Below are positions 1 to 64,000 of a stretch of 64,000 bases of DNA, in pieces. Origin of the DNA: Bacteroidota bacterium (lineage in GTDB: Bacteria > Bacteroidota > Bacteroidia > Chitinophagales > Saprospiraceae); the NCBI GenBank assembly GCA_016124585.1, contig WGNL01000005.1, positions 1 through 64,000 of the forward strand, read 5' to 3'. A program made the translations under genes and the position numbers. The stretch's first letter is position 1; each line of letters starts with the position of its first letter. Below the pieces are notes generated by a model. It was not told the DNA's origin, did not search any database, and saw nothing but the letters and a program-made list of their open reading frames with translations.

Positions 1-53
1 GTTCGGCCATTTTTCTTAACATTGTGGCTGTGGCAGTCCGGACATATCGTCAT
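1..53 (-). mobile_element. N-terminus of a probable IS1-family transposase (InsA-like), cut by the window edge
   Basis: On the minus strand an ATG at 53-51 opens a frame reading MTICPDCHSHNVKKNGR before the window ends. A CPxC zinc-knuckle followed by VKKNGR is the start of IS1-type InsA proteins and some related transposases. Only 17 residues are visible, so the family is a recognition call. About 37 bases separate this start from the point (near 87-90) where the neighbouring DUF6624 frame opens. That is a reasonable distance for an IS end, and ATGACC at 83-88 may be the end of the element (GGTCAT on the minus strand). The other end, the second IS1 frame and any target duplication lie outside the window. 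Confidence 0.55.
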
Positions 54-251
54 AGTCTTTGTAGTTTGGTCACTTTAAGATAATGACCATTCCGGAATGC
101 CACTAATTTTTATACCCAGCCTTACATTTTATACACCGCCGCATATTCTTATGAAATAAATCTAGCCAATAGAACACTGGGAGATACTTCGCCGATTTCC
201 ATCGCCTTACAAAAGCTTCAGGACAAAAACCGACAAGAAAATTTAACTGAA

Positions 252-638
252 ATGCAATCAATCATCAGCAAATATGGTTGGCCTAAAAAATCAGAAGTAG
301 GTGAATTGGCTGCCAAATCCTGTTTCTATGTGGTGCAGCATTCACTGGGTGAAAAAGCAAGAAAAAAATACCTGCCAAAATTGAAAAGAGCATGTAGGAA
401 AAAGGAAGCAGATTGGTCAGATTATGCGGCCATGTACGATCATCTTGCATTGGCCGAAACAGGTTATCAGCGCTACGGTACGCAGTTTCACAGAGATGGG
501 TTTAATGGAAAAATTGAATTATCGCCGTTGGAAAACCCCGAATTTGTTGAAAAAAGGCGGAGGGAAATTGGCTTACCACCTTTAATTCCAGTATTGGAAA
601 AGCAAGGGATTCCACTCAATGTGCCACAGCAGGATTAA
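252..638 (+). CDS. DUF6624-family protein, C-terminal part (5' end probably removed by an IS)
   Basis: Residues IISKYGWP, then FYVVQHSLG and later RYGTQFH match the core of DUF6624, a family of unknown function in which the GWP and YGTQ motifs are the best-conserved points. The in-frame reading continues upstream of Met252 without a stop to about position 87. The family-like segment LQKLQDKNRQENL lies there, before any ATG. The natural protein therefore started further upstream, and the visible gene looks like the 3' part of a longer one. The cut falls beside the transposase start at the left edge, which suggests IS insertion. A shortened protein from Met252 is possible. Function is unknown; no signal peptide is visible in the remaining part. 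Confidence 0.6.
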   Translation: MQSIISKYGWPKKSEVGELAAKSCFYVVQHSLGEKARKKYLPKLKRACRKKEADWSDYAAMYDHLALAETGYQRYGTQFHRDGFNGKIELSPLENPEFVEKRRREIGLPPLIPVLEKQGIPLNVPQQD

Positions 639-641
639 CTA

Positions 642-2024
642 TCACAGCGACCCCAAAAACACGAGCAATGCCTCCCTATCTTGCTTGCTCATTTTCTCTA
701 CCACTTGGCGGGATTTTTCCGCTTCACCGCCATGCCAGAGCACCGCTTCCAGCAGGGAGTTCGCTCTGCCATCGTGCAAAAAGTTCGAGTGACCATTGAT
801 GATGGGCGTGAGGCCGATGCCCCAGAGCGGTGCGGTGCGCCATTCCTGGCCGTTGGCAGCGTAGTCGGGTCGGTTGTCTGCGAGGCCCTCGCCCATGTCG
901 TGAAGCAGGAGGTCGGTGTAAGGGTAGATTTTTTGATTGCTCAAAAATGCCAGTCCATCTGGGTGCTGGGCAGTGGTGAAACTAGCTCGGTGGCAGCCAT
1001 CGCAGCCAGCTTTTTGGAAAAGCGCCTTGCCCTTGCGCACTTGTGTGTCGTCCACGTTGCGACGAGCAGGCACGCCGAGCGACTGCGTGTAAAAAGTGGC
1101 TGCATGCAAGGTTTCCTGACTGATTTCAGGGTCGTCGGCAGTGCCATCGCAGGCGGGATTTCCAACGCAGTTTTCGTTGGGGAAAAGCGGTGAGGTCACG
1201 CCCATGTCTTCCACGAATGCGGCGGCTGACTGCTGTTCCAGCGTCGGCTGACTCGCCTTCCACCCAAAGCGGCCAAGCGCCATTTGCTGCTTTTTTTCAT
1301 CAAAAACATAGTTCGCCTTGCCAGAAATACCGTCGCCATTTACATCATTTTCATCCACAAAACTCAAAATATCCGCCTCTGAAATTGCCTCGAAGAGGCC
1401 CAGTCCAATCACTTGCGAAGCAATGCGGGGAGAAATCATCACATTGCTCGGCAGGTTACCATCGTAGCCGTTTTTCAGGGTAAAAATCGGCTTGCGCAAA
1501 GTCACCGTTTCTCCATCAGCAAGGGTTTTCGTCAGTTCCTCCCATTGAAATTCTACTTCTGCTTCGGGTTGCGTGTTGTAAATCGCCCGTTGCTGCAACT
1601 GTCCGCCATAACCCGGCACGGATAGCGGCCCGCCATGTGGCCCCGCGCCAGGAACGCTGATTCGTATCAGCAAACCACCGAGGTCGCTGGCGTCATCAGG
1701 GAAAGGTGAGCGGCCATTTCGACCGTGGCAAGAGGCGCAGGAAGTGTTGTTAAAAAAAGGCCCAAGACCAGGGTTAACTTCAGATGGGGCAGTCACGAAG
1801 GTTGCCTCAAAACCTATATCCCCTAGCGCATGGAGGTTGGTTTCGTCTGCTGACATATTGGGTGCGGGCTGCTCAAACAAGGCACTGAACGTCCCAAAAA
1901 CCGTTGTTTCACCACCAGCATTAATCTCAGATGGATCGGGTGTTGGCAAGGAGTCTGACTCTTTTTTACAAGCCATCACCAACAAAATGGCCAGCGCCAA
2001 TAGGGTGAAAGTTGATTTTTTCAT
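642..2024 (-). CDS. Di-haem oxidoreductase-family lipoprotein (DUF1111-type, two CxxCH motifs)
   Basis: A 460-residue exported c-type cytochrome. The N-terminus is a lipoprotein signal peptide with lipobox LVMAC (Cys19). CASCH at residues 96-100 and CDGCH at 341-345 are two haem c binding sites, spaced as in the di-haem oxidoreductase family once called thiol oxidoreductases. A late LHDGRA segment fits the second haem domain of that family. It is the last gene of a minus-strand operon after an outer-membrane barrel and an imelysin lipoprotein (gap 63 bases). Imelysin/di-haem neighbours are recurrent in Bacteroidota and are usually linked to iron acquisition or redox at the cell surface. The electron donor and substrate cannot be read from sequence. 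Confidence 0.85.
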   Translation of the reverse strand: MKKSTFTLLALAILLVMACKKESDSLPTPDPSEINAGGETTVFGTFSALFEQPAPNMSADETNLHALGDIGFEATFVTAPSEVNPGLGPFFNNTSCASCHGRNGRSPFPDDASDLGGLLIRISVPGAGPHGGPLSVPGYGGQLQQRAIYNTQPEAEVEFQWEELTKTLADGETVTLRKPIFTLKNGYDGNLPSNVMISPRIASQVIGLGLFEAISEADILSFVDENDVNGDGISGKANYVFDEKKQQMALGRFGWKASQPTLEQQSAAAFVEDMGVTSPLFPNENCVGNPACDGTADDPEISQETLHAATFYTQSLGVPARRNVDDTQVRKGKALFQKAGCDGCHRASFTTAQHPDGLAFLSNQKIYPYTDLLLHDMGEGLADNRPDYAANGQEWRTAPLWGIGLTPIINGHSNFLHDGRANSLLEAVLWHGGEAEKSRQVVEKMSKQDREALLVFLGSL

Positions 2025-2087
2025 GGCAAAGTTTTAAATGTTTTTAGGGGTTTGGGCCTCCAAAATTGAAGGCCCAAAATTATCACT

Positions 2088-3146
2088 TTACAGATTAGAA
2101 ACTACGGGAAGCACTTCCGATTGTAGGGTATCAAGCAGTTTTCGAACAGCCTGTTGTGCAGTTTGCACGGTGCTTGGGCTATTGAAAATGGCAGAGGTAA
2201 ATGTACCCTCAATACTTTCAATGGCAATGATTGCCTCAGCGATTTCTTGTTTCACTTTGTCGTCTAAGGACGGGTTTTTCGCTGAAATCAAAGCGGACAT
2301 CCCGCTGCCATTGGTGTTGAAATGCGTGCCCAGCCAGATATTCTGCACACTGCGGATATTGTCGGCAAAATCGGCTTTAGAATTTGCACTGAAACGGCTT
2401 TCCTCCAGTGTCAGGTTTTGCTGCGAAAATGGTTCGTTGATTTTGCCATTGGCTACTTCGTCCGAGATAGCTACTAGGCCGTTGGTTATTTCCTCCAGCA
2501 CCGCTTTTTGGGATGGGTAAATGCTAGCCGATGTGCCAGCCTCCTTGAAGTTTTTTACAAAATTGCCTGCGCTGGCCAACCAGGATTGGTAGAGCTGCTC
2601 TGTGATACCCTTCAGACTTTCCCCGCTTGCACTGAGGTATTCAAATTGGCGAGTGGTGAAATCACCGACCAATTTTTCGCCGGTTGCCCCAAAAAGCAGG
2701 TATTCAATGGTATGAAAACCTTTGAGCGTCCCATCCAGCCCATCCAGATATTCCTTGGTCAAATTATTGGAGCTAGCCAACACGTTGTCAAGGTCGGTTT
2801 GGTTCACCGGCCAGGAGTCCATCGAAGGGTCTAGTCCCTTGGTGTCCACAGGGCCGTAGAGAAAGCCTTCGCTGAGTTCCCAAGGCCTGCGGGCATCTCG
2901 CCAAGCTTGCCGGGCGGCTTCTAGGTTAGGTGCTGTTGGGCTGGCCTCCAAAGTGTTGAGGGAGGTGAGCAAAGAACCAGCCTTCGCATCCAGGTCAGCA
3001 TAGGTGGAAATGATGACGTCATCGGCGATGTTGGCGATGATGGCACTGTGGTCATCACTTGGGGTTACTTTCGTATCGTCATCTGAACAACCAAAAGCCA
3101 GTAAAATCAAGATAAAAATAGGTGCAAATTGAAATTTAAGATTCAT
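2088..3146 (-). CDS. Imelysin family lipoprotein (iron-regulated protein type)
   Basis: A 352-residue predicted lipoprotein with lipobox LLAFGC (Cys20). The helical imelysin/peptidase-M75-like fold is indicated by the GxHxxE motif GFHTIE at residues 143-148, the hallmark of imelysin and EfeO-type proteins, which is thought to bind metal. An R/WE-rich helix (ARRPWELSEGF, about 85-95) precedes it. The family contains IrpA/ICMP-like periplasmic proteins linked to iron uptake; enzymatic activity is generally doubted. It sits between an outer-membrane barrel gene upstream and the di-haem cytochrome downstream on the same strand, and all three are probably co-transcribed from the promoter at 4538-4568. 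Confidence 0.85.
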   Translation of the reverse strand: MNLKFQFAPIFILILLAFGCSDDDTKVTPSDDHSAIIANIADDVIISTYADLDAKAGSLLTSLNTLEASPTAPNLEAARQAWRDARRPWELSEGFLYGPVDTKGLDPSMDSWPVNQTDLDNVLASSNNLTKEYLDGLDGTLKGFHTIEYLLFGATGEKLVGDFTTRQFEYLSASGESLKGITEQLYQSWLASAGNFVKNFKEAGTSASIYPSQKAVLEEITNGLVAISDEVANGKINEPFSQQNLTLEESRFSANSKADFADNIRSVQNIWLGTHFNTNGSGMSALISAKNPSLDDKVKQEIAEAIIAIESIEGTFTSAIFNSPSTVQTAQQAVRKLLDTLQSEVLPVVSNL

Positions 3147-3219
3147 AGTCTATTAACTTTTGTTGATAAGTTTTGATGTGGAAATTGTGGGGTGAAAGCC
3201 AGTTTTCATCCCGGTTGAA

Positions 3220-4494
3220 TCAATGAAAATCCCAGGCTAAGCCAGCAACGAAAGTCTTTTCAGAAGTGCCGCCGTCAATACTGGTAGGGGCTGGGGCACC
3301 GACTTTGCGAAGCGAATACTGCAACTTCAAATGCACATCGTGCAGGAGTTGGTAAACCAGCCCAGCAGTGAATGTTTTGCGTTCCCAGCGAGGGTTGTTG
3401 AAAACAAGCCCTTCCGTTGCCTGCATGGTGTCGTAATAATCGGTGCGTAAGTAGGCCACGACACTCGACTGCTCGGAAGCTTGAGCGATGGACTGGTGGC
3501 GGAGCATTTCAGCGCCCAATTCCACGTAGCCCGCCAAGGCTGCCGCACCAACGGGAGTTCGCTTGACATTGAGGTTGTTGGAAAGGTTACGGTTGGCATT
3601 GGTTACTGCTTCCGAATTGTCGAGGCGGCCATAAATGGCCAGCGCTTGGAGGTATGCCCGCCCAAAACGCAACGAAGTGTGCCCTTCCACCATCATAACC
3701 GGTGCCTTTACCTTGAGGTCGGGTTTTGGGCGGTTGCCCGTCGAATTCCCGTAATAGGCTGATGCGCCAATGAGCTGTCCGCCAAATCGAAAGTCGGCAC
3801 GGACACAAGCGGCAAAATCCTCAGCGTTGGCCATTTCGAAGCGGCGTTGGTTGCCGCGTTTTATCCAGTTGGCGGAGTTGAAGGCAGCATTGTCAAGACC
3901 ATTCACGAAGGCGAAGTGGAGGCTAAGGCTGTTAGTGCCAATGGCTTTTGCTGTTGAAAATAACAGGCCGGTTTCCGTCCAATTATTGGGCAAAATGGCA
4001 GCTTCTGCTTCCGAAAGCTGTGCGGTTCGGTAATCCGTTGGCTCGTCTTTGTAGTCATCGAACCACATCGAAAAAGGAACCTTCACCCGACCAGCTTGCA
4101 GGCTCCAGTTTTTGCTCAAAAATTCCAGGTTCATTTGTTCTACCCAAACTTCACCGCCTTTGGAGACGTCAAATTCAAACTCACCGAATTCTTCAAAACG
4201 GTCAAACTCAACGCTGACGCCTGTTCCACCATGTTCAAATTCGATTTCTGAATTGAAGCGCAATCGTTCGCTACGCTGGTAATTCAGTTCAAAAACCAGC
4301 TTTTCGTTGTCGATGGCGTTGCGCTTCACAGTGTCGGTCTGCCAATCAAAATCATAGTAATTAATTGCGCCGTAGACCTCCAATTCACAATTTTTGAGCA
4401 AGGACCTATGCCTCGAACTATCTTGTTGTGCCTGCAAACTGCCCACAGAAAAAAGCAGGATTGCAATCAGTATGCATAAATTGGTAGATTTCAC
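3220..4494 (-). CDS. Outer-membrane beta-barrel (porin-like) protein of the imelysin operon
   Basis: A 424-residue protein with a clean signal peptide immediately after the chosen GTG start (VKSTNLCILIAIL...SLQA). It then consists of alternating hydrophobic/polar strands typical of a barrel, and ends in the aromatic terminus AWDFH. It resembles phosphate-selective-porin-like barrels, but substrate is unknown. A longer in-frame GTG start at 4572 exists. It is rejected because it would put about 26 charged and aromatic residues ahead of the signal peptide, and because the best promoter lies at 4538-4568, downstream of that codon. First gene of the operon with imelysin (gap 73) and the di-haem lipoprotein, so a role in letting metal or a ligand through the outer membrane is a reasonable inference. 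Confidence 0.75.
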   Translation of the reverse strand: MKSTNLCILIAILLFSVGSLQAQQDSSRHRSLLKNCELEVYGAINYYDFDWQTDTVKRNAIDNEKLVFELNYQRSERLRFNSEIEFEHGGTGVSVEFDRFEEFGEFEFDVSKGGEVWVEQMNLEFLSKNWSLQAGRVKVPFSMWFDDYKDEPTDYRTAQLSEAEAAILPNNWTETGLLFSTAKAIGTNSLSLHFAFVNGLDNAAFNSANWIKRGNQRRFEMANAEDFAACVRADFRFGGQLIGASAYYGNSTGNRPKPDLKVKAPVMMVEGHTSLRFGRAYLQALAIYGRLDNSEAVTNANRNLSNNLNVKRTPVGAAALAGYVELGAEMLRHQSIAQASEQSSVVAYLRTDYYDTMQATEGLVFNNPRWERKTFTAGLVYQLLHDVHLKLQYSLRKVGAPAPTSIDGGTSEKTFVAGLAWDFH

Positions 4495-4537
4495 AATCAG
4501 AAGGTTTTCCTTATGTTGAATTTGTCTAAATAAAGCG

Positions 4538-4568
4538 CAAAGGTAGGTGCGGGTCATCCAGTCAACAA
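4538..4568 (-). promoter_or_regulatory. Promoter of the porin-imelysin-di-haem operon
   Basis: On the minus strand TTG (4568-4566) is followed after 20 bases by TACCTTTG (4545-4538). This fits the Bacteroidota consensus TTG-N19-21-TAnnTTTG exactly. Transcription would begin near 4531, giving a leader of about 37 bases to the GTG at 4494. No clear operator is visible. Confidence 0.65.
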
Positions 4569-4655
4569 TCACTGAATTTTAGAATTTAATGCCCGCAATT
4601 TTAGTGAGGAAGGATACCTAATATTCGGTAGGCAATGACAAAAACAAAGATAGCT

Positions 4656-5501
4656 TCAAGATTTTTTGGCTAAATACACGCCATTTGGCTCGATACGAAC
4701 TTGTCGCTCTTTATATAATTTTCCGAGCGTCATTTTGAAGGTTTTTTTGCTCATCTCGAATACACGTGCGATGTCTTCAGGGTCACTTTTGTCACCAAAC
4801 GGAAGGAACCCATTGTTGGCTTCCAATTTAGCGAGTAATTTTTGGGAGTTGGTTTCCACCTTGCCGTAGCCGGGACGTTGGAGGCTTACGTCAATTTTGC
4901 CATCAGGCCGCACCGTTTTTACATACCCCTTGCGTTCATCGCCACGCTGCACCTCCTCAAAGAGCTCGTTCCAATAAACCAAGCCTCGGAACTGGTGATT
5001 GATGATGACATTGACGCCAAGGTCGGTTTGGTCATCTATCAGTACATCTACGGCTTGGCCTTTTTTGATATCAATGTTTTCTTTTTGTAGAAACTTCTGG
5101 TAGCGTCCGCTGGCCACCAATCGCTCGGTTTTTTCATCCAAAAAAAGGTAAACCATGTACCAACCGCCCACATGCATCCGACCAGGTTGTTCTTTGAATG
5201 GCACCATCAGATCCTTTTCCAGCCCCCATTCGAGAAAAGCGCCAATATTGTTGACTTCCCGCACCTGTAAACAGGCGAATTGGTTGAGCAATATCTTTGG
5301 TTCGGCGGTGGTTGCGGTGATTCGGTCCTCGCTATCCTTGAATATGAAAACCCTTAAGTACTGGCCTTCTTCCAGCCCATCTTCGGGGATGAACTTATTG
5401 GGCAAAAGCACCTCACGGGTACCTTCCCGGTCGGTCAGGTAAACTCCGTTGTCTGTTTGCCGAACGGCACGGAGGCGGTTGAATTTTCCGAGGATAATCA
5501 T
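4656..5501 (-). CDS. cvfB: CvfB/YitL-type S1-like RNA-binding protein
   Basis: A 281-residue cytoplasmic protein built of successive S1-like OB folds and a C-terminal winged helix. The central segment (IGAFLEWGLEKDLMVPF, near residues 86-102) is the characteristic S1 strand in this family, and the C-terminus (MSKKTFKMTLGKLYKE) fits the winged-helix module. CvfB in Staphylococcus binds RNA and affects virulence-factor expression; in Bacteroidota the role is not defined. It lies 45 bases downstream of panC on the same strand and is probably in one transcript with it. Confidence 0.8.
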   Translation of the reverse strand: MIILGKFNRLRAVRQTDNGVYLTDREGTREVLLPNKFIPEDGLEEGQYLRVFIFKDSEDRITATTAEPKILLNQFACLQVREVNNIGAFLEWGLEKDLMVPFKEQPGRMHVGGWYMVYLFLDEKTERLVASGRYQKFLQKENIDIKKGQAVDVLIDDQTDLGVNVIINHQFRGLVYWNELFEEVQRGDERKGYVKTVRPDGKIDVSLQRPGYGKVETNSQKLLAKLEANNGFLPFGDKSDPEDIARVFEMSKKTFKMTLGKLYKERQVRIEPNGVYLAKKS

Positions 5502-5546
5502 GACTGGATTGTACTGTTTTTAAGCTGTTTCATTGTTTCTTGGCTA

Positions 5547-6395
5547 CTACGTTTTCATCACAAGGTTATCAATCAGCCTTACATCCCCCAATCTTACGGC
5601 AGTACAAGCAACCACCGTTTCATGGTCTTCGAAAATATCAACTGGAAGTAAAGTTTTTCCATCCACAATTTCAAAGTACTCTGGCTCCATACCTTCAACA
5701 CTCAGTGCCTTCCTCGCTGCCTTTTTGAGGGCTTCGGGCCATTCTGTGTGCATATTTGCCTTGGCTTCTCTGAGGGTTTGGAAGATGAGCGGGGCAAGTG
5801 CTCGCTGTTCAGACGAAAGTCTTTGGTTGCGACTGCTCATGGCAAGTCCGTCAGTTTCCCGCACGGTAGTGCACATAGTCAGCCTGACAGGAAGCTTAGT
5901 CAAAGCAAGCATTTGTTGTACGATGGCAAATTGCTGGTAGTCTTTTTGCCCCATAAAAAGCTGGTCAGGCTGAACGATGTCAAGCAGGCGTTTAACAACC
6001 TGCGCTACCCCTGCAAAATGGCCAGGGCGGTGAGTTCCTTCCATGGGCTGGTCAAGGTATCCAAAATCAAGTTTTAACGGAGCCAATTGTCCTTCGGGAT
6101 AAACTTCTGATACATCTGGCATAAAAAGCACCGTGCACCCGGCTTGGAGGAGTAAGTCAATATCTTTTTCCGGCGTTCGAGGGTATTTGGCGAGGTCGGC
6201 AGCTTCGTTGAATTGAGTTGGGTTTACAAATATGCTGCAAACCGTACAGTTGGTTTCAGACACAGACTGTCGAATCAAGGCGGCATGGCCAGCGTGTAAG
6301 GCCCCCATCGTTGGTACAAATCCAATCGTTTTACCTGCCTGTTTTTGGAGGTCTAGATATCGTCTTAGGTCAGTAATTTTTTTGAACAAGTACAT
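5547..6395 (-). CDS. panC: Pantoate--beta-alanine ligase
   Basis: Condenses (R)-pantoate with beta-alanine using ATP to make pantothenate, the precursor of coenzyme A; cytoplasmic. The HIGH-like nucleotidylyl-transferase motif appears as PTMGALHAGH, followed by FVNPTQF and the QKDYQQ segment near the ATP site. The start at 6395 (MYLFKKITDLR) gives 282 residues, the usual length. An in-frame start at 6428 adds 11 residues without family support. It is divergent from the glycogen-synthase-like gene, a neighbour pair common in this phylum, and leads into cvfB. Confidence 0.95.
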   Translation of the reverse strand: MYLFKKITDLRRYLDLQKQAGKTIGFVPTMGALHAGHAALIRQSVSETNCTVCSIFVNPTQFNEAADLAKYPRTPEKDIDLLLQAGCTVLFMPDVSEVYPEGQLAPLKLDFGYLDQPMEGTHRPGHFAGVAQVVKRLLDIVQPDQLFMGQKDYQQFAIVQQMLALTKLPVRLTMCTTVRETDGLAMSSRNQRLSSEQRALAPLIFQTLREAKANMHTEWPEALKKAARKALSVEGMEPEYFEIVDGKTLLPVDIFEDHETVVACTAVRLGDVRLIDNLVMKT

Positions 6396-6730
6396 ATAAG
6401 TAGGGGATTGGAGGCTAAAACCTAACAAGGTGTGCCATTACATTTTGCTTGAACATTAAAAAATCAGACAAAAGTAGCCCATTTTGTAAAGTTGGGGCTA
6501 AATACTCAAAGTGGTGTTGCTTGTTGATAATCAGCAAAAAGAATAATGGAGGGAGGAAAATACTGCCAACAAAGGATTTTGGGCTTCAAAATGTGCAGAA
6601 TTTGCTATCACTCTGACAGTCTTGCGGAATTTTATGTGCCCAAAAGGTGCAATAGTCCGGTATTTTTTTTAGTATCTTTGCAGCCAAGTTCATTGAGAAA
6701 CATATTTTTTATTAAAAAACTCAAAACAAC
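6396..6730. promoter_or_regulatory. Divergent panC / glycogen-synthase intergenic region with two -7 boxes
   Basis: No gene is supported here; an open frame at 6546-6737 lacks family features. On the plus strand TATCTTTG at 6673-6680 is a good TAnnTTTG -7 box for the glycogen-synthase-like gene, giving a leader of about 43 bases. On the minus strand TACTTTTG at 6476-6469 is a matching -7 box for panC. Neither has an obvious TTG at the expected -33 distance. Confidence 0.5.
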
Positions 6731-7555
6731 ATGGTAGAGAAAAAGAAGCTATTGTTTGTGACGCAGGAGTTGGATCCTTATACGGCCATCACGGAGGTAT
6801 CCGAAATTGTAAAAAAGCTACCAGAATACGCCCAATCAAACGGCATGGAAATACGGGTGCTAATGCCCCGATACGGCACTATCAACGAACGCAGGCACAG
6901 GTTGCACGAAGTTGTGCGGCTTTCAGGTATGAACATTATCGTTGACGACGATGATTATCCATTGATAATTAAGGTAGCCTCATTGCCTGGTGCAAGACTT
7001 CAGGTATATTTCCTTGATAACGACGATTTCTTCAAACGTAAGTCTGGTTTTGCGGATGATGCTGGGAATCCTTATGAAGATAACCCTGACCGCATGATTT
7101 TCTTTTGCAAAGGCGTAATTGAAACTGTTAGGAAATTTGGCTGGCCACCTGATATTATCCATTGTCATGGCTGGATGACGAGCCTAATTCCGATGTACAT
7201 CCGCGAAGCCTACAAAACAGAGCCTTTGTTCCAAAGTTCAAAGATTATTTATTCTGCCTATGATAGTAAGATGGACAGCTTCTTCAATGATGCTTTCATC
7301 GAGAAGGCCAGTATCAATAACCTCAACCGCAGTAACTTAGATGCCTATCTCAACGGCGATAATGTGTTTTTGCACAAAGGGGCTATCATGTATGCTGATG
7401 CCATCATCAGGGGCAGTGAACACCTTCCCGAAGAGGTAGAACAGCTGATAGCAGATTCTGGCAAACCAGCACTTGAATATCAGACAGAAGAAGAAATGCT
7501 GCCAGTTTACATGGATTTTTATAATTCCATGATGGTAGAAGAGGAAGCCGTCTAA
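6731..7555 (+). CDS. Glycogen/starch synthase-like protein, N-terminal GT5 domain only
   Basis: A 274-residue protein matching only the N-terminal catalytic domain of GT5 glycogen synthase. Visible are the opening LLFVTQELDPYTAITEVSEIVKKLP, the RVLMPRYGTI strand and the IIHCHGWMTSLIPMYI segment that lines the ADP-glucose side. A full GlgA has about 470-500 residues with a second Rossmann domain; here the frame stops after the first. Such short stand-alone forms are conserved across Bacteroidota next to panC and DUF4270, so this is not a truncation peculiar to this genome. The usual N-terminal KxGGL ADP-glucose loop is absent: the equivalent stretch reads TEVSEIVKKL. Synthase activity is therefore doubtful. 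Confidence 0.8.
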   Translation: MVEKKKLLFVTQELDPYTAITEVSEIVKKLPEYAQSNGMEIRVLMPRYGTINERRHRLHEVVRLSGMNIIVDDDDYPLIIKVASLPGARLQVYFLDNDDFFKRKSGFADDAGNPYEDNPDRMIFFCKGVIETVRKFGWPPDIIHCHGWMTSLIPMYIREAYKTEPLFQSSKIIYSAYDSKMDSFFNDAFIEKASINNLNRSNLDAYLNGDNVFLHKGAIMYADAIIRGSEHLPEEVEQLIADSGKPALEYQTEEEMLPVYMDFYNSMMVEEEAV

Positions 7556-7569
7556 CGATAGTCAACGTG

Positions 7570-7629
7570 TCATTGGTCATTGAGGCTTTTTGATTATTTG
7601 ATTTTTATAAAGCTTGTAATGACCAATGA
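7570..7629. terminator. 12-bp inverted repeat between glycogen-synthase-like gene and DUF4270 gene
   Basis: TCATTGGTCATT (7570-7581) is perfectly complementary to AATGACCAATGA (7618-7629), with a 36-base loop. It lies 14 bases after the stop of the preceding gene. It could fold as a weak terminator or attenuator, but there is no T-run after it. Confidence 0.35.
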
Positions 7630-7724
7630 TATTTGACATAATGACTAGTAACCAACCATTACCACCACTACTGACTCTTTCCTTTCGACATTTTTTATCG
7701 AAAAAATCATCGGTTTCCTTAAGC

Positions 7725-9068
7725 ATGAAAAAAATTACCAACTCAGCATTTTGGATGCTGATACTTTTGTTTGTTGCCCTGCTCTCTTGCAATGACCCCT
7801 CGACTATTGGTGCTGACCTACTTTCTGGCGACCAGTTGGATACAGAATTCACAGATACACTAACAGTTAGAGCCCGAACTGTTTCTAATGATTCGCTTAC
7901 TGTCTGGGGGCCAGGTGTGAATGGGGTTGTTTTTCAAAACTTCACATTCGGAGACTATCTCGATCCTGTATTCGGCAGGACTGTATCAAGTATTTATGCT
8001 CAAATCGTTACCAATGCGACCCCTCCAAACTTCATTGATTCTTTGAGTAGAATTGATTCTGTGGTGTTCACTTTGGCTTATAATACTGATTTGTATTATG
8101 GAAAAATAGACGAGCCATTCACAGTTGAAGTCTATGAAATGGATGAGCAGTTGGATGTGGATGCGAAGTATCTCAATTCCGATAGTTTTGCTGTGAAACC
8201 TATGCCGATAGGGGTGAAAACCTTTATGCCCAATTTGACTGATAGTATTACTGTCATGGAGCCCTCTTCGGATACTGTGAAGTCGGTAAAGCTGCCACCA
8301 CATCTCCGTATTCAATTGGATACTGCATTTGCAGGTCGCATCATGAGGACCGACTCTTTGACGTTGGTCACCGATAGCCTTTTCTTGAGTGAAGTGTTGA
8401 AAGGTATTTGGTTGAAACCTGCATCGCAAAATGCTGGACTCTTAAGCTTCATCATGCGAAGTGGTAATACCAATATTCGATTTTATTACCATGATGGCAC
8501 TAAAAAGAAAAGTTACGATTTTAAAGCCTTTACAGGGAACCCAGTGGTGCTGCACCAGCGCAATTATTATGGAGGCTCCATTGTGGGCAACAACATTGGG
8601 CTTACTGACAGGAGTGAAGTTTTTCTTCAAGGACTAAATGGTGTAAATATTGAACTCGAAATTCCATACGCTGAATCACTTCAAGGCTTGATTATTAATA
8701 AGGCTGAACTTGTTTTCCCTATTCTAACATTACCAGAGGATAACGATAATTATGAACCTGTCAGTCAGATTTACGCCTCTGAGATAATAGTGGATGACAG
8801 CGTCGCTGTTTTGGATGATATATATTATGCCAGTATCAGTCATCAAGGTGCTGATTTTGGAGATTACTTCGGAGGGAAAGTTACTTCTGACGATAATTAC
8901 AAGCTGAATATTGCAGCACAGTTGCAGCGCATGATAACTGGCGATTCAAAAAAGAAACTACTTTTAACGACTTACCTCCGCTCAGAGCGGGCAGCTAGAG
9001 TTGTCCTTGGTGGTACAAGCAATTCTGACAACCCTGCAAAACTGAAAATTTGGTACACAAAATACTGA
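7725..9068 (+). CDS. DUF4270 family lipoprotein
   Basis: A 447-residue predicted surface or periplasmic lipoprotein. From the ATG at 7725 the sequence begins MKKITNSAFWMLILLF and reaches a lipobox ALLSC followed by NDPSTIGADLL, the family's typical mature N-terminus. Longer in-frame starts (7626 onward) would add 33 polar residues before the signal peptide and are rejected. DUF4270 proteins are common in Bacteroidota between the short glycogen synthase and glmS, as here. Function is unknown; the body is predicted beta-rich. The C-terminus (KLKIWYTKY) is typical of the family. Confidence 0.85.
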   Translation: MKKITNSAFWMLILLFVALLSCNDPSTIGADLLSGDQLDTEFTDTLTVRARTVSNDSLTVWGPGVNGVVFQNFTFGDYLDPVFGRTVSSIYAQIVTNATPPNFIDSLSRIDSVVFTLAYNTDLYYGKIDEPFTVEVYEMDEQLDVDAKYLNSDSFAVKPMPIGVKTFMPNLTDSITVMEPSSDTVKSVKLPPHLRIQLDTAFAGRIMRTDSLTLVTDSLFLSEVLKGIWLKPASQNAGLLSFIMRSGNTNIRFYYHDGTKKKSYDFKAFTGNPVVLHQRNYYGGSIVGNNIGLTDRSEVFLQGLNGVNIELEIPYAESLQGLIINKAELVFPILTLPEDNDNYEPVSQIYASEIIVDDSVAVLDDIYYASISHQGADFGDYFGGKVTSDDNYKLNIAAQLQRMITGDSKKKLLLTTYLRSERAARVVLGGTSNSDNPAKLKIWYTKY

Positions 9069-9286
9069 CGTACGTAAATTGATTATCAAGTGAAAAATGA
9101 CTTTCAATCCTGTAATTGAAACCGAACTTATTAGACGTTGGCACGTTTGAGGACTAGGTTTTTTAACCTTTTTTGGGCAATTTTGCAGAGGCTATGCCTC
9201 GGATGTACTTCAAAAATTTAGCATTCATGTATAGCTTACCCAAACAATATCAACCTTATTAGGTCACTTATCACTCACTTAGAATC

Positions 9287-11125
9287 ATGTGTGGAATTAT
9301 CGCCTATATTGGCAAAAAAGAAGCCTTCCCAATTCTCATCAAAGGACTTCAGCGACTTGAATACCGTGGCTACGACAGCGCAGGTATTGCCTTGATGAAT
9401 GGCAATCTCAATGTTTACAAGAAAAAAGGAAAAGTACAAGAACTACTAGATTATGCCGAAAATCAGAATATTTCGGGTACTTCTGGCATCGGACATACTC
9501 GATGGGCGACACATGGTAAACCGGATGATACCAATGCACACCCTCATACCTCAGGCAATGGCCGAATAACCCTAGTTCATAATGGCATCATCGAAAATTA
9601 TGGCCCAATCAAACAGGCACTTGAAAACAAAGGTCATGTCTTTACTTCCCAGACTGATACGGAAGTGCTAGTACATCTTATCGAGGAAGTACAAAAGCAA
9701 GAAAATCTCCCAATTGAAGAAGCTGTGAGGTTGGCTTTGGCACAAGTTGTCGGTGCCTACGCCATCGTTGTGCTTGATAAACAAGACCCAGATAAACTTG
9801 TAGCTGCAAGAAAAGGTAGCCCGTTGGTTTTGGGAATTGGCGACGACGAATTTTTCCTTGCTTCGGATGGGACACCTATTGTAGAATACACCAAAAAGGT
9901 TATCTACCTGGATGATGAGCATATTGCCACTGTACACCGGAGCGGTGAATATGAAATCCGGACTATCAATAACGAATTGCACACGCCATTTGTAGATGAA
10001 CTTCACATGGAAATCGAGCGCATGGAAAAAGGCGGCTACGACTATTTCATGTTGAAGGAGATTTATGAACAGCCAACTACCATCATGGATGCCATGCGGG
10101 GCCGTATTAGTGCCGAACATGGCTGGGTACGCCTAGGAGGTATGGACGATCATGTGCAACAGGTGAAAGATGCTTCTAGATTCATCATACTGGGCTGTGG
10201 TACTTCTTGGCATGCCGGGCTCATTGCGGAGTACCTTTTCGAAGACTTGGCCCGAATCCCAGTTGAAGTCGAGTACGCTTCCGAGTTTCGCTATCGCAAT
10301 CCGGTTATAACTGAAAGAGACGTTGTAATCGCCATTTCTCAATCAGGTGAGACTGCCGATACTTATGCTGCTTTGGAACTGGCAAAAAAGAACGGTGCCC
10401 TGCTTTATGGTATCGTGAACGTTGTAGGTTCGTCCATCGCACGCCTTACTGATGCAGGTTCTTACATCCACTGTGGCCCAGAAATTGGTGTTGCTTCCAC
10501 CAAAGCGTTCACAGCTCAGGTTACTTTACTGACACTGATGGCCCTGCAGATAGGTAGGGAACGTGGCACCATTTCGGATGAATACTTCAAATCACTGCTA
10601 ACTGAACTGGAAAATATCCCTGAAAAAGTGAAAAAGGTTTTTGATAGCAACGATAAAATCAAATACATCGCTGGCGAGATAAAGGATGCCAGCAATTCAA
10701 TGTACCTTGGCCGCGGTTATAATTTCCCTGTAGCTCTTGAAGGGGCGCTTAAATTGAAAGAAATTTCCTACATCCATGCTGAAGGCTATCCAGCTGCGGA
10801 AATGAAGCACGGTCCAATTGCGCTTATTGACGAAAATATGCCCGTCATAGTCATCGCTACCAACAAGAGTTTGAATGAAAAAATAGTATCGAATATTCAA
10901 GAGGTGAAAGCTCGCAAAGGCATCGTAATCGCTGTTGTTACGGAAGGTGACTATGAAATCAGTAAAATTGTGGATTACACGATTGAAATACCAGATACCG
11001 AAGAGCCATTTACACCATTACTTTCCGTAATACCTCTTCAGTTGCTTTCCTATTACATCGCCGTGATGCGTGGCTGTAACGTGGACCAACCAAGAAACCT
11101 TGCGAAATCAGTAACCGTAGAATAA
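9287..11125 (+). CDS. glmS: Glutamine--fructose-6-phosphate aminotransferase (isomerizing)
   Basis: Makes glucosamine-6-phosphate from fructose-6-phosphate and glutamine, the first step to UDP-GlcNAc for peptidoglycan and lipopolysaccharide; cytoplasmic. The class II glutamine amidotransferase domain starts with the catalytic Cys2 (MCGIIAYIG) and contains YRGYDSAGIA and RWATHG. Two SIS sugar-isomerase domains follow from about residue 285 (GCGTSWHAG) and about 460 (LGRGYNFPVALEGALKLKE). The protein ends with the conserved NLAKSVTVE. At 612 residues it has the normal length. No ribozyme-type glmS leader is visible upstream. Confidence 0.97.
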   Translation: MCGIIAYIGKKEAFPILIKGLQRLEYRGYDSAGIALMNGNLNVYKKKGKVQELLDYAENQNISGTSGIGHTRWATHGKPDDTNAHPHTSGNGRITLVHNGIIENYGPIKQALENKGHVFTSQTDTEVLVHLIEEVQKQENLPIEEAVRLALAQVVGAYAIVVLDKQDPDKLVAARKGSPLVLGIGDDEFFLASDGTPIVEYTKKVIYLDDEHIATVHRSGEYEIRTINNELHTPFVDELHMEIERMEKGGYDYFMLKEIYEQPTTIMDAMRGRISAEHGWVRLGGMDDHVQQVKDASRFIILGCGTSWHAGLIAEYLFEDLARIPVEVEYASEFRYRNPVITERDVVIAISQSGETADTYAALELAKKNGALLYGIVNVVGSSIARLTDAGSYIHCGPEIGVASTKAFTAQVTLLTLMALQIGRERGTISDEYFKSLLTELENIPEKVKKVFDSNDKIKYIAGEIKDASNSMYLGRGYNFPVALEGALKLKEISYIHAEGYPAAEMKHGPIALIDENMPVIVIATNKSLNEKIVSNIQEVKARKGIVIAVVTEGDYEISKIVDYTIEIPDTEEPFTPLLSVIPLQLLSYYIAVMRGCNVDQPRNLAKSVTVE

Positions 11126-11195
11126 GCATGGGCGAATAGGAGTAGTTGCAACATCTCGCTTTATTCCTAAAGTCTCATACCTCATACCTTCAACA

Positions 11196-11900
11196 ATGGA
11201 GTATAATTCAAAAAAAGACGAGCTAATCATTCCAGAATATGGGCGAAATATCCAAGCGATGATTCGTTTTGCAAGGGACTTGCCTACTCGTGTGGAGCGC
11301 CAACGCTATATCGAGGAGATTGTAATTCTGATGATGCAAATGCACCCACAGAACCGCAATTTGGAAGATTACCGTGACAAAATGTGGAAACACGTTTTTC
11401 GGATTGCAGAATACAATCTTGATGTAATGCCCCCCAACGGTGAGATACCAAGGCCTGAAGACAGCCGTAAACGGCCCGAAAAAGTGCCTTATCCTGCCAA
11501 AGAAACCAAGTTTAGGCATTACGGCCACAATGTTCAACGTCTGATAGCCAAGGCATTGCAGATGGAGGAAGGCCCGAAGAAAGAAGGTTTCGTGCAGGTT
11601 ATAGGTTCCTACATGAAACTGGCTTACAAAACTTGGAACCGGGAGCATTATGTCAGTGACGACATCATCATCGATGACTTAGAACATTTGTCTGGCGGAA
11701 AGCTCAAGGTCATGGAAGATGCTTCGCTGGATAATCTGAGCCGTGGCGGTGCTATCCGTAGACCTGGCGATAGAGACCGTGATAGGGATCGCGATCGTGG
11801 TGGCCGAGGCGGCGGCCGAGGCAGCAGAGGTGGCAAGGATAACCGTAGAGGTGGCGGCGGCAACGATCGTCAACAGCGAAGGAATCCAAGGCGCAAATAA
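11196..11900 (+). CDS. DUF4290 family protein with an Arg/Gly/Asp-rich tail
   Basis: A 234-residue cytoplasmic protein. Residues 1-180 match DUF4290, a Bacteroidota family of unknown function (opening YNSKKDELIIPEYGRNIQAM; later FRHYGHNVQRLI). From about residue 187 the tail is low-complexity: repeated DR dipeptides, then RGG/GRG repeats, ending RRNPRRK. Basic RGG-type tails commonly bind RNA or ribosomes. That role is inference here. The gene follows glmS by 70 bases and ends just before a strong terminator, so a glmS-DUF4290 transcript is likely. Confidence 0.8.
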   Translation: MEYNSKKDELIIPEYGRNIQAMIRFARDLPTRVERQRYIEEIVILMMQMHPQNRNLEDYRDKMWKHVFRIAEYNLDVMPPNGEIPRPEDSRKRPEKVPYPAKETKFRHYGHNVQRLIAKALQMEEGPKKEGFVQVIGSYMKLAYKTWNREHYVSDDIIIDDLEHLSGGKLKVMEDASLDNLSRGGAIRRPGDRDRDRDRDRGGRGGGRGSRGGKDNRRGGGGNDRQQRRNPRRK

Positions 11901-11922
11901 ATTTTATCCTTTTATAAATATT

Positions 11923-11960
11923 AACGGGAAGTCGGCATTTGCCGACTTCCCGTTTTTTTT
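11923..11960 (+). terminator. Rho-independent terminator after DUF4290
   Basis: A perfect 15-bp inverted repeat (11923-11937 with 11940-11954) and a T8 run (11953-11960) follow the DUF4290 stop by 22 bases. The hairpin is GC-rich in its upper part. Confidence 0.9.
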
Positions 11961-12057
11961 GAACAAAAAATAAATCTTAGTTGCTTGAAATTCAGTGAAA
12001 TGTGGTTTATTTGACAATTGTTCTTCTACAAACTGTTTCAAAACTAAACCAACTAAA

Positions 12058-12849
12058 ATGACACCGTACTGGGGCGAATTCATCGGCACCATGTTGCTGA
12101 TTTTATTGGGCGATGGCGTAGTCGCTGGCGTCATACTCAAAAGCTCTAAAGCTGAAAATGCTGGTTGGACGGTCATCACAATTGCTTGGGGACTGGCCGT
12201 CGTCATGGCTATTTACGCAGTAGGGCAAATCAGCGGTGCCCACCTCAATCCAGCCGTTACAATTGGTCTAGCAGCCGAGGGCAGTTTTGATTGGGAAAAA
12301 GTACCAGGGTACATGCTAGCTCAGCTATTAGGCGCTATCGTTGGGGCAAAGCTTGTCTGGCTGCATTACCTGCCACACTGGAAACGCACCCACGACCAAG
12401 CCACCAAGCTCGCTGTTTTCTGCACTGGGCCAGCTATCCGATCTACTTGGTCAAATCTTTTTAGCGAAATCATGGGGACTTTCGTGCTGGTAGGAGGCGT
12501 GCTTTTTATCGGTGCCAACAAATTCACAGACGGCCTGAACCCCATCGTAGTAGGTGCCCTGGTGGTTTCCATTGGAATGTCCTTAGGTGGTACTACAGGT
12601 TACGCCATCAATCCGGCGAGGGATTTGGGGCCAAGGATTGCCCATGCCCTTCTCCCAATTGCGGGTAAAGGTGGCTCAGATTGGGCCTATTCATGGATAC
12701 CTGTAGTTGGCCCAATCATTGGTGGCCTTTTGGGTGCAGCATTTTATTGTGCAGCCTTCAAAGTCCAGTGTCAACCATGGGCTTGGCTGGTTTTTTTGGT
12801 GTTCATGGCGGTAGGAACAATAGCATGGTTCAAGGAGAAAAAAGCATGA
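12058..12849 (+). CDS. glpF: MIP-family channel, glycerol facilitator type
   Basis: A 263-residue inner-membrane channel with six transmembrane helices and the two half-helix NPA motifs: HLNPAVT near residue 66 and INPARDLGPR near 185. The Asp after the second NPAR is the signature of glycerol facilitators rather than water-only aquaporins. Start chosen at 12058 (MTPYWGEFIGT); an in-frame non-ATG start at 11995 would prefix a Cys-rich stretch foreign to the family. No glpK is adjacent. The stop codon overlaps the tsaE start (ATGA at 12846-12849), so the two are translationally coupled. Confidence 0.92.
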   Translation: MTPYWGEFIGTMLLILLGDGVVAGVILKSSKAENAGWTVITIAWGLAVVMAIYAVGQISGAHLNPAVTIGLAAEGSFDWEKVPGYMLAQLLGAIVGAKLVWLHYLPHWKRTHDQATKLAVFCTGPAIRSTWSNLFSEIMGTFVLVGGVLFIGANKFTDGLNPIVVGALVVSIGMSLGGTTGYAINPARDLGPRIAHALLPIAGKGGSDWAYSWIPVVGPIIGGLLGAAFYCAAFKVQCQPWAWLVFLVFMAVGTIAWFKEKKA

Positions 12850-13298
12850 ACGAGGATCAACTGAAAATCACCATAAAATCTGAGGCTGAACTGGAATTGG
12901 TTGTTGATTCACTACTCCGATTTGCCAAAGGCAGAAAAAAAATAGCTCTGGTTGGCGACTTAGGGGCCGGTAAAACTGCCTTCGTCAAGGCTTTCTGCCG
13001 AAGTTTAAAGGTGGCTGATAATGTATCTAGCCCGACTTTCGCCCTCGTGAACGAGTATGTTTTTTTTAGTGAAAATGGCGATGAAAGCTTGATACACCAC
13101 TTGGACCTTTACCGTCTAAAAAGCCTGGATGAGGCGCTCGGCATTGGTATCGAAGACTATCTTTACGACGAGAGCTACTGTTTTATTGAGTGGCCAGAAA
13201 TCATCATGGAATTACTTCCCGATGACATCGTTTTTATGAAAATTGAAACGCAAGCGGATGAAAGTAGGCAGATTATTTTTTGCGACAATGATTTATAA
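12846..13298 (+). CDS. tsaE: tRNA threonylcarbamoyladenosine biosynthesis ATPase TsaE
   Basis: A 150-residue P-loop ATPase that works with TsaB/TsaD to make the t6A modification of ANN-decoding tRNAs. Walker A is GDLGAGKTAF (about residues 38-47), followed by SSPTFALVNEY and HHLDLYRL, which are family hallmarks. IEWPEI near the C-terminal third matches the usual Walker-B-like segment. The start at 12846 overlaps the glpF stop by four bases. In Bacteroidota tsaE commonly precedes alanine dehydrogenase, as here. Confidence 0.95.
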   Translation: MNEDQLKITIKSEAELELVVDSLLRFAKGRKKIALVGDLGAGKTAFVKAFCRSLKVADNVSSPTFALVNEYVFFSENGDESLIHHLDLYRLKSLDEALGIGIEDYLYDESYCFIEWPEIIMELLPDDIVFMKIETQADESRQIIFCDNDL

Positions 13299-13370
13299 TT
13301 GATTGGTAATCAATTTTGTAAAAAATAAATCAAATGCCCGAATAGCCAAACCCTCAAACACAAAGAATTT

Positions 13371-14600
13371 ATGGCAGAAACAACCAGAAAAATTCCTATT
13401 CCGAAGTCATTGACGGAGGGCCAATTACAGCCACAGGCTGAAATGCTGGCACTTCAGCCCAAGCATGGCCACATGACGATAGGGATACCGAAAGCAGAGG
13501 TAATGCAGGAAAGCCGTGTTGCGCTTGTGCCTTCGGCTGTGGCAGCGCTGACAGCCATTGGATTCAATGTGTTGATAGAAAAAGGGGCTGGTGAAAAATC
13601 CAATTATTCTGACCACCGCTACTCCGAATCAGGTGCAGAAATTTGCTTCAGCCGGGAAAAGTTGTTCAAATCAAGTGTGCTGCTGATGGCTGCACCGCCA
13701 ACGATGGATGAACTGGAGATGCTAAGCCCGAACCAATTCATCATCTCCCCACTGCACATTCCGACAATCACTGAAAAATTTGTCAAAAAACTTCAGGAAA
13801 AGCGGGTGATTGCCTTAGCAATGGAGTACATCAAAGATGAAAACGGAACTTTCCCCTTAGTGCGTGTCATGAGCGAGCTTGCTGGCATCAGTGTTGTGTT
13901 GACTGCTGCAGAACTCATGACCTCTACAGGTGGAGGCAAAGGCGTTTTGCTCGGCGGGATTGCAGGCGTGCCTTCAGCCAAAGTGGTGGTGCTTGGTGCA
14001 GGAATTGTAGGTGAATCTGCCACGAGGGTTGCACTTGGACTTGGTGCCGATGTGCGGGTTTTTGATAATGACGTTTACAAACTCATGCGGCTACAGCGGC
14101 ATGTTGGGCAAAAACTGAACACCTCGACCCTCAATCCCTACCAGTTGGAAAAAGAGTTGCTCAACGCAGACGTGGTCATCGGTGCCGTGCATTCCAAGAC
14201 AGGTCGCTCTCCCGTCATCGTACCAGAAAGTATTGTGGAAAAAATGAAGGATGGCTCCGTCATTGTGGATGTAAGCATTGACCAAGGCGGCTGTTTTGAA
14301 ACATCTGAAATCACATCGCTCGATCAGCCTACATTCGTCAAACATGGTGTGGTACATTATTGTGTGCCAAATATTGCCTCCAAAGTGCCCCGCACAGCAT
14401 CCATTGCCATCAGCAATATATTTACCCCAATGCTCATCAATGCCAGCAACTGTGGAGGGCTGGAAGAATTGCTTTTTGAAAATTTTGGCTTGCGCAACGG
14501 CGTATACGTGTACAAAGGCCGACTTACAAACGCCTATCTAGGCCAGCGATTTGGCATCAAAAACACTGACCTGGGGCTGTTGATGGCGAGTCGGTCTTGA
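13371..14600 (+). CDS. ald: Alanine dehydrogenase
   Basis: NAD-dependent oxidative deamination of L-alanine to pyruvate and ammonium; cytoplasmic. The N-terminal substrate domain contains GIPKAEVMQESRVALVPSAV (about residues 38-57) with the conserved RVAL/P site. The dinucleotide-binding loop is VVLGAGIVGESA, near residue 207. At 409 residues it is about 35 longer than typical Ald because of an N-terminal extension (up to LQPKHGHM), a form common in Bacteroidota. The GC-poor inverted repeat AATTGATT-ggt-AATCAATT (13297-13315) sits between tsaE and this gene; its role is unclear. Confidence 0.9.
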   Translation: MAETTRKIPIPKSLTEGQLQPQAEMLALQPKHGHMTIGIPKAEVMQESRVALVPSAVAALTAIGFNVLIEKGAGEKSNYSDHRYSESGAEICFSREKLFKSSVLLMAAPPTMDELEMLSPNQFIISPLHIPTITEKFVKKLQEKRVIALAMEYIKDENGTFPLVRVMSELAGISVVLTAAELMTSTGGGKGVLLGGIAGVPSAKVVVLGAGIVGESATRVALGLGADVRVFDNDVYKLMRLQRHVGQKLNTSTLNPYQLEKELLNADVVIGAVHSKTGRSPVIVPESIVEKMKDGSVIVDVSIDQGGCFETSEITSLDQPTFVKHGVVHYCVPNIASKVPRTASIAISNIFTPMLINASNCGGLEELLFENFGLRNGVYVYKGRLTNAYLGQRFGIKNTDLGLLMASRS

Positions 14601-14659
14601 TTGTTTTTTATTGAAAAATGCTCCCGAAGTGATGGGGAGCAGCAAACACCCATCAAATA

Positions 14660-17059
14660 ATGGAAACAAAGAGTCTAGAAGCTGTACTAGCTGAAGAAAC
14701 TTCCTTGCTCACTGACCGCAGGATGTTCCATCAGGGCAAAGCCGCCGCACAGGAATTTGAGGCGACCAAATTCGGCATTGCAATGTCGGGTGGTGGAATC
14801 CGGTCGGCTACCATCAATCTCGGTTTTTTAAAAACCCTCAATAAATACAAGATTCTTGAGAAGGCCGATTACCTCTCCACGGTGTCAGGTGGTGGCTACA
14901 CTGGGGCATATGTGCAGGCTACGGTAAAGGAAGAAGGCGGGTTCGACACGCTTTTCAGCGATGAAAAAATCAATCGACTGCGGGAATACGGCGACTATTT
15001 CATTCCAGGACAAGGCAAGCTATCCAAACTCTGGAACACCTTCATACTTGTCATTGGATACCTCGTGAGTTTGGTCATGAGTTTGCTCAGCCCAGCAACG
15101 GTCATTGTTGCCTTTTACTTGCTGGTGAAAGTCGTGGGGAAGCTACAAGTTTTCAAAACATCGGGTTTGCTGCTTGATTTGGATAATCCAAACGGTCAGG
15201 AGTTTGTTGGGGAACTATTGCGACTCAGCTTTATCGGAGTTAGCATTTTGGTTGGGATACACATGTTGGTCAATCTAATCTGGAATTTCAACCTCAATTT
15301 TTCAAAGTGGTTCAACAAGGTCGAACTGGTTATTTTAACCTTGTTCCTTGCTTTTTGGATGAGTGTCATGGTTGTTAATTTAAGGCTATTTGAAAATACA
15401 GCAGCGGATAGTCTTCACAACTGTTTGATAATCACAGCAATAGCTGTTGGGTTGTTGCTTTCGGGGTACTTGCTGAACCCCAACTCGCTCAGCTTCCACA
15501 GATTTTATAGAAAGCAATTGGCCGATGCCTTTCTCCAGCACACAGAGCAATCCAAGAACCTTAAATTGCATGAGGTTTTTCCACAAAAAATAACCGAAGA
15601 AACCAAGGCTTTGGCTCGTGCACCATATCCGCTCATCAACACTTGCCTGAACCTCCAGAACCCTGGTGGGGACAATAAATTCAAAGGAGCAAAAGCCAGC
15701 GATTACTTCTTGCTTTCGCCACTTTGGTGTGGCTCCAAACTGTCAAAATATGTACACACGAAGGAGTTTAAGGGGTTCAAACACATGACCCTACCGGCTG
15801 CGCTGACCATATCCGCAGCTGCCGTCAACCCTGGCATGGGTATTTACTCCAACAAGTTGCTGAGCGTACTGATGACTTTGTTCAATGCCAGACTTGGCTT
15901 TTGGGTAAACAACCCCTCTTCGGAGCCTCGCAAACTATTTGGTTGGGAGCTGCCTCCCTGGGCCACTTTCACTGTCTGGTGGCCGAGCTTTTTTTTCAAA
16001 GAACTTTTTTCAAAAATTGGTACCGACAACCGGAAGTTGAACATCTCCGATGGTGGGCATATTGAGAACTTAGCAGTTTATGAGCTATTGCGCCGCAAGT
16101 GCCGACTCATCTTGGCAGTGGATGCTGGGGCAGATCCCATGAGTAGCTTTGCAGATTTTGAAAACCTGACTATCCGTGCTAGGAATGAATTGGGTATCGA
16201 CATCAGTTTCCGGGACGGGCAAGACCCCATCGACACCATCCGGCCAAAAGCAACTAGCGGCTATGCTCAACGTCGCTATGCCATTGCTGATTTGTACCAG
16301 ATTTGGGAGGAATTTGTGGTTTTGGAAAATAAAGAACCGGTCAAGTTTGATATTAAAAATAGGAAAGGCCAGGTTTTGCAAAGAGGTAAAAACTTGGAAG
16401 CATTGGTCAATTATTTTTATGACAAAGACAAGCCACATTACCTGAAGTTTAATGTTGAATTGAAGGCCCGCCCTTCCGAAATCGGTGAGGAACGGTACAA
16501 ATCGCTCAAGGAACTAGCAATAGCGCAGGTGAGAAAGAAGATGGAGAAGATGGAGAATCTAAATGCGCTTGAAAAAATTAAGATTGGCACTTTGGTGTAC
16601 ATCAAATCCAGCGTGACTTCTCCTAGGAAGTTGTTTGTGCCACAATTTGATGAAGATGGCAATGAAAATCCTTTTTTCGAAAGCTTCAAATACAAAATTT
16701 ATCACCCAGACTTCCCACATGAAAGTACTGCCGACCAGTTTTTTGACAAAGTACAATGGGAATCCTATTACCAACTTGGGCAGCACATCGCTACGGATAT
16801 TCTCAAACTGCCGAGCTCAGAACTCTCAAAAGTATCTGGCGAAACAGGCGTCAGTATCCAACAGTTGATTCATCTTTTTGATGAAAACGTACCCATTTTC
16901 AAGGAGAATGTGGATGCTGCTGGGCTGATTGATATCTCTACGCAACCAGAAGTAGATACCTCAAACCGCTACGTTGATGGGTACATGACCCATGCTTCTG
17001 AGGCTGCAAAAATGAATGAGACGGAAAAAGCAGCAGAAGAGATGCAATGTAAAATTTGA
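14660..17059 (+). CDS. Patatin-like phospholipase with an internal membrane domain
   Basis: A 799-residue protein. The patatin nucleophile region is at the N-terminus: oxyanion-hole glycines in AMSGGGIRSA (about 41-50) and Ser76 in TVSGGGYTGA. The catalytic Asp is in ISDGGHIENLAVYELL, near residue 463, giving the Ser-Asp dyad of patatin lipases. Between them, residues about 120-285 hold four or more hydrophobic segments, so the enzyme is probably anchored in the inner membrane with the catalytic halves brought together in the cytoplasm. The C-terminal 250 residues are unrecognised. Stand-alone gene between two terminators or gaps; substrate presumably phospholipid. Confidence 0.8.
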   Translation: METKSLEAVLAEETSLLTDRRMFHQGKAAAQEFEATKFGIAMSGGGIRSATINLGFLKTLNKYKILEKADYLSTVSGGGYTGAYVQATVKEEGGFDTLFSDEKINRLREYGDYFIPGQGKLSKLWNTFILVIGYLVSLVMSLLSPATVIVAFYLLVKVVGKLQVFKTSGLLLDLDNPNGQEFVGELLRLSFIGVSILVGIHMLVNLIWNFNLNFSKWFNKVELVILTLFLAFWMSVMVVNLRLFENTAADSLHNCLIITAIAVGLLLSGYLLNPNSLSFHRFYRKQLADAFLQHTEQSKNLKLHEVFPQKITEETKALARAPYPLINTCLNLQNPGGDNKFKGAKASDYFLLSPLWCGSKLSKYVHTKEFKGFKHMTLPAALTISAAAVNPGMGIYSNKLLSVLMTLFNARLGFWVNNPSSEPRKLFGWELPPWATFTVWWPSFFFKELFSKIGTDNRKLNISDGGHIENLAVYELLRRKCRLILAVDAGADPMSSFADFENLTIRARNELGIDISFRDGQDPIDTIRPKATSGYAQRRYAIADLYQIWEEFVVLENKEPVKFDIKNRKGQVLQRGKNLEALVNYFYDKDKPHYLKFNVELKARPSEIGEERYKSLKELAIAQVRKKMEKMENLNALEKIKIGTLVYIKSSVTSPRKLFVPQFDEDGNENPFFESFKYKIYHPDFPHESTADQFFDKVQWESYYQLGQHIATDILKLPSSELSKVSGETGVSIQQLIHLFDENVPIFKENVDAAGLIDISTQPEVDTSNRYVDGYMTHASEAAKMNETEKAAEEMQCKI

Positions 17060-17065
17060 CAATAG

Positions 17066-17103
17066 AAAAGCCCTGCTGCATCATTGACAGCAGGGCTTTT
17101 TTT
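17066..17103. terminator. Bidirectional terminator between patatin and thioredoxin genes
   Basis: A perfect 13-bp stem (17066-17078 with 17088-17100) is flanked by A4 on one side and a T7 run on the other (17097-17103). It lies between convergent genes and can serve both strands. Confidence 0.85.
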
Positions 17104-17132
17104 GCCTGAATATTCCTTCAGTGCATCAATAT

Positions 17133-17456
17133 TTAGGAAGCAAGTTGGCTTTCAATCTTTTGAGCCAAAACTGCCTGCGTTGTAAGACCAACATGGCGGT
17201 CAACCAACTTTCCACCTTTGAAAATCAGGATGGTCGGGATGCTACGAACGCCGAATTCCACAGGGATTTCAGAGTTTTCGTCTACGTTCACTTTGCCAAT
17301 TAGTGCCTTACCATCATACTCAGCAGAGAGCTTGTCGATGATAGGGCTGATCATACGGCATGGGCCACACCATTCTGCCCAAAAATCGAGGACGGCAACG
17401 CCTTCGTTGTCGATGACTTCTTGTTTGAAGTTTGAATCTGTGATTTCAAAAGCCAT
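17133..17456 (-). CDS. trxA: Thioredoxin
   Basis: A 107-residue cytoplasmic thioredoxin with active site WCGPC (Cys30 and Cys33), the cis-proline SIPT segment and the usual FKGGKLVDRHVG end region. The start is the ATG at 17456 (MAFEITDSNF); an upstream in-frame extension has no family support. A TATCTTTG -7 box on the minus strand (17539-17532) would give a leader of about 70 bases. Confidence 0.95.
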   Translation of the reverse strand: MAFEITDSNFKQEVIDNEGVAVLDFWAEWCGPCRMISPIIDKLSAEYDGKALIGKVNVDENSEIPVEFGVRSIPTILIFKGGKLVDRHVGLTTQAVLAQKIESQLAS

Positions 17457-17525
17457 TTTATCGAGTTTTAATGATTTTATGTGAAAAATTAAACAGCGAC
17501 GAGAATAACAACCCAATCGTTTTAA

Positions 17526-17555
17526 TTGTTGCAAAGATAAAAAAAACTACCTTTG
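17526..17555 (+). promoter_or_regulatory. Plus-strand consensus promoter in the trxA-lrp intergenic region
   Basis: TTG (17526-17528), 19 bases, then TACCTTTG (17548-17555) fits the Bacteroidota consensus. It overlaps the opposing trxA -7 box (17532-17539), so the two would compete. It could give a long leader (about 200 bases) to the Lrp/AsnC gene. Confidence 0.45.
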
Positions 17556-17688
17556 CGGCCAGTTTTGAAAATTGGGCAAAATACCGACTCACGGCGGACA
17601 AAAATTAGCGACGCTTTCCGAATATTATTAAACCACTCGCTAAAAAAAGTTAATAATTAGGAATTAATAAAGGTTTTTCGCAAAATAT

Positions 17689-17720
17689 TTTGCAGATTGT
17701 TCCACAACTTCCTATCTTGC
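17689..17720 (+). promoter_or_regulatory. Proximal promoter of the Lrp/AsnC regulator
   Basis: TTTG (17689-17692), 20 bases, then TATCTTGC (17713-17720), one step from the TAnnTTTG consensus. Predicted start is near 17727, about 35 bases before the ATG. The rest of the 305-base gap 17457-17761 is AT-rich and shows no gene. Confidence 0.45.
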
Positions 17721-17761
17721 GCCGATTTTAAAAAAAACTAATATCACAATCGCTGAATAAC

Positions 17762-18235
17762 ATGGCAGATAAACTTGATCGTACCGACCTCAAGATTTTG
17801 AAAATACTCCAAGAGAATTGCAAAATCACCAACCTTGACCTTTCAAAGAAGATAGGTCTCTCCCCCGCACCGACGCTTGAGCGGGTTAAAAAGCTGGAAA
17901 CAGCAGGCTTTATTGAAAGCTACCATGCCCAAATTAACCCACAAAGCATTGGCTTGAATGTGCAAACTTTTGTACAAGTATCTTTGGCTTGGCAGAAAGA
18001 AAACGCCTTGAACAATTTTTTGGAAAAAATCAAGGCAATTGATGAGATTGTTGAATGCTACATTATCACTGGTGAAGCTGATTTTCTGATAAAAATCGTT
18101 TGCAAGGATATCCCTTCTTACGAACAATTGCTCTTCAAAACGTTGTCACAAATTGAGGAAATCGAGCGCTTGAAAACGCTTATGACGCTTTCAACTGTTA
18201 AAAACTCTAAGACATTGCCATACGACTACGAATAG
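17762..18235 (+). CDS. Lrp/AsnC family transcriptional regulator
   Basis: A 157-residue regulator. The N-terminal helix-turn-helix (LDRTDLKILKILQENCKITNLDLS, recognition helix around SPAPTLERVKKLE) is followed by the RAM ligand-binding/oligomerisation domain with VECYIITGEADFLIKIV. Such proteins form octamers and respond to amino acids. It stands alone with its own promoter and terminator, so the ligand and regulon are not indicated by context. Confidence 0.93.
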   Translation: MADKLDRTDLKILKILQENCKITNLDLSKKIGLSPAPTLERVKKLETAGFIESYHAQINPQSIGLNVQTFVQVSLAWQKENALNNFLEKIKAIDEIVECYIITGEADFLIKIVCKDIPSYEQLLFKTLSQIEEIERLKTLMTLSTVKNSKTLPYDYE

Positions 18236-18268
18236 TCATTTGGCCAAATGGTCTAAAAATATACTCAA

Positions 18269-18310
18269 AATGACCGGGTAGCTTAATTTTGCTGCCCGGT
18301 CATTTTTTTT
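18269..18310 (+). terminator. Rho-independent terminator after the Lrp/AsnC gene
   Basis: A 14-bp stem (18269-18282 with 18291-18304, one G-T wobble) with an 8-base loop is followed by a T8 run. Confidence 0.88.
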
Positions 18311-18343
18311 GATTAAGTATAATTTTCTCAATAGCTCAGCCAT

Positions 18344-19135
18344 TTGCATAAAAACAGCCTGCTTTGGAAATTAGAAGGTGAGCATTTGCCAGCACCGTCC
18401 TACTTATTCGGCACCATGCACGTCAAGGATGCTCGTGCGTTTCAGCAACTGGAAAAAGTATATGGGGCAATCAATGGATGTAGTGGTTTCGCAGCGGAGT
18501 TCCACTTGGAGGAGATGGAACAAAGTGTTCAGGCTAGTATCATGCAATTGCCTGGTGGCCAACGGATAAGTGATTTGTTGACAAAGAAAAAATTCGAACG
18601 TTACCAAAAGGTATTAGAGAAAAGTGTTGGGCTCGACCTAATACATTTCGACCGGATGATACCCTTTGTAGTGGTAAATTTTGCAACTGAGAGCCTGCTT
18701 CAACAAGACATGCCCGAACCGCTTGACCAGCATCTTTGGGGTATTGCAAAAATGGCAGGAAAGTCACTTCACGGCATCGAAACATTTCAAGAACAAATGG
18801 CGGTTTTGCAAAAAATAACGCTCGACGACCAATTAAAAATGCTGAGTGGACTTTGTCGCAACATTGCCCGTTTTCGCCGTTACCTGCTTCGGATTGCTGA
18901 ACTCTACGAGTTAAGTGAAGTCCAAAAACTTTATAAAATGGTAAAAAAAAACAGCAAAGGCACGAGGTCACTCATGATTTACCGCCGGAATGAAATTATG
19001 GCTGAACGCATCGGTCAGCTAGTCCATGAACAAAGTTTGTTCGCAGCAATTGGAGCGGCCCATTTAGGTGGAGGGAAAGGGGTGCTGCGATTACTCAAAC
19101 AGCAAGGAATTCAAATAACACCCATCAAATTTTAA
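18344..19135 (+). CDS. TraB/GumN family protein
   Basis: A 263-residue protein matching the TraB/GumN (Tiki-like) fold: SLLWKLEGEH at the start, the first conserved motif SYLFGTMHVKD (about 18-28), the second HGIETFQEQ region, and the C-terminal AAIGAAHLGGGKGVLRLL. The GTxH and GxAH motifs are the putative metal-binding/catalytic points of this family. Start is TTG at 18344. An in-frame stop at 18332-18334 excludes anything longer, and the next Met falls inside the first motif. No signal peptide, unlike many relatives, so probably cytoplasmic. Its stop abuts the stop of the convergent DUF5683 gene with no base between. Confidence 0.8.
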   Translation: MHKNSLLWKLEGEHLPAPSYLFGTMHVKDARAFQQLEKVYGAINGCSGFAAEFHLEEMEQSVQASIMQLPGGQRISDLLTKKKFERYQKVLEKSVGLDLIHFDRMIPFVVVNFATESLLQQDMPEPLDQHLWGIAKMAGKSLHGIETFQEQMAVLQKITLDDQLKMLSGLCRNIARFRRYLLRIAELYELSEVQKLYKMVKKNSKGTRSLMIYRRNEIMAERIGQLVHEQSLFAAIGAAHLGGGKGVLRLLKQQGIQITPIKF

Positions 19136-19870
19136 TCATTTGCCTAAGGAGAAAGCAATCCCAATGCCCATTGCTGGGAACTCGGATGCGAGGCAAGGCT
19201 CCATGGAAGGCTGAAGGCGGAAGCTGAGGTCGTCGCTCACATCGAAAGTCTTAAGATGGCAGTCAACGAAAGCCTCCGCAGCTTGTATAACATGCAACCC
19301 AAACATGCCGATATAGGAGAGTTGCTTGTTTTTGTCAAACCCATCTCGCAGACGCTTAAGGTCACCTGCGTTGTAAATGCCCGAAAATTCATGTGGCTCG
19401 TTGTGCAGCTCAGCCAAGTAATCTGCCTGCAATCTTCTGTAAAGTCGGGTATTGTATCGGGCAGAGTAAATCAGTGCCACATACCCTCCCCAAACAATGG
19501 GAGCCTTCCACCAGCGTTTGTTGTACAATTGCCCACCACCGGGAAATACCAACGATAGGTATAGGGCCTTGTTTGGGTTGGGGTAATCCTCCTTGAAAGT
19601 TCGATAAAGGAAGCGCTTTTTTTTCGGTGAAACACTGTCTTGCATGGTAGCAGTTAACCCTGTCGAATCTACTAGAATGGTGTCAAAAGAGCTGATGTGG
19701 GATAATGTATCTAGATTATCGTGATTTGGTATCGTATCAGCAGAGGTGGTGATTTTTTGTTTAAAAATAGGTCGGTGTGGCTGCTCATGAATAGAATCTG
19801 GCACTTGGGAAAGGCATTGCGATAGCAATACAAACACAAAAATAAAGGAAAGAATAAACTTGTTTTTCAT
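19136..19870 (-). CDS. DUF5683 family membrane/secreted protein
   Basis: A 244-residue protein with an N-terminal signal peptide (MKNKFILSFIFVFVLLSQCLS), a long Thr/Ser/Asp-rich linker to about residue 85, then the DUF5683 core: PNPNKALYLSLVFPGGGQLYNKRWWKAP and a later hydrophobic segment around YIGMFGLHVIQAAEAFVD. The family is found in Bacteroidota directly downstream of parAB, as here (gap 64 bases to parB). Function is unknown; position suggests a link between chromosome segregation and the envelope, but this is only inference. Confidence 0.8.
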   Translation of the reverse strand: MKNKFILSFIFVFVLLSQCLSQVPDSIHEQPHRPIFKQKITTSADTIPNHDNLDTLSHISSFDTILVDSTGLTATMQDSVSPKKKRFLYRTFKEDYPNPNKALYLSLVFPGGGQLYNKRWWKAPIVWGGYVALIYSARYNTRLYRRLQADYLAELHNEPHEFSGIYNAGDLKRLRDGFDKNKQLSYIGMFGLHVIQAAEAFVDCHLKTFDVSDDLSFRLQPSMEPCLASEFPAMGIGIAFSLGK

Positions 19871-19934
19871 CCAATCTAAACTGAAGAAAAGCCTAACTAC
19901 GCCCCACTTTTACCAAAGATTAACTGCATGTCAA

Positions 19935-20828
19935 TCACTTTTCTAACAGGTCCAGGAGCCGGTTTAAGTCCTTCGTAGAAGTGAAAGGGATGGCTATCTG
20001 GCCACCACCGTTGGGTTTTACTTTGAGCTGGACTTTTGCGCCAAGTCGGTTCCTGAGTGAATCCTGAACATTTTGGTAATCGGCTCCGAGTTTTGGCTTA
20101 GCAGGTTTTGGTTTTTTTTCTTCGTTGTAACCACGAATTAGGTCTTCTGTCTCCCTCACAGAGAGTTGGTCGGCCATGATGGTTTTGAAAATGGAATGCT
20201 GCATCGCAAAATCCGAAATACCTAGCAGCGCACGGGCGTGACCCATGGAAATATTGTCTTCCTTCAGGCCCTTTTGAATGTCAGGTGGCAATTTGAGCAG
20301 GCGTAAAAAATTAGTGACAGTGCTACGTTTTTTCCCTACCCTGTCACCGAGATTCTCATGTGTGAGGCTACACTCGTCCATCAAGCGCTGGTAAGTGATG
20401 GCCACTTCGATGGCATTCAGGTCTTCCCGCTGGATGTTCTCGACCAGTGCCATTTCAATCATCTCCTGGTCGTTGGCTAGACGGACGTAGGCAGGTACCT
20501 CAGTGAAACCTGCTAGTTTTGATGCCCGCATCCTGCGCTCACCCGAGATAAGTTGATATTGTTTGTCCGCCAATCGGCGAACTGTGATTGGCTGGATCAG
20601 GCCATGAACTTTCAGTGATTCAGAAAGTTCAGCCAGTGCATCTGGGTCGAAATCCTTGCGGGGCTGATAAGGGTTTACCTCAATTTCTGAAAGTGGAATC
20701 GTGGCCACGGTATGCGTCAGTTCCCGAACTACTTCGGCTTGTTTTTCCTGTGATTGCGCTTCTATGTTGGTGAGCAGTGCCCTTACACCAAGGCCGAGGG
20801 CTGCTTTTTTTGCTACTTGTTTTGCCAT
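19935..20828 (-). CDS. parB: Chromosome-partitioning protein ParB
   Basis: A 297-residue ParB/Spo0J protein that binds parS, spreads and clamps DNA as a CTP-dependent switch. Visible are the N-terminal VNPYQPRKDF segment, the CTP-binding SGERRMRA motif (GERR at residues 96-99), the helix-turn-helix LTHENLGDRVGKKRSTVTNF, and the C-terminal dimerisation helix. No parS-like palindrome (TGTTTCACGTGAAACA type) was seen in the window. Second gene of the parA-parB-DUF5683 operon. Confidence 0.96.
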   Translation of the reverse strand: MAKQVAKKAALGLGVRALLTNIEAQSQEKQAEVVRELTHTVATIPLSEIEVNPYQPRKDFDPDALAELSESLKVHGLIQPITVRRLADKQYQLISGERRMRASKLAGFTEVPAYVRLANDQEMIEMALVENIQREDLNAIEVAITYQRLMDECSLTHENLGDRVGKKRSTVTNFLRLLKLPPDIQKGLKEDNISMGHARALLGISDFAMQHSIFKTIMADQLSVRETEDLIRGYNEEKKPKPAKPKLGADYQNVQDSLRNRLGAKVQLKVKPNGGGQIAIPFTSTKDLNRLLDLLEK

Positions 20829-20901
20829 AGGTCTGATTGTTGAATTGTTGGGCTTGTTTTATTACTTAAAAGTTCAGGATTACAAGCCTATTGATTGTCA
20901 A

Positions 20902-21678
20902 TTACTTTATCCTATCCTTGTTCCTTTTCAAAAATTCCTTTGCCAAATTCAAAAAATTTGTCGTACCCCGGCTGCCTGCATCGTACATGATGACGGGCTG
21001 GTGCATGTTCGGCGACTCACTAATCTTGGCGTTGCGGTGGATGATGGTATCGAAAACCTTGTCTTTGTAAAAACCCCGCACCTCGTTTACCACCACATTG
21101 GCAAGGCGGAGGCGGCTGTCGTACATGGATAGAAGGATGCCTTCAATTTCTAGTTTTTTATTGAAATTCTGTTTAACCGAGTTGATGGTCTGTTGCAGTT
21201 TCCCTAAACCTTCCAATGAAAAATACTCGCATTGTACTGGCACGATAACCGAGTCTGCGGCAGAAAGTGCGTTCAAAGTGATGATACCCAACGAAGGTAG
21301 GCAGTCAATAATGATGTAATCATAATTGTCTCGCACCCGGTTCAGCATCGCTTCCATCACATATTCCCGCTTGTCACGGTTCACCAATTCGATTTCAGCA
21401 CCTACCAGATCAATATGCGAGGGCATCAGGTGCAGGTTGGGCGTCTCTGTTTCATAAATTGCCTCGTTTGGGTCAGCGTCATTCACGAGGCAGTCGTAGA
21501 TGCTCAATTCAATGGCGTCCTGAAAAATGCCCACTCCAGATGAAGAATTGGCCTGTGGGTCGGCGTCCACCAGCAGCACTTTTTTCTCCAAAATGGCCAA
21601 ACAGGCCGCTAGGTTGATGGCTGTCGTGGTTTTGCCCACACCACCTTTTTGATTTGCTATTGCAACAATTTTTCCCAT
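20902..21678 (-). CDS. parA: Chromosome-partitioning ATPase ParA
   Basis: A 258-residue deviant-Walker ATPase with [21 protein letters not shown] (signature lysine in KGGVGKTT), [10 protein letters not shown] and [10 protein letters not shown]. Short form without an N-terminal helix-turn-helix, as in chromosomal Soj. It forms the dynamic nucleoid gradient that moves ParB-parS. Leads the operon; parB follows after 73 bases. Confidence 0.96.
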
Positions 21679-21743
21679 CTATAAGGATTGAATGAATGAT
21701 AGAATGAATGAGTGAGTTTAGTGGTCGGATATCCAATCCTTTA

Positions 21744-22430
21744 CTAACTCAATCCTTCAATCCTTTCGCCAATGGCCGGCAAAAGTAGCCTTTTCCCTTT
21801 GGCTTCAAAAGCCTTTTTCGCCGCATTGTGGTCAATTTTTACTGGTGGGAAGGTATCGAAGTGGCAGCCAATGATGGTATCGCAGGCAATAAACTCTGCT
21901 GCAATGGCCGCGTCTTCGTAGCCTATCGTGAAATTATCACCGACTGGTAGGATAGCAAAGTCTAGTTTTGGGCAGGTCAGCGGGATGAGTTTTAGGTCCA
22001 TCGTAAGGGCTGTATCACCAGCGAAATAGAAACAGGCATCGTCGTTCCAGATGACAAAGCCGCCAGGATTGCCACCATAGGTGCCATCAGGAAGTACGCT
22101 GGAGTGGGTAGCGTACACATATTTTACCCAGCCAAAATCAAATTTGAATTTGCCACCGTGATTCATGCCATGTGCTTTGAACCCTTTACCTCCGTAGTAG
22201 GTGGCGATTTCATAATTGGAAATGATGGTAGCATTGTTTTGCTTCGCAATGCGCTCGGCGTCCGCTACATGGTCACCGTGGCCATGTGAAAGCATCACAT
22301 AATCTGCTTTGATTTCATCAACATTAATGCTCGCAGCAGCAGGGTTTGGGGAAATGAAGGGGTCAAAAATGAGAGTTTTACCCCCAAACTCAATTTGGAA
22401 GGCGGAGTGGCCAAAGTAAGTTATTTTCAT
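21744..22430 (-). CDS. UPF0173 metal-dependent hydrolase (metallo-beta-lactamase fold)
   Basis: A 228-residue protein opening MKITYFGHSAFQIEFGGKTLIFDPFISPNP. The zinc ligands are in MLSHGHGDHVAD, with later histidines in NHGGKF and THSSVLPDG and the FAGDTALT aspartate. Family UPF0173 is widespread, cytoplasmic and without an assigned substrate. The ATG at 22430 is preferred over a TTG six bases upstream. TACCTTTG on the minus strand at 22460-22453 is a perfect -7 box that would leave a leader of about 16 bases. The remaining gap up to 22746 holds nothing recognisable. Confidence 0.88.
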   Translation of the reverse strand: MKITYFGHSAFQIEFGGKTLIFDPFISPNPAAASINVDEIKADYVMLSHGHGDHVADAERIAKQNNATIISNYEIATYYGGKGFKAHGMNHGGKFKFDFGWVKYVYATHSSVLPDGTYGGNPGGFVIWNDDACFYFAGDTALTMDLKLIPLTCPKLDFAILPVGDNFTIGYEDAAIAAEFIACDTIIGCHFDTFPPVKIDHNAAKKAFEAKGKRLLLPAIGERIEGLS

Positions 22431-22746
22431 GCTCAATGCTGTTTTTTAGGAACAAAGGTAAGCAGGCCAGACTCACAGCGTGTTGTGTTTGGGTTAAAAT
22501 ACTGTGAGCAAGTCAATCCGAGGTTGAAACAAAATAACGAGACAATTTTGTGCAGTCCATTCCTCAAAATAAAGCAATTTCAATCGGTAGGTGCAGTCTT
22601 TATTGTTCACAAGCTTTTTACATCCAAAGGTGGATGAACTTACACTTATTGATTGAAATCGTTTAAACACGTACTATTCATATTTGCCAAAGGCTAAACA
22701 TAAATAGCCAAGAAGTGTAAATGTGCCTTGGCAATCAATCTCAATT

Positions 22747-23304
22747 TCAACTTGATTGCATTTTATAATCCGTCGGTAGTCCGTCAATGCTGACGAGGTT
22801 TTTCTCTTGAATATAATCCTCCAATCCTTCGGCTCCTTTTTTCGCTGCCCACTCAAACAGTATGCTCCGCTCGCCGACATGTTCGTAAAGCGGTACGCCA
22901 TAGCCACAGGAAGTTTGTACCAAATCAATGTCCGCTAGGATAATTTGACGGGTACTTGGGTACAATTTGAAATGCACCGAAACCTCCTCCCACTCCGCCG
23001 AATCTGGCAGTACTGTGCGGCCTTTTCCATACAACCGGAGGATGTTGGGCGGCCCTTGAAAAGCGCAAAACATGAACGTGATGCGACCATTTTCGAGCAC
23101 ATGCGCTGAGGTCTCGTTGCCGCTCCCGATGAAGTCCATGTAGCCGACCTGGTTATCAGTCAGCACTCGGAACCCGTCAATCCCCTTTGGCGAGAGGTTG
23201 ATGTGACCAGCCTCGCTGAGCGGAGCAGTGGTGGTGAAAAACATGTGCTGGTTTTCGATGAATTCACGGTGGTGGGGTTGGATGGCGGTGGAGAATTTGC
23301 CCAT
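22747..23304 (-). CDS. Pyridoxamine 5'-phosphate oxidase family FMN-binding split-barrel protein
   Basis: A 185-residue flavin split-barrel protein. From the ATG at 23304 it reads MGKFSTAIQPHHREFIENQHMFFTTTAP, then INLSPKG and YMDFIGSGNETSAHV (the FMN-phosphate region), and GRITFMFCAFQGPPNILRLYGKG. This subgroup resembles general-stress or F420/FMN oxidoreductase-like proteins rather than true PdxH; the substrate is unknown. Upstream in-frame codons (to 23376) would run into the shared regulatory palindrome and are rejected. Divergent from the BASS transporter. Confidence 0.82.
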   Translation of the reverse strand: MGKFSTAIQPHHREFIENQHMFFTTTAPLSEAGHINLSPKGIDGFRVLTDNQVGYMDFIGSGNETSAHVLENGRITFMFCAFQGPPNILRLYGKGRTVLPDSAEWEEVSVHFKLYPSTRQIILADIDLVQTSCGYGVPLYEHVGERSILFEWAAKKGAEGLEDYIQEKNLVSIDGLPTDYKMQSS

Positions 23305-23357
23305 GACAATGATTGAAAGATTGAAAGTGAAACGGATTGAATAATTGGGGCAGCAAA

Positions 23358-23377
23358 ATTGCCAAATATTTGGCAAT
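23358..23377. promoter_or_regulatory. 20-bp perfect palindrome, candidate operator
   Basis: ATTGCCAAATATTTGGCAAT reads identically on both strands. It lies 54 bases upstream of the FMN split-barrel gene and 45 bases upstream of the BASS gene, and covers the -33 element of the BASS promoter, so a dimeric repressor bound here would block it. Confidence 0.5.
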
Positions 23378-23399
23378 ACGGGAGGCTGGCGTACTTTCG
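23369..23399 (+). promoter_or_regulatory. Promoter of the BASS transporter
   Basis: TTTG (23369-23372), 19 bases, TACTTTCG (23392-23399), one mismatch from TAnnTTTG. The predicted start lies about 15 bases before the ATG. The -33 element is inside the 20-bp palindrome. Confidence 0.5.
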
Positions 23400-23421
23400 T
23401 GGTCTACCGTAATTTTTCTAA

Positions 23422-24351
23422 ATGAAGAACTATTTATTCACCATAGTGGTCGTGCTGGCGTTTGCACTGGCCCTGTTTTTCCCACAATTTTTCACCGAAG
23501 TCAACGGGTTCCAGATGAAGCGCCTCATCGTACCATTGCTTCAAATCATTATGTTCGGCATGGGCGCCACCATGAGCTGGCGGGATTTTGTCAATGTGGT
23601 GAAAATGCCCAAAGCCGTTTTCGTGGGACTAATTTGCCAATTCACCATCATGCCGTTCGTGGGTTACGGTTTGGCTACAGGTTTTGGTTTGCCAGCTGAA
23701 ATAGCGGCTGGTATCATCCTAATCGGCAGCTCGCCAAGCGGGTTGGCCAGCAACGTGATGTCGTACCTCGCTAAGGCAAACGTGGCGCTTTCCATCACTA
23801 TTACTACCATTGCTACGTTGCTTTCGCCGCTCATGACGCCTGCCCTGATGAAGCTGCTGGCCGGGCAGTTCATCGAAATCAGCTTTTGGAACATGATGTG
23901 GGACATTGTGAAAATGGTCTTGTTACCAGTGATTTTGGGCCTAGTCATCAACCAACTTTTAGGTAAAAAAGGCGAGTGGCTCAAGCGTTTACTACCCATC
24001 CTGAGCATGGCTGGCATAGCGACTATCATAACAGTAGTGACAGCAGCCGGGCGGGACTCACTCCTTGCCATCGGCTGGCTAATGGTGCTTGCAGTGGTAT
24101 TGCACAACGGGCTCGGCTATGTGCTTGGCTATTGGCTAGCACGGCTTTTTGGGCTGGACGAGCAGAGCTGCCGCACCGTGAGCCTAGAAGTGGGGCTGCA
24201 AAATGCAGGTATCGCATCTGGCATTGCTCTGAAGCTTGGCAAATTTGCCACGATGGGACTGGCCGCTGCTTTGTTCGGGCCACTGATGAACTTTACTGGT
24301 TCCATCTTGGCGAACTGGTGGGGTAAACGAGAGGTATTGGAAAATGAATGA
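23422..24351 (+). CDS. Bile acid:sodium symporter (BASS) family transporter
   Basis: A 309-residue inner-membrane transporter with about nine or ten helices. The two sodium-site crossover regions are visible as SSPSGLASNVMSYLAKANVALS and LEVGLQNAGIASGIAL, the diagnostic motifs of the BASS fold (as in ASBT-like proteins from bacteria and plants). Family substrates include bile acids, 2-keto acids and pantothenate precursors; none is indicated here. Convergent with the adhesin gene, with a hairpin between them. Confidence 0.88.
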   Translation: MKNYLFTIVVVLAFALALFFPQFFTEVNGFQMKRLIVPLLQIIMFGMGATMSWRDFVNVVKMPKAVFVGLICQFTIMPFVGYGLATGFGLPAEIAAGIILIGSSPSGLASNVMSYLAKANVALSITITTIATLLSPLMTPALMKLLAGQFIEISFWNMMWDIVKMVLLPVILGLVINQLLGKKGEWLKRLLPILSMAGIATIITVVTAAGRDSLLAIGWLMVLAVVLHNGLGYVLGYWLARLFGLDEQSCRTVSLEVGLQNAGIASGIALKLGKFATMGLAAALFGPLMNFTGSILANWWGKREVLENE

Positions 24352-24388
24352 TATCCTCACATTTTAATGGCCATGAAACCAAATCAAA

Positions 24389-24415
24389 GGCCAGCAATGA
24401 ACTGCACTGCTGGCC
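24389..24415. terminator. Hairpin between convergent BASS and adhesin genes
   Basis: GGCCAGCA (24389-24396) pairs with TGCTGGCC (24408-24415) over an 11-base loop. An A-rich stretch lies on its left, which reads as T-rich for the minus-strand adhesin transcript. Confidence 0.55.
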
Positions 24416-24434
24416 ATATCTTCGTCAGGATATG

Positions 24435-27400
24435 CTATTTCATCAAGACCAGTTTGGTTGTTGCAATATTGCCACTTGCTTCCATTTTTATGATGACAAT
24501 GCCAGTGGTCGCAATATCCTTGCGCTGTAAAATTAGCTCGTTGTAACCTTTTTCGAATAGCCCCATTTTGGTGAAAAGCTGCCTGCCTGTCGCATCAAAC
24601 AACGAAAAATTAACTGCTCCTGCTTCTGGCAGGCTGAATGATAAAGTCGTTTGAGTTGTCGTTGGATTTGGGTGGCAATTCAAATGAATCATGTTTTCGT
24701 TTTCGAGAGTTTCGCCTTCGAATGCCAGCCCCGGGGAAAGTTGTTCACCATCATCGTTCCAAGCTGCGGCTGGAGTGATTTCTGAACTAAGTTCAAGAGC
24801 ATCAGCCAATGTCAAATCATCAAGCGCCTTCATTTTTAAGCTGAAATGAGTGATTGGCTGTCTGCCAAAATATAGCATTGACACTAGACCTTCTCCACTT
24901 CTTGATATGTTGAAAATAGGATTGGGTGAATCTCCTTCTTTTTTTACAACTTCCTGAAATTCAAGCAATTCTGGGGCAATTTTGAGAGTAAACTGCCATG
25001 CCAACGCTGACTCTAACGCAAAATCTACTTCGACTTCCTCGCCTTTGCGTAGTTTCCGATTTTGAACTTTCAGCTTAAAATCGCCGCTACTACGCCTCTC
25101 TGGCTGCCAATTTTCAATTGACTGACTGTTGAGCCCATTTGGATTAATGATGAATGCTGGATTTGCATTCCCGCTCACATCGCCAGTTTTTATGCCCATG
25201 AAATCCAAGGATAAATTGTCCTGTACTACATCATTCAAGAAGGTAGTCTGTGGGAATGGCCAGGGGTTAGAAGGGTTGGCGAAAAGGTGGCTCGTCGGGA
25301 CAAATCTCCAAGAAGGAACACCATTTGGGAAATCGGGAACGATGTTTAAAATCACGCTTTGAATGGCCACGATGTCGCTTACCGTGACGCTTCCTGAGCC
25401 ATTGGCATCGGCTGCGATAACCTGCCAAGCTTCCGTGAATGGCGTCACAGCAAGGATATGCTCGTTAATTTTCACCAAGTCAAAAGCGGTAACCCCGTTT
25501 GACATGCCAATATTTTTTGATGGAATCAAGGTGAAATCACTACCCGAAGGCAGTCCCGTAAAACTGTACGTACCTTGACTTGCAGTTGTGGTCTGAGGGG
25601 GTAAGTTAATACCAACAATATTGACCGTTACTTGCCCCATTGGCACACCTGCTGGATTTTGAATCGTTCCACCGAGGCTAACATCCGTATTGCAGCCACT
25701 GACAGTGACCGTGAAATTTTGCTCCGCAACATTGCCGCAGCCATCGCTGGCATGAAAGGTCATTGGGTAAACCCCCACCGCCACATTTTGGAACGAAAAA
25801 CCACTGCCCAATGCCCCCGAAGTCGTGATGGTCACGTGGTTGCTGCAATCAGTGATTTGTGGAAGCGGGATATTCACGTTCCCTGTGCAGTCAGGATTGC
25901 TGGTAGCCATGATGTTTGTGGGTGCATTTGCGAACACAGGTGCTTGATTATCAGTCACTTCGATGAGTTGGATATGCGTCCACATGCCGAGGTTCGAACC
26001 GCTGTTCGCTTGGTATTGGCACCAATCCAGAATCGTCCAGGTGCGCTCGATTTTATAGCAGGCAGGCTCCGCAATCCAGAAGATTTCGTCTTCGTAATTC
26101 ACAGCTACCTGTTCGCAGCCGTTTTGCCCCAAAAGCGTCGGGCCGTTGAAAGGGTAGGGTAGGTCGAACGGCTCTAAAGATTCGCCACTGCAAGCCTGGC
26201 TTTGGTAGTTCTGTGGCCAAATGATTTGGTTGCCGTTGGCGTTCCAGGGCGATTGGTTTACAAGCTGGATGACCTGTTGCGCCGAGGATGAGTTGCCGCT
26301 GGGGTCGGTGGCGGTGAAAGTCCTCGTCACAGTGCCTTGCCCACAACTTGAGATGTCGGTGGAGGAAGTTTCTGCAAGGGTAAACGAGCAGTTGTCTGTC
26401 ACGATCGCTTGCCCAAAAATAGAGAGGTCGCTGAGGTCGGTATTGCAGTCCACGCTGATATCGGTGGGCGGTACGACGACAGGTGGCAACTCGTCGTGTA
26501 CTTGCACGGTCACATCGCAGGTATTCGAATTTCCGTGACAATCCATTACCCGTAGGGTGACGACCACCGAACTGGCTGGCAGGTCGGCGCAAGAAACGAC
26601 GAGGCTGGGTGCATAAGCTGAGTTTGGCTGGGTTGCCCGTTTTACTTCGTAACTTTCGATACAGCAATGGTCGTAGCTGCCAGCATCAAGGAGGTTGGCG
26701 TAAACCGTGGCCTCGCCAGTGGTCGTGACAGAAGCCACTGTAAAACTCTGGCAAATGACTGTCGGGGCAATTTGGTCTTCCACTGTGATGGTGGTAGTGC
26801 AATGCGAAGTATTGCCGCAGGCATCACTAGCCTCATAAGTGACGGTATGTGTGCCTTGCGGAACATCATTGAAAGGCCCAAACCCACTACCAAAACTCCA
26901 AGTTGGCGTAATGGTAACTGGGGCAGAACAGTCATCCACCGCAGTTGCCAAAGGCAAATTGATTATTCCAAAACAACCAAACGCATCCGTGCTGACTGTA
27001 GCAGGTGGTGGACAAGTGATGCTAGGCGGCGTAATGTCAAAGAGCTTGATGAGTTGAGTGTGCTCCACAAAATTACCGGTGCAGTCGTCAATCACCGTCC
27101 ATTTACGAAGGATCAAAACGCTGCCACCACAGGTCGGTACCACTTGGTCAGAATGGGTGAGGTTGAAAAAACAGTCGCCATTGTCCACGGCGTATTGGTC
27201 GACGGTGGTGGCGAGGTTGCCGTCTTCGTCAATGAAAGGGTTGCCCGTGAAGCTGGGGTCACTGGCATTGGAGCCGCAGGGTAGCATCGGTGCTTGCACC
27301 CCGTCCCGATTGGGTGGAAAATGCACTTGCGAAAGCTGCGTCCGGTTCAGGGTGATAGTCTGGACTTTGGTGGCGGTGTTTCCCCACTCATCGGTGGCCG

Positions 27401-28397
27401 TCCATTTTCGCTGGATGACTTTCCAGGCCAGAGAACTGAAGTGGAAATTTGAGAAAATCGTGCTGTTGGCGTTAGCGTTCCCATTTGAAGTTTGCTCGAA
27501 AGACAGCACGTCGCCAGGTTGAAGCAGCCCGGTAGTATAAGTGCCGGACTGCAAGGTGTCGCTCGAAAGGCGGATGCACCAATTGTTGATGGTGAGATAA
27601 ATGCCCTCATTGGTAAAAGAGGAGCCCCCAAAACTACTCCAGTCAAAGCTCACGTAACCCTCCGTAGGTATGACGATTTTGAACCTCGTCACATACGAAG
27701 CCGTGGTGCTAATCGGTGAGCTGTTGGCCCCTTCGACCAACACCGAATTGGGAGCTCCCGTGACATCTACCCCACCATCCCCAGTATTCGTTAAACAGAC
27801 GTTCCAGTTGTTTGGGGCGAAATAACCGGCAAAGCCGTCGTAACCACAGCCGAAGTCAATCACCGTGTCTTGGTGCGACAGCGTGATGTGGCTGGTCGGG
27901 CTGCAATTGTCCGCCACAAGGGGCGGGTCGAGCGCCGTTGCGCTGGTATCTTCGGTACAGTTTAGGGTCAAATTGGTAGTGCTGATGGTCGGCTTTTTAC
28001 CGTCCTTCACGTACACCGTGCCCCAGCAAGTGAGGCCCGTCCATGTGTGTGTTACTTGCACGTTCACTGTGTGGCCAAGCTGGGCACTGGTGAGCGTGGA
28101 GCCAAGGGAATTGCCCCCGGCGTCGTAGTAGGACAGCGTGAGCGGCCCTTGACACGACCAGTAATTGGCCAGCATGCTGACGGGGTTTACAGAACCCGAG
28201 CAATTGTTGTCCAGCGAGAATTGCACGTTTTGGGCGCAAACCAGCGAGGTACATTGTCCATTAGCTAATTGTGGTAACAATCCTAGCAATAGGACCAACA
28301 GCCCTGCGGCCGTTGTCATTTGGCAAAAAGTGTTGATAAGGCGGCATAACGCAAGCTGCGCTTTGCCTGAGGGCAAGGTGTGTTTAAATCGGAACAT
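24435..28397 (-). CDS. 1320-residue secreted HYR-repeat adhesin with T9SS sorting domain
   Basis: Exported through Sec (hydrophobic stretch then ANGQ near residue 48) and T9SS. The body is a chain of Cys-containing Ig-like and HYR-type domains. Typical HYR signatures are SITCPPPATVSTDAFGC near residue 460 and repeated VDDCSAP / ATDPSGN / ASDGCGN elements. A carboxypeptidase-regulatory-like domain follows at about 905-960, then a dockerin-like segment (VTAFDLVKINEHIL and ADANGSGSVTVSDIVAIQ, about 965-1020). The C-terminal 80 residues (CHPNPTTTQTTLSFSLP to TTKLVLMK) are a type A sorting domain. Likely a cell-surface or secreted adhesin. An alternative start at 28319 (MTTAAGLLVLLLG) gives a tidier signal peptide. 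Confidence 0.85.
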   Translation of the reverse strand: MFRFKHTLPSGKAQLALCRLINTFCQMTTAAGLLVLLLGLLPQLANGQCTSLVCAQNVQFSLDNNCSGSVNPVSMLANYWSCQGPLTLSYYDAGGNSLGSTLTSAQLGHTVNVQVTHTWTGLTCWGTVYVKDGKKPTISTTNLTLNCTEDTSATALDPPLVADNCSPTSHITLSHQDTVIDFGCGYDGFAGYFAPNNWNVCLTNTGDGGVDVTGAPNSVLVEGANSSPISTTASYVTRFKIVIPTEGYVSFDWSSFGGSSFTNEGIYLTINNWCIRLSSDTLQSGTYTTGLLQPGDVLSFEQTSNGNANANSTIFSNFHFSSLAWKVIQRKWTATDEWGNTATKVQTITLNRTQLSQVHFPPNRDGVQAPMLPCGSNASDPSFTGNPFIDEDGNLATTVDQYAVDNGDCFFNLTHSDQVVPTCGGSVLILRKWTVIDDCTGNFVEHTQLIKLFDITPPSITCPPPATVSTDAFGCFGIINLPLATAVDDCSAPVTITPTWSFGSGFGPFNDVPQGTHTVTYEASDACGNTSHCTTTITVEDQIAPTVICQSFTVASVTTTGEATVYANLLDAGSYDHCCIESYEVKRATQPNSAYAPSLVVSCADLPASSVVVTLRVMDCHGNSNTCDVTVQVHDELPPVVVPPTDISVDCNTDLSDLSIFGQAIVTDNCSFTLAETSSTDISSCGQGTVTRTFTATDPSGNSSSAQQVIQLVNQSPWNANGNQIIWPQNYQSQACSGESLEPFDLPYPFNGPTLLGQNGCEQVAVNYEDEIFWIAEPACYKIERTWTILDWCQYQANSGSNLGMWTHIQLIEVTDNQAPVFANAPTNIMATSNPDCTGNVNIPLPQITDCSNHVTITTSGALGSGFSFQNVAVGVYPMTFHASDGCGNVAEQNFTVTVSGCNTDVSLGGTIQNPAGVPMGQVTVNIVGINLPPQTTTASQGTYSFTGLPSGSDFTLIPSKNIGMSNGVTAFDLVKINEHILAVTPFTEAWQVIAADANGSGSVTVSDIVAIQSVILNIVPDFPNGVPSWRFVPTSHLFANPSNPWPFPQTTFLNDVVQDNLSLDFMGIKTGDVSGNANPAFIINPNGLNSQSIENWQPERRSSGDFKLKVQNRKLRKGEEVEVDFALESALAWQFTLKIAPELLEFQEVVKKEGDSPNPIFNISRSGEGLVSMLYFGRQPITHFSLKMKALDDLTLADALELSSEITPAAAWNDDGEQLSPGLAFEGETLENENMIHLNCHPNPTTTQTTLSFSLPEAGAVNFSLFDATGRQLFTKMGLFEKGYNELILQRKDIATTGIVIIKMEASGNIATTKLVLMK

Positions 28398-28983
28398 GGG
28401 ACGAGTGTTTGAAAATCGGTTTTATTAAATGAGGATGCAAGGATTTGAGTAAACAGGGACTTAGAATTCCCCGCTTGAATACTCAATTCTTCGAATACTC
28501 AACGCTTTGATTCTTGCTTTTACTGCCTGTTCCTGGCCTTAGGTGTGTGGGTGGGTAGATGAAAATGGGCAAAACGCTGCCAGTAATACCTTTAGGGTAT
28601 TGGCAGTAATATCAAATTGGCGGCATTACCGCTCGGTTTGTTTTACCCTCGAAAATTAATGGAAAAAATAACTTGGTGCGAATTGATGTCGGGCATGGAT
28701 AGCCGTACTGCTTAGGTAATCGTTTGTTCATGGGATGACAGTTTTTGGAAAAGACCTTGTTAAAAAGGTTTGTTAATTTCAGTTCACATGGCAAAGATAG
28801 AAGATGTTTGGTAGGGTGTATCGGTTGGGGTCGGGTTTTTCATATTTTCTTTTTTGTAAAATTTGATAATTTAATAAGGCAATTTAGATTCAAATTTCAT
28901 TCAGTTGGTGTCATCTGTCATAATTAGGGGATGGTTTTTATTATGACAATTGACACAAACTGAATGATTAAACAATGACTAAA
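28398..28983. other. Intergenic region between HtrA and adhesin genes
   Basis: 586 bases without a supported gene; short open frames here have no family features. The part near the adhesin contains repeated GAATACTCAA words around 28475-28505. The part near htrA carries the long imperfect inverted repeat at 28897-28967. No consensus -7 box was found close to the adhesin start. Confidence 0.5.
28897..28967. repeat. 28-bp imperfect inverted repeat downstream of htrA
   Basis: Arms 28897-28924 and 28940-28967 pair at 25 of 28 positions around a 15-base loop (TCATTCAGTTGGTGTCAT... with ...TTGACACAAACTGAATGA). It begins 17 bases after the htrA stop on the minus strand. It could terminate htrA transcription, protect its 3' end, or be a small mobile repeat; no T-run follows. 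Confidence 0.6.
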
Positions 28984-30141
28984 CTACTTACTTCCCTCCA
29001 ATCTCACCGTCACCTCCTGTTCCCGTTCATCTCGCAACAGTTTTACTTTCACAGTATCGCCAATCTTATATTTTTCCAAAATCAGAATCAGATCGTTGCT
29101 TGATTCCACTTTTTCGCCATTGATGCCAATGATAGCATCACCGAGGCGGATGCGACCGCTACGGTCACGGTAGGTGGGTTGTAGGCCAGCCTGTTCGGCA
29201 GCACTGCCATCAATGACGTGGGTGATAAGTGCCCCACGCAGGCCAAGGCGTTGGGTAGTTTGTGCATTGGCTACTTCGATACCGAGGCTTGGGCGGTTGA
29301 TTTTACCATATTTTATAAGGTCGGGCACGGCCCATTTCACCACATCAACTGGAATGGAAAACCCGATACCCGCCGATGCACCGCTGGGGCTGTAAATAGC
29401 GGTGTTCACTCCGATTAGTTCACCGGAGGAGTTGAGAAGTGGGCCACCAGAGTTGCCGGGGTTGATTGCCGCATCAGACTGAATCACATCCCGGATGGGG
29501 ATGCCGCTCACTGATTTGATTTCTCTGCCAAGGGCGCTGATGATTCCGGTTGTCAGGGTCTGGTCAAGACCGAAGGGGTTGCCGATGGCCAACACAGATT
29601 GACCGACCAACAAGTTATCGGAGCTTCCCACGGGAATGGGGCGCAGCGTAGATTTGGGGGCATCAATCTTGAGTACCGCAAGGTCTTTTTCGGGAGAAGC
29701 ACCTATTAGTTCAGCATCCCAAGTGGTGCGATCGGCAAGAGTCACCTGTGCCTTGTCAGCACCCTGTATCACGTGGTAGTTGGTGATGACATGGCCGTCT
29801 TTGTCCCAGACAAAACCAGAGCCGCTGCCCTGCGGGATTTCCATGACGTTTCGTGTCCAGTAGTCCTGCCTTAATTGAGAGGTGGTAATGTATGCCACTG
29901 AAGGCGCAGAGTTTTCGAAGAGACGGATGGTCGCTTTTTCGCCTTCGTTGAGGCCGGGAGGCATGGTGGTGGTTTTGGTTGGAGTGGTTTCGTCATTCAC
30001 ATTGCGGGGATTACCCTCGTCGGCACTCATTTGCGGTGCCATTTGCTGGTTGAAATTATTTTTCCAGGATGTGCCAATGAAAAAGCCACCAATTAGGAGC
30101 GCTGCCCAAAAAATAAAACGTAGGATGGAATTGCCTTTCAT
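28984..30141 (-). CDS. DegP/HtrA-type serine protease with one PDZ domain
   Basis: A 385-residue periplasmic, probably membrane-anchored protease for envelope protein quality control. Residues 1-25 are a signal anchor. The trypsin-like domain has the triad His123 (TNYHV), Asp153 (EKDLAVL) and Ser231 (GNSGGPL). A single PDZ domain follows at about 285-380 (RLGDAIIGINGEKVES). Two-PDZ DegP is longer; this is the DegS-like layout. The next gene on the same strand, a large T9SS adhesin, is 586 bases away and probably separately transcribed. Confidence 0.92.
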   Translation of the reverse strand: MKGNSILRFIFWAALLIGGFFIGTSWKNNFNQQMAPQMSADEGNPRNVNDETTPTKTTTMPPGLNEGEKATIRLFENSAPSVAYITTSQLRQDYWTRNVMEIPQGSGSGFVWDKDGHVITNYHVIQGADKAQVTLADRTTWDAELIGASPEKDLAVLKIDAPKSTLRPIPVGSSDNLLVGQSVLAIGNPFGLDQTLTTGIISALGREIKSVSGIPIRDVIQSDAAINPGNSGGPLLNSSGELIGVNTAIYSPSGASAGIGFSIPVDVVKWAVPDLIKYGKINRPSLGIEVANAQTTQRLGLRGALITHVIDGSAAEQAGLQPTYRDRSGRIRLGDAIIGINGEKVESSNDLILILEKYKIGDTVKVKLLRDEREQEVTVRLEGSK

Positions 30142-30343
30142 GTTTCTATGATTTTGCGGTAAAAATATTGGTTTTGAAAAACTATGGAATGGTAACGTTT
30201 AGGGTTTAGGATGTGTTTTGCGGGTTTCGATGAAATGCAGGATTGGGTGGATGAAACCTCCAACGATGAACTCGTTCAACGATATTACCTGAATCTCCGC
30301 CCAGTTGCCGATATTGCCGCCATTAACTGTAAAAGCAGCCTAA

Positions 30344-31663
30344 TTGAACCCAATCCTCTACGTCCTGTACTACTTTTTCAAGTATTTTATCCGCTTCGCA
30401 ACGTGGGTGTATTACGCCAAAATCACCGTCACAGGCAAACCTCACGACCGCAGCCAGAACCCCTGCATTGTCGTCAGCAACCATCCCAGCACGCTGCTTG
30501 ATCCACTCAATGTGGCCATCCGGGTGAACGCCGAAATCAATTTTTTGGCCAATGCTAGCCTTTTCAAAAACCCGGTGGCAGGCTGGTTGCTCCGCAAACT
30601 CTACTGCATCCCCGTCGAGCGCTATCAGGATACCGAGGGCAAACCTTTGAACAACGCCGCCAGTTTCCGGCAAGCAACCGAATTCTTAAGTGGTGGTGGC
30701 TGCCTCTACATTGCCCCAGAGGGCAGCAGTTTTGTGGAACGTCGGCTTCGAAAAATCAAGACTGGCACGGCTCGTATCGCTTTCGCTGCAGAAAAAGCAA
30801 ATAACTGGTCGCTCGGCCTCACTATCCTTCCCGTTGGACTGAACTATTCCGACCCGACCAAATTCCGCAGTACGCTGCTGACCATCTTCGGGCAGCCCAT
30901 CCGGGTTGCCGATTTCAAGGAAATGCACGAGGAAGACCCGGTAAATGCCGTACACTGCTTGACCGAAGCCATGGCCGACCAGTTAAAAACGCTTATCCTC
31001 GATTGCGAAGACGATGCCCAAGACCAGTTGCTCTACCGGGTGGACGCTATCTTGAGGAATGAGGATAAATTGCCTCCGGTCGAAAAACTGCGCCGCTCAC
31101 AGCGGGTATTGGAAAGGCTCAAGCAATGGAAAAGCAGCAATCTCTCCACCTACGAGGATTTTTCGAAGCAGGTCTTTTCTTATTTTGATAGAATTAAATT
31201 ATTGAAAATCAAGGATTTGCATGTTATTCAAAGCGAATTGTACCCGCTACCGAACTTGAAAATGGGACTGCTTGCCCCCTTCGCACTAGTCGGCTATCTA
31301 TCGCACGTGCTGCCCTGTTTTTTTACCAAAAAAATCACGAATGCCCTGAATGCAGACTATCACTGGGTGCCCACCTACAAGTTCACGGCAGGGGTGGTCT
31401 TATACCCATTATTCATTTGGCTGCAAACTTGGCTAGTCGGAAAACTGGCCCTTCACTTCGACTTGGGCGCTTGGGTGAAATGGGCCTACCTGCTGGCCTA
31501 TTTCCCACTGGGACTGATAGCCGAGTGGTGGATGAAAACTTGGAAACTCGGTCAAATGAGCAATCGGGCGGCGTTTTTGAGGAAAAATGAGCCTATTATT
31601 TGGGCCGATGTGACAAGTTTGCGCCAGCAAATTCTTTCCCAAAAACAAATTTTCGGCAATTAA
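30344..31663 (+). CDS. Lysophospholipid acyltransferase (PlsC/LPLAT family)
   Basis: A 439-residue membrane-associated acyltransferase. The catalytic motif is NHPSTLLDP (His47 to Asp53), the Bacteroidota variant with five residues between His and Asp, as in proteins reading NHPNSFLDA. The second motif APEGSSF (Glu125) is the glycerol-phosphate-binding EGxS. An N-terminal hydrophobic segment and three or more C-terminal helices (about 310-405) anchor it. It probably acylates lysophosphatidic acid or a related lysolipid. Start is a TTG at 30344; no in-frame ATG precedes the motif at a sensible distance. Confidence 0.85.
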   Translation: MNPILYVLYYFFKYFIRFATWVYYAKITVTGKPHDRSQNPCIVVSNHPSTLLDPLNVAIRVNAEINFLANASLFKNPVAGWLLRKLYCIPVERYQDTEGKPLNNAASFRQATEFLSGGGCLYIAPEGSSFVERRLRKIKTGTARIAFAAEKANNWSLGLTILPVGLNYSDPTKFRSTLLTIFGQPIRVADFKEMHEEDPVNAVHCLTEAMADQLKTLILDCEDDAQDQLLYRVDAILRNEDKLPPVEKLRRSQRVLERLKQWKSSNLSTYEDFSKQVFSYFDRIKLLKIKDLHVIQSELYPLPNLKMGLLAPFALVGYLSHVLPCFFTKKITNALNADYHWVPTYKFTAGVVLYPLFIWLQTWLVGKLALHFDLGAWVKWAYLLAYFPLGLIAEWWMKTWKLGQMSNRAAFLRKNEPIIWADVTSLRQQILSQKQIFGN

Positions 31664-31755
31664 TTTTAGCTTCAAACCTGCTGTAAAATCAAGCATTCTC
31701 CGCTGCTGGGAACCATATCGCACTGCCAAAAGTTTGAATAAAAATTTTCCGACTG

Positions 31756-31785
31756 TTTGCGATTTCCACAAAGAATTTACCTTTG
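31756..31785 (+). promoter_or_regulatory. Promoter of tRNA-Ser
   Basis: TTTG (31756-31759), 18 bases, TACCTTTG (31778-31785). The -7 box ends only five bases before the mature tRNA, so transcription must start at or almost at the tRNA 5' end. Confidence 0.55.
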
Positions 31786-31789
31786 CGGC

Positions 31790-31877
31790 GGAGAGATGGC
31801 AGAGCGGTTTAATGCGGCGGTCTTGAAAACCGTTGTACTGAAAGGTACCGGGGGTTCGAATCCCTCTCTCTCCGCCA
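31790..31877 (+). tRNA. tRNA-Ser (anticodon UGA), CCA encoded
   Basis: An 88-base class II tRNA. Acceptor arms GGAGAGA (31790-31796) and TCTCTCC (31867-31873) pair perfectly. The anticodon loop CTTGAAA carries TGA at 31824-31826. A long variable arm (TGTACTGAAAGGTACC region) identifies serine. The T-loop is TTCGAAT, the discriminator is G31874 and CCA (31875-31877) is encoded. It reads UCA/UCG-type serine codons. Confidence 0.97.
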
Positions 31878-31991
31878 AAAAATTAAAAGCCTTAGCAATA
31901 GCTAGGGCTTTTTTAGTTTTATGCACTGCCTTCATTTCTTTTGGCTAAAATTGTTGCCTCAAAAAGCGGCCTTCACTTTTAAATTTTGACC

Positions 31992-33203
31992 ATGAGAAAG
32001 ATTAGTGTCTGGATAGTTTTCATTTGGAGCCTAGTTTCAATTTCTGATTTACATGCCCAAATCCCCACCACCGGCTACAACCACGTAGCCCTTTCCGTCA
32101 AAGACATTGAGGCCAGCGCCAAATTCTACCGGGAAGTCGTTGGACTGGAACCCATTCCTGTGCCGGATGATTTGAAGGCCATCCGTTCTTGGTTCAAAGT
32201 GGCACCAGGGCAGGAGCTTCACTTGCTCGCTGGTCGAACCGACCCCGTGGCGAACAACGACAAAAACGGCGCACATTTTTCCCTGACCATCCTTGATGCC
32301 GACCCGATTGAGGCTTATTTGAAGAAAATTAATCTCCCTTACCATCGCCAGCAGCGCTTCGATGGTGCCTTTCAGATTTACATCACCGACCCCGATGGCT
32401 ATGTCATCGAACTGAACGAACCCAAAATGCAGTGGCGGCAGCTTTTCAATGGTGCCAATTTGGAAGGCTGGGATACCTACCTCGGCCCGCAGTTTCCTGC
32501 CGTTGGAGATGACCGGACAGGCGTCGAACCCATCGGCCTGAACATTGACCCGAAGCATGTTTTCACAGTGACGGAGATTGACGATGCACCCGCCATCCGG
32601 GTTTCTGGGGAGCAATTTGGCGGCATTTCAACAAAGGAAGAATTCGAAAACTACCATCTGCGGCTCGATTTCAAATGGGGTAAACACAAGTTTCACCCAA
32701 AGGAAAATGCTAAAATGGACAGCGGTGTGCTCTACCATGCCATGGGCGAGCACGGTGCGGATTACGGTTTTTGGATGCAGTCGCAAGAGTTTCAGGTGCA
32801 GGAAGGGGATACTGGGGATTACTGGGGCGTGGCGGGTGCGGTGATGGATGTGCCTGCCATCAGGAAAGACGAAAAGGATTGGATGTACGACCCAGAAGGC
32901 TTGCTGCAAGTTTTCAGGGACAAGACTCCAGTGGGGCGGCATTGCATCAAAAACCCGGACAATGAAAAGCCAACTGGCGAGTGGAATACCCTTGATTTGT
33001 ACTGCTTTGGAGGCACCGCCGTCCACATGGTCAATGGCAAAGTGGTGATGGTGCTCTACAATTCCCGCCGCCCGGTGGATGCTGGTTTTGAGCCGTTGAC
33101 GAAGGGGAAAATCCAACTTCAGTCGGAGGGGGCAGAGATTTATTTCCGGAATATTTGGATTACACCGATAGCGAAATTACCAGCCAGTTTAGTTAAATCT
33201 TGA
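31992..33203 (+). CDS. Fusion of a glyoxalase/VOC domain and a DUF1080 (3-keto-disaccharide hydrolase-like) domain
   Basis: A 403-residue secreted protein. Signal peptide MRKISVWIVFIWSLVSISDLHA. Residues about 27-145 are a VOC domain (YNHVALSVKDIEASAKFYREVVGLEP and ITDPDGYVIELNEP, with metal-site-type His and Glu). Residues about 150-395 are DUF1080, a LamG/concanavalin-like sandwich (FNGANLEGWDTYLG, later SGVLYHAMGEHGADYGFWMQSQEFQVQEGD and VHMVNGKVVMVLYNSRRP). DUF1080 proteins of this phylum include 3-keto-glycoside hydrolases, so extracellular sugar processing is plausible. The ATG at 31992 is chosen over a TTG six bases upstream. An esterase gene follows. Confidence 0.85.
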   Translation: MRKISVWIVFIWSLVSISDLHAQIPTTGYNHVALSVKDIEASAKFYREVVGLEPIPVPDDLKAIRSWFKVAPGQELHLLAGRTDPVANNDKNGAHFSLTILDADPIEAYLKKINLPYHRQQRFDGAFQIYITDPDGYVIELNEPKMQWRQLFNGANLEGWDTYLGPQFPAVGDDRTGVEPIGLNIDPKHVFTVTEIDDAPAIRVSGEQFGGISTKEEFENYHLRLDFKWGKHKFHPKENAKMDSGVLYHAMGEHGADYGFWMQSQEFQVQEGDTGDYWGVAGAVMDVPAIRKDEKDWMYDPEGLLQVFRDKTPVGRHCIKNPDNEKPTGEWNTLDLYCFGGTAVHMVNGKVVMVLYNSRRPVDAGFEPLTKGKIQLQSEGAEIYFRNIWITPIAKLPASLVKS

Positions 33204-33244
33204 CAAGTCAGGTGAATAAATCCAGAAAAAATAATTTTCAAATT

Positions 33245-34111
33245 ATGATGTCAAATTTCACTCACTGCCGCTTCACCAGTTGCTTATTTTTCTTTTGTTT
33301 TTTTCTAAATGGCAGCCTGCATTCCCAAACGGTCATCCCGCTATGGCAAGATGGCGCACCGGGTTTTGAAGCTCGAAAAAATGAACCTGAGCAGGCGCAG
33401 GATTGGTGGGTGAAAAACATCCACAACCCATCCGTCACGGTTTTTTTACCGGAAAAAGAAAAAGCCAATGGCGCTGCCGTACTGATTTGCCCCGGTGGCG
33501 GGCATCGGGCTTTGGTTTACAATTCCGAAGGAAAAGTGGCAGCGGAATACCTGAACAGCATTGGCGTCACGGCTTTTGTGCTGAAATACCGCCTGTTTCG
33601 GGAGGAAGGCTCGCCGTATACGGAAGCTGAAGCCCGACAGGATGGGATTCGGGCGATGCGTGTGGTGCGCAGTCAAGCGGCAAATTACGGAGTTGACCCA
33701 ACCCGGATTGGCATCATGGGCTTTTCGGCGGGCGGCGAACTGGCAGCTTGGACAGCATTTGCCGAAGGCGAAGGGAATCCAAATGCGACGGATGTTGTGG
33801 GAAAAATTAGCGCACATCCCAATTTTCAAGTGTTGATTTACCCCGGGCCACTGGCAGTAGAGGCAAGTTTGGGCTCGAACCCGCCACCTGCTTTTATGCT
33901 GGCTGCCAATGATGATGAATGTTGCTCAGCGCCGATTTTACAGTTGGCGGATATGTACCGGAAGGCCAAAGTGCCTGTCGAAATCCACCTCTACGCCCAA
34001 GGCAACCATGCCTTCAACATGGGCGGTCGCTCCAATTTGACCTCCATCAAAACTTGGTCGCAGCGGCTAACGGACTGGCTGAACGACAATAGTTGGCTGG
34101 CGAAAAAATGA
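33245..34111 (+). CDS. Secreted alpha/beta hydrolase (acetyl-xylan-esterase / BD-FAE-like)
   Basis: A 288-residue exported esterase. Signal peptide from MMSNFTHCRF through NGSLHS. Oxyanion region ICPGGGHRALVYNSEG, nucleophile elbow GFSAGGELA, acid in LAANDDECCSA and catalytic His in QGNHAFNMGG. This matches bacterial carbohydrate or feruloyl esterases that remove acetyl or aryl groups from polysaccharides. An in-frame TTG start at 33200 is rejected since it places a polar stretch before the signal peptide. It follows the VOC-DUF1080 gene by 41 bases, suggesting a two-gene polysaccharide-processing transcript. It converges on the desaturase with only two bases between stops. Confidence 0.85.
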   Translation: MMSNFTHCRFTSCLFFFCFFLNGSLHSQTVIPLWQDGAPGFEARKNEPEQAQDWWVKNIHNPSVTVFLPEKEKANGAAVLICPGGGHRALVYNSEGKVAAEYLNSIGVTAFVLKYRLFREEGSPYTEAEARQDGIRAMRVVRSQAANYGVDPTRIGIMGFSAGGELAAWTAFAEGEGNPNATDVVGKISAHPNFQVLIYPGPLAVEASLGSNPPPAFMLAANDDECCSAPILQLADMYRKAKVPVEIHLYAQGNHAFNMGGRSNLTSIKTWSQRLTDWLNDNSWLAKK

Positions 34112-34113
34112 AT

Positions 34114-35064
34114 TTACCTGCGCTTGGTGCGGGAAAAAAGCGTGATTTTTTTAGTGAATAAAAAATCCTTAATGACGCCTGTCCAAGAAGTGTAGGAATG
34201 CAGATTGTCGTAATACTCCGGTGCCATTTTCTTCAGGTGCGGAAGGCGGCTGCCGGGAATGGTCGGGAAGTCGTGGTGCTCGTTGTGGTAGCCGACGTTG
34301 AAAGTGATGGCGTTCAGCGGTCCGTAGTAGGAATAAGTCTCTTGGCCTTCCTGAAAAACATAATGCTCGGAAATGAAATGGCCGGAAGTTGGATGCAGTC
34401 CTCCTGCAAAAATGAGCGAAAGCAACAGGTAAACGATGCCCTGCCAGCCCACTAACGGCAATATCACGGCCATCGCAGCCACCTGAAAAATGATATTGTA
34501 CACCTGCCATTTGTCCGGTTTCATGGGCTTGCCGAGTACGGGGCGCAGGGCGTAGAACACGATTTGGTTGAAAAACCAGAGCACCTTACCCACAAATCCA
34601 CGGAAGATTTTGGTCTCAAAAGCGGATGGGATGTCCATGTCTTCACCGTCCTTGCCTTGGTCCCAGTGGTGGATGGCGTGGTAGGTTTTGAAGGACATTG
34701 CGAAGGGAAAAACGATAGGCAAATTGGCGAAGAAAGCCAGCCAGTTGTTGTACACTTTCTTTTTGAACGCCAGGTCGTGGGTGATTTCATGGATGGCTAA
34801 AAACAGCGCCTGAGCGATAGTCGCACCCACTGCAAACGTCACCAACAAAAATGCCCACCAAGGCAGCATGTGAATGTAAAAAGCAATGGCAAATTGCGCC
34901 AGCACCAACCCGATGGTCACGAATTTCAGGTTTGGATTCACCCCAAAAAGCTTGGTCACTTCCGGGTGCGATTTCAAAATATCCTTCCTGCGCTGGAAAT
35001 GAGGCTCCCGGTCTTCTACCCAATAAAAATCCTGACGTGGTTGTGCTTCGGCTTGTGTACCCAT
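34114..35064 (-). CDS. Sphingolipid (dihydroceramide) delta-4 desaturase-like fatty acid desaturase
   Basis: A 316-residue membrane di-iron desaturase. It carries the eukaryotic DES1/DEGS-type N-terminus (DFYWVEDREPHFQRRKDIL, residues 12-30), which is not part of ordinary acyl-CoA or lipid desaturases. The three histidine boxes are HEITH (92-96), HAIHH (129-133) and NEHHDFP (261-267). Flanking blocks GLHPTSGHFISEHY (222-235) and ETYSYYGPLN (242-251) agree closely with animal DEGS1 as I recall it. The protein ends SRTKRR, like the SRMKR end region of DEGS1. Predicted to introduce the 4,5-trans double bond into a sphingoid base of ceramide in the inner membrane. TAGTTTTG at 35128-35121 is a possible -7 box. 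A TonB-type gene lies 99 bases upstream on the same strand. Confidence 0.85.
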   Translation of the reverse strand: MGTQAEAQPRQDFYWVEDREPHFQRRKDILKSHPEVTKLFGVNPNLKFVTIGLVLAQFAIAFYIHMLPWWAFLLVTFAVGATIAQALFLAIHEITHDLAFKKKVYNNWLAFFANLPIVFPFAMSFKTYHAIHHWDQGKDGEDMDIPSAFETKIFRGFVGKVLWFFNQIVFYALRPVLGKPMKPDKWQVYNIIFQVAAMAVILPLVGWQGIVYLLLSLIFAGGLHPTSGHFISEHYVFQEGQETYSYYGPLNAITFNVGYHNEHHDFPTIPGSRLPHLKKMAPEYYDNLHSYTSWTGVIKDFLFTKKITLFSRTKRR

Positions 35065-35163
35065 GATGATGTGCGCTTCGATTTTTGTTTTACAGCAAAT
35101 GTCAATGTCGAAATTGGCTACAAAACTACAAACTTGGCAGCGAATGGATAAGTGACTTTTGTA

Positions 35164-38010
35164 TTATTGGCGTGGCGGCATACCCGGCGGCCTGCCTTCC
35201 CAGCCTCGCTCTTCGTTGTTTTTCGTCTCAGGAGCCTTCCCGAAAGCCCGGATATTGTAGGTGAAGCTCAGCATAACAAACCGCTGCAGTGCATTCGTGC
35301 GGCTGTCTTCGTAATAGGTTTCCGTCACGTTTCGGCTGATGTTTCGGTTTTCGTTGAGCAGGTCGTTCACAGCAAGCGAGATTTCCCCACGCTCGTTTTT
35401 GAAGAGTTTTTTGCCGATGGCCAAGTTCCAAAGTACGTAGTTTTGGTTAAAACCTCCCGACAAACCATTGTAATATTGGTGCGTCACATCGGTGCGAAGT
35501 ACCAGTCCATCGAAGATAATCCAATTGAATCGCAGGCTGCTGTTCTGGTTAAAATACTCGCTGTTGCTGGCGGTTTGAAGCGAGTTAGTGGCCTTGTTCC
35601 AGCTAGGGCGCAGGCTAATATTGAAGTCGAGCTTAGGGCTGATATTGCTGGCCAAGGTAATGCCCGTGCTGATGCTTTGGTTATTCGAAATATTTTCATC
35701 CCCGTTCACGAGGCCCGGGGTGCGGCCATAATTGTAGGAAATATTGAAGCTCAGGTTTGACTTGATGGGCTTTACCGGGAACCCATAACTGATGAACGAC
35801 CGCAAATTACGGTAGCCATCCAGGTTCACCGGCTGCCGGATTTGTGCCCCTGGCGCTACATCAAGGCTATCAAAAAGTGGTGTGTCGCTGCCTGCGAACC
35901 AAGTGCTGTTGCCGATGTAATTGCTCGTAAGCCCGCCACCTGCCATTGCGAAGAAGACCGTTGATTTCTCTGTGTTGGTCGTTTGGTACCGCATGAACAG
36001 ATTGTGCTGATAGCTTTGCTCTAGGGCTGGGTTTCCCGTGCTTAGTTGGAGCGGGTTGGAATTGTCCACTACGTTTTGCAATTGGCCCACTGAGGGCAAA
36101 TCTGTGCTTGTTCGATAGTTTAAACGGATGCTTTTCTGCTTGCTGAGATTGTAGCGCAGGCTTGCCGAAGGCAGTACATTGCTAAACTGTATCGTGTTTT
36201 TTGGGCCTTCGGGAAAGATGGGCTGGTTGGCCAGTTGCGACCATTGGTAATTCGCCCGGACGTTCCAGTTCAAATCACGACCCTTGTTGAAATTATAGCC
36301 CACACCGCCCGACTGTGTGATGTAATCGTTGGAAAAAACATTGCTCAAACTGGCATTTGGCAAGGCATACGCCATCACTTCAGCCCAATAATCGTAGGTC
36401 AATTTATCCGATTCTTCCTGCTGGTAGCTGGCTCGGTAGTTGAGCAAAAGCTGGCCAAATTCGCTGAGCGGCTCTGTGTATTCCAAGTTGGCGGCCATGT
36501 TCCACTTGCTGGCATCGAGCGTGGATTTTTGGTCGAGTGTATCAAAACTCAATTGCGGGAAATAGTAGCTGTCAAAGGAACGTAGGCTGCTGTTGCCGGA
36601 TTTTGGGCTGTATCCGTTGCTGACGTCAGCAGAGAACGTGCGGCCTTTGCGGCTGAATTTATGCCGCCAAAGCACACTGTTGTTGAAGTTCAGGCCGCTG
36701 TATTTTGAGTCAAAATGGTTGTCCGTGCTGTTTTTTAGCTGACTATCCAGCGAGGTTGAGCCAATGGTGTTGGATATACCATCATTTACTTGCCAAGTGG
36801 CGCTTGGTCGGATAATGAAAGAATTGGCGCTGTCCAGTTCCCAAGTAATTCGAAGGTTTGCACGATGGTTGGTATTGTCGGAGTTTGCATTGTAATCTTC
36901 TTCGTAAAGATCGCCCAAGCCCTCATCGCTCACAAACTGCCGAGTGAGCGTTTTGATGGATTCGTTTTGGCTTAAATTGAAAAAATAACTGCCCGTCACG
37001 TCCAGTTTTTTGCCCCATTTGTCCGAGTAGTTGATGCCCAAAGCATGTGTGGTGGAAATCCCACTGGAACTGTTGACCAAAAAATCGGAAGAACCACCTC
37101 CTCTGCCGCCTCCGCCACGACCTCTAAAGCCTCCTCTTCCACCTCCGCTGCTGCCTGTCAAACCCAAAATATCGTCCGTACTGAAATTTTGGACATTGAT
37201 GTTATTTGACATTCCAAGTATCGAAATTCGTCGGTCACCATTAAAAATATTGGTGTTCCCACCTACCTGGTATTTGTTTTCCCAGCCGTAGCCAGCATAG
37301 ACTTTACCGAACTGCCCATTGTTCATGCCCTTTCGGGTTACGATATTGATAGTTTTGGTGGTGTTGCCGTCCTGCACCCCGGTAAACTGCGACTGTTCGC
37401 TTTGTTGGTCGTAAATCTGAATTTTGTCAATAAGTTCGGCAGGCAGGTTTTTCAAAGCAGCAGCGGGGTCATTCCCAAAAAATGGCTTTCCGTCCACCAG
37501 CACTTGCTGGACGTTCTCGCCTTGGGCTTTCACCGTACCATTTTCGTTGGTCACGGTCGGCATTTTTTCAATCAAATCCTGCGCACTGGCATCCTTCATC
37601 ACTTTGAAGGCATCGGCATTGTACTGCACGGTGTCGCCGCCTACCTTGCCCATCGTCACAGTTTCTTTCACGGTCACTTCACCGAGCGTGGTAGCTGTTT
37701 GTGCAAGCGAAATCTTACCTAAATCAACGTTCTTGTTGCTCACTGTCACCTCTTTTTTTACATCCTCAAAACCGATGTAGGTCAGCACGAGTTGGTAGCC
37801 CCCTTGTTCCACATCCTCAAGTTTGAAACTGCCGTCCGGTTCGCTGGAAGTGGCCTTAACCATCTCGCCCCAAGGATATTGGAGCACTACATTGGCGCCA
37901 GGCATCGGCTGTTTTTGGTCATCCAGCACTTTGCCAGTAATGCTGAAATTTTGGGCGCTGGCGCAAAAGGCCAAAGTGACGAGTACGAGGATTGGAGCTA
38001 TTTTTTTCAT
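35164..38010 (-). CDS. TonB-dependent-receptor-like outer-membrane barrel (OMP_b-brl_3 type)
   Basis: A 948-residue outer-membrane protein. Signal peptide MKKIAPILVLVTLAFCASA, a carboxypeptidase-regulatory-like domain (ITGKVLDDQKQPMPGANVVL, about 23-105), then a plug-like domain with DLIEKMPTVTNENGTVKAQG and VQQVLVDGKPFFGNDPAAALKNLPAELIDKIQIYD. The rest is a large barrel of the OMP_b-brl_3 family. A Gly/Arg-rich insert (SGGGRGGFRGRGGGGRGGGSS, about 287-308) lies between plug and barrel. No SusD partner is present, so it is not a classical Sus system. The upstream Spy-like gene (gap 90) is the likely operon partner. Ligand unknown. Confidence 0.85.
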   Translation of the reverse strand: MKKIAPILVLVTLAFCASAQNFSITGKVLDDQKQPMPGANVVLQYPWGEMVKATSSEPDGSFKLEDVEQGGYQLVLTYIGFEDVKKEVTVSNKNVDLGKISLAQTATTLGEVTVKETVTMGKVGGDTVQYNADAFKVMKDASAQDLIEKMPTVTNENGTVKAQGENVQQVLVDGKPFFGNDPAAALKNLPAELIDKIQIYDQQSEQSQFTGVQDGNTTKTINIVTRKGMNNGQFGKVYAGYGWENKYQVGGNTNIFNGDRRISILGMSNNINVQNFSTDDILGLTGSSGGGRGGFRGRGGGGRGGGSSDFLVNSSSGISTTHALGINYSDKWGKKLDVTGSYFFNLSQNESIKTLTRQFVSDEGLGDLYEEDYNANSDNTNHRANLRITWELDSANSFIIRPSATWQVNDGISNTIGSTSLDSQLKNSTDNHFDSKYSGLNFNNSVLWRHKFSRKGRTFSADVSNGYSPKSGNSSLRSFDSYYFPQLSFDTLDQKSTLDASKWNMAANLEYTEPLSEFGQLLLNYRASYQQEESDKLTYDYWAEVMAYALPNASLSNVFSNDYITQSGGVGYNFNKGRDLNWNVRANYQWSQLANQPIFPEGPKNTIQFSNVLPSASLRYNLSKQKSIRLNYRTSTDLPSVGQLQNVVDNSNPLQLSTGNPALEQSYQHNLFMRYQTTNTEKSTVFFAMAGGGLTSNYIGNSTWFAGSDTPLFDSLDVAPGAQIRQPVNLDGYRNLRSFISYGFPVKPIKSNLSFNISYNYGRTPGLVNGDENISNNQSISTGITLASNISPKLDFNISLRPSWNKATNSLQTASNSEYFNQNSSLRFNWIIFDGLVLRTDVTHQYYNGLSGGFNQNYVLWNLAIGKKLFKNERGEISLAVNDLLNENRNISRNVTETYYEDSRTNALQRFVMLSFTYNIRAFGKAPETKNNEERGWEGRPPGMPPRQ

Positions 38011-38100
38011 GCAGTAAAATTAATTGGTTTGTCCCCTAAGATGGAAAATGAGAAGAGGAGACGGCGTTTTCAGTCGTCTCCTCTTCTAAAAATGGCGAAA

Positions 38101-38571
38101 TCAGGATTTGTTTCCGCCTTGCTCTGGAACTGGCGGGGGTGGGGGAGGAGGGGGTGTTCCGTTTTTGCCTGGGTTACCTCTACCGTCCATTCCTTTTCCA
38201 TTGCCACCACGATGCTTGGCCATTTCTTCGGAAATCTTTTGCCAATGGTCAAATTGGCTTTGGGTGAGCACGGTTTTTAATTCCGTATTCTGTTCAGTCC
38301 TCAAGGCGTCCATTTTGGCACGCATTTGCTCCCAATCGCCATCGGTATTTGCTTGACGTGCTTCAGTTTGTTTATTGGCATATTTCAGATTGATTTCCTT
38401 CACTTTTTCACCTTGCTTGGTGGAAAGTGATAGGCTGTCAACCATTATTTTTGTTTGCATTTCAGCCCGTTGTATGGGGTCTCGACCTCCATTTCTCCCG
38501 CCGCCTTGGGCTTGGGAATTGAAAGCCAACAAGAGCATGGAAGCTGCTAACAAGATTTTGAATTTCATCAT
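38101..38571 (-). CDS. Spy/CpxP-like small periplasmic protein with Gly/Pro-rich tail
   Basis: A 156-residue exported protein. Signal peptide MMKFKILLAASMLLLAFNSQA, then helices rich in Lys, Gln and Glu (TKIMVDSLSLSTKQGEKVKEINLKYANKQTEARQ) with an LTQSQFDHW element resembling the LTxxQ repeats of Spy/CpxP chaperones and DUF4890-like proteins. The tail from about residue 120 is low-complexity (GNGKGMDGRGNPGKNG, then eight prolines). Probably a periplasmic chaperone or stress protein; the direct co-transcription with the downstream TonB-type barrel suggests it helps assembly or senses barrel stress (inference). Confidence 0.65.
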   Translation of the reverse strand: MMKFKILLAASMLLLAFNSQAQGGGRNGGRDPIQRAEMQTKIMVDSLSLSTKQGEKVKEINLKYANKQTEARQANTDGDWEQMRAKMDALRTEQNTELKTVLTQSQFDHWQKISEEMAKHRGGNGKGMDGRGNPGKNGTPPPPPPPPVPEQGGNKS

Positions 38572-39159
38572 GAAGTTTTTAAAAGTGATTTAATTGATTG
38601 ATTTTCAATATTATGTAAAATGTGAACCCCAATCGTTTTATGTCCAACAGATAACTAAGGTGTCTGACTTAATAGGTCAGGTTGCACATTTGGACTTTAA
38701 AAAACACATAAGATTTAATCGTTCCCAAAATTTTAAAAGCTCATTTCATAGCTACAATTCTACAACTCACCTCACAGAATAAACAGCCTATCAGTTTGGA
38801 TTTCAAATGGGTAGTTTGAAAGATAATTTTGCAAAAACAAAAAAAAATTAACAGTTCACGCAGCGTTCAGGGTCAAAAGCTGGTTAAGACGGTGATTTAA
38901 AAGTTTACGAAATGCGTAAATGTTAAAAAATCTTAAAAAAATCGGCAATTCTCTCGAACTATTTCATAATTCATTCACTTTAAGTGGATTCCATTTCCCG
39001 AAACAAAAATCAAACACGCTCAAAAATTATCCGACATCAGAAAATAATTAATACGGACACAAGGCTTTTGATTCCTTTTAGTTTTGTTAGCGATTTTTGC
39101 CACACAGCAATTTTAGAACAAAAAAACAATCACTGCCTGGCCGCACCAAGCATTTTTCA
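38572..39159 (+). promoter_or_regulatory. AT-rich intergenic region with a candidate promoter for the nucleotidyltransferase-flippase gene
   Basis: 588 bases without a supported gene, divergent between the Spy-like gene and the fusion gene. TTTTG (39066-39070), 21 bases, then GATTTTTG (39092-39099) resembles the phylum promoter with one mismatch in the -7 box, about 60 bases before the ATG at 39160. TAGTTTTG at 39079-39086 is an alternative -7. The remainder is AT-rich and shows no clear palindrome or tandem repeat. Confidence 0.35.
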
Positions 39160-40947
39160 ATGAATTCAATTTCGCTTCAGCCAGAGGCTACCTTCACAGA
39201 AAATCCTATTGCCCCGGGTAATAAACCTGTAAAAAATGCCGTGATTCTTGCAGCAGGCAAAAGCTCCCGGTTCCGTGACCAAGGGGTCTTAAAGCCCAAG
39301 GTGCTGATGCAAGTGGGTGGTTTGGGCCTTCTCGAAAGAGCCATCCTAACACTTCATTCGACTGGCATCGAGCATTTCCGCATAACGGTTGGAGCCTACA
39401 AGGAGCAGGTTTTGGCGGAAATGAAAAGCCTCCCCCGTCTGCAACACATTGATATTGAGTATGTTGAATGTGATGACTACGAACTCGGAAATGGCGTGAG
39501 CTTCGCTGCTGGTGCAGCTGGTTTCACGGATGCGTTCTTGCTCACCATGTCCGACCATATTTTCGCACCGGAGACTATTGCGGATTTTGTTCAAAAAACA
39601 AGTGTAACGCCGCATCTACCAGCACTCGCCTGCGATGCTGACCTCGAAAATATTTTCGACATGGACGATGCCACCAAAGTGGCCAGTCGTGACGGTTTCA
39701 TCCACAACATCGGCAAGGAAATCAAGGAGTACGATTTAGTGGATACTGGGCTTTTTTATTTTCCCAAAGGCTACGGAAGCACCATTGCTGAGAAGGCAAA
39801 TCAAGGTGCACACTCTGTCAGCGGCATCATTCAACATTTCATTGATGGCGATGGCGTTCGTGCAGTGGTGCTCGACAATGCGCAATGGCAGGACGTGGAC
39901 GACCCGAATATGAAACAGGAAGCTGAGCGTCGCTTGAAAACCATGTTCAAAACGCCCGAAGCTGCTAGGTTGATAAAACCTAAAGAACAGGAAGAACAGC
40001 AGAAGAGTAGCTTCATCGCCAAGTTCAAAAAATACCTGCCTTACATTCTGGGACTTGGTATCCTAGCATCATTGGTATTTTACGTGCCATTCGACTTGGT
40101 AGGTAATGCGTTCACACAATTTGGCAACAAGGTTTTCCTCGTTTTTTCAGTAGCAATACTCTGGATTTTGACCAATACGCTCTGCACATTCACGCTAGTT
40201 CGGGGCAAAGTGCCATTTTGGGATGTTTTGTACAACCAAATAACAGGCGAGGGTTACAATACTATTCTGCCGCTGGCCAGTGTTGGTGGAGAGCCATACC
40301 GGATTCAGCACCTTTCGAATTGGATTGACATCCACGATGCCAGCCGTGCCGTGCTGGCCGACCGTTTGATCCGGGCCATCACAGGGATATTGTTTGCAGC
40401 TACTTGCCTTTTCATCACTTTGGCCATTGTGAAACTTAGCAGTGCAACCTTTATTACTGTCATGCTGTTGGCAGTTGCACATCTTGTTGTCGGGATTGGT
40501 ATTACTTGGGTTTCACTTTCTCAAGCGCCTTCAAAATTGGTGAACGTGGTGCTGAAAAAGCTAAAAATGGTGGAAGACTATCGGAACGAACCAATTCCGG
40601 CAGGCCGCTTTTTTAAGGCGATGGGCTACAAATTCATCAGCCGCATTTTCAGTTTGGTAGAAATGTATGCCATTTTCAACCTGCTTGGCTTTGATCCTTC
40701 GATGGGCGATATTATCACAATTGCCGGATTCATTGCGGTAAGTGCATCCGTGTTTTTCATGCCTGGCGGCCTCATCGTCAATGAAATCGGGATTTTGTTT
40801 GCCCTGAATATTTTGGGCTATTCTGACACAGTCATATTCAATTTCAGCCTACTACGCCGAACCAGCGTCATTTTCTGGGCGCTTTTAGGTGTTGCTTTGC
40901 ACCTTTCCTTCACCGTGTTCAAGAAATTGGATTTCAGCAGAGCCTAA
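39160..40947 (+). CDS. Nucleotidyltransferase (IPCT-like) fused to a UPF0104/LPG-flippase membrane domain
   Basis: A 595-residue two-part protein. Residues about 25-255 are a sugar-nucleotide-type transferase with VILAAGKSSRF, LKPKVLMQVGG, TMSDHIFAPE and DDATKVASRDGFIHNIGKEIKEYDLVDTGLFYF. The last block resembles inositol-phosphate cytidylyltransferase (IPCT), the enzyme that makes CDP-inositol. Residues about 285-590 hold seven or eight transmembrane segments with LPLASVGGEPYRI and PGGLIVNEIG, as in the UPF0104 / lysylphosphatidylglycerol-synthase flippase domain. Together this suggests activation of a phosphorylated headgroup and handling of the product lipid in the membrane. IPCT is known fused to a CDP-alcohol phosphatidyltransferase; here the partner differs. 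ATG at 39160 preferred over a TTG at 39097. Confidence 0.75.
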   Translation: MNSISLQPEATFTENPIAPGNKPVKNAVILAAGKSSRFRDQGVLKPKVLMQVGGLGLLERAILTLHSTGIEHFRITVGAYKEQVLAEMKSLPRLQHIDIEYVECDDYELGNGVSFAAGAAGFTDAFLLTMSDHIFAPETIADFVQKTSVTPHLPALACDADLENIFDMDDATKVASRDGFIHNIGKEIKEYDLVDTGLFYFPKGYGSTIAEKANQGAHSVSGIIQHFIDGDGVRAVVLDNAQWQDVDDPNMKQEAERRLKTMFKTPEAARLIKPKEQEEQQKSSFIAKFKKYLPYILGLGILASLVFYVPFDLVGNAFTQFGNKVFLVFSVAILWILTNTLCTFTLVRGKVPFWDVLYNQITGEGYNTILPLASVGGEPYRIQHLSNWIDIHDASRAVLADRLIRAITGILFAATCLFITLAIVKLSSATFITVMLLAVAHLVVGIGITWVSLSQAPSKLVNVVLKKLKMVEDYRNEPIPAGRFFKAMGYKFISRIFSLVEMYAIFNLLGFDPSMGDIITIAGFIAVSASVFFMPGGLIVNEIGILFALNILGYSDTVIFNFSLLRRTSVIFWALLGVALHLSFTVFKKLDFSRA

Positions 40948-40956
40948 ACAATTAAA

Positions 40957-41019
40957 AATTGAAAATGTAGAATTGAAAACTAACCAAACAGTAGGATTTT
41001 CAGTTCTCCATTTTCAATT
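40957..41019. terminator. 23-bp imperfect inverted repeat between convergent genes
   Basis: Arms 40957-40979 and 40997-41019 pair at 21 of 23 positions around a 17-base loop; AT-rich with A/T runs on both sides. The right arm reaches the stop codon of the TM2 gene. Likely acts as a bidirectional terminator. Confidence 0.5.
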
Positions 41020-41794
41020 AGCTTCTCAGTACTTCCTTTTTCATTCCATTGTATTCTTCTTCGGTCAGGATTCCTTGCTCCCTCAATTCACTCAATTTCT
41101 TGATTTGTTCAAGTAGGGAAGGCTGCTTTTCGGTGGGTTTTTGAGCCAACAAATCTGCGGTTTGTTCAGGTATGGCACTGTTCACTTGGTAGCCCTTTTT
41201 CACAAAATCACGGAACTCCGGCAAGGTGCGCAGATAGGAAAGTCCTTCGTGTTTTTCGATTTTGTCAAAATCAATGAAGCCAAAGTGAACGGCTTTCGTA
41301 AGGTGAAAAAACGCAGGGTCGGGGCGCTCGCTTAGGGAGTAGCAGCAGGCCAAATTGAAGTGAACGGCGGGGTCGTCAAACTTGATGGCCAGCGATTTTT
41401 TAAATTCTTCTGCAGCACCATCGTAATCGTAATCCTTGAATTTTTCTATACCCAAAGCTTTGTGAGGATTAGCAGCTTCAGTCGTGATAGCAGCTACTTG
41501 CAACTGCCTTTTTGGACGGGCAGTGGTAGCCAGAGGAGGGCGGTTTAAGTATCGCTGGTTGTATTTTTCATTGAACTCTTCTCTGTCCATTGACAACAAG
41601 AGCACTGCATCAATAAATGAAATGACGCCCATCAGCAAGACAAATGGACCGTCAGCCCTTATTGACATTACAAATAAAATTGCCGTGGCGATTGCATACA
41701 ACCTTCCCAACTTCCGCTCACCAAGATAGATACGATGGATACCCAGTGGGCCAAAAAACAAGGCAAACAAACCAGCCGTGGTCTTATTCTTCAT
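41018..41794 (-). CDS. TM2-domain protein with TPR-like repeat and C-terminal SHOCT motif
   Basis: A 258-residue membrane protein of unknown function built of three modules. Residues 1-70 are a TM2 domain (TTAGLFALFFGPLGIHRIYLGERKLG, then a second hydrophobic segment). Residues about 108-200 form a TPR-like helical pair (HKALGIEKFKDYDYDGAAEEFKKSL and VHFNLACCYSLSERPDPAFFHL). Residues about 228-256 (LLEQIKKLSELREQGILTEEEYNGMKKEVL) are a SHOCT motif, a short oligomerisation helix pair often found on membrane proteins. The arrangement suggests a scaffold at the inner membrane. Confidence 0.78.
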   Translation of the reverse strand: MKNKTTAGLFALFFGPLGIHRIYLGERKLGRLYAIATAILFVMSIRADGPFVLLMGVISFIDAVLLLSMDREEFNEKYNQRYLNRPPLATTARPKRQLQVAAITTEAANPHKALGIEKFKDYDYDGAAEEFKKSLAIKFDDPAVHFNLACCYSLSERPDPAFFHLTKAVHFGFIDFDKIEKHEGLSYLRTLPEFRDFVKKGYQVNSAIPEQTADLLAQKPTEKQPSLLEQIKKLSELREQGILTEEEYNGMKKEVLRS

Positions 41795-41940
41795 TCAAGC
41801 GATTTTTGCCCACCAAGATAAGTTTTTCGTTTCAATCAGGTCAAATGCCCAACTTAATATTCTACAAGGCGTTCATTTTTATGGATAATCGTGCATCCCA
41901 AGCTTTTTGACCTTATTTTTGCAGTGTTTTTACTATCCAA

Positions 41941-42390
41941 TTGAAAAAGCTTCTTCAAAATATTACTGTATATGCCTTAACTGCGGTCGTACTCGTAGCT
42001 TCTAATGGCTTAAGCGTTCATCATTTGTACTGCATTTGCAAGGGCAAAATGGTGACGACACTTTTCCATTCGGACGAGCCTTGCAGTATTGCAGAGCAGC
42101 AAAGCCAAACAAAAAGCTGTTGCAAAGGCATTGCTTGCGGCAAAGTGGAGGGAGAAAAAAAACACCATTGTTCGGACTGTACAAGCGTATTTGTCAAGCT
42201 GGATGCCAAGTACATCCCCGCCTCAACGTTAGCGTTAAAATCATTGGATTTAGTTGTACCCCAACTGATGCCTTGCCCAATCGTCGAGTGGTCTACTTCT
42301 CAAAAAAATCTTCAGCGTTGGCATCAAGACCTTTCTCCGCCGCCTGCTGGCAATGAATTATTGCCTTGGATACAATCTTACCTCTGTTAG
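41941..42390 (+). CDS. HYC_CC_PP family protein
   Basis: A 149-residue exported small protein with a signal peptide (LKKLLQNITVYALTAVVLVASNGLSVH) and the family's signature residues: HHLYCIC, then KSCCKGIACG and HCSDC, and finally LSPPPAGNE. The family is named from these HYC, CC and PP motifs and typically sits beside a TonB receptor. Its conserved Cys and His residues suggest heavy-metal (copper-type) binding; this is inference. Start is TTG at 41941. TATTTTTG at 41914-41921 is a candidate -7 box with a leader of about 14 bases. The TonB receptor starts 88 bases downstream. Confidence 0.8.
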   Translation: MKKLLQNITVYALTAVVLVASNGLSVHHLYCICKGKMVTTLFHSDEPCSIAEQQSQTKSCCKGIACGKVEGEKKHHCSDCTSVFVKLDAKYIPASTLALKSLDLVVPQLMPCPIVEWSTSQKNLQRWHQDLSPPPAGNELLPWIQSYLC

Positions 42391-42478
42391 TGCTCGCTGA
42401 TAAATCAGCTTCATCCGTTTTATCAGTTAATCCAGTGTTCCCGACTTTCGTTTTGGAACACAACAAATTCTAAAAAAA

Positions 42479-44698
42479 ATGAGAGCGCTAAGTATATTCA
42501 TCTGTTTGATATTCAGTATTTTAACCCAAGTTCAAAGCCAAACTACTAGGCAGCTTTACGGCAATGTTTTCAATGAGAAGGGCGAAAGCCTCATCGGAGC
42601 TACTGTCCTCTGGGAAGGCACCGACATTGGCACAGTGACCGATGAAAATGGCGATTTTTGGATTCAAAAACAAATTGACACTGCCAACCTCGTTATCCAA
42701 TATGTCGGCTACAACCCAGTCAAAGTGGAGATGTACCCTCATGAAGACTCCGTTTTTGTCAAAGTAGAAGGCGTGACGGAACTGGAGACGGTCGTGGTAG
42801 CCGAACATCGTGACGATGCCTACACTTCCACACTTAATACTAGGAACATGGAGCATATCACGTCCCACGAACTCAAAAAAGCTGCCTGTTGCAGTCTCGC
42901 CGAAAGTTTTGAAACGAGTGGGAGTGTGGATGTGATGCGGCAGGATGCCGTCACCTCTGCTTCTGAAATCCAGATACTTGGCCTGCGTGGCATTTACTCG
43001 CAATTATTGGTGGAAAAACGCCCTGCTTTTACGGGGCTTGGTAGCCCGTTGGCGCTGGAATACATCCCAGGAACTTGGGTGCAGGGCATTCAAGTTTCCA
43101 AAGGTGCCAGCACAGTGCAGAACGGCCCGCAGGCTATGACCGGCCAGATAAATACTGAGCTTGTCAAACCATTTCAGGATAAAAAGATCTTTGTGAACGC
43201 TTATGGCTCAACAACTGGACGAGGCGAATTGAACCTGCATTTTAACAAGCAGTTCAACGACAAGTACAGCAGTGGGCTGTTGTTGCATGGTAGCACAGCA
43301 CAAGGTGAGTTTGACAAAAATCACGACGGATTTATTGACCAGCCCAAGAAAATGAGCTTGGATGCGCTTTGGCGTAATTTCTATCAAGCTGATAACTTCA
43401 GCGCCCAGTTCAATGTGCAGGTACTCAGCGATGAACGCCAAAGCGGACAACTTACGGCTTTCGACGATCAGCCTGATGCCCCCAATTCCGCTTATCGCAT
43501 TGACCAAAAAAACCAACGGGTGGACGTGTTCGGGAAGTTTGGCTATTATGGTTTCTTGAAGCCGGAAACTTCTATAGGCTTCATTTATTCGGGGTCACTG
43601 CACGACATGAAAAACCAGTTTGGTAACACCCATTACGATGGTAAACAGCGGAATTTTTACGCCAATCTGATTTACGCCAGCTTCATCGGTACCACCGACC
43701 ACAAGCTGAACGTTGGAGCCAGTTTTCAGTACGACGATTATGATGAATTCCTGAACGATACAGATTTCAGCCGTACCGAGGCGATGCCGGGTGTGTTCGG
43801 TGAGTATAATTTTACCCGTGATAAATTTGGCCTTATTGCTGGCTTGCGTTTCGACCACCACAACCGTTATGGTTTCTTCGCAACTCCGAGGTTGAACATG
43901 AAATATAATTTCAACGACAATACCATTCTTAGATTGAGTGGGGGGCGTGGCGTACGCACCGCTCAAATTTTATCCGAAAACATGGCTGTGATGGCCAGTA
44001 ACCGCCAGTTCGTGGTGGATCAGTCACAACTGAAAATCGAAGATGCTTGGAATGCAGGCTTGAATTTTACGAAGAATTTCAAAATTGCTGGCAAGAGCGC
44101 TAGCCTCGTGGCCGACCTGTACCGTACCCAGTTCGTGAACCAAGTGGTGATGGACATGGAGAGCGAACAAGGCAAAGTGCTTTTTTACAATTTGGATGGA
44201 AAAAGTTTCTCCAACTCGCTGCTGGTACTGGGCAGTTGGGCACCGTTCAAGGGCTTCGATATGAAGCTGGCCTACAAACTGAACGATGTAAAAGTAAGTT
44301 ACAAACTGTACAGTGACCCCGTTCAACGTCCGTTGATGGCCCGCCACCGGGGCCTCGTTACGCTCAACTACGAGACGCCGAACAAACTCTGGATGTTCAA
44401 TTCTAATATGCAAATCACAGGTAAACAGCGGTTTGCGCACAGCCATGGAGTTCCGTCTTCACTTATTGATGGTTTTACAGGCGATGCACCTGCTTACACC
44501 ATCGTAAATGCCCAGGTTACCCGGCGTTTCAATAATCTGGAGTTTTACTTGGGCGGGGAAAACCTCACGAATTTTACCCAGAAAAATGCCATCGTGGATT
44601 GGGAGCACCCGTTTGGGGAGTATTTCGATGCCATGCAGGTTTGGGGCCCATTGGTAGGGGCAAGGGGGTATGTTGGTGTTCGTTGGTGGATTGATTAA
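42479..44698 (+). CDS. TonB-dependent receptor paired with the HYC_CC_PP protein
   Basis: A 739-residue outer-membrane receptor. Signal peptide MRALSIFICLIFSILTQVQS, carboxypeptidase-regulatory-like domain about 25-105 (LYGNVFNEKGESLIGATVLWEG), plug about 115-235 (IQILGLRGIYSQLLVEKRPAFTGLG, VQGIQVSKGASTVQNG), then a 22-strand-type barrel ending in the aromatic terminus VRWWID. A double cysteine at residues 137-138 (ELKKAACCSLAESFE) in the plug is characteristic of the subgroup that travels with HYC_CC_PP proteins. Import of a metal (possibly copper) or metal complex is inferred. Ends at a strong terminator. Confidence 0.88.
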   Translation: MRALSIFICLIFSILTQVQSQTTRQLYGNVFNEKGESLIGATVLWEGTDIGTVTDENGDFWIQKQIDTANLVIQYVGYNPVKVEMYPHEDSVFVKVEGVTELETVVVAEHRDDAYTSTLNTRNMEHITSHELKKAACCSLAESFETSGSVDVMRQDAVTSASEIQILGLRGIYSQLLVEKRPAFTGLGSPLALEYIPGTWVQGIQVSKGASTVQNGPQAMTGQINTELVKPFQDKKIFVNAYGSTTGRGELNLHFNKQFNDKYSSGLLLHGSTAQGEFDKNHDGFIDQPKKMSLDALWRNFYQADNFSAQFNVQVLSDERQSGQLTAFDDQPDAPNSAYRIDQKNQRVDVFGKFGYYGFLKPETSIGFIYSGSLHDMKNQFGNTHYDGKQRNFYANLIYASFIGTTDHKLNVGASFQYDDYDEFLNDTDFSRTEAMPGVFGEYNFTRDKFGLIAGLRFDHHNRYGFFATPRLNMKYNFNDNTILRLSGGRGVRTAQILSENMAVMASNRQFVVDQSQLKIEDAWNAGLNFTKNFKIAGKSASLVADLYRTQFVNQVVMDMESEQGKVLFYNLDGKSFSNSLLVLGSWAPFKGFDMKLAYKLNDVKVSYKLYSDPVQRPLMARHRGLVTLNYETPNKLWMFNSNMQITGKQRFAHSHGVPSSLIDGFTGDAPAYTIVNAQVTRRFNNLEFYLGGENLTNFTQKNAIVDWEHPFGEYFDAMQVWGPLVGARGYVGVRWWID

Positions 44699-44712
44699 AA
44701 ATGAAGTTTGTG

Positions 44713-44757
44713 AAAATGGCGAGGGCTACCCGAATTTTAGGTAGCCCTCGCCATTTT
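44713..44757. terminator. Strong bidirectional terminator after the TonB receptor
   Basis: A perfect 18-bp stem (44713-44730 with 44740-44757) with AAAA on the left and TTTT on the right, between the convergent receptor and cyclase genes. Confidence 0.88.
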
Positions 44758-44781
44758 ACCTGAATACAATATTTCTCTGCG

Positions 44782-45414
44782 TCAATCTTTTTCCAAAATC
44801 GCCCTTGCCAAGGTTCCTTCCACGCCTTCAATTTTCAAAGGCAAGCAAATTAGCCGATAAGGTCCTGGTTCCACAAACCGCAAATCAAGCCCCTCCACAA
44901 TCACCGTTTCTTTGGACAGCAAAATGACGTGTGTATCCAACGAGTCATGGTAGAGCTGAATGCTCAAGTAGTCGATGCCCACAAGGTGGATGCCATTGTC
45001 CACGACCCATTGCGCAGCATCGGCGGTTAGTGCGCAGAAGTCCTCCACGAAGGGGTGCGTAGGGTCAGCCCAATAGCGGGAGTTGTCCGTTTTGAAAAGG
45101 ATTTTTTCAGTTCCAGACGGCAAATGGAGGGCCTTTAAGTCATTAGCTGTGATGCTTGTTTTGCCCTGACAGTCAACAACTTGGCATGGGCCAACGAGTT
45201 TTTCCAGTGGGATTTCAATCGTCGTTTTACCACCATCCACAAAATGCAGTGGGGCATCAATATGCGTTCCTGTGTGGCTGCCAAAAGCAAGTTGTGTCAC
45301 GTTGGCATCTGCGCCTTCGCTCATGCGAAACTTATGGGTGATGCTTGGGTGCTGCTCTCCTGGCCATACAGGTAGTTTTGGGTTGAGGGGGACGGAGATG
45401 TCGATTAATTTCAT
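44782..45414 (-). CDS. Cyclase / kynurenine-formamidase-like metal hydrolase
   Basis: A 210-residue hydrolase of the cyclase family with the metal-binding motif SHTGTHIDAPLHF (HxGTHxDxPxH type) near residues 44-56, opening MKLIDISVPL. The family includes KynB arylformamidase and other amide hydrolases; the substrate here is unknown. The ATG at 45414 is chosen because upstream in-frame codons (to 45510) add unrelated residues. It follows the glycosyltransferase by 70 bases. Confidence 0.85.
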   Translation of the reverse strand: MKLIDISVPLNPKLPVWPGEQHPSITHKFRMSEGADANVTQLAFGSHTGTHIDAPLHFVDGGKTTIEIPLEKLVGPCQVVDCQGKTSITANDLKALHLPSGTEKILFKTDNSRYWADPTHPFVEDFCALTADAAQWVVDNGIHLVGIDYLSIQLYHDSLDTHVILLSKETVIVEGLDLRFVEPGPYRLICLPLKIEGVEGTLARAILEKD

Positions 45415-45484
45415 AGTGACGATGAAAAGTGATTGGTGACTTATGACTGGCATGTTTTTATCACCAATCACAAGTCTCGAATCC

Positions 45485-46432
45485 TTATTTATGAATTTTC
45501 GAATAATCAATCATGCGGCGCTTTTCCTCAAGGCTTTCTTTTTTTGCCACAAAACCCTTGGGGTAATAAAACCGCTCCCTAACCTGGTTGTCCATCAGAT
45601 ACGACTGCTTGTAGCCTCGATAGGTTCCCCAAAACTGGTTGTAGCGGAACAGCAGTATGTTAAAAAATTCCTTGAAAAACACCCCGTCGTGTCTTGCCTG
45701 CTGCCAATCATGGCGGGCATTTTTCCAAAATAAAGTCAAAAACGTCAGGAAGTTGAAAGTCTCGTTTTTTTGAATCAAACGCAAGGCGATAGCTTCCCGT
45801 CGATAGCGGTTGAAAACGTTTTTCCAAGTCTCCTCATGCACATGGATGATGGTTGCTTCAGCCTGGTATGCGATGCGGTGGCCATTGGCTTGCATTTTTT
45901 TCGCCCAATCCAGGTCTTCGAGACCCGTGAGCGACTCGTCGTAAGGTTGCTCTAGCCAAAGGCTTCGGCGAATGGCGCAATTGGCGTTGTTGCAGAATGG
46001 GTGAAGCTGGTTCATCGTGCTTTCCTCGGGGAACCACTTCGCAAAAATCTGATGCTCACTGTACTTGTTCAGTTCACAGCCCCGCTGTTTGCCATAAACG
46101 AGACCGATTTTTTCATCTTCGAGAAACGGTTTCCGCATCAACTCCAACCAATCATTGTAAACCGGGTAAACATGGGCACTGGCGAACAGCAAAATATCAC
46201 CTGTGGCAGCATCACAGCCAAGGTTCAGAGCGTGACCGAAGGAAAAATCCTGAGGCCGGAGTGTGACGATTTTAGTTGGAAAGTTTGAGGCAATGCTCAC
46301 CGTGGCATCCGTAGAGCCACTATCTACTACGATGATTTCAATATCTTTCACAGTCTGCTCCATCACACCAGCGAGCAGTCGCCCGATGTGTTTTTCTTCG
46401 TTGAAACAACGGATGATGATGGAGATTTTCAT
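45485..46432 (-). CDS. Family 2 glycosyltransferase
   Basis: A 315-residue GT-A glycosyltransferase: MKISIIIRCFNEEKHI, nucleotide-binding IIVVDSGSTDATVSIA, the SAHVYPVYNDW region in place of a classical DxD, and the acceptor-side GLEDLDWAKKM (catalytic ED). The C-terminal 90 residues are basic and aromatic and may lie on the membrane. The ATG at 46432 is chosen; upstream in-frame sequence (to 46591) lies inside the giant T9SS gene in another frame. It starts 38 bases after that gene, so the two are probably co-transcribed and may be functionally linked through surface glycosylation. Confidence 0.85.
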   Translation of the reverse strand: MKISIIIRCFNEEKHIGRLLAGVMEQTVKDIEIIVVDSGSTDATVSIASNFPTKIVTLRPQDFSFGHALNLGCDAATGDILLFASAHVYPVYNDWLELMRKPFLEDEKIGLVYGKQRGCELNKYSEHQIFAKWFPEESTMNQLHPFCNNANCAIRRSLWLEQPYDESLTGLEDLDWAKKMQANGHRIAYQAEATIIHVHEETWKNVFNRYRREAIALRLIQKNETFNFLTFLTLFWKNARHDWQQARHDGVFFKEFFNILLFRYNQFWGTYRGYKQSYLMDNQVRERFYYPKGFVAKKESLEEKRRMIDYSKIHK

Positions 46433-46470
46433 AATCGCTTGCAAAAATAAGGGCAAAAACCCATACTGCA

Positions 46471-49400
46471 TCACCGCATCAAGGTCACATCCCCCTTCAA
46501 TTCCGATGTGTTGCCATCGGCCAATTCGACCACCACATAGTAAACGAAAACATCGGAATTCATGTCCTTGCCCCGGAACTTGCCATTCCAACCATACAAC
46601 GGGTCGTTAGGTGGGGTGTTGCTTTTTTCAAAGACCATCTCCCCCCAGCGGTCAAAAATTCGTAATATTTTTACCTCCTTCACACATCTTCCCAGCACGT
46701 AAAACACATCGTTTATGCCATCACCATTAGGGCTAAAGGCATTTGGGATGTAGGCTTTCCCCTCAAAATCAACATTGACCACAATGCTGTCAAGCGCCTT
46801 GCAGCCGTTCGAATCCGTCACCATGAGGTAGTAAGTCGTGGTCATGAACGGGCTAGCAATTGGGTCGGGGCAATCGGTGCAACTCAAGAAATCAGGGGGG
46901 CTCCAACTCCAAGTCAGCGGCGAAGTCGTAGAACTTGCATTGAGTTGAACAGAATCGCACATCGGTGCCTCGATGCTGTTCGGTAATTGGAGCACGATTT
47001 TGTTAGGGGCAGTGATGAAATATACCTCTTCCCAAATGCAGCCGAAGGTATCCACCACAAAATATTGGTAGCTGCCCGCAAAAATGCTGTCATAAAAAAC
47101 CTGTGAACTAATGGGGGAACCTTGCATACTGAACTGCAAAGTGGGGTCGTCAGCGACGATGGTCAGCGTGCCATCATTTACCCCAAAGCAACTCGCATTT
47201 TCTACTTCGGAGGTTACTTCTGGGCGCATGGCAGCGCCCAGAGTCACGGAATCCACCACCGCACAACCGGATTGGTCGGTCACGGTGACGTAGTAGGTGC
47301 CCACATCGAGGTGGGTAAGTTGATTGGTGAAAACGGTGTCATTTTCCCAATTGAAGATGTAGGGTGGCATGCCACCGTTTGGAATCGCAGTTACAGAACC
47401 ATCGAAAAGCAATGGGCAGGCCGTCTCCTTCTCGAAATTAATTTGGAAGGATTGGCCGACCGAGAGGTTTGCTACGGTCGTTGAATCACATCCATTTTGA
47501 GCAGCGATGGTTTGGGTGAAAATACCAGGTTGGCTTTCCCAATTACCAAAAATCAGGATAGAATCACCTGCGCAGATGCTTAAATTCTGGAGGACAAGCG
47601 CAGTGTCATTTACCACCAATTCGATAACATGCGTCGAATCGCAACCGCCAGGTAATGGATAGATTTCAGAATAGGTGCCCGGTTGGTTGGTCTGCGTTCC
47701 GAAAATATTGGCGGTTTCGGTTTCACAAATGATGATAGTCTCGCTCGTCAGCACCGAATCCAGCACCATCAAGTCAATTGTATGAGTACTATCGCAGCCA
47801 TTTTGGGAAGGAAAAGTCATGGAATATGTTCCGGGAATGCTGGTTAGTGTGCCAAAAATATCGGCATTTTGCCCTTCACAGATGCTGATGGATTCAGCGG
47901 TCTGGAAAGTCGGGGATACGGTCAAGTTGATGGTAACCGTGGAGTCACATCCATTGGCGGTAGAGAGGTTTTGATTGAAAATGCCTGATTGCGTTTCCCA
48001 GTTACCAAAAATCAGGACGGAATCACCTTGACAAATATTGATGTTTTGGTTGATGGAAAAAGTGTCATGAACGACCAGTTCAATGACGACGGTTGAGTCA
48101 CAGCCGTTAGTCATGGCAAATGTTTGGGAATAAATACCGGGGGCATTGGTTGGCGTGCCAAAAATATCGGCAGTTTCATTTTCGCAAATGATGATAGTCT
48201 CGCTCACCAGCACAGAATCCAGCACAGTGAGAGTTATCTGGTGGGTGCTGTCGCAAGTGTTCTGCGAAGCGAAAACCATCGAAAAAACGCCCGGCGATGT
48301 AACTGGGTTTCCAAAGATGATAGCTGTATCGCCTTCGCAAATCGTGATATTTTCCGAAATAAAAAATGTGTCCAATACGCTCAAAATCAATTGGTTGTTA
48401 ACTGGGCAAGTGCCAGAAATATCCACATGGTCATACTGCCCGGTAGTAGTCAGTTGCATTCCGAAAAAGTCGTAGCTCATGCCCATGCAGATGGTCGCCT
48501 GTTCCATGATTTGAACTGTATCCGTAGCGGCTACCAGCGTGATGGTAGTGGTGCTGTCGCAACCATTTTGCGAAGCGAAAACCATGGAGTAATCGCCCGC
48601 TGAAGTGACTGGATTTCCAAAAATTATCACCGTGTCGCCTTGGCAAAACTGCATGGTGTCCGTCGTGGATACCGCTTGAATGGTTTTCAGGCAAACCGTG
48701 TCAGTAGAGTAGCAACCGTTGCCGTCAGTGGCTACCAAAATGAGGCAGGTATCCACTGGATTTGTTACGGTGATGCTTGGACAGGTCGGGCAGTCCACCA
48801 AATCGGCTGGAAACCATTGATAGCCCGAAAACCCGCTAACGGTCAACGTAGCGCTGTCCCCTTCGCAAACAGACAAAGTGTCCATTCCGATTTCGAGGAC
48901 AGTGCTGGGGATGGTACTGAAGGTGATTTCATCGGTCTGCGTCCCACCGCATAGATCGGTCACGGTGACAGAGTAAGTGCCTGGTTGCCAAGCGGTTAGC
49001 GTTTGTTCAGTACTATTGTCGTACCAAAGATAACTAGCAAAACCGCTTCCCGCATCCAATTCGGTCACGCTGAAATCGCAGGCGGAGATGTCGGGGCCAA
49101 GTTCAAGTACGGGTGGCGTGTAGTTCACGGTGAAACTGGCGATGTTGTTGGTGAAATCACATTCCTGCGTAGTGGTATTCGGAAAATCGGTGGCAAGGTC
49201 GAACGGCGTCGGAGTAGTTCCGTCGTCGTTCACGACAGCGAAGATTTGCTGGTTGGGTGGCAACGGCACGGATAGTGTGAACTGCTCACAAGTACCGGGA
49301 AGAACCTGTTTATCCAATTGGATAGTAGCCAGCAAGCTGGCATTAGTGTTAGTCGGGTTGTTTTGGTAAAAACTGATGGGTGTCCCTTGCGGCAAAGCCA

Positions 49401-52400
49401 CACTGTCTGCGTTGCAAACCTCGAAGTTGACCAACATGCTGTCACCATTGCACTGGGCTGATATGTTTTGCAAAAAAGCATCTGGCGTGGTATTGATTGG
49501 GAGGCCATTGGCGCAAGTGTCAACACCAGTTTCCGTGCACTCACAACCGGGGAAATACGTCGTTTGCAACTGCACATCCACAGGTGAAAGGTTGGCATTG
49601 CTCCAAGTGTAAGGCGTGTTGACATTTGTAAGCAGGTGCTGGCCATCGTAGGTATTGGTCACGTTGTTGACCGTGACGGTCAAGTCGTCAAGGTTGGTAC
49701 AGCCAGGGCCAATCGCTTCACCTTCCAGCGAAATCTTGCCGAGCATGATGTCGCCGGAAGCATCAATCTGGTTAGAGCGGCCCACGAAATATATGAAGCC
49801 GTTCTGATAGGCAGCATATTTCCCCCAGTCCCCATTGATGTTTTTGATGGTTTTAGCCCAAATAAGGTTGCCTTGCTTGTCCACCCTGATGATGAAAAAT
49901 TGGCTTTGCCCGTTGCTGTTTAGGATGTGGTTGCCCTGCATGATGTAGCCATCAGGTATCGGTATGAAAGAGCCGCTGAATTCCGTATTGCTATTTGGGA
50001 TATTGTAACGCTTAGCCCAGGCAAAATTGCCGTCAAGGTCTGCCTTCATCAGCAGGATTTCACCATCGGTAAAGGAGGAGCCGTTCAAATCGCCACGACC
50101 GTATGCAATGATGGAATCGTTTTCAATCAGGTTTTCATAAAAATAAGTGCGAGCCGTTTCACTCAAGCTGTTGAAATAGAATCGGGTCCAGATTTGAGTC
50201 CCGGTCAGGCTGAGCTTGGACATGGCTGCCCGAATATCCCCAAGGCCTCCATTCCGCTGAACCCCTACCGTGTAAATGGCACCATTGTAAACCTTGCCAG
50301 CCAGAAAGTGGTCTGTCGTGCCGTAGTCGAATTCCTTTATGGCCACTAGATTCCCAGTGTTCCGCTCTATTTCCATGTACATGTTGTCGTCGTTCACCAT
50401 GCCAAGCACGTAGTAGTTGCCACCAGTCGATTTTTCCAAAAGCACTTCCAAGCGGGCAAAACTGACAGGAAACAATTTTTGCCAAATGATAGTCTGGGTT
50501 TGAAGGTTGAATTTGAATAGGTAGGAGTTATTGGTGGTGTTGAGTTGGTCCCTGCCCGTAGCCACCAACATACCATCCGAATCGAGCATCATTTCAAAAA
50601 TGAAGTCATTCCCGCTGGTGAAATCAAAGGTTTTTGACCAGATAATTTCGCCACCAGGTGTAGTCAGCATTAGCAAAGAAGCATTAGCGTGATTGCCGCC
50701 GATGAGGATATTTCCATCAGGCAAGGTGAGAATAGCATGAGTAAATTCAGTGGTATTCGATTCCCCAAGGCTCTCGATGTAGGAGCCATTGCAGCCGTCG
50801 TTGGAATTGGTGCATTCGCAACTGGGGATGTCATTCAGTGGGAGGTTAGCGTCTTCGGGGCTATGCGAAACATTTAGATAGGGATAGGCTGTACTAAACG
50901 TATTAGGAGCTAGTGTCCCCTCGTAGGGATTGGGAATATTTTGCTCAATAAGCGTGATGTCTTCAATAAGTGGACAATTGGCATTATTGACTTGGCCATT
51001 TAGGGCGATTTTACCAAAAAGAAGGTCGTTATTTAGCCCTGAATCATATTGGGTTGTTTGAGTCGAGAAAACCACAAAATTGCCATCTACCAAAATACCT
51101 CTCTTAGGAATGGTGAGTGCCGATCCAGGCATTGAAGTGTTTATTTTTTTTGCCCAAATGACATTTCCCTGCTTGTTTAAGCGAGTAATTAACATTTGGG
51201 TAGTAGTGCCTCCTTCGGCAAAAGTACCCTGGACTATGTATCCATCCGGAATCGGGATAATTGTGAATCCACCCGTATTGGTGGCTCCTCCTACAGCGTA
51301 ACTTTTTGCTAAAATTAGGTTTCCATTGAGGTTGGTTTTGTAAAAAAGCAACTTAAAATTGTTCGTATAATCATCCGTTAATGACCCCCTCCCCACGTTT
51401 ACAATTGTGTCGTTTTCAACTAATAAGTCCAAATTATATAATCTGGCAGATTGAGCGGGTGACCGCAAATGTGTTTTTGTCCATATTCGGTTACCATTTA
51501 AGTCGAATTTGGACAAAGTGGGACGTATTTCATCAAGCCCACTTCCAGGCCTTGCTACTCCTGAAAAATAAATAGCATTATTGGTAATGAAATTGCCAAT
51601 TAATACATCAGTGTTGCCGCCGTAATCCGATTGCGATTGCCAGTTGACAGCTCCAGTGTTTTTATTTACCTCTGCAATATATTCGTCAATTGCATTGGTG
51701 GCATATCCATAAAAAACATAGTTTCCTGAAGCAGGAACCTGATAGACTTTGTTGAATACTACCAGTGATGGATTTGTTATTTGTTTCTCCCATAAGACGC
51801 CACCTGACTGCCAATTTATTTTGAATTGGACGTTGGAGTTGCTTGAATTTAGTTGGTCACGGGCCGAACCAACTAGAAACCCTTGGTCATCCACCATCAT
51901 GCAACTAATAAAGTCATTGCCATTTGTGAAATCATAGGTGCGTTGCATCAAAATATTTCCCGAAGGATCAAGCCGCATGATTAGTGACTTGCTACTTGCC
52001 GAACCTGCCAAAAAGTAGTTTCCTGTACCATCAGGTACCATGTAATAACTCTCTTCATTTTCTCCTTGGTTGCCAATGCGTCGTACGAAACTGGATTCAC
52101 AATCTCCATTTGTGGTCGGCTCTAAAACAAAAACCAACTGGCACAACTGTTTGGTGCAAAGGCCATTTCCAGCTTCCAAGCAGATATTGTACTGGCCCGT
52201 GGAGCTGAATATATTTGAAAAATTGGCAGCATTGCCAGCCATTGTTCCATTCACAGTCCAAGCGTAGCTGTTGGCGGCAGTGGAGTTGTTCGTGAAATTT
52301 ACGGTTTCACCAGGAGTGGCGTAAACGTTGCTTGTTGAAAATGAGGCGGTTACAGGACAAACTACTTCGATGGTTAAAGTCTTTTTACTACTACAATTCG

Positions 52401-53610
52401 GGTCGCCATTCTTTGCATCAAGCATGATTTCAAAGTTGCCGAGACTGTTGAAAGTGTAACTGGGATTGGTTGCTACGGCAAACTGCGTCCCATTTACCGT
52501 CCAAATGTAGTCGGTCCCACCAGTGGTTGTATTCGTGAAATTTACAGTTCCACCTATGTTCACGGTCATAGCGCTAGCAGAAAAATTAGCAGTGATGGGA
52601 CTCAAGCAAGGGTCTTGGCAGGAAATGGAATTGAGTAGGCTCTCCCGACCATTTTCGATGAAAAAAGCCATGCGATCGGCCTGGCCTTGGGTAAAGCCGT
52701 TTCTACAGGGCTTGTTGTTATAGTCCATGTAATCCCAGTTTATGTCATTTTGGTCAGTCATGAAGCCAGATTGAGCATCTGTATTGCAAGAGTTGATAAT
52801 TGCAGAACAGTCGCCGGGCGGGGAGGTGGTGCTGTCCGGAGGTGTATCGCAAACGTGGTCGCCATCCATCAGGCAGTCAACATTGTAGCAACCACCCTCA
52901 AACGTATGATAGAGCCCAAGGTAATGCCCCATTTCGTGTACTAATGTGGAGTGGCCATTGCCAATATCGGGTAGTAGGCTGCCAAGCATCACCACGCCAT
53001 CATCTGGGTCGCCATGCGAACTTGGAAAGTGGGCATAACCAGCGATATTGCCAGCCTCAATGCTACGGACAAGCCATATGTTAATATATTCCAATGGGTT
53101 CCATCGGATGAGGTCTTTCATTTGAATTTCCGAATCGAATGTGGAATTGGTAAGAGGGGAAACGACTCGGTTAATGCCCGTTGTTGCATTGCCGTTAGGG
53201 TCACGTTTTGCTAGGCAAAATTGGATTTTTGTGTCAACGCCTTCGTTCCCACCGTAATAGTTGATGTTTGCGTAAGCATCGTTTAGGTTATTCAATGCCG
53301 TGAGCACTTGGGTATCCGTGATGTTTTCAGAGCCATTCTGGTGGATGATGTGGAAAACAACGGGGAGTGTGTAGTCAGCCATTTTTTGGTGACTATCTCC
53401 TTTTTGGTGAGCCTCAGCCGCAAGGTGATCCAACTGTAGTTGCAGCTGTCGTTTTTCTGGATGTTGGCGAAAGCGCAATTCCGTTAGAATTTGTTCGCCA
53501 CATTCCTGTGGAGCGTCGGTCATGGCCGTGGTTTCGGGCAAATGTTGCTTGACTGCGCTGTTTTGCAGCGTTAAAAAGAACGGAACAAGATAGGTGAAGA
53601 AGCGTAGCAT
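46471..53610 (-). CDS. 2379-residue T9SS type B protein with M43-type metalloprotease domain
   Basis: A giant secreted multidomain protein. Signal peptide (MLRFFTYLVPFFLTLQ). An M43 pappalysin-like metalloprotease domain with zinc motif HEMGHYLGLYH near 224-234 lies at about 70-330. Two PKD-like domains (about 337-415 and 417-495) follow, then two homologous blocks of about 430 residues with beta-propeller-like repeats (about 500-945 and 945-1367). A CARDB-like domain (about 1370-1500) is followed by Ig-like segments, eight 51-residue Cys-containing repeats (about 1643-2057), more Ig-like sequence, and the gliding-motility-type C-terminal domain (AYIPNAFSPNGDGINDVFYV ... FDRWGEMVFE). This terminus sends proteins through T9SS and anchors them to the surface. 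Likely a processed surface protease or adhesin. Confidence 0.85.
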   Translation of the reverse strand: MLRFFTYLVPFFLTLQNSAVKQHLPETTAMTDAPQECGEQILTELRFRQHPEKRQLQLQLDHLAAEAHQKGDSHQKMADYTLPVVFHIIHQNGSENITDTQVLTALNNLNDAYANINYYGGNEGVDTKIQFCLAKRDPNGNATTGINRVVSPLTNSTFDSEIQMKDLIRWNPLEYINIWLVRSIEAGNIAGYAHFPSSHGDPDDGVVMLGSLLPDIGNGHSTLVHEMGHYLGLYHTFEGGCYNVDCLMDGDHVCDTPPDSTTSPPGDCSAIINSCNTDAQSGFMTDQNDINWDYMDYNNKPCRNGFTQGQADRMAFFIENGRESLLNSISCQDPCLSPITANFSASAMTVNIGGTVNFTNTTTGGTDYIWTVNGTQFAVATNPSYTFNSLGNFEIMLDAKNGDPNCSSKKTLTIEVVCPVTASFSTSNVYATPGETVNFTNNSTAANSYAWTVNGTMAGNAANFSNIFSSTGQYNICLEAGNGLCTKQLCQLVFVLEPTTNGDCESSFVRRIGNQGENEESYYMVPDGTGNYFLAGSASSKSLIMRLDPSGNILMQRTYDFTNGNDFISCMMVDDQGFLVGSARDQLNSSNSNVQFKINWQSGGVLWEKQITNPSLVVFNKVYQVPASGNYVFYGYATNAIDEYIAEVNKNTGAVNWQSQSDYGGNTDVLIGNFITNNAIYFSGVARPGSGLDEIRPTLSKFDLNGNRIWTKTHLRSPAQSARLYNLDLLVENDTIVNVGRGSLTDDYTNNFKLLFYKTNLNGNLILAKSYAVGGATNTGGFTIIPIPDGYIVQGTFAEGGTTTQMLITRLNKQGNVIWAKKINTSMPGSALTIPKRGILVDGNFVVFSTQTTQYDSGLNNDLLFGKIALNGQVNNANCPLIEDITLIEQNIPNPYEGTLAPNTFSTAYPYLNVSHSPEDANLPLNDIPSCECTNSNDGCNGSYIESLGESNTTEFTHAILTLPDGNILIGGNHANASLLMLTTPGGEIIWSKTFDFTSGNDFIFEMMLDSDGMLVATGRDQLNTTNNSYLFKFNLQTQTIIWQKLFPVSFARLEVLLEKSTGGNYYVLGMVNDDNMYMEIERNTGNLVAIKEFDYGTTDHFLAGKVYNGAIYTVGVQRNGGLGDIRAAMSKLSLTGTQIWTRFYFNSLSETARTYFYENLIENDSIIAYGRGDLNGSSFTDGEILLMKADLDGNFAWAKRYNIPNSNTEFSGSFIPIPDGYIMQGNHILNSNGQSQFFIIRVDKQGNLIWAKTIKNINGDWGKYAAYQNGFIYFVGRSNQIDASGDIMLGKISLEGEAIGPGCTNLDDLTVTVNNVTNTYDGQHLLTNVNTPYTWSNANLSPVDVQLQTTYFPGCECTETGVDTCANGLPINTTPDAFLQNISAQCNGDSMLVNFEVCNADSVALPQGTPISFYQNNPTNTNASLLATIQLDKQVLPGTCEQFTLSVPLPPNQQIFAVVNDDGTTPTPFDLATDFPNTTTQECDFTNNIASFTVNYTPPVLELGPDISACDFSVTELDAGSGFASYLWYDNSTEQTLTAWQPGTYSVTVTDLCGGTQTDEITFSTIPSTVLEIGMDTLSVCEGDSATLTVSGFSGYQWFPADLVDCPTCPSITVTNPVDTCLILVATDGNGCYSTDTVCLKTIQAVSTTDTMQFCQGDTVIIFGNPVTSAGDYSMVFASQNGCDSTTTITLVAATDTVQIMEQATICMGMSYDFFGMQLTTTGQYDHVDISGTCPVNNQLILSVLDTFFISENITICEGDTAIIFGNPVTSPGVFSMVFASQNTCDSTHQITLTVLDSVLVSETIIICENETADIFGTPTNAPGIYSQTFAMTNGCDSTVVIELVVHDTFSINQNINICQGDSVLIFGNWETQSGIFNQNLSTANGCDSTVTINLTVSPTFQTAESISICEGQNADIFGTLTSIPGTYSMTFPSQNGCDSTHTIDLMVLDSVLTSETIIICETETANIFGTQTNQPGTYSEIYPLPGGCDSTHVIELVVNDTALVLQNLSICAGDSILIFGNWESQPGIFTQTIAAQNGCDSTTVANLSVGQSFQINFEKETACPLLFDGSVTAIPNGGMPPYIFNWENDTVFTNQLTHLDVGTYYVTVTDQSGCAVVDSVTLGAAMRPEVTSEVENASCFGVNDGTLTIVADDPTLQFSMQGSPISSQVFYDSIFAGSYQYFVVDTFGCIWEEVYFITAPNKIVLQLPNSIEAPMCDSVQLNASSTTSPLTWSWSPPDFLSCTDCPDPIASPFMTTTYYLMVTDSNGCKALDSIVVNVDFEGKAYIPNAFSPNGDGINDVFYVLGRCVKEVKILRIFDRWGEMVFEKSNTPPNDPLYGWNGKFRGKDMNSDVFVYYVVVELADGNTSELKGDVTLMR
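47440..48680 (-). repeat. Eight tandem repeats of about 153 bp inside the giant T9SS gene
   Basis: Each unit encodes about 51 residues following a pattern of xxIxICxGDxxxxFGN, xxxxPGxYSxxF and NGCDSTxxIxLxV. Each has two cysteines that could form one disulfide. Units 4 and 7 are near-copies (SETIIICE), as are 3 and 6. Unit 2 is the most divergent, reading GTCPVNNQL in place of NGCDST. Confidence 0.85.
49520..52110 (-). repeat. Internal duplication of a ~430-residue propeller-like block in the giant T9SS gene
   Basis: Block 1 (about 52110-50790) and block 2 (about 50790-49520) align along their length: YDFTNGNDFISCMM with FDFTSGNDFIFEMM, GSARDQLNSSN with GRDQLNTTN, FTIIPIPDGYIVQG with GSFIPIPDGYIMQG, RLNKQGNVIWAKKI with RVDKQGNLIWAKTI. 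Block 1 is visibly richer in A/T at the DNA level. Confidence 0.8.
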
Positions 53611-53707
53611 GAAATTGATTTTAGGTATTGAATTGGGTTTGCGTCAAAAGTTGACGAGTTTTGCGATTCATAGCAGTTGCAAAAAAACAAAATCTTTTTA
53701 AGATTAC

Positions 53708-55207
53708 ATGGGTGTCATCAAACGGCAAGGTATTAAGCAGAGCGTGGTAACATATATGGGAGTCGCCATCGGAATGGTGAACGTGCTTTTTGTTTATCCT
53801 GCTTTTTTGAAAGAAGACCAAATTGGCATCATTTCCTATGTGCGTGAAACAGCAGCTATGCTTTCCCTTTTTGTGTTTCTTGGGAGTGCGGATTTAATCG
53901 TCCGTTTTTTTCCTCATTTTAAAGATGATGCCAAGAAAAACAACGGCTTCCTTTTTATAATAACGGCCATACTTACATTGGGCTGTTTGTTTTTTACCAT
54001 ACTTTGTCTGATATTTAAGCATAGGATTTATGATTTTTATGGGGGAAAAGAAGAGCCATTATTATACCTGCAATTTGCTTTCTTGATATTGCCATTCACT
54101 GTCTTAATAGCTTTCGGTAACCTATTTTCTACTTATGCTGCGAATTTTCAACGAATAGTCGTGCCAGCCATATTCAATGAATTTTTCCCTAAAATTGGTG
54201 TTCCATTATTGGTGCTCGCATTTTACAAAAATTGGATTTCATTTGAATATATCATGTACGGTTCGCTTTGCATTTATGTAGCCGTTCTTTTAGGGCAAAT
54301 ATGGTATTTGAATTACCTGGGTAAACTGCACCTTCGACCCGATTTTAGGCAATTAAATGCAAGCGTCATTAAGGAAATGTCCAAGTTCAGTTTGTACGGT
54401 TTTCTTGGAAGTTTGGGGAGCCGTTTCTCTTCTGAGTTCATCAATTTTTTCATGTTGGGCACTATTTCAACCTTGGCAAATACAGGTATTTATACCATTG
54501 CTTATTCGATATCCAATGTTATTGATGTGCCTCGAAAAGCAATTTCCCGGATTGTTTCGCCATTAATTGCTGATAAATTCAAAGAAAAAAAACTGGACGA
54601 AATCGAAGATATATATCATAGAACTTCACTGAATCAACTTATAGTTGGATTATTGGTGTTTCTTTCCATCTGGGTTTCTATTGACCAGATATTTCAAATA
54701 ATGCCCAATGGGGAATCTTTTGCAACAGGAAAATATATTGTGCTTCTTCTAGGTCTTGCCCGAATTGTTGACATGATGACAGGTGTCAATTCTGAAATAT
54801 TGAGCTTTTCAAAAGATTACCGATTTAATTTCTATTTGATACTTTTTATGGCAGTGGTGCACATATGCTCCAATTTATTTTTTATAAAAAACTATGGCCT
54901 CATTGGCGTTGGAATTGCTACGCTCACCACGCTCACGCTTTTTAATTTAGCAAAATATGTCGTATTGAAATGGCGACTAGGTATGCAGCCATTTACAAGA
55001 GCAACTGCTTTAATATTGGGGGCGGCAGGTATCGCTTACTTCTTTTCAAGTTTGATACCCTTAACACATTTAGCATTAATTGATGCAGCTATACGCTCAG
55101 GTTTATTTGCCTTTTTATTTGTCTTGCTAATTCTATGGCTTAAAATAGCACCTGATGTTACGCATTTGGCAAACAATATGGTTGAAAATGCTAGGAAATA
55201 TTTCTAA
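53708..55207 (+). CDS. Polysaccharide flippase (Wzx/MVF-type oligosaccharide translocase)
   Basis: A 499-residue inner-membrane protein with about 14 transmembrane helices, opening GVIKRQGIKQSVVTYMGVAIGMVNVLFVYP and containing FVFLGSADLIVRFFPHF and ISTLANTGIYTIAYSISNVIDVP, typical of Bacteroidota Wzx-like translocases. It moves lipid-linked sugars across the inner membrane. The gene is more AT-rich than its neighbours, which can reflect transfer. It is divergent from the giant T9SS gene (97 bases), whose operon includes a glycosyltransferase, suggesting a shared role in surface glycans. Confidence 0.88.
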   Translation: MGVIKRQGIKQSVVTYMGVAIGMVNVLFVYPAFLKEDQIGIISYVRETAAMLSLFVFLGSADLIVRFFPHFKDDAKKNNGFLFIITAILTLGCLFFTILCLIFKHRIYDFYGGKEEPLLYLQFAFLILPFTVLIAFGNLFSTYAANFQRIVVPAIFNEFFPKIGVPLLVLAFYKNWISFEYIMYGSLCIYVAVLLGQIWYLNYLGKLHLRPDFRQLNASVIKEMSKFSLYGFLGSLGSRFSSEFINFFMLGTISTLANTGIYTIAYSISNVIDVPRKAISRIVSPLIADKFKEKKLDEIEDIYHRTSLNQLIVGLLVFLSIWVSIDQIFQIMPNGESFATGKYIVLLLGLARIVDMMTGVNSEILSFSKDYRFNFYLILFMAVVHICSNLFFIKNYGLIGVGIATLTTLTLFNLAKYVVLKWRLGMQPFTRATALILGAAGIAYFFSSLIPLTHLALIDAAIRSGLFAFLFVLLILWLKIAPDVTHLANNMVENARKYF

Positions 55208-55360
55208 TGTATAGTGAAGGTAGGATGATTTCAACTTAAAATATTCGTAAAAATATAATCTACCTCACAGGCAGTTAGTCTGTTCGAAAATATTCAGTAC
55301 GATTTAACTGGACTACTCTCAAATTCCAAAACCGGACGCTTCCAGTAGTCCGCCACTCGC

Positions 55361-55368
55361 TACATTTG
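55361..55368 (+). promoter_or_regulatory. -7 box of the dinB-type gene
   Basis: TACATTTG matches TAnnTTTG and lies 20 bases before the ATG at 55389. No TTG is at the expected -33 distance. The rest of the 55208-55388 gap holds nothing recognisable. Confidence 0.4.
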
Positions 55369-55388
55369 TCCCAAGAAAAACAATTTTC

Positions 55389-55913
55389 ATGAAAAAATCC
55401 GACCTAAGCTGGGCTCCCGGCTACTTCAATACCTACATCAACAAGGTTCCTGATGTTGAACTGACCGAAGCCTTCGCTCAAAGCATTTCAGAACTTCACA
55501 ATCTGGACATGGCCAAGTTGCGCAGCCTCGGCGATCAAGTGTATGCTCCCGGCAAATGGACGGTGCGTGACATCATCCAGCATCTCAGTGATTGTGAGCG
55601 GGTCTTCGCCTACCGTGCACTCCGTTTTGCGCGCAACGATAAGACCCCAATGCCAAGCTTTGATGAAAACCTATTTGCTGAAACTGCTGGTGCCAATACT
55701 CGCCCATTGGAGCAAGTGCTGGAAGAGTTGAAGCTAGTAAGGGCGAGCACCATTGCCTTGTTCGATACTTTCAGCGATGAGTCACTGCTAAGAACTGGCG
55801 TGATGGCTGGGATGGAACTACCAGTTTTGGCACTTGGGTTTACGTTAGCTGGCCACCAAATCCACCATTTTGACATACTAGTGGAACGGTATTTCCCTCT
55901 GCTTAATGCTTAA
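55389..55913 (+). CDS. DinB family (bacillithiol-transferase-like) protein
   Basis: A 174-residue four-helix-bundle protein. The metal histidine motif is IIQHLSDCERVFAYRALRFARND, and the C-terminal GHQIHHFDILVERYFPL supplies the other two His ligands of the DinB/YfiT fold. Relatives are metal-dependent thiol transferases. The following FMN split-barrel gene starts 8 bases after its stop, so the two are translationally close and probably one operon. Confidence 0.88.
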   Translation: MKKSDLSWAPGYFNTYINKVPDVELTEAFAQSISELHNLDMAKLRSLGDQVYAPGKWTVRDIIQHLSDCERVFAYRALRFARNDKTPMPSFDENLFAETAGANTRPLEQVLEELKLVRASTIALFDTFSDESLLRTGVMAGMELPVLALGFTLAGHQIHHFDILVERYFPLLNA

Positions 55914-55921
55914 TTTTTGCC

Positions 55922-56569
55922 ATGAAAACTAAAAACTCCCGCACCGAAGGCAGCCGTTACTACCCGAAACGCTACGATTTTGACCCCAACTCCCGAAACG
56001 CCATCTTGGATGAAGGCTTGGTCTGTCACGTATCGTTCTTGGTTGATAATCAGCCGTTTATCATCCCTACTAGCTACTGCCGGGTGGACGATACCATCTA
56101 TTTGCATGGCTCTGTCGGGAGCCATTTTTTCATGCAAATGGCAAAGGGTATCCCTGTTTGTGTGGCAGTGACGCATGTGGATGGACTGGTGCTGGCCCGC
56201 TCCGTTTTTCACCACTCCATGAACTACCGCTCGGTGGTAACCTTTGGCAAAACACGCTTAGTTGAGACCGAGGAGGAGCGCTGGTTGGCTGCAGAAAAAT
56301 TCACAGAGCATGTTATCCCTGGTCGTTGGGAGGAGGCTAGGCAGCCAAACAAATCTGAATTGAAAAAGACCATGTTCATCGCAGTAGAAATAGAAGAAGC
56401 CAGTGTAAAATACCGAGCGCACGGTGTGGTTGATGATGAGGAGGATTTAGGGATGGGTATTTGGTCTGGCGTCATTCCGCTAAAACTTGCGCCGCAACAA
56501 ATAGAATCGGATGAGGCGGGCATTGCCAATGTTAAAATGCCTGATTATGTGAAAAATTATCAGCGATGA
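55922..56569 (+). CDS. Pyridoxamine 5'-phosphate oxidase family protein (flavin-nucleotide-binding)
   Basis: A 215-residue FMN split-barrel protein: YYPKRYDFDPNSRNAILDEGLVCHVSFLVDNQPFIIPTSY, then YLHGSVGSHFFMQMA and VDGLVLARSVFHHSMNYRSVV, the usual pattern of this flavin-binding subgroup. It is distinct from the smaller split-barrel gene at 22747-23304. Co-transcribed with the DinB-like gene upstream; an EamA transporter follows after 43 bases. Confidence 0.87.
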   Translation: MKTKNSRTEGSRYYPKRYDFDPNSRNAILDEGLVCHVSFLVDNQPFIIPTSYCRVDDTIYLHGSVGSHFFMQMAKGIPVCVAVTHVDGLVLARSVFHHSMNYRSVVTFGKTRLVETEEERWLAAEKFTEHVIPGRWEEARQPNKSELKKTMFIAVEIEEASVKYRAHGVVDDEEDLGMGIWSGVIPLKLAPQQIESDEAGIANVKMPDYVKNYQR

Positions 56570-56612
56570 ATCCTCATTTTCATAATTTCCAAATGAAGCT
56601 ATCGCCCAGTTC

Positions 56613-57478
56613 ATGAAATCACCTTCCTTGGCCAACTGGCTTACCCTGATCTTTTTATCCTTGATTTGGGGCAGTAGTTTTATCCTCATCAAAAAAGGTT
56701 TGCAGGGCTTTGGCTTCGTGGAAGCGGCTAGCATCCGATTAATGGCTGGTGGCTTGGTTTTCTTGCCATTTGGGATTTATCATGCCAAAAACATTCCTAA
56801 AAAAAGTTGGCCATACGTGGTGCTGGTGACGTTTGTTGGCATGTTCATTCCCGCTTTTTTGTTCTGCTTAGCGCAACAACATGTGCAGAGTGCCGTGGCT
56901 GGTATCATGAATGCGCTGACACCAGTTTTTACTTTTGTTTTCTCCATTTTTTTATTCAAAAAAGCTTACCGGCTGAGCCATGTTGCTGGCCTGTTGTTAG
57001 GTTTGGTCTGTGCCACCATGCTTATCGTTGAACGGTCGGATGATGCTTTTTCTCTGAATATCTATGCAGGGCTGATAGTATTGGCTACGATATGCTACGG
57101 TCTAAATATCAATTTGGTCAAGAACTTCTTGGGAGATGTTTCGTCTGTGGCGCTTTCAACGGTGTCGGTATCCTTGGGGGGATTCTTTCTTTCTTGTTCA
57201 TCTTTTTGCCACGCCATGAACATTACGTCATGACGGAAGAACGCTGGCTGCCGCTGGGGGCGCTGGCCTTGTTGGGTGTTATGAGCACCGCATTGGCACA
57301 ACTATTTTTTTACAAATTGATAAAAAACACCTCGGCCATTTTCGCCAGTTCCACTACTTATATCATTCCTATCGTGGCAGTGATGTGGGGGCTGCTGGAC
57401 GGGGAGGTTTTTCATTGGGTACATGCTATTAGTATTGCCGGTATCCTGACGGCAGTGGTGCTGATACGTAAGGAATAA
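56613..57478 (+). pseudogene. EamA/DMT-family transporter, split by a one-base frameshift
   Basis: The first frame (56613-57233) encodes the opening of a ten-helix DMT exporter (LANWLTLIFLSLIWGSSFILIKKGL, first EamA domain) through VALSTVSVSLGGFF, then drifts into nonsense. The second frame carries on the protein from GGILSFLFIFLPRHEHYVM to SIAGILTAVVLIRKE. The frames switch at a run of six G (57176-57181). Adding one G restores a continuous protein reading SLGGILSFLF, of about 288 residues, the normal length. It may be a real inactivating deletion, phase-variable, or a sequencing error in the homopolymer. Its stop abuts that of the convergent OmpA gene. Confidence 0.85.
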
Positions 57479-58369
57479 TCACTGTTTTTTTACTTCCTTC
57501 AACATTTTCCGCACATCATCCACCCGCTGTTGGAACACGATTTCAATACGGCGGTTCATGGAGCGGCCGTCTTCAGTTTCATTGGAGGTTTTTGGTTCAA
57601 AATCTCCCCGACCTGCCGCCGTAAGTTGTACCCCATTCATGTAAAAATCATGGGTCAGCATCTCCGTCACTGCAACCGCACGGCTGGAACTAAAGTCGAG
57701 GCGGTTCTTGAATCCCTTCATTGCCGACTGGCTGTCTGAGTGTCCTACGATTTGAATTTGCAGCTCTGGGTGGTTGTTGAGCACCCTTGCAATTTTTTCT
57801 ACAACGGCATTTGCCGTCTTCGAAAACTGGTCAGTGCCAGGTTTAAAAAGCTGCCGCTCTGAGACCACCAAATAACCTTTATAGTCCTTGTGTTCATAGC
57901 TGAAATCACGAGGAGGTGCATCTTGAAATGCTGCTTTGAATTCGTTCAAAATTGCCTCTATGCCATCTTCCTGGCTCTGCATGGTAGTACCTAAATTGCT
58001 GATAACTTGTTCTTTGTCAGCAATTTGTGCATCTCTTGTCCGTATCTCTTCATTCAGCGATTGTTGGGTGGAGGAAGACTGTTTCCCAAGTCTTTCAATT
58101 TCCTTTTCCAGTTTTTTTATTTCTACGACCTGCTTGTCATAAATTTCTCGCAACCCATTTCCTTCGCCTGTTTTTTCCGCAACTTTTAATTTCAGTTGTC
58201 CGACTTCACGGCTTAGCTCCAAGTTTCGCACATTCAGCACATAGGAAAGACTGTCACGGTTAGCCATCTCTCTTCGAAATTTTTTCTTGCCAACGCAACC
58301 TGTGTTAGTTGTGAGAATAAGTAAAAGCAGCATCCCCAGTGGGAAAAGGTATTGAAATTGAATTTTCAT
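57479..58369 (-). CDS. OmpA-family lipoprotein
   Basis: A 296-residue outer-membrane lipoprotein. Lipobox TNTGC (Cys25), a coiled coil at about 45-130 (KLKVAEKTGEGNGLREIYDKQVVEIKKLEKEIERLGKQ), and a C-terminal OmpA peptidoglycan-binding domain (QLFKPGTDQFSKTANAVVEKIARVL, IVGHSDSQ, GRGDFEPKTSNETEDGRSMNRRIEIVF). Links the outer membrane to the cell wall. It lies downstream of the coiled-coil membrane gene at 58480-59391 on the same strand, but two hairpins separate them. Confidence 0.9.
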   Translation of the reverse strand: MKIQFQYLFPLGMLLLLILTTNTGCVGKKKFRREMANRDSLSYVLNVRNLELSREVGQLKLKVAEKTGEGNGLREIYDKQVVEIKKLEKEIERLGKQSSSTQQSLNEEIRTRDAQIADKEQVISNLGTTMQSQEDGIEAILNEFKAAFQDAPPRDFSYEHKDYKGYLVVSERQLFKPGTDQFSKTANAVVEKIARVLNNHPELQIQIVGHSDSQSAMKGFKNRLDFSSSRAVAVTEMLTHDFYMNGVQLTAAGRGDFEPKTSNETEDGRSMNRRIEIVFQQRVDDVRKMLKEVKKQ

Positions 58370-58390
58370 TTTTTAAAGCTGAAATTATCA

Positions 58391-58434
58391 AAAAACAAAC
58401 CTGCCAGCGTGTCTTCGGTGGCAGGTTTTTAGGA
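58391..58434 (-). terminator. Terminator hairpin upstream of the OmpA gene
   Basis: AAACCTGCCA (58397-58406) pairs with TGGCAGGTTT (58419-58428); the minus-strand product ends in a T-rich run (A-rich on plus at 58391-58395). It would end transcripts coming from 59391-58480. Confidence 0.7.
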
Positions 58435-58435
58435 A

Positions 58436-58466
58436 GCATTGGCTGGGTGAGACACCCAGCCAATGC
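58436..58466. terminator. Perfect 14-bp hairpin downstream of the coiled-coil gene
   Basis: Arms 58436-58449 and 58453-58466 are perfectly complementary around a 3-base loop (AGA). It lies 14 bases after the stop of the minus-strand gene; together with the next hairpin it forms a double terminator or a 3'-end protector. Confidence 0.6.
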
Positions 58467-58479
58467 TGAATTTTTGGGT

Positions 58480-59391
58480 TTACTGGAGCCTGAAACTAGC
58501 AGCTCCCAGCAGGCCAATGTCTGTGTAGACAGCAACCCGGTAATATCCACTTTTCAGCTTGTCTTCCAACTCATGGGTGAATGTGAGACGCTGATTTTCT
58601 ACAATGTCAGTGTCCTTTTTCTGCACAGCTTGGATATCCTGTGTTTGCCCATTGACAGTCACCTGTGCTTGAATCGGGTTAGCATATTTGATTGGTGTGC
58701 CCTTATCATCGGTGATGACAAGGTAAAGCGGCCGCAAGCCTCGGTATTGTTGTTTGACATCTGTCAAGTCGAAGCTTATGAGAATGCGACGAGCACGCCC
58801 AGCTTTTGCAGTAGCTTTTGGCCTTTTCCGCTCTACTTCTACCCGGAAGGCACTGGCTTTGAAATTGGCTAGGGTCAGCTTCTTCATTTCATCCTGCATG
58901 GTTTTGTTCAGGGTCGCCAAAGCGTCGTTCTCGCCTTTTGCAGTGGCAAGGTCGTTGGTAAGCTGGCCTGTTACCATGCGCAGGCTGTCATTTTCTGATT
59001 GAAGGTCTTTGATATTGCCTTCGAGCTGCATCTTGGCCTTCAGCAATTCCTCAATTTGGGACTTCAGGTTGGATGTCTCGCTGGCTCGCTGTTTTTTAAT
59101 CTTCGTAATGGCAGCAGATTGCGAAGCAATGGTAGATTCTGCTTTGTCTACTGAGCCTTGCAGGTTTTTATTTTCTTCGGCAAGTGTGACATAAGCCGTT
59201 TGAAGGCTGTCAACTTGGTGCTGCAGATTATCCCGCAACCCAGACAGGTCGCCTACCTGCCCGGTCAATTCTTCGTTTTGAGATGCAAGTTCATTTTTTG
59301 CACTGTTGGCTTTGTAACCCCAAACTCCCAAGCCAATGAGGCCAAGCAACAAGAGGATAACGAGTATTAGCAAACCTTTTTTAGCGTCCAT
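58480..59391 (-). CDS. Conserved coiled-coil membrane protein of unknown function
   Basis: A 303-residue protein. One N-terminal transmembrane helix (GLLILVILLLLGLIGLGVWGY), then a long periplasmic coiled coil to about residue 180 (repeats of NEELTGQVGDLSGLRDNLQHQVDSLQTAY type), then a small C-terminal beta domain from about 190 (FRVEVERKRPKATAKAGRARRILISFDL ... YYRVAVYTDIGLLGAASFRL). Similar proteins occur throughout Bacteroidota without an assigned role. The neighbouring OmpA lipoprotein also has a coiled coil, so envelope structure is a possible theme. Confidence 0.7.
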   Translation of the reverse strand: MDAKKGLLILVILLLLGLIGLGVWGYKANSAKNELASQNEELTGQVGDLSGLRDNLQHQVDSLQTAYVTLAEENKNLQGSVDKAESTIASQSAAITKIKKQRASETSNLKSQIEELLKAKMQLEGNIKDLQSENDSLRMVTGQLTNDLATAKGENDALATLNKTMQDEMKKLTLANFKASAFRVEVERKRPKATAKAGRARRILISFDLTDVKQQYRGLRPLYLVITDDKGTPIKYANPIQAQVTVNGQTQDIQAVQKKDTDIVENQRLTFTHELEDKLKSGYYRVAVYTDIGLLGAASFRLQ

Positions 59392-59535
59392 TTATACAAG
59401 GATTTAAAGTTGAAGGTGAAAAGATTGAATGGATAATTTTAAGTGCCCGTAAGCTAGGAAAATAAAAGCAAAAATAGACTTGATGTTGTGTTGGACAAGG
59501 CCGTAACATTGATTTTCACCAAATTTTAATCAAGA

Positions 59536-60078
59536 TTAAAACGCTAGTAGTGCGTCAGCTTGCTTTTCAAGCGCCATCAATGTGCCTGGGTCGGTGATGG
59601 TTCCGTGATCATCCATCAACTTTTCGATGCTGGAAATTGGAAGGATTTGAGGCAAAACGATAGTGCCAACATGGTGCAGGATTCCAGTCAGTTGGTCAAT
59701 GCCCCTCAGGTTACCTGCTCTGCCTGTCGCCACCCCTACCAGCGCTGCTTTTTTGCCTGCAAAATTGGCTCGGTAGTCACGTATGGAGCATGCATCAAGG
59801 AAGAGCTTTAGCGCTCCAGGAAATCCACCGTTGTATTCAGGAATCACGTACACGAATTTTTTTGCAGGCAAAATATACTCGTCCTGTAAAGCAGCAAGGC
59901 TAGGGGTTTGGTGTTGTTTCTCGTACATGCTGGGATGAAACCAGTCATGGGCAATGTTAGCCAGACAAAGAAGTTTGACGGGTTCGTCAGTCTTGGCTGT
60001 GAGGAGGTCAGTGTAATGCTTCGCAAAATGCAAAGCCTCGCTGTGGTGACGGTTGGTACCAGAAATGACGGTTATCAT
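59536..60078 (-). CDS. NADPH-dependent FMN reductase family protein
   Basis: A 180-residue flavodoxin-like reductase: MITVISGTNRHHSEALHFAKHY (phosphate-binding loop) and VYVIPEYNGGFPGALKLFLD (the EYN motif that binds the flavin ring), then ALVGVATGRAGNLRGID. Reduces FMN or quinones with NAD(P)H; cytoplasmic. It lies 91 bases downstream of paaC on the same strand, where paaD/paaE would often be; co-transcription with paaABC is possible. Confidence 0.88.
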   Translation of the reverse strand: MITVISGTNRHHSEALHFAKHYTDLLTAKTDEPVKLLCLANIAHDWFHPSMYEKQHQTPSLAALQDEYILPAKKFVYVIPEYNGGFPGALKLFLDACSIRDYRANFAGKKAALVGVATGRAGNLRGIDQLTGILHHVGTIVLPQILPISSIEKLMDDHGTITDPGTLMALEKQADALLAF

Positions 60079-60169
60079 ATTGTTCTGAAGAAAAAAAAGC
60101 GGGGCTACTCCACTGGATTTTTAAATAAATTACCCTCAGAACAAGTTTTTTAACCAATGGTTTAGCTGC

Positions 60170-60925
60170 TTACCAAGCCTGACCTGGGTATGCACGTTGG
60201 AGGAACTGCATTTCAGCGAGAATGTAACCGAGGTGTTCAGAGTGCCTGCCATCCTTTCCACCCTTTTGCATCCAAATACCTTCAGGGGCGGTAAGGTTTG
60301 AGGCCGCCAGTACTTCGGAAATTTTGGCTGTTACTTCGGGTTTAATTTTATTTAAATCTACACCAATTCCTTGGCTGGCCAATTCTTTTTCGATTTCATT
60401 CGGGGTGATTAGCTCGCCTGAATAGGTCCAAAGCGATTCTATTGCTGTCTGCATTTTTGCATGGCTGACCTCCGTGCCATCGCCGAGTCGCTGCATCCAT
60501 TCCGAGCTGAACCGAAGATGGTAGGTGATTTCTTTCAATGATTTTTCAGCAAAGCCAGAAAGCCATTCGTCTGTGCTTTGGGTCAGTGCCCGACACATAT
60601 AAAAATGATAAGAATCGAAAATGAACTGACGGACAATGGTCTGGGCAAAATCGCCATTTGGCTGCTCAACTAATAACACATTTCGGAACTCCCAAACATC
60701 ACGCAGATAGGCATAGTCGTCTTCGGTTTTGCTTACTCCATCGGAGCTTGCACCTTCTAACTCACCAACTCGTTGGTAGAGGCTCCTGGCTTGCCCCGTC
60801 AGGTCAAGAGCAATATTGGTGAGTGCGATGTCCAACTCCATTTCAGGGGCATGGCCGCACCATTCACCAAGGCGGTGGCCAAGAATGAGTGCGTTGTCAG
60901 CGAGTTGAAGCAGGTAGTTTTTCAT
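60170..60925 (-). CDS. paaC: Phenylacetyl-CoA 1,2-epoxidase structural subunit PaaC
   Basis: A 251-residue ferritin-like protein, the non-catalytic partner of PaaA in the ring 1,2-phenylacetyl-CoA epoxidase. It opens LLQLADNALILGHRLGEWCGHAPEMELDIALTNIALDLTGQARSLY and contains LKEITYHLRFSSEWMQRLGDGTE, both diagnostic of PaaC. Third gene of the minus-strand paaABC set. Confidence 0.94.
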   Translation of the reverse strand: MKNYLLQLADNALILGHRLGEWCGHAPEMELDIALTNIALDLTGQARSLYQRVGELEGASSDGVSKTEDDYAYLRDVWEFRNVLLVEQPNGDFAQTIVRQFIFDSYHFYMCRALTQSTDEWLSGFAEKSLKEITYHLRFSSEWMQRLGDGTEVSHAKMQTAIESLWTYSGELITPNEIEKELASQGIGVDLNKIKPEVTAKISEVLAASNLTAPEGIWMQKGGKDGRHSEHLGYILAEMQFLQRAYPGQAW

Positions 60926-60993
60926 AAAATACGAAGTTGGAAAGGAAAAATGGATTGACTGGGGCTCTCCATGTCAGTTCTCAATTAATAATA

Positions 60994-61278
60994 CTACATG
61001 TGCGTTACCTCATTTGGCACTTCGTAAAATGTAGGGTGACGGTAAATTTTGTCCTTGGCTGGTTCGAAAAGTGGGTCAGAATCGTCAGGGTCTGAGGCAG
61101 TGATGTCCTTGGAAGCTACGACCCAGATGCTCACACCTTCGTTGCGCCGTGTGTAAAGGTCACGGGCATTCTCAACGGCCATTTCAGCATCGGAGGCATG
61201 AAGACTACCTACATGCTTGTGACTTAATCCGCTTTTGCTGCGGATGAAAACTTCCCAAAGTGGCCATTCATTTTTCAT
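60994..61278 (-). CDS. paaB: Phenylacetyl-CoA 1,2-epoxidase subunit PaaB
   Basis: A 94-residue small subunit: WPLWEVFIRSKSGLSHKHVGSLHASDAEMAVENARDLYTRRNEGVSIWVV, the standard PaaB sequence. It bridges PaaAC heterodimers. Lies between paaA (gap 44) and paaC (gap 68). Confidence 0.95.
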   Translation of the reverse strand: MKNEWPLWEVFIRSKSGLSHKHVGSLHASDAEMAVENARDLYTRRNEGVSIWVVASKDITASDPDDSDPLFEPAKDKIYRHPTFYEVPNEVTHM

Positions 61279-61322
61279 GTGTCTTCATTTTTAGATTGCT
61301 TGGTAAAAGCGTCGATGCAGTT

Positions 61323-62282
61323 TTAAGCTGCTTTAGCTGAGGATTCTGGGAGTTTGTCTTGTTCTTTCTTTGCTGCGTGAGCTACAGCCGCTTCACGCAC
61401 CCATGCACCATCTTCATATGCTTTAATGCGGGCCTTAAGGCGCTGTTTATTGCATGGACCATTGCCTTTCACCACGCTCCAAAACTCTTCCCAGTCAATT
61501 TCACCGAAATCATAGTGGCCTCTTGCCTCGTTCCAGCGAAGTTTGGTGTCAGGAATGGTCAACCCAAGATATTCAGCCTGTGGCACAGTCACATCCACAA
61601 ACTGCTGACGCAATTCATCATTGGACTTCCGTTTGATTTTCCACTTCATGGCTTGGTCTGAGTGGGTAGATTCACTGTCATGTGGTCCGAACATCATGAG
61701 AGAGGGCCACCACCAGCGGTTGAGGGAATCTTGAGCCATTGCCTTTTGTTCAGGCGAGCCATTCGCCATAGCAATCATGATTTCGTAGCCTTGGCGTTGG
61801 TGGAAACTTTCTTCCTTGCAAATGCGCACCATCGCTCTGGCATAAGGACCATAAGATGTACGGGTTAGCATGACCTGATTCATGATGGCAGCGCCATCTA
61901 CCAGCCAACCGATGGCACCAAGGTCTGCCCAGTTCAAGGTCGGATAATTGAAAATACTGGAATATTTTGCTTTGCCAGCAAGGAGCTGCTGCACAAGATC
62001 ATCGCGATTTGCGCCAAGGGTTTCTGCCGCAGAGTAGAGGTAAAGACCATGCCCTGCTTCATCCTGCACTTTGGCCAACAAGATGAGCTTCCGGCGGAGG
62101 GATGGTGCCCTAGTAATCCAGTTACCTTCAGGCAACATCCCTACGATTTCGGAATGAGCGTGCTGTGAAATCTGCCGAATCAAGGTCTTCCGGTAGGCAT
62201 CCGGCATCCAGTCTTTTGGTTCTATTTTAATTTCTTCGTCAATTTTAGACTGGAATAACGCTTCAAGATTCAAGCTAGTCAT
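61323..62282 (-). CDS. paaA: Phenylacetyl-CoA 1,2-epoxidase catalytic subunit PaaA
   Basis: A 319-residue di-iron monooxygenase subunit that epoxidises the aromatic ring of phenylacetyl-CoA. The iron ligands are in [20 protein letters not shown] and [14 protein letters not shown]. The family end region [22 protein letters not shown] is present. The ATG at 62282 ([14 protein letters not shown]) is chosen over 62312. The Ala/Lys-rich C-terminal tail (after about 295) is longer than in E. coli. First gene of paaABC; a palindromic site lies in its promoter. Confidence 0.95.
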
Positions 62283-62322
62283 AATTTGGTAAGGCTGAAG
62301 TAGAAAATACAATTTCCGTCCG

Positions 62323-62330
62323 CAAAGGTA
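62323..62330 (-). promoter_or_regulatory. -7 box of paaABC
   Basis: TACCTTTG on the minus strand, exact consensus, about 41 bases before the paaA ATG. The -33 position falls at about 62350-62354, at the edge of the palindrome that follows. Confidence 0.5.
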
Positions 62331-62351
62331 ATGAATTTTTGGCTACAAAAG

Positions 62352-62365
62352 CGAACAAGTGTTCG
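62352..62365. promoter_or_regulatory. Candidate TetR-type (PaaR-like) operator upstream of paaA
   Basis: CGAACAAGTGTTCG: two perfect 6-base arms (CGAACA and TGTTCG) around AG. It resembles the pseudopalindrome CNAACGNNCGTTNG described for the TetR-family phenylacetate regulator PaaR of Thermus, differing at two symmetric positions. It covers the -33 region of the paaA promoter, as expected for a repressor that releases on phenylacetyl-CoA. No regulator gene is adjacent. Confidence 0.5.
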
Positions 62366-62858
62366 GAAAAATAAATTTTTATTTATTCAGTGATGCTATA
62401 AATATAAGACGCCAATTCTGTTTGTAATTCTGGAGTCATTGAATGTGGTGGGAAATGTATTTGAGGCTTAGTTTACTTTTTCAGAATAATGTTTGCGGCT
62501 AAGTGTTTATTTAACAAAATGATGAATTTATTTTTGCCAAATGGAAGTTCTGTTTACTTTTGTACCGTAATCCTCGCCACTTGGAAGCTCAATTTTTTGC
62601 TTAGTATATTGCTATTTTTTGTCATGTTATAGTAAATATGTGATATCTCCTCTTGATTTCAATTGCTTACCCAGATTTTTAAAATAAGTAGTAAAAGTTC
62701 ATTGGCTTAGCAAAGCCATGGGATTTTTTTGCACTTGCTTAAGTGTAATTAATCTCTAATAACAATGTGGTGGTATACCACTTTGATAAAATTTTTGTTT
62801 ACGATGAGCAGTCGTAAATGGGTTAATTGTTCGTTTAAACTAGAATCTTCTTAATCGC
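62366..62858 (+). promoter_or_regulatory. AT-rich intergenic region upstream of the AOS-family PLP gene
   Basis: About 490 bases with no supported gene. TTG (62534-62536), 18 bases, TACTTTTG (62555-62562) is a plausible plus-strand promoter that would leave a leader of about 290 bases. GTGGTATACCAC (62770-62781) is a perfect 12-bp palindrome 77 bases before the start codon. The region is markedly richer in A/T than the rest of the window. Confidence 0.4.
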
Positions 62859-64000
62859 ATGACAAAACAAAATAACAGTCAGGTAGAAATGGTCAATCAG
62901 TTGGCCTTTAGACTAAGAGAAATGGGCGTGATACACTTAAACCTAGATGATGAACCGATGTCCGACAGGCGCATCATAAATCTGGAAGGTAGGGAAGTGC
63001 TTAATTTTTCTTCATGTAACTATGTCGGCCTAGAGGCTGATGAGCGACTTAAGCGTGCCGCAATCGATGGTATTGAAAGATTTGGAACGCAATACTATTG
63101 TGTTCGTGCCTACACTTCATTGAATTATTATGAAGAATTGGAAGCACAAATGAAACAGATATTTGGATTTCCAGCGATTGTGATGCCTACAACAATGTTA
63201 GGCCACCTTTCTTGTTTGCCATCTTTGGTCAGTAGTAATGATGCTGTAATCTTGGACCACCAAGTTCACACTAGTGTCATAATGACTTCTAAAATTTTGA
63301 AGGCTAATGGCACTCATCTTGAAATGATTCGCCATAATAGGATGGACTATTTGGAATCCAGAATTCAGAAGCTGAAACAAGATTATCGGAAGATTTGGTA
63401 CCTGGCAGATGGTGTTTACTCGATGTATGGAAATTTTGCACCTATGGGTGATTTGTACGAGTTAATGAACAGATATGAACAATTCCATTTATACATCGAT
63501 GATTCTCATGGAATGAGTTGGACAGGAAAGCATGGTTCAGGTTCTGTTTTGGAGCGTATGCCATTTCATCCTCAATTGATTTTGACCACTTCATTGGGCA
63601 AGGCATTTGGGGCATCCGGTGGGGTAGCCGTTTTTCATGATCAACATACTCGAGAACTGGTAAGGAATACTGGGAGTCCACTTATTTTTACGGGGCCGCT
63701 TCAACCTGCTACTTTAGCTGCTGCCGTTGCCTCTGCTAAGATTCACCTTAGTGATGAGATCGTTGGGATGCAGGAAAAGCTAAAATCAAACGTTGACTAT
63801 TTTACTGCTAAAGCAAAGTCTTTGGATTTGCCATTCATTAGCAAAGGTGATACACCCATCTTTTTCCTTGGAGTTGGGCGATTTGAAGTGGGTGGTAAAC
63901 TGGTCAAGGCACTCCTTGATGCTGGCTTCTTCTCATGCATCGCATGTTATCCTAGTGTCCCTTATAATAATACCGGTATTAGGTTCTTGTTGACACTAAA
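62859..64000 (+). CDS. Alpha-oxoamine synthase (AOS) family PLP-dependent enzyme, 3' end outside the window
   Basis: The frame runs from ATG 62859 (MTKQNNSQVEMVNQLAFRLREMG) and is still open at the window end (380 codons). It is a fold-type I PLP enzyme of the AOS/8-amino-7-oxononanoate-synthase/serine-palmitoyltransferase class. LNFSSCNYVGLEADERLKRAA and RFGTQYYCVRAYTS match the opening of the fold, YIDDSHGMSWTGKHGSG carries the pyridine-N Asp and His, and TTSLGKAFGASGG carries the PLP lysine. These enzymes condense an amino acid with an acyl-CoA. The QYYCVRAY block differs from the GSGG/GTRN sequence usual in KBL, BioF or Spt, so the substrate is open. It is divergent from paaABC. Confidence 0.8.
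   Translation, partial: MTKQNNSQVEMVNQLAFRLREMGVIHLNLDDEPMSDRRIINLEGREVLNFSSCNYVGLEADERLKRAAIDGIERFGTQYYCVRAYTSLNYYEELEAQMKQIFGFPAIVMPTTMLGHLSCLPSLVSSNDAVILDHQVHTSVIMTSKILKANGTHLEMIRHNRMDYLESRIQKLKQDYRKIWYLADGVYSMYGNFAPMGDLYELMNRYEQFHLYIDDSHGMSWTGKHGSGSVLERMPFHPQLILTTSLGKAFGASGGVAVFHDQHTRELVRNTGSPLIFTGPLQPATLAAAVASAKIHLSDEIVGMQEKLKSNVDYFTAKAKSLDLPFISKGDTPIFFLGVGRFEVGGKLVKALLDAGFFSCIACYPSVPYNNTGIRFLLTL

Follow-up and report, generated by a model that had tools for sequence, protein, structure and literature searches.

A bacterial homologue of the eukaryotic dihydroceramide Delta4-desaturase in a genome of the Saprospiraceae

Bacteroidota are known for saturated dihydroceramides. We have analyzed a stretch of 64,000 nucleotides from a member of this phylum (family Saprospiraceae; contig WGNL01000005.1 of assembly GCA_016124585.1), here called the window, in which one ORF resembles DEGS, the eukaryotic dihydroceramide desaturase by which animals and plants introduce the double bond of ceramide. 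The locus raises the question of whether this bacterium has a genuine enzyme of that family, with a precursor for it to act on, and how bacteria and eukaryotes come to share such a gene. A first-pass annotation had marked the ORF, quoted its characteristic blocks, and read it as a homologue of the Delta4-desaturase that implied gene transfer or a deep shared origin. The ORF was borne out and lies on the minus strand, where it begins with ATG and encodes the 316 residues of protein P0001 (Table 1); frame 1 of the plus strand contains three stops across the same interval. The quoted blocks all occur letter for letter in P0001: DFYWVEDREPHFQRRKDIL, HEITH, HAIHH, NEHHDFP, SGHFISEHY and ETYSYYGPLN.

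P0001 has matches well over the cut-off to two Pfam models, Lipid_DES (PF08557; 61.7 bits, E = 4.3e-17, cut-off 23) and FA_desaturase (101.2 bits, E = 1.1e-28, cut-off 29.7), the latter with all three His boxes. Lipid_DES, an N-terminal model of sphingolipid Delta4-desaturases that takes its name from DEGS1-type enzymes, matched P0001 alone in a profile search of the source genome. No NCBIfam family was matched over its cut-off; the best, DesB, scored 26 bits, and DesA 17.5 bits, against an equivalog cut-off of 500. Invariant residues in Table 1 refer to an alignment of 56 sequences, namely P0001 and 55 of the best 80 of at least 578 relatives. Human DEGS1 was represented by a provisional sequence, which is consistent with the variant table of PMC10940770 at all 8 positions compared and is 45.4% identical to P0001 (142 of 313 aligned positions). 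Five of the six residues affected by DEGS1 missense variants in that table are kept in P0001 (N113, H132, N189, N255 and A280), the published variant of H132 falling on H133 of P0001; the sixth, L175, is V. The AlphaFold2 model of P0001 has a mean pLDDT of 93.5 and a pTM of 0.90. A search of solved structures with this model gave three matches within E 0.001, one unnamed chain in each of two FtsHi motor complexes and AlkB, and a search by sequence gave no solved relative at E up to 1. P0001 is a true DEGS-family protein in a bacterium.

The GC content of the gene (49.6%) lies within the span of the seven other genes measured (46.9–51.8%), although among these eight genes its third-position GC of 63.7% ranks first (50.3–62.0% in the rest). 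Synteny of the two genes upstream of it extends to three further assemblies of the Saprospiraceae (L059, L060 and L067). Because the GC content is in range and the synteny is shared, we regard P0001 as native and reject contamination. A viral source was likewise rejected: 29 pattern matches in viral contigs yielded no confirmed relative, and the five best matches in a viral structure library are distant desaturase-like proteins of 12–15% identity. The neighbours of P0001 in the window include no clear sphingolipid gene; the last gene of Table 1 may, at a guess, be linked to sphingolipid head groups. At the far end of the window, positions 62979–64000 (to 64049 in the contig) encode a PLP enzyme of the SPT/BioF superfamily, whose best NCBIfam match is PRK07505 (260 bits, cut-off 342).

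Table 1. Features of the P0001 locus, in window coordinates
Feature	Position	Strand	Evidence or remark
DEGS-type sphingolipid desaturase gene P0001, 316 aa	34114..35064	-	ORF and Pfam matches
Lipid_DES N-terminal domain, residues 10-45	34930..35037	-	61.7 and 65.5 bits, cut-off 23
His box 1, HEITH, residues 92-96	34777..34791	-	H92, E93 and H96 invariant in 56 aligned sequences
His box 2, HAIHH, residues 129-133	34666..34680	-	H129, H132 and H133 invariant in 56 aligned sequences
His box 3, HNEHH, residues 260-264	34273..34287	-	invariant in 56 aligned sequences
GHFISEHY, residues 228-235, subfamily signature	34360..34383	-	common to eukaryotic DEGS rows and Myxococcota branch
Outer-membrane beta-barrel protein, 99 bases upstream of P0001	35164..38010	-	same strand as P0001; syntenic in L059, L060 and L067
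Nucleotidyltransferase with LPG-synthase-type membrane domain	39097..40947	+	NTP domain 31-33% identical to the L093 and L095 NTP transferases beside SPT

The gene is not singular to this genome but widespread in bacteria of several phyla. Lipid_DES was found in 20 of 120 genomes sampled from the Saprospiraceae and in 40 of 395 sampled from the phylum Bacteroidota (30 loci of these 40 genomes were compared with P0001); it is absent from all 14 named control genomes. The Hyalangium locus L100 belongs to genome G513, in whose phylum 195 genomes were sampled; Lipid_DES matches 36 of these at 0.001 and exceeds its cut-off in 34. G513 and 11 others of the 36 have two matches, one second match being below the cut-off. 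The best match in ten of these 12 two-match genomes contains GHYISEH (L162–L171). A contig scan confirmed at least 578 relatives among 595 stretches, and the best 80 by score were used. Among the matches listed, the nearest named relatives of P0001 are Saprospiraceae MAGs (88% and 86% identity).

These relatives split into two groups, which we call A (that of P0001) and B. All 8 further group-A rows examined have the signature GH[FY], as do all 6 from the Myxococcota branch and all 4 provisional eukaryotic rows; all 18 group-B rows examined have G[AG]RWIQ. Another 37 loci comprise 16 with GH[FY]ISEH, 16 with GARWIQEH, one with GHFIHEH and four with neither pattern. The only congener of the source organism among the sampled Saprospiraceae, G453, has a desaturase of group B (L149:5388-6377, 50.6% identical to the reference of that group), while its SPT shares 77% identity with that of the source genome, so the desaturase has probably been exchanged or differently lost. 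Group-A genes also occur on contigs labelled Acidobacteriota (L063, 3828 bases), Verrucomicrobia (L077, 7615 bases) and Rickettsiales (L095, 16933 bases). All three fall among Bacteroidota rows of the tree, and either transfer or wrongly binned contigs would account for this.

Trees were built from 66, 50, 36 and 61 hand-chosen rows, with eukaryotic DEGS represented by the four provisional sequences. The long-branched L120 was dropped after the first, 66-row tree, the fragment L124 is in no tree, and for the outgroup tree L054 gave no frame with the required motifs. The eukaryotic sequences form a clade (98/91 with 50 rows, 95/89 with 61 rows), which joins the Myxococcota and one member of the Bacteriovoracaceae (99/97 and 96/93). 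Group A is itself a clade (100/99 and 100/100) and is united with the eukaryote–Myxococcota clade, apart from group B (100/100 and 96/89). The phylogeny proposed in the first-pass annotation thus places P0001 outside the ordinary acyl-lipid desaturases and within a DEGS superclade (100/100), with the root against the outgroup not set. The five other desaturases used as outgroup have long branches, stand apart and do not form one clade, and rooting on them leaves the split of group A, group B and the eukaryote–Myxococcota branch unsettled. The midpoint root of the 61-row tree falls on two long rows joined to each other (L172 and L189) and may be an artefact. Since the root is not set, the nesting of eukaryotes in bacteria rests on a midpoint drawing and four provisional sequences.

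Alternative placements were compared by AU tests, for groups that were all named after the tree was seen. Holding the four eukaryotic rows together with the nine rows of the nearest clade (P0001, L059, L061, L063, L067, L070, L077, L082 and L085) costs 75.5 log units (p = 1.4e-63), and a recent transfer between eukaryotes and the lineage of P0001 is rejected on this ground. Placing the eukaryotes with all group-A rows (p = 0.043), or group A with the Myxococcota to the exclusion of eukaryotes (p = 0.042), is rejected weakly; moving L097 out of the eukaryote–Myxococcota clade is not rejected (p = 0.22). Of the two origins suggested by the annotation, the deep shared one fits. One history that we put forward tentatively, as rather less likely than not, is that the Delta4 step was a bacterial invention, that several phyla make true sphingosine-type ceramides by means of DEGS enzymes whose genes lie among their ceramide genes, and that eukaryotes may have obtained DEGS from a bacterium near the Myxococcota/Bdellovibrionota branch. 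Bacterial CerS and CerR, for their part, are said to lack eukaryotic orthologues in the sections available of PMC11324152.

A desaturase of this kind needs a precursor, and the annotation had proposed a search of the genome for sphingolipid genes, the lack of which would have told against its reading. Such genes are present, on contig C23, and P0001 (contig C11) is not beside them. Serine palmitoyltransferase (SPT, P0002) exceeds the cut-off of NF047600, the SPT family of the CFB group (663.2 bits against 640), and its best solved match is SPT 8guh/3a2b (512 bits). Directly downstream are a GNAT protein (PF00583, 36.6 bits, cut-off 20.7) and then an NAD-epimerase protein, for which we infer roles in ceramide synthesis. 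Upstream of P0002 are an Mrr gene and a PAP2_3 protein; the Mrr-type restriction endonuclease gene (L139:7733-8608) stands between the PAP2_3 gene and SPT. The names CerS and CerR for the GNAT and epimerase proteins are tentative: in the passages available, Caulobacter cerS is in another operon than spt (PMC11324152), and the reductase described from Bacteroides does not cluster with SPT (PMC9278070). When 15 AOS-type enzymes were placed in a tree, 9 of its 12 inner branches were left open.

With no such gene beside P0001 itself, the sphingolipid reading rests on linkage in relatives rather than on the window. The best 80 of at least 578 loci were scanned, many of which end at contig ends. An SPT-like enzyme of at least 49% identity lies within about 8 kb of the desaturase in L091, L093 and L095 (group A) and in L118 (group B), the SPT of L091 being cut by the end of the locus; L075 and L113 have more distant superfamily enzymes nearby (30–32% identity). 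In the three group-A loci, SPT is accompanied by GNAT and other lipid genes. L095 has an SPT over the cut-off (641 bits), adjoined by a relative of inositol-phosphate synthase that is below its own cut-off. The desaturase of L093 stands between a PLD-type protein, which precedes it, and a CDP-alcohol phosphotransferase, which follows directly, in a neighbourhood of SDR, GNAT, NAD-epimerase and SPT genes (the last at 603 bits, cut-off 640), with ketosynthase-like and dehydratase-like genes identified by reading. On its other side are genes for phosphoenolpyruvate mutase, phosphonopyruvate decarboxylase and 2-aminoethylphosphonate transaminase, all of which pass one or more NCBIfam cut-offs. The same phosphonate genes, by reading, adjoin the desaturase in L091 (1392-9836) as in L093 (583-9859). 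This suggests a phosphonate head group on the ceramide at L093 and L091, and a guess at the product of L093 would be ceramide aminoethylphosphonate. The tightest run, in G432 of the Saprospiraceae, comprises SPT, GNAT, desaturase, NAD-epimerase and PgpA genes that overlap or are separated by a 3-base gap. Its desaturase is of group B, not of the subfamily of P0001; its SPT scores 638.4 bits, just under the cut-off, and its GNAT has no Pfam match but is 47.9% identical to that of the source genome. DEGS-type desaturases are, in some bacterial phyla, linked to sphingolipid genes.

Enzymes of the DEGS family are di-iron proteins that remove hydrogen at C4 and C5 in an O2-dependent reaction, with electrons supplied by cytochrome b5 and its reductase. 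P0001 is probably a dihydroceramide Delta4-desaturase that makes a sphingosine-type ceramide from the product of the SPT, GNAT and epimerase proteins. It belongs to the integral-membrane desaturases with a di-iron centre and would bind in the membrane a dihydroceramide produced by the SPT of the same genome together with the GNAT-type protein (putative CerS) and the NAD-epimerase-type protein (putative CerR). The His boxes would hold the iron atoms at which O2 is activated, and two hydrogens would be taken from C4–C5 of the sphingoid base to give the sphingosine-type ceramide, a carrier supplying the electrons. That P0001 is a homologue of the Delta4-desaturase, as first proposed, has the support of the tree and the pathway genes; what is inferred is the Delta4 reaction itself, with its substrate, the site of the new double bond and the electron donor.

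An enzyme of the same family, human DEGS2, has C4-hydroxylase activity in the account available in PMC6920741, and P0001 might similarly hydroxylate C4 of the sphingoid base, alone or besides desaturating it, to give a base of the phytosphingosine type. The two Lipid_DES matches in 12 of the 36 genomes mentioned above mean that members of the family may have divided such work. The one point on the other side is the 45% identity of P0001 to DEGS1; because of this resemblance we favour desaturation and consider hydroxylation unlikely.

A second alternative concerns the substrate, which could be N-acyl capnine, a sulfonolipid that corresponds to dihydroceramide but is a sulfonate. Cysteate fatty acyltransferase (CFAT) is an early enzyme of sulfonolipid synthesis, and a 4,5 double bond occurs in flavocristamide A. 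The source genome encodes a CFAT (P0004, 591 bits to 28eh), and flavocristamides are described as sulfonolipids of a marine Flavobacterium in the part of PMC10191378 available. The distribution of Lipid_DES across genomes bears on both substrates. Of the 120 Saprospiraceae genomes, 20 have Lipid_DES, 30 have SPT at E 1e-150 and 15 have both (Fisher p = 2.4e-7); SPT is present in 15 of 20 carriers versus 15 of 100 non-carriers. Five carriers lack SPT at this threshold (G397, G399, G412, G468 and G505), but four of them have an enzyme 46–47% identical to the source SPT, with SPT as the best NCBIfam match (468–487 bits against 640). One of the four was examined and its best solved match is also SPT; an epimerase gene is nearby in three of the four, with a GNAT gene too in one. 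In G412 (89% complete) a search made for CFAT showed no SPT-like enzyme at 1e-50. Such divergent enzymes were sought among Saprospiraceae carriers only. In the class, 15 of 98 genomes have Lipid_DES, 18 have SPT and 9 have both (p = 8.6e-5), which corresponds to Lipid_DES in 9 of 18 genomes with SPT versus 6 of 80 without it. These Fisher values overstate significance, because the genomes are related. Among the 297 genomes outside the class no association shows at the threshold used (SPT at 1e-150 in 3 of 25 carriers versus 30 of 272 others), and divergent SPT is poorly counted there because hits at 501–526 bits straddle the threshold. Of the 20 genomes of chosen loci, 19 match NF047600 at 1e-100, two over the cut-off, but control genomes such as E. 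coli match at that level too; the match of Aquirufa, one of the 19, scores 339 bits and is within range of second-best, non-SPT-like hits.

CFAT is found in 91 of the 98 class genomes, including 15 of 15 carriers, so sulfonolipids are also available there as substrate. Lipid_DES occurs in 9 of 11 class genomes with SPT and CFAT, in none of the 7 with SPT only and in 6 of 80 with CFAT only. The six, which have CFAT but no SPT over the threshold, speak for a sulfonolipid, and the 0 of 7 counts against a simple link to SPT, although we suspect that some of these seven are anaerobes, unable to use an O2-dependent enzyme. On the other side, carriage in the class tracks SPT and not CFAT (p = 0.59, at low power since CFAT is near-universal), and CFAT is found in 12 of 20 Saprospiraceae carriers (in one at 49% identity) against 15 with SPT and 4 with the divergent SPT-like enzyme. 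Three carriers (G396, G424 and G484) have SPT over the threshold and no CFAT; outside the class CFAT at 1e-110 is present in 8 of 25 carriers and 17 show none. No CFAT was seen in the scanned neighbourhoods of relatives, many of which end at contig ends. We judge a sulfonolipid, too, an improbable natural substrate and retain dihydroceramide as the preferred one. That P0001 is an ordinary acyl-lipid or fatty-acid desaturase merely resembling DEGS, as membership of the general FA_desaturase superfamily might allow, was rejected as very improbable: the DesB cut-off is missed while that of Lipid_DES is clearly passed, relatives are linked to SPT, the outgroup desaturases stand apart in the tree, and none of the four other FA_desaturase loci of the source genome (L054 and L056–L058) matches P0001 by blastp at 1e-3.

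Sphingosine-type ceramides may not be confined to eukaryotes. If the reading of P0001 as a Delta4-desaturase is true, the presence of DEGS among bacterial ceramide genes would mean that bacteria are able to make a lipid used as a eukaryotic signal, and bacterial DEGS would be a candidate source for one eukaryotic lipid enzyme. The runs of SPT, GNAT, desaturase, epimerase and head-group genes are compact enough for rebuilding in laboratory hosts. Among the matches listed for the open-licence literature, no report of a bacterial DEGS was recognized by title or the start of the abstract, which is weak evidence of novelty; the word desaturase is absent from the main text, so far as available, of a paper on Black Sea sphingolipids (PMC11334938).

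Compared with known systems, P0001 shares a fold class with AlkB (8sbb_A; E 3.7e-4, TM 0.51 to the model) and more weakly with SCD1 (4zyo; E 0.40, TM 0.37), but both act on other substrates and are 13–14% identical to it. The ceramide genes of Caulobacter (spt, cerR and cerS) are alike in combining SPT with an N-acyltransferase-type and a dehydrogenase-type gene; unlike the systems described here, the five ceramide genes named in the available part of PMC11324152 (aasR, cerR, acpR, spt and cerS) include no DEGS. The same source names a DesA-type protein, CC_0202, for hydroxylating the amide-linked acyl chain. Group-B Lipid_DES proteins, found in Bacteroidota, Myxococcota and Bdellovibrionota, have the same Pfam pair, the His boxes where examined, and linkage to SPT in G432 and L118. 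They differ in forming a separate clade, in having G[AG]RWIQ in place of the GHFIS of P0001, and in being about 40–46% identical to it (25 phylum loci outside group A). The closest comparison is with DEGS1 (DES1; EC 1.14.19.17), which has the three His boxes, the GHF and ETYSYYGPLN blocks and a length similar to that of P0001. P0001, unlike DEGS1, belongs to a bacterium, which has no ER, and to a group that forms a separate clade (100/99), and its relatives adjoin bacterial-type SPT, GNAT and epimerase genes.
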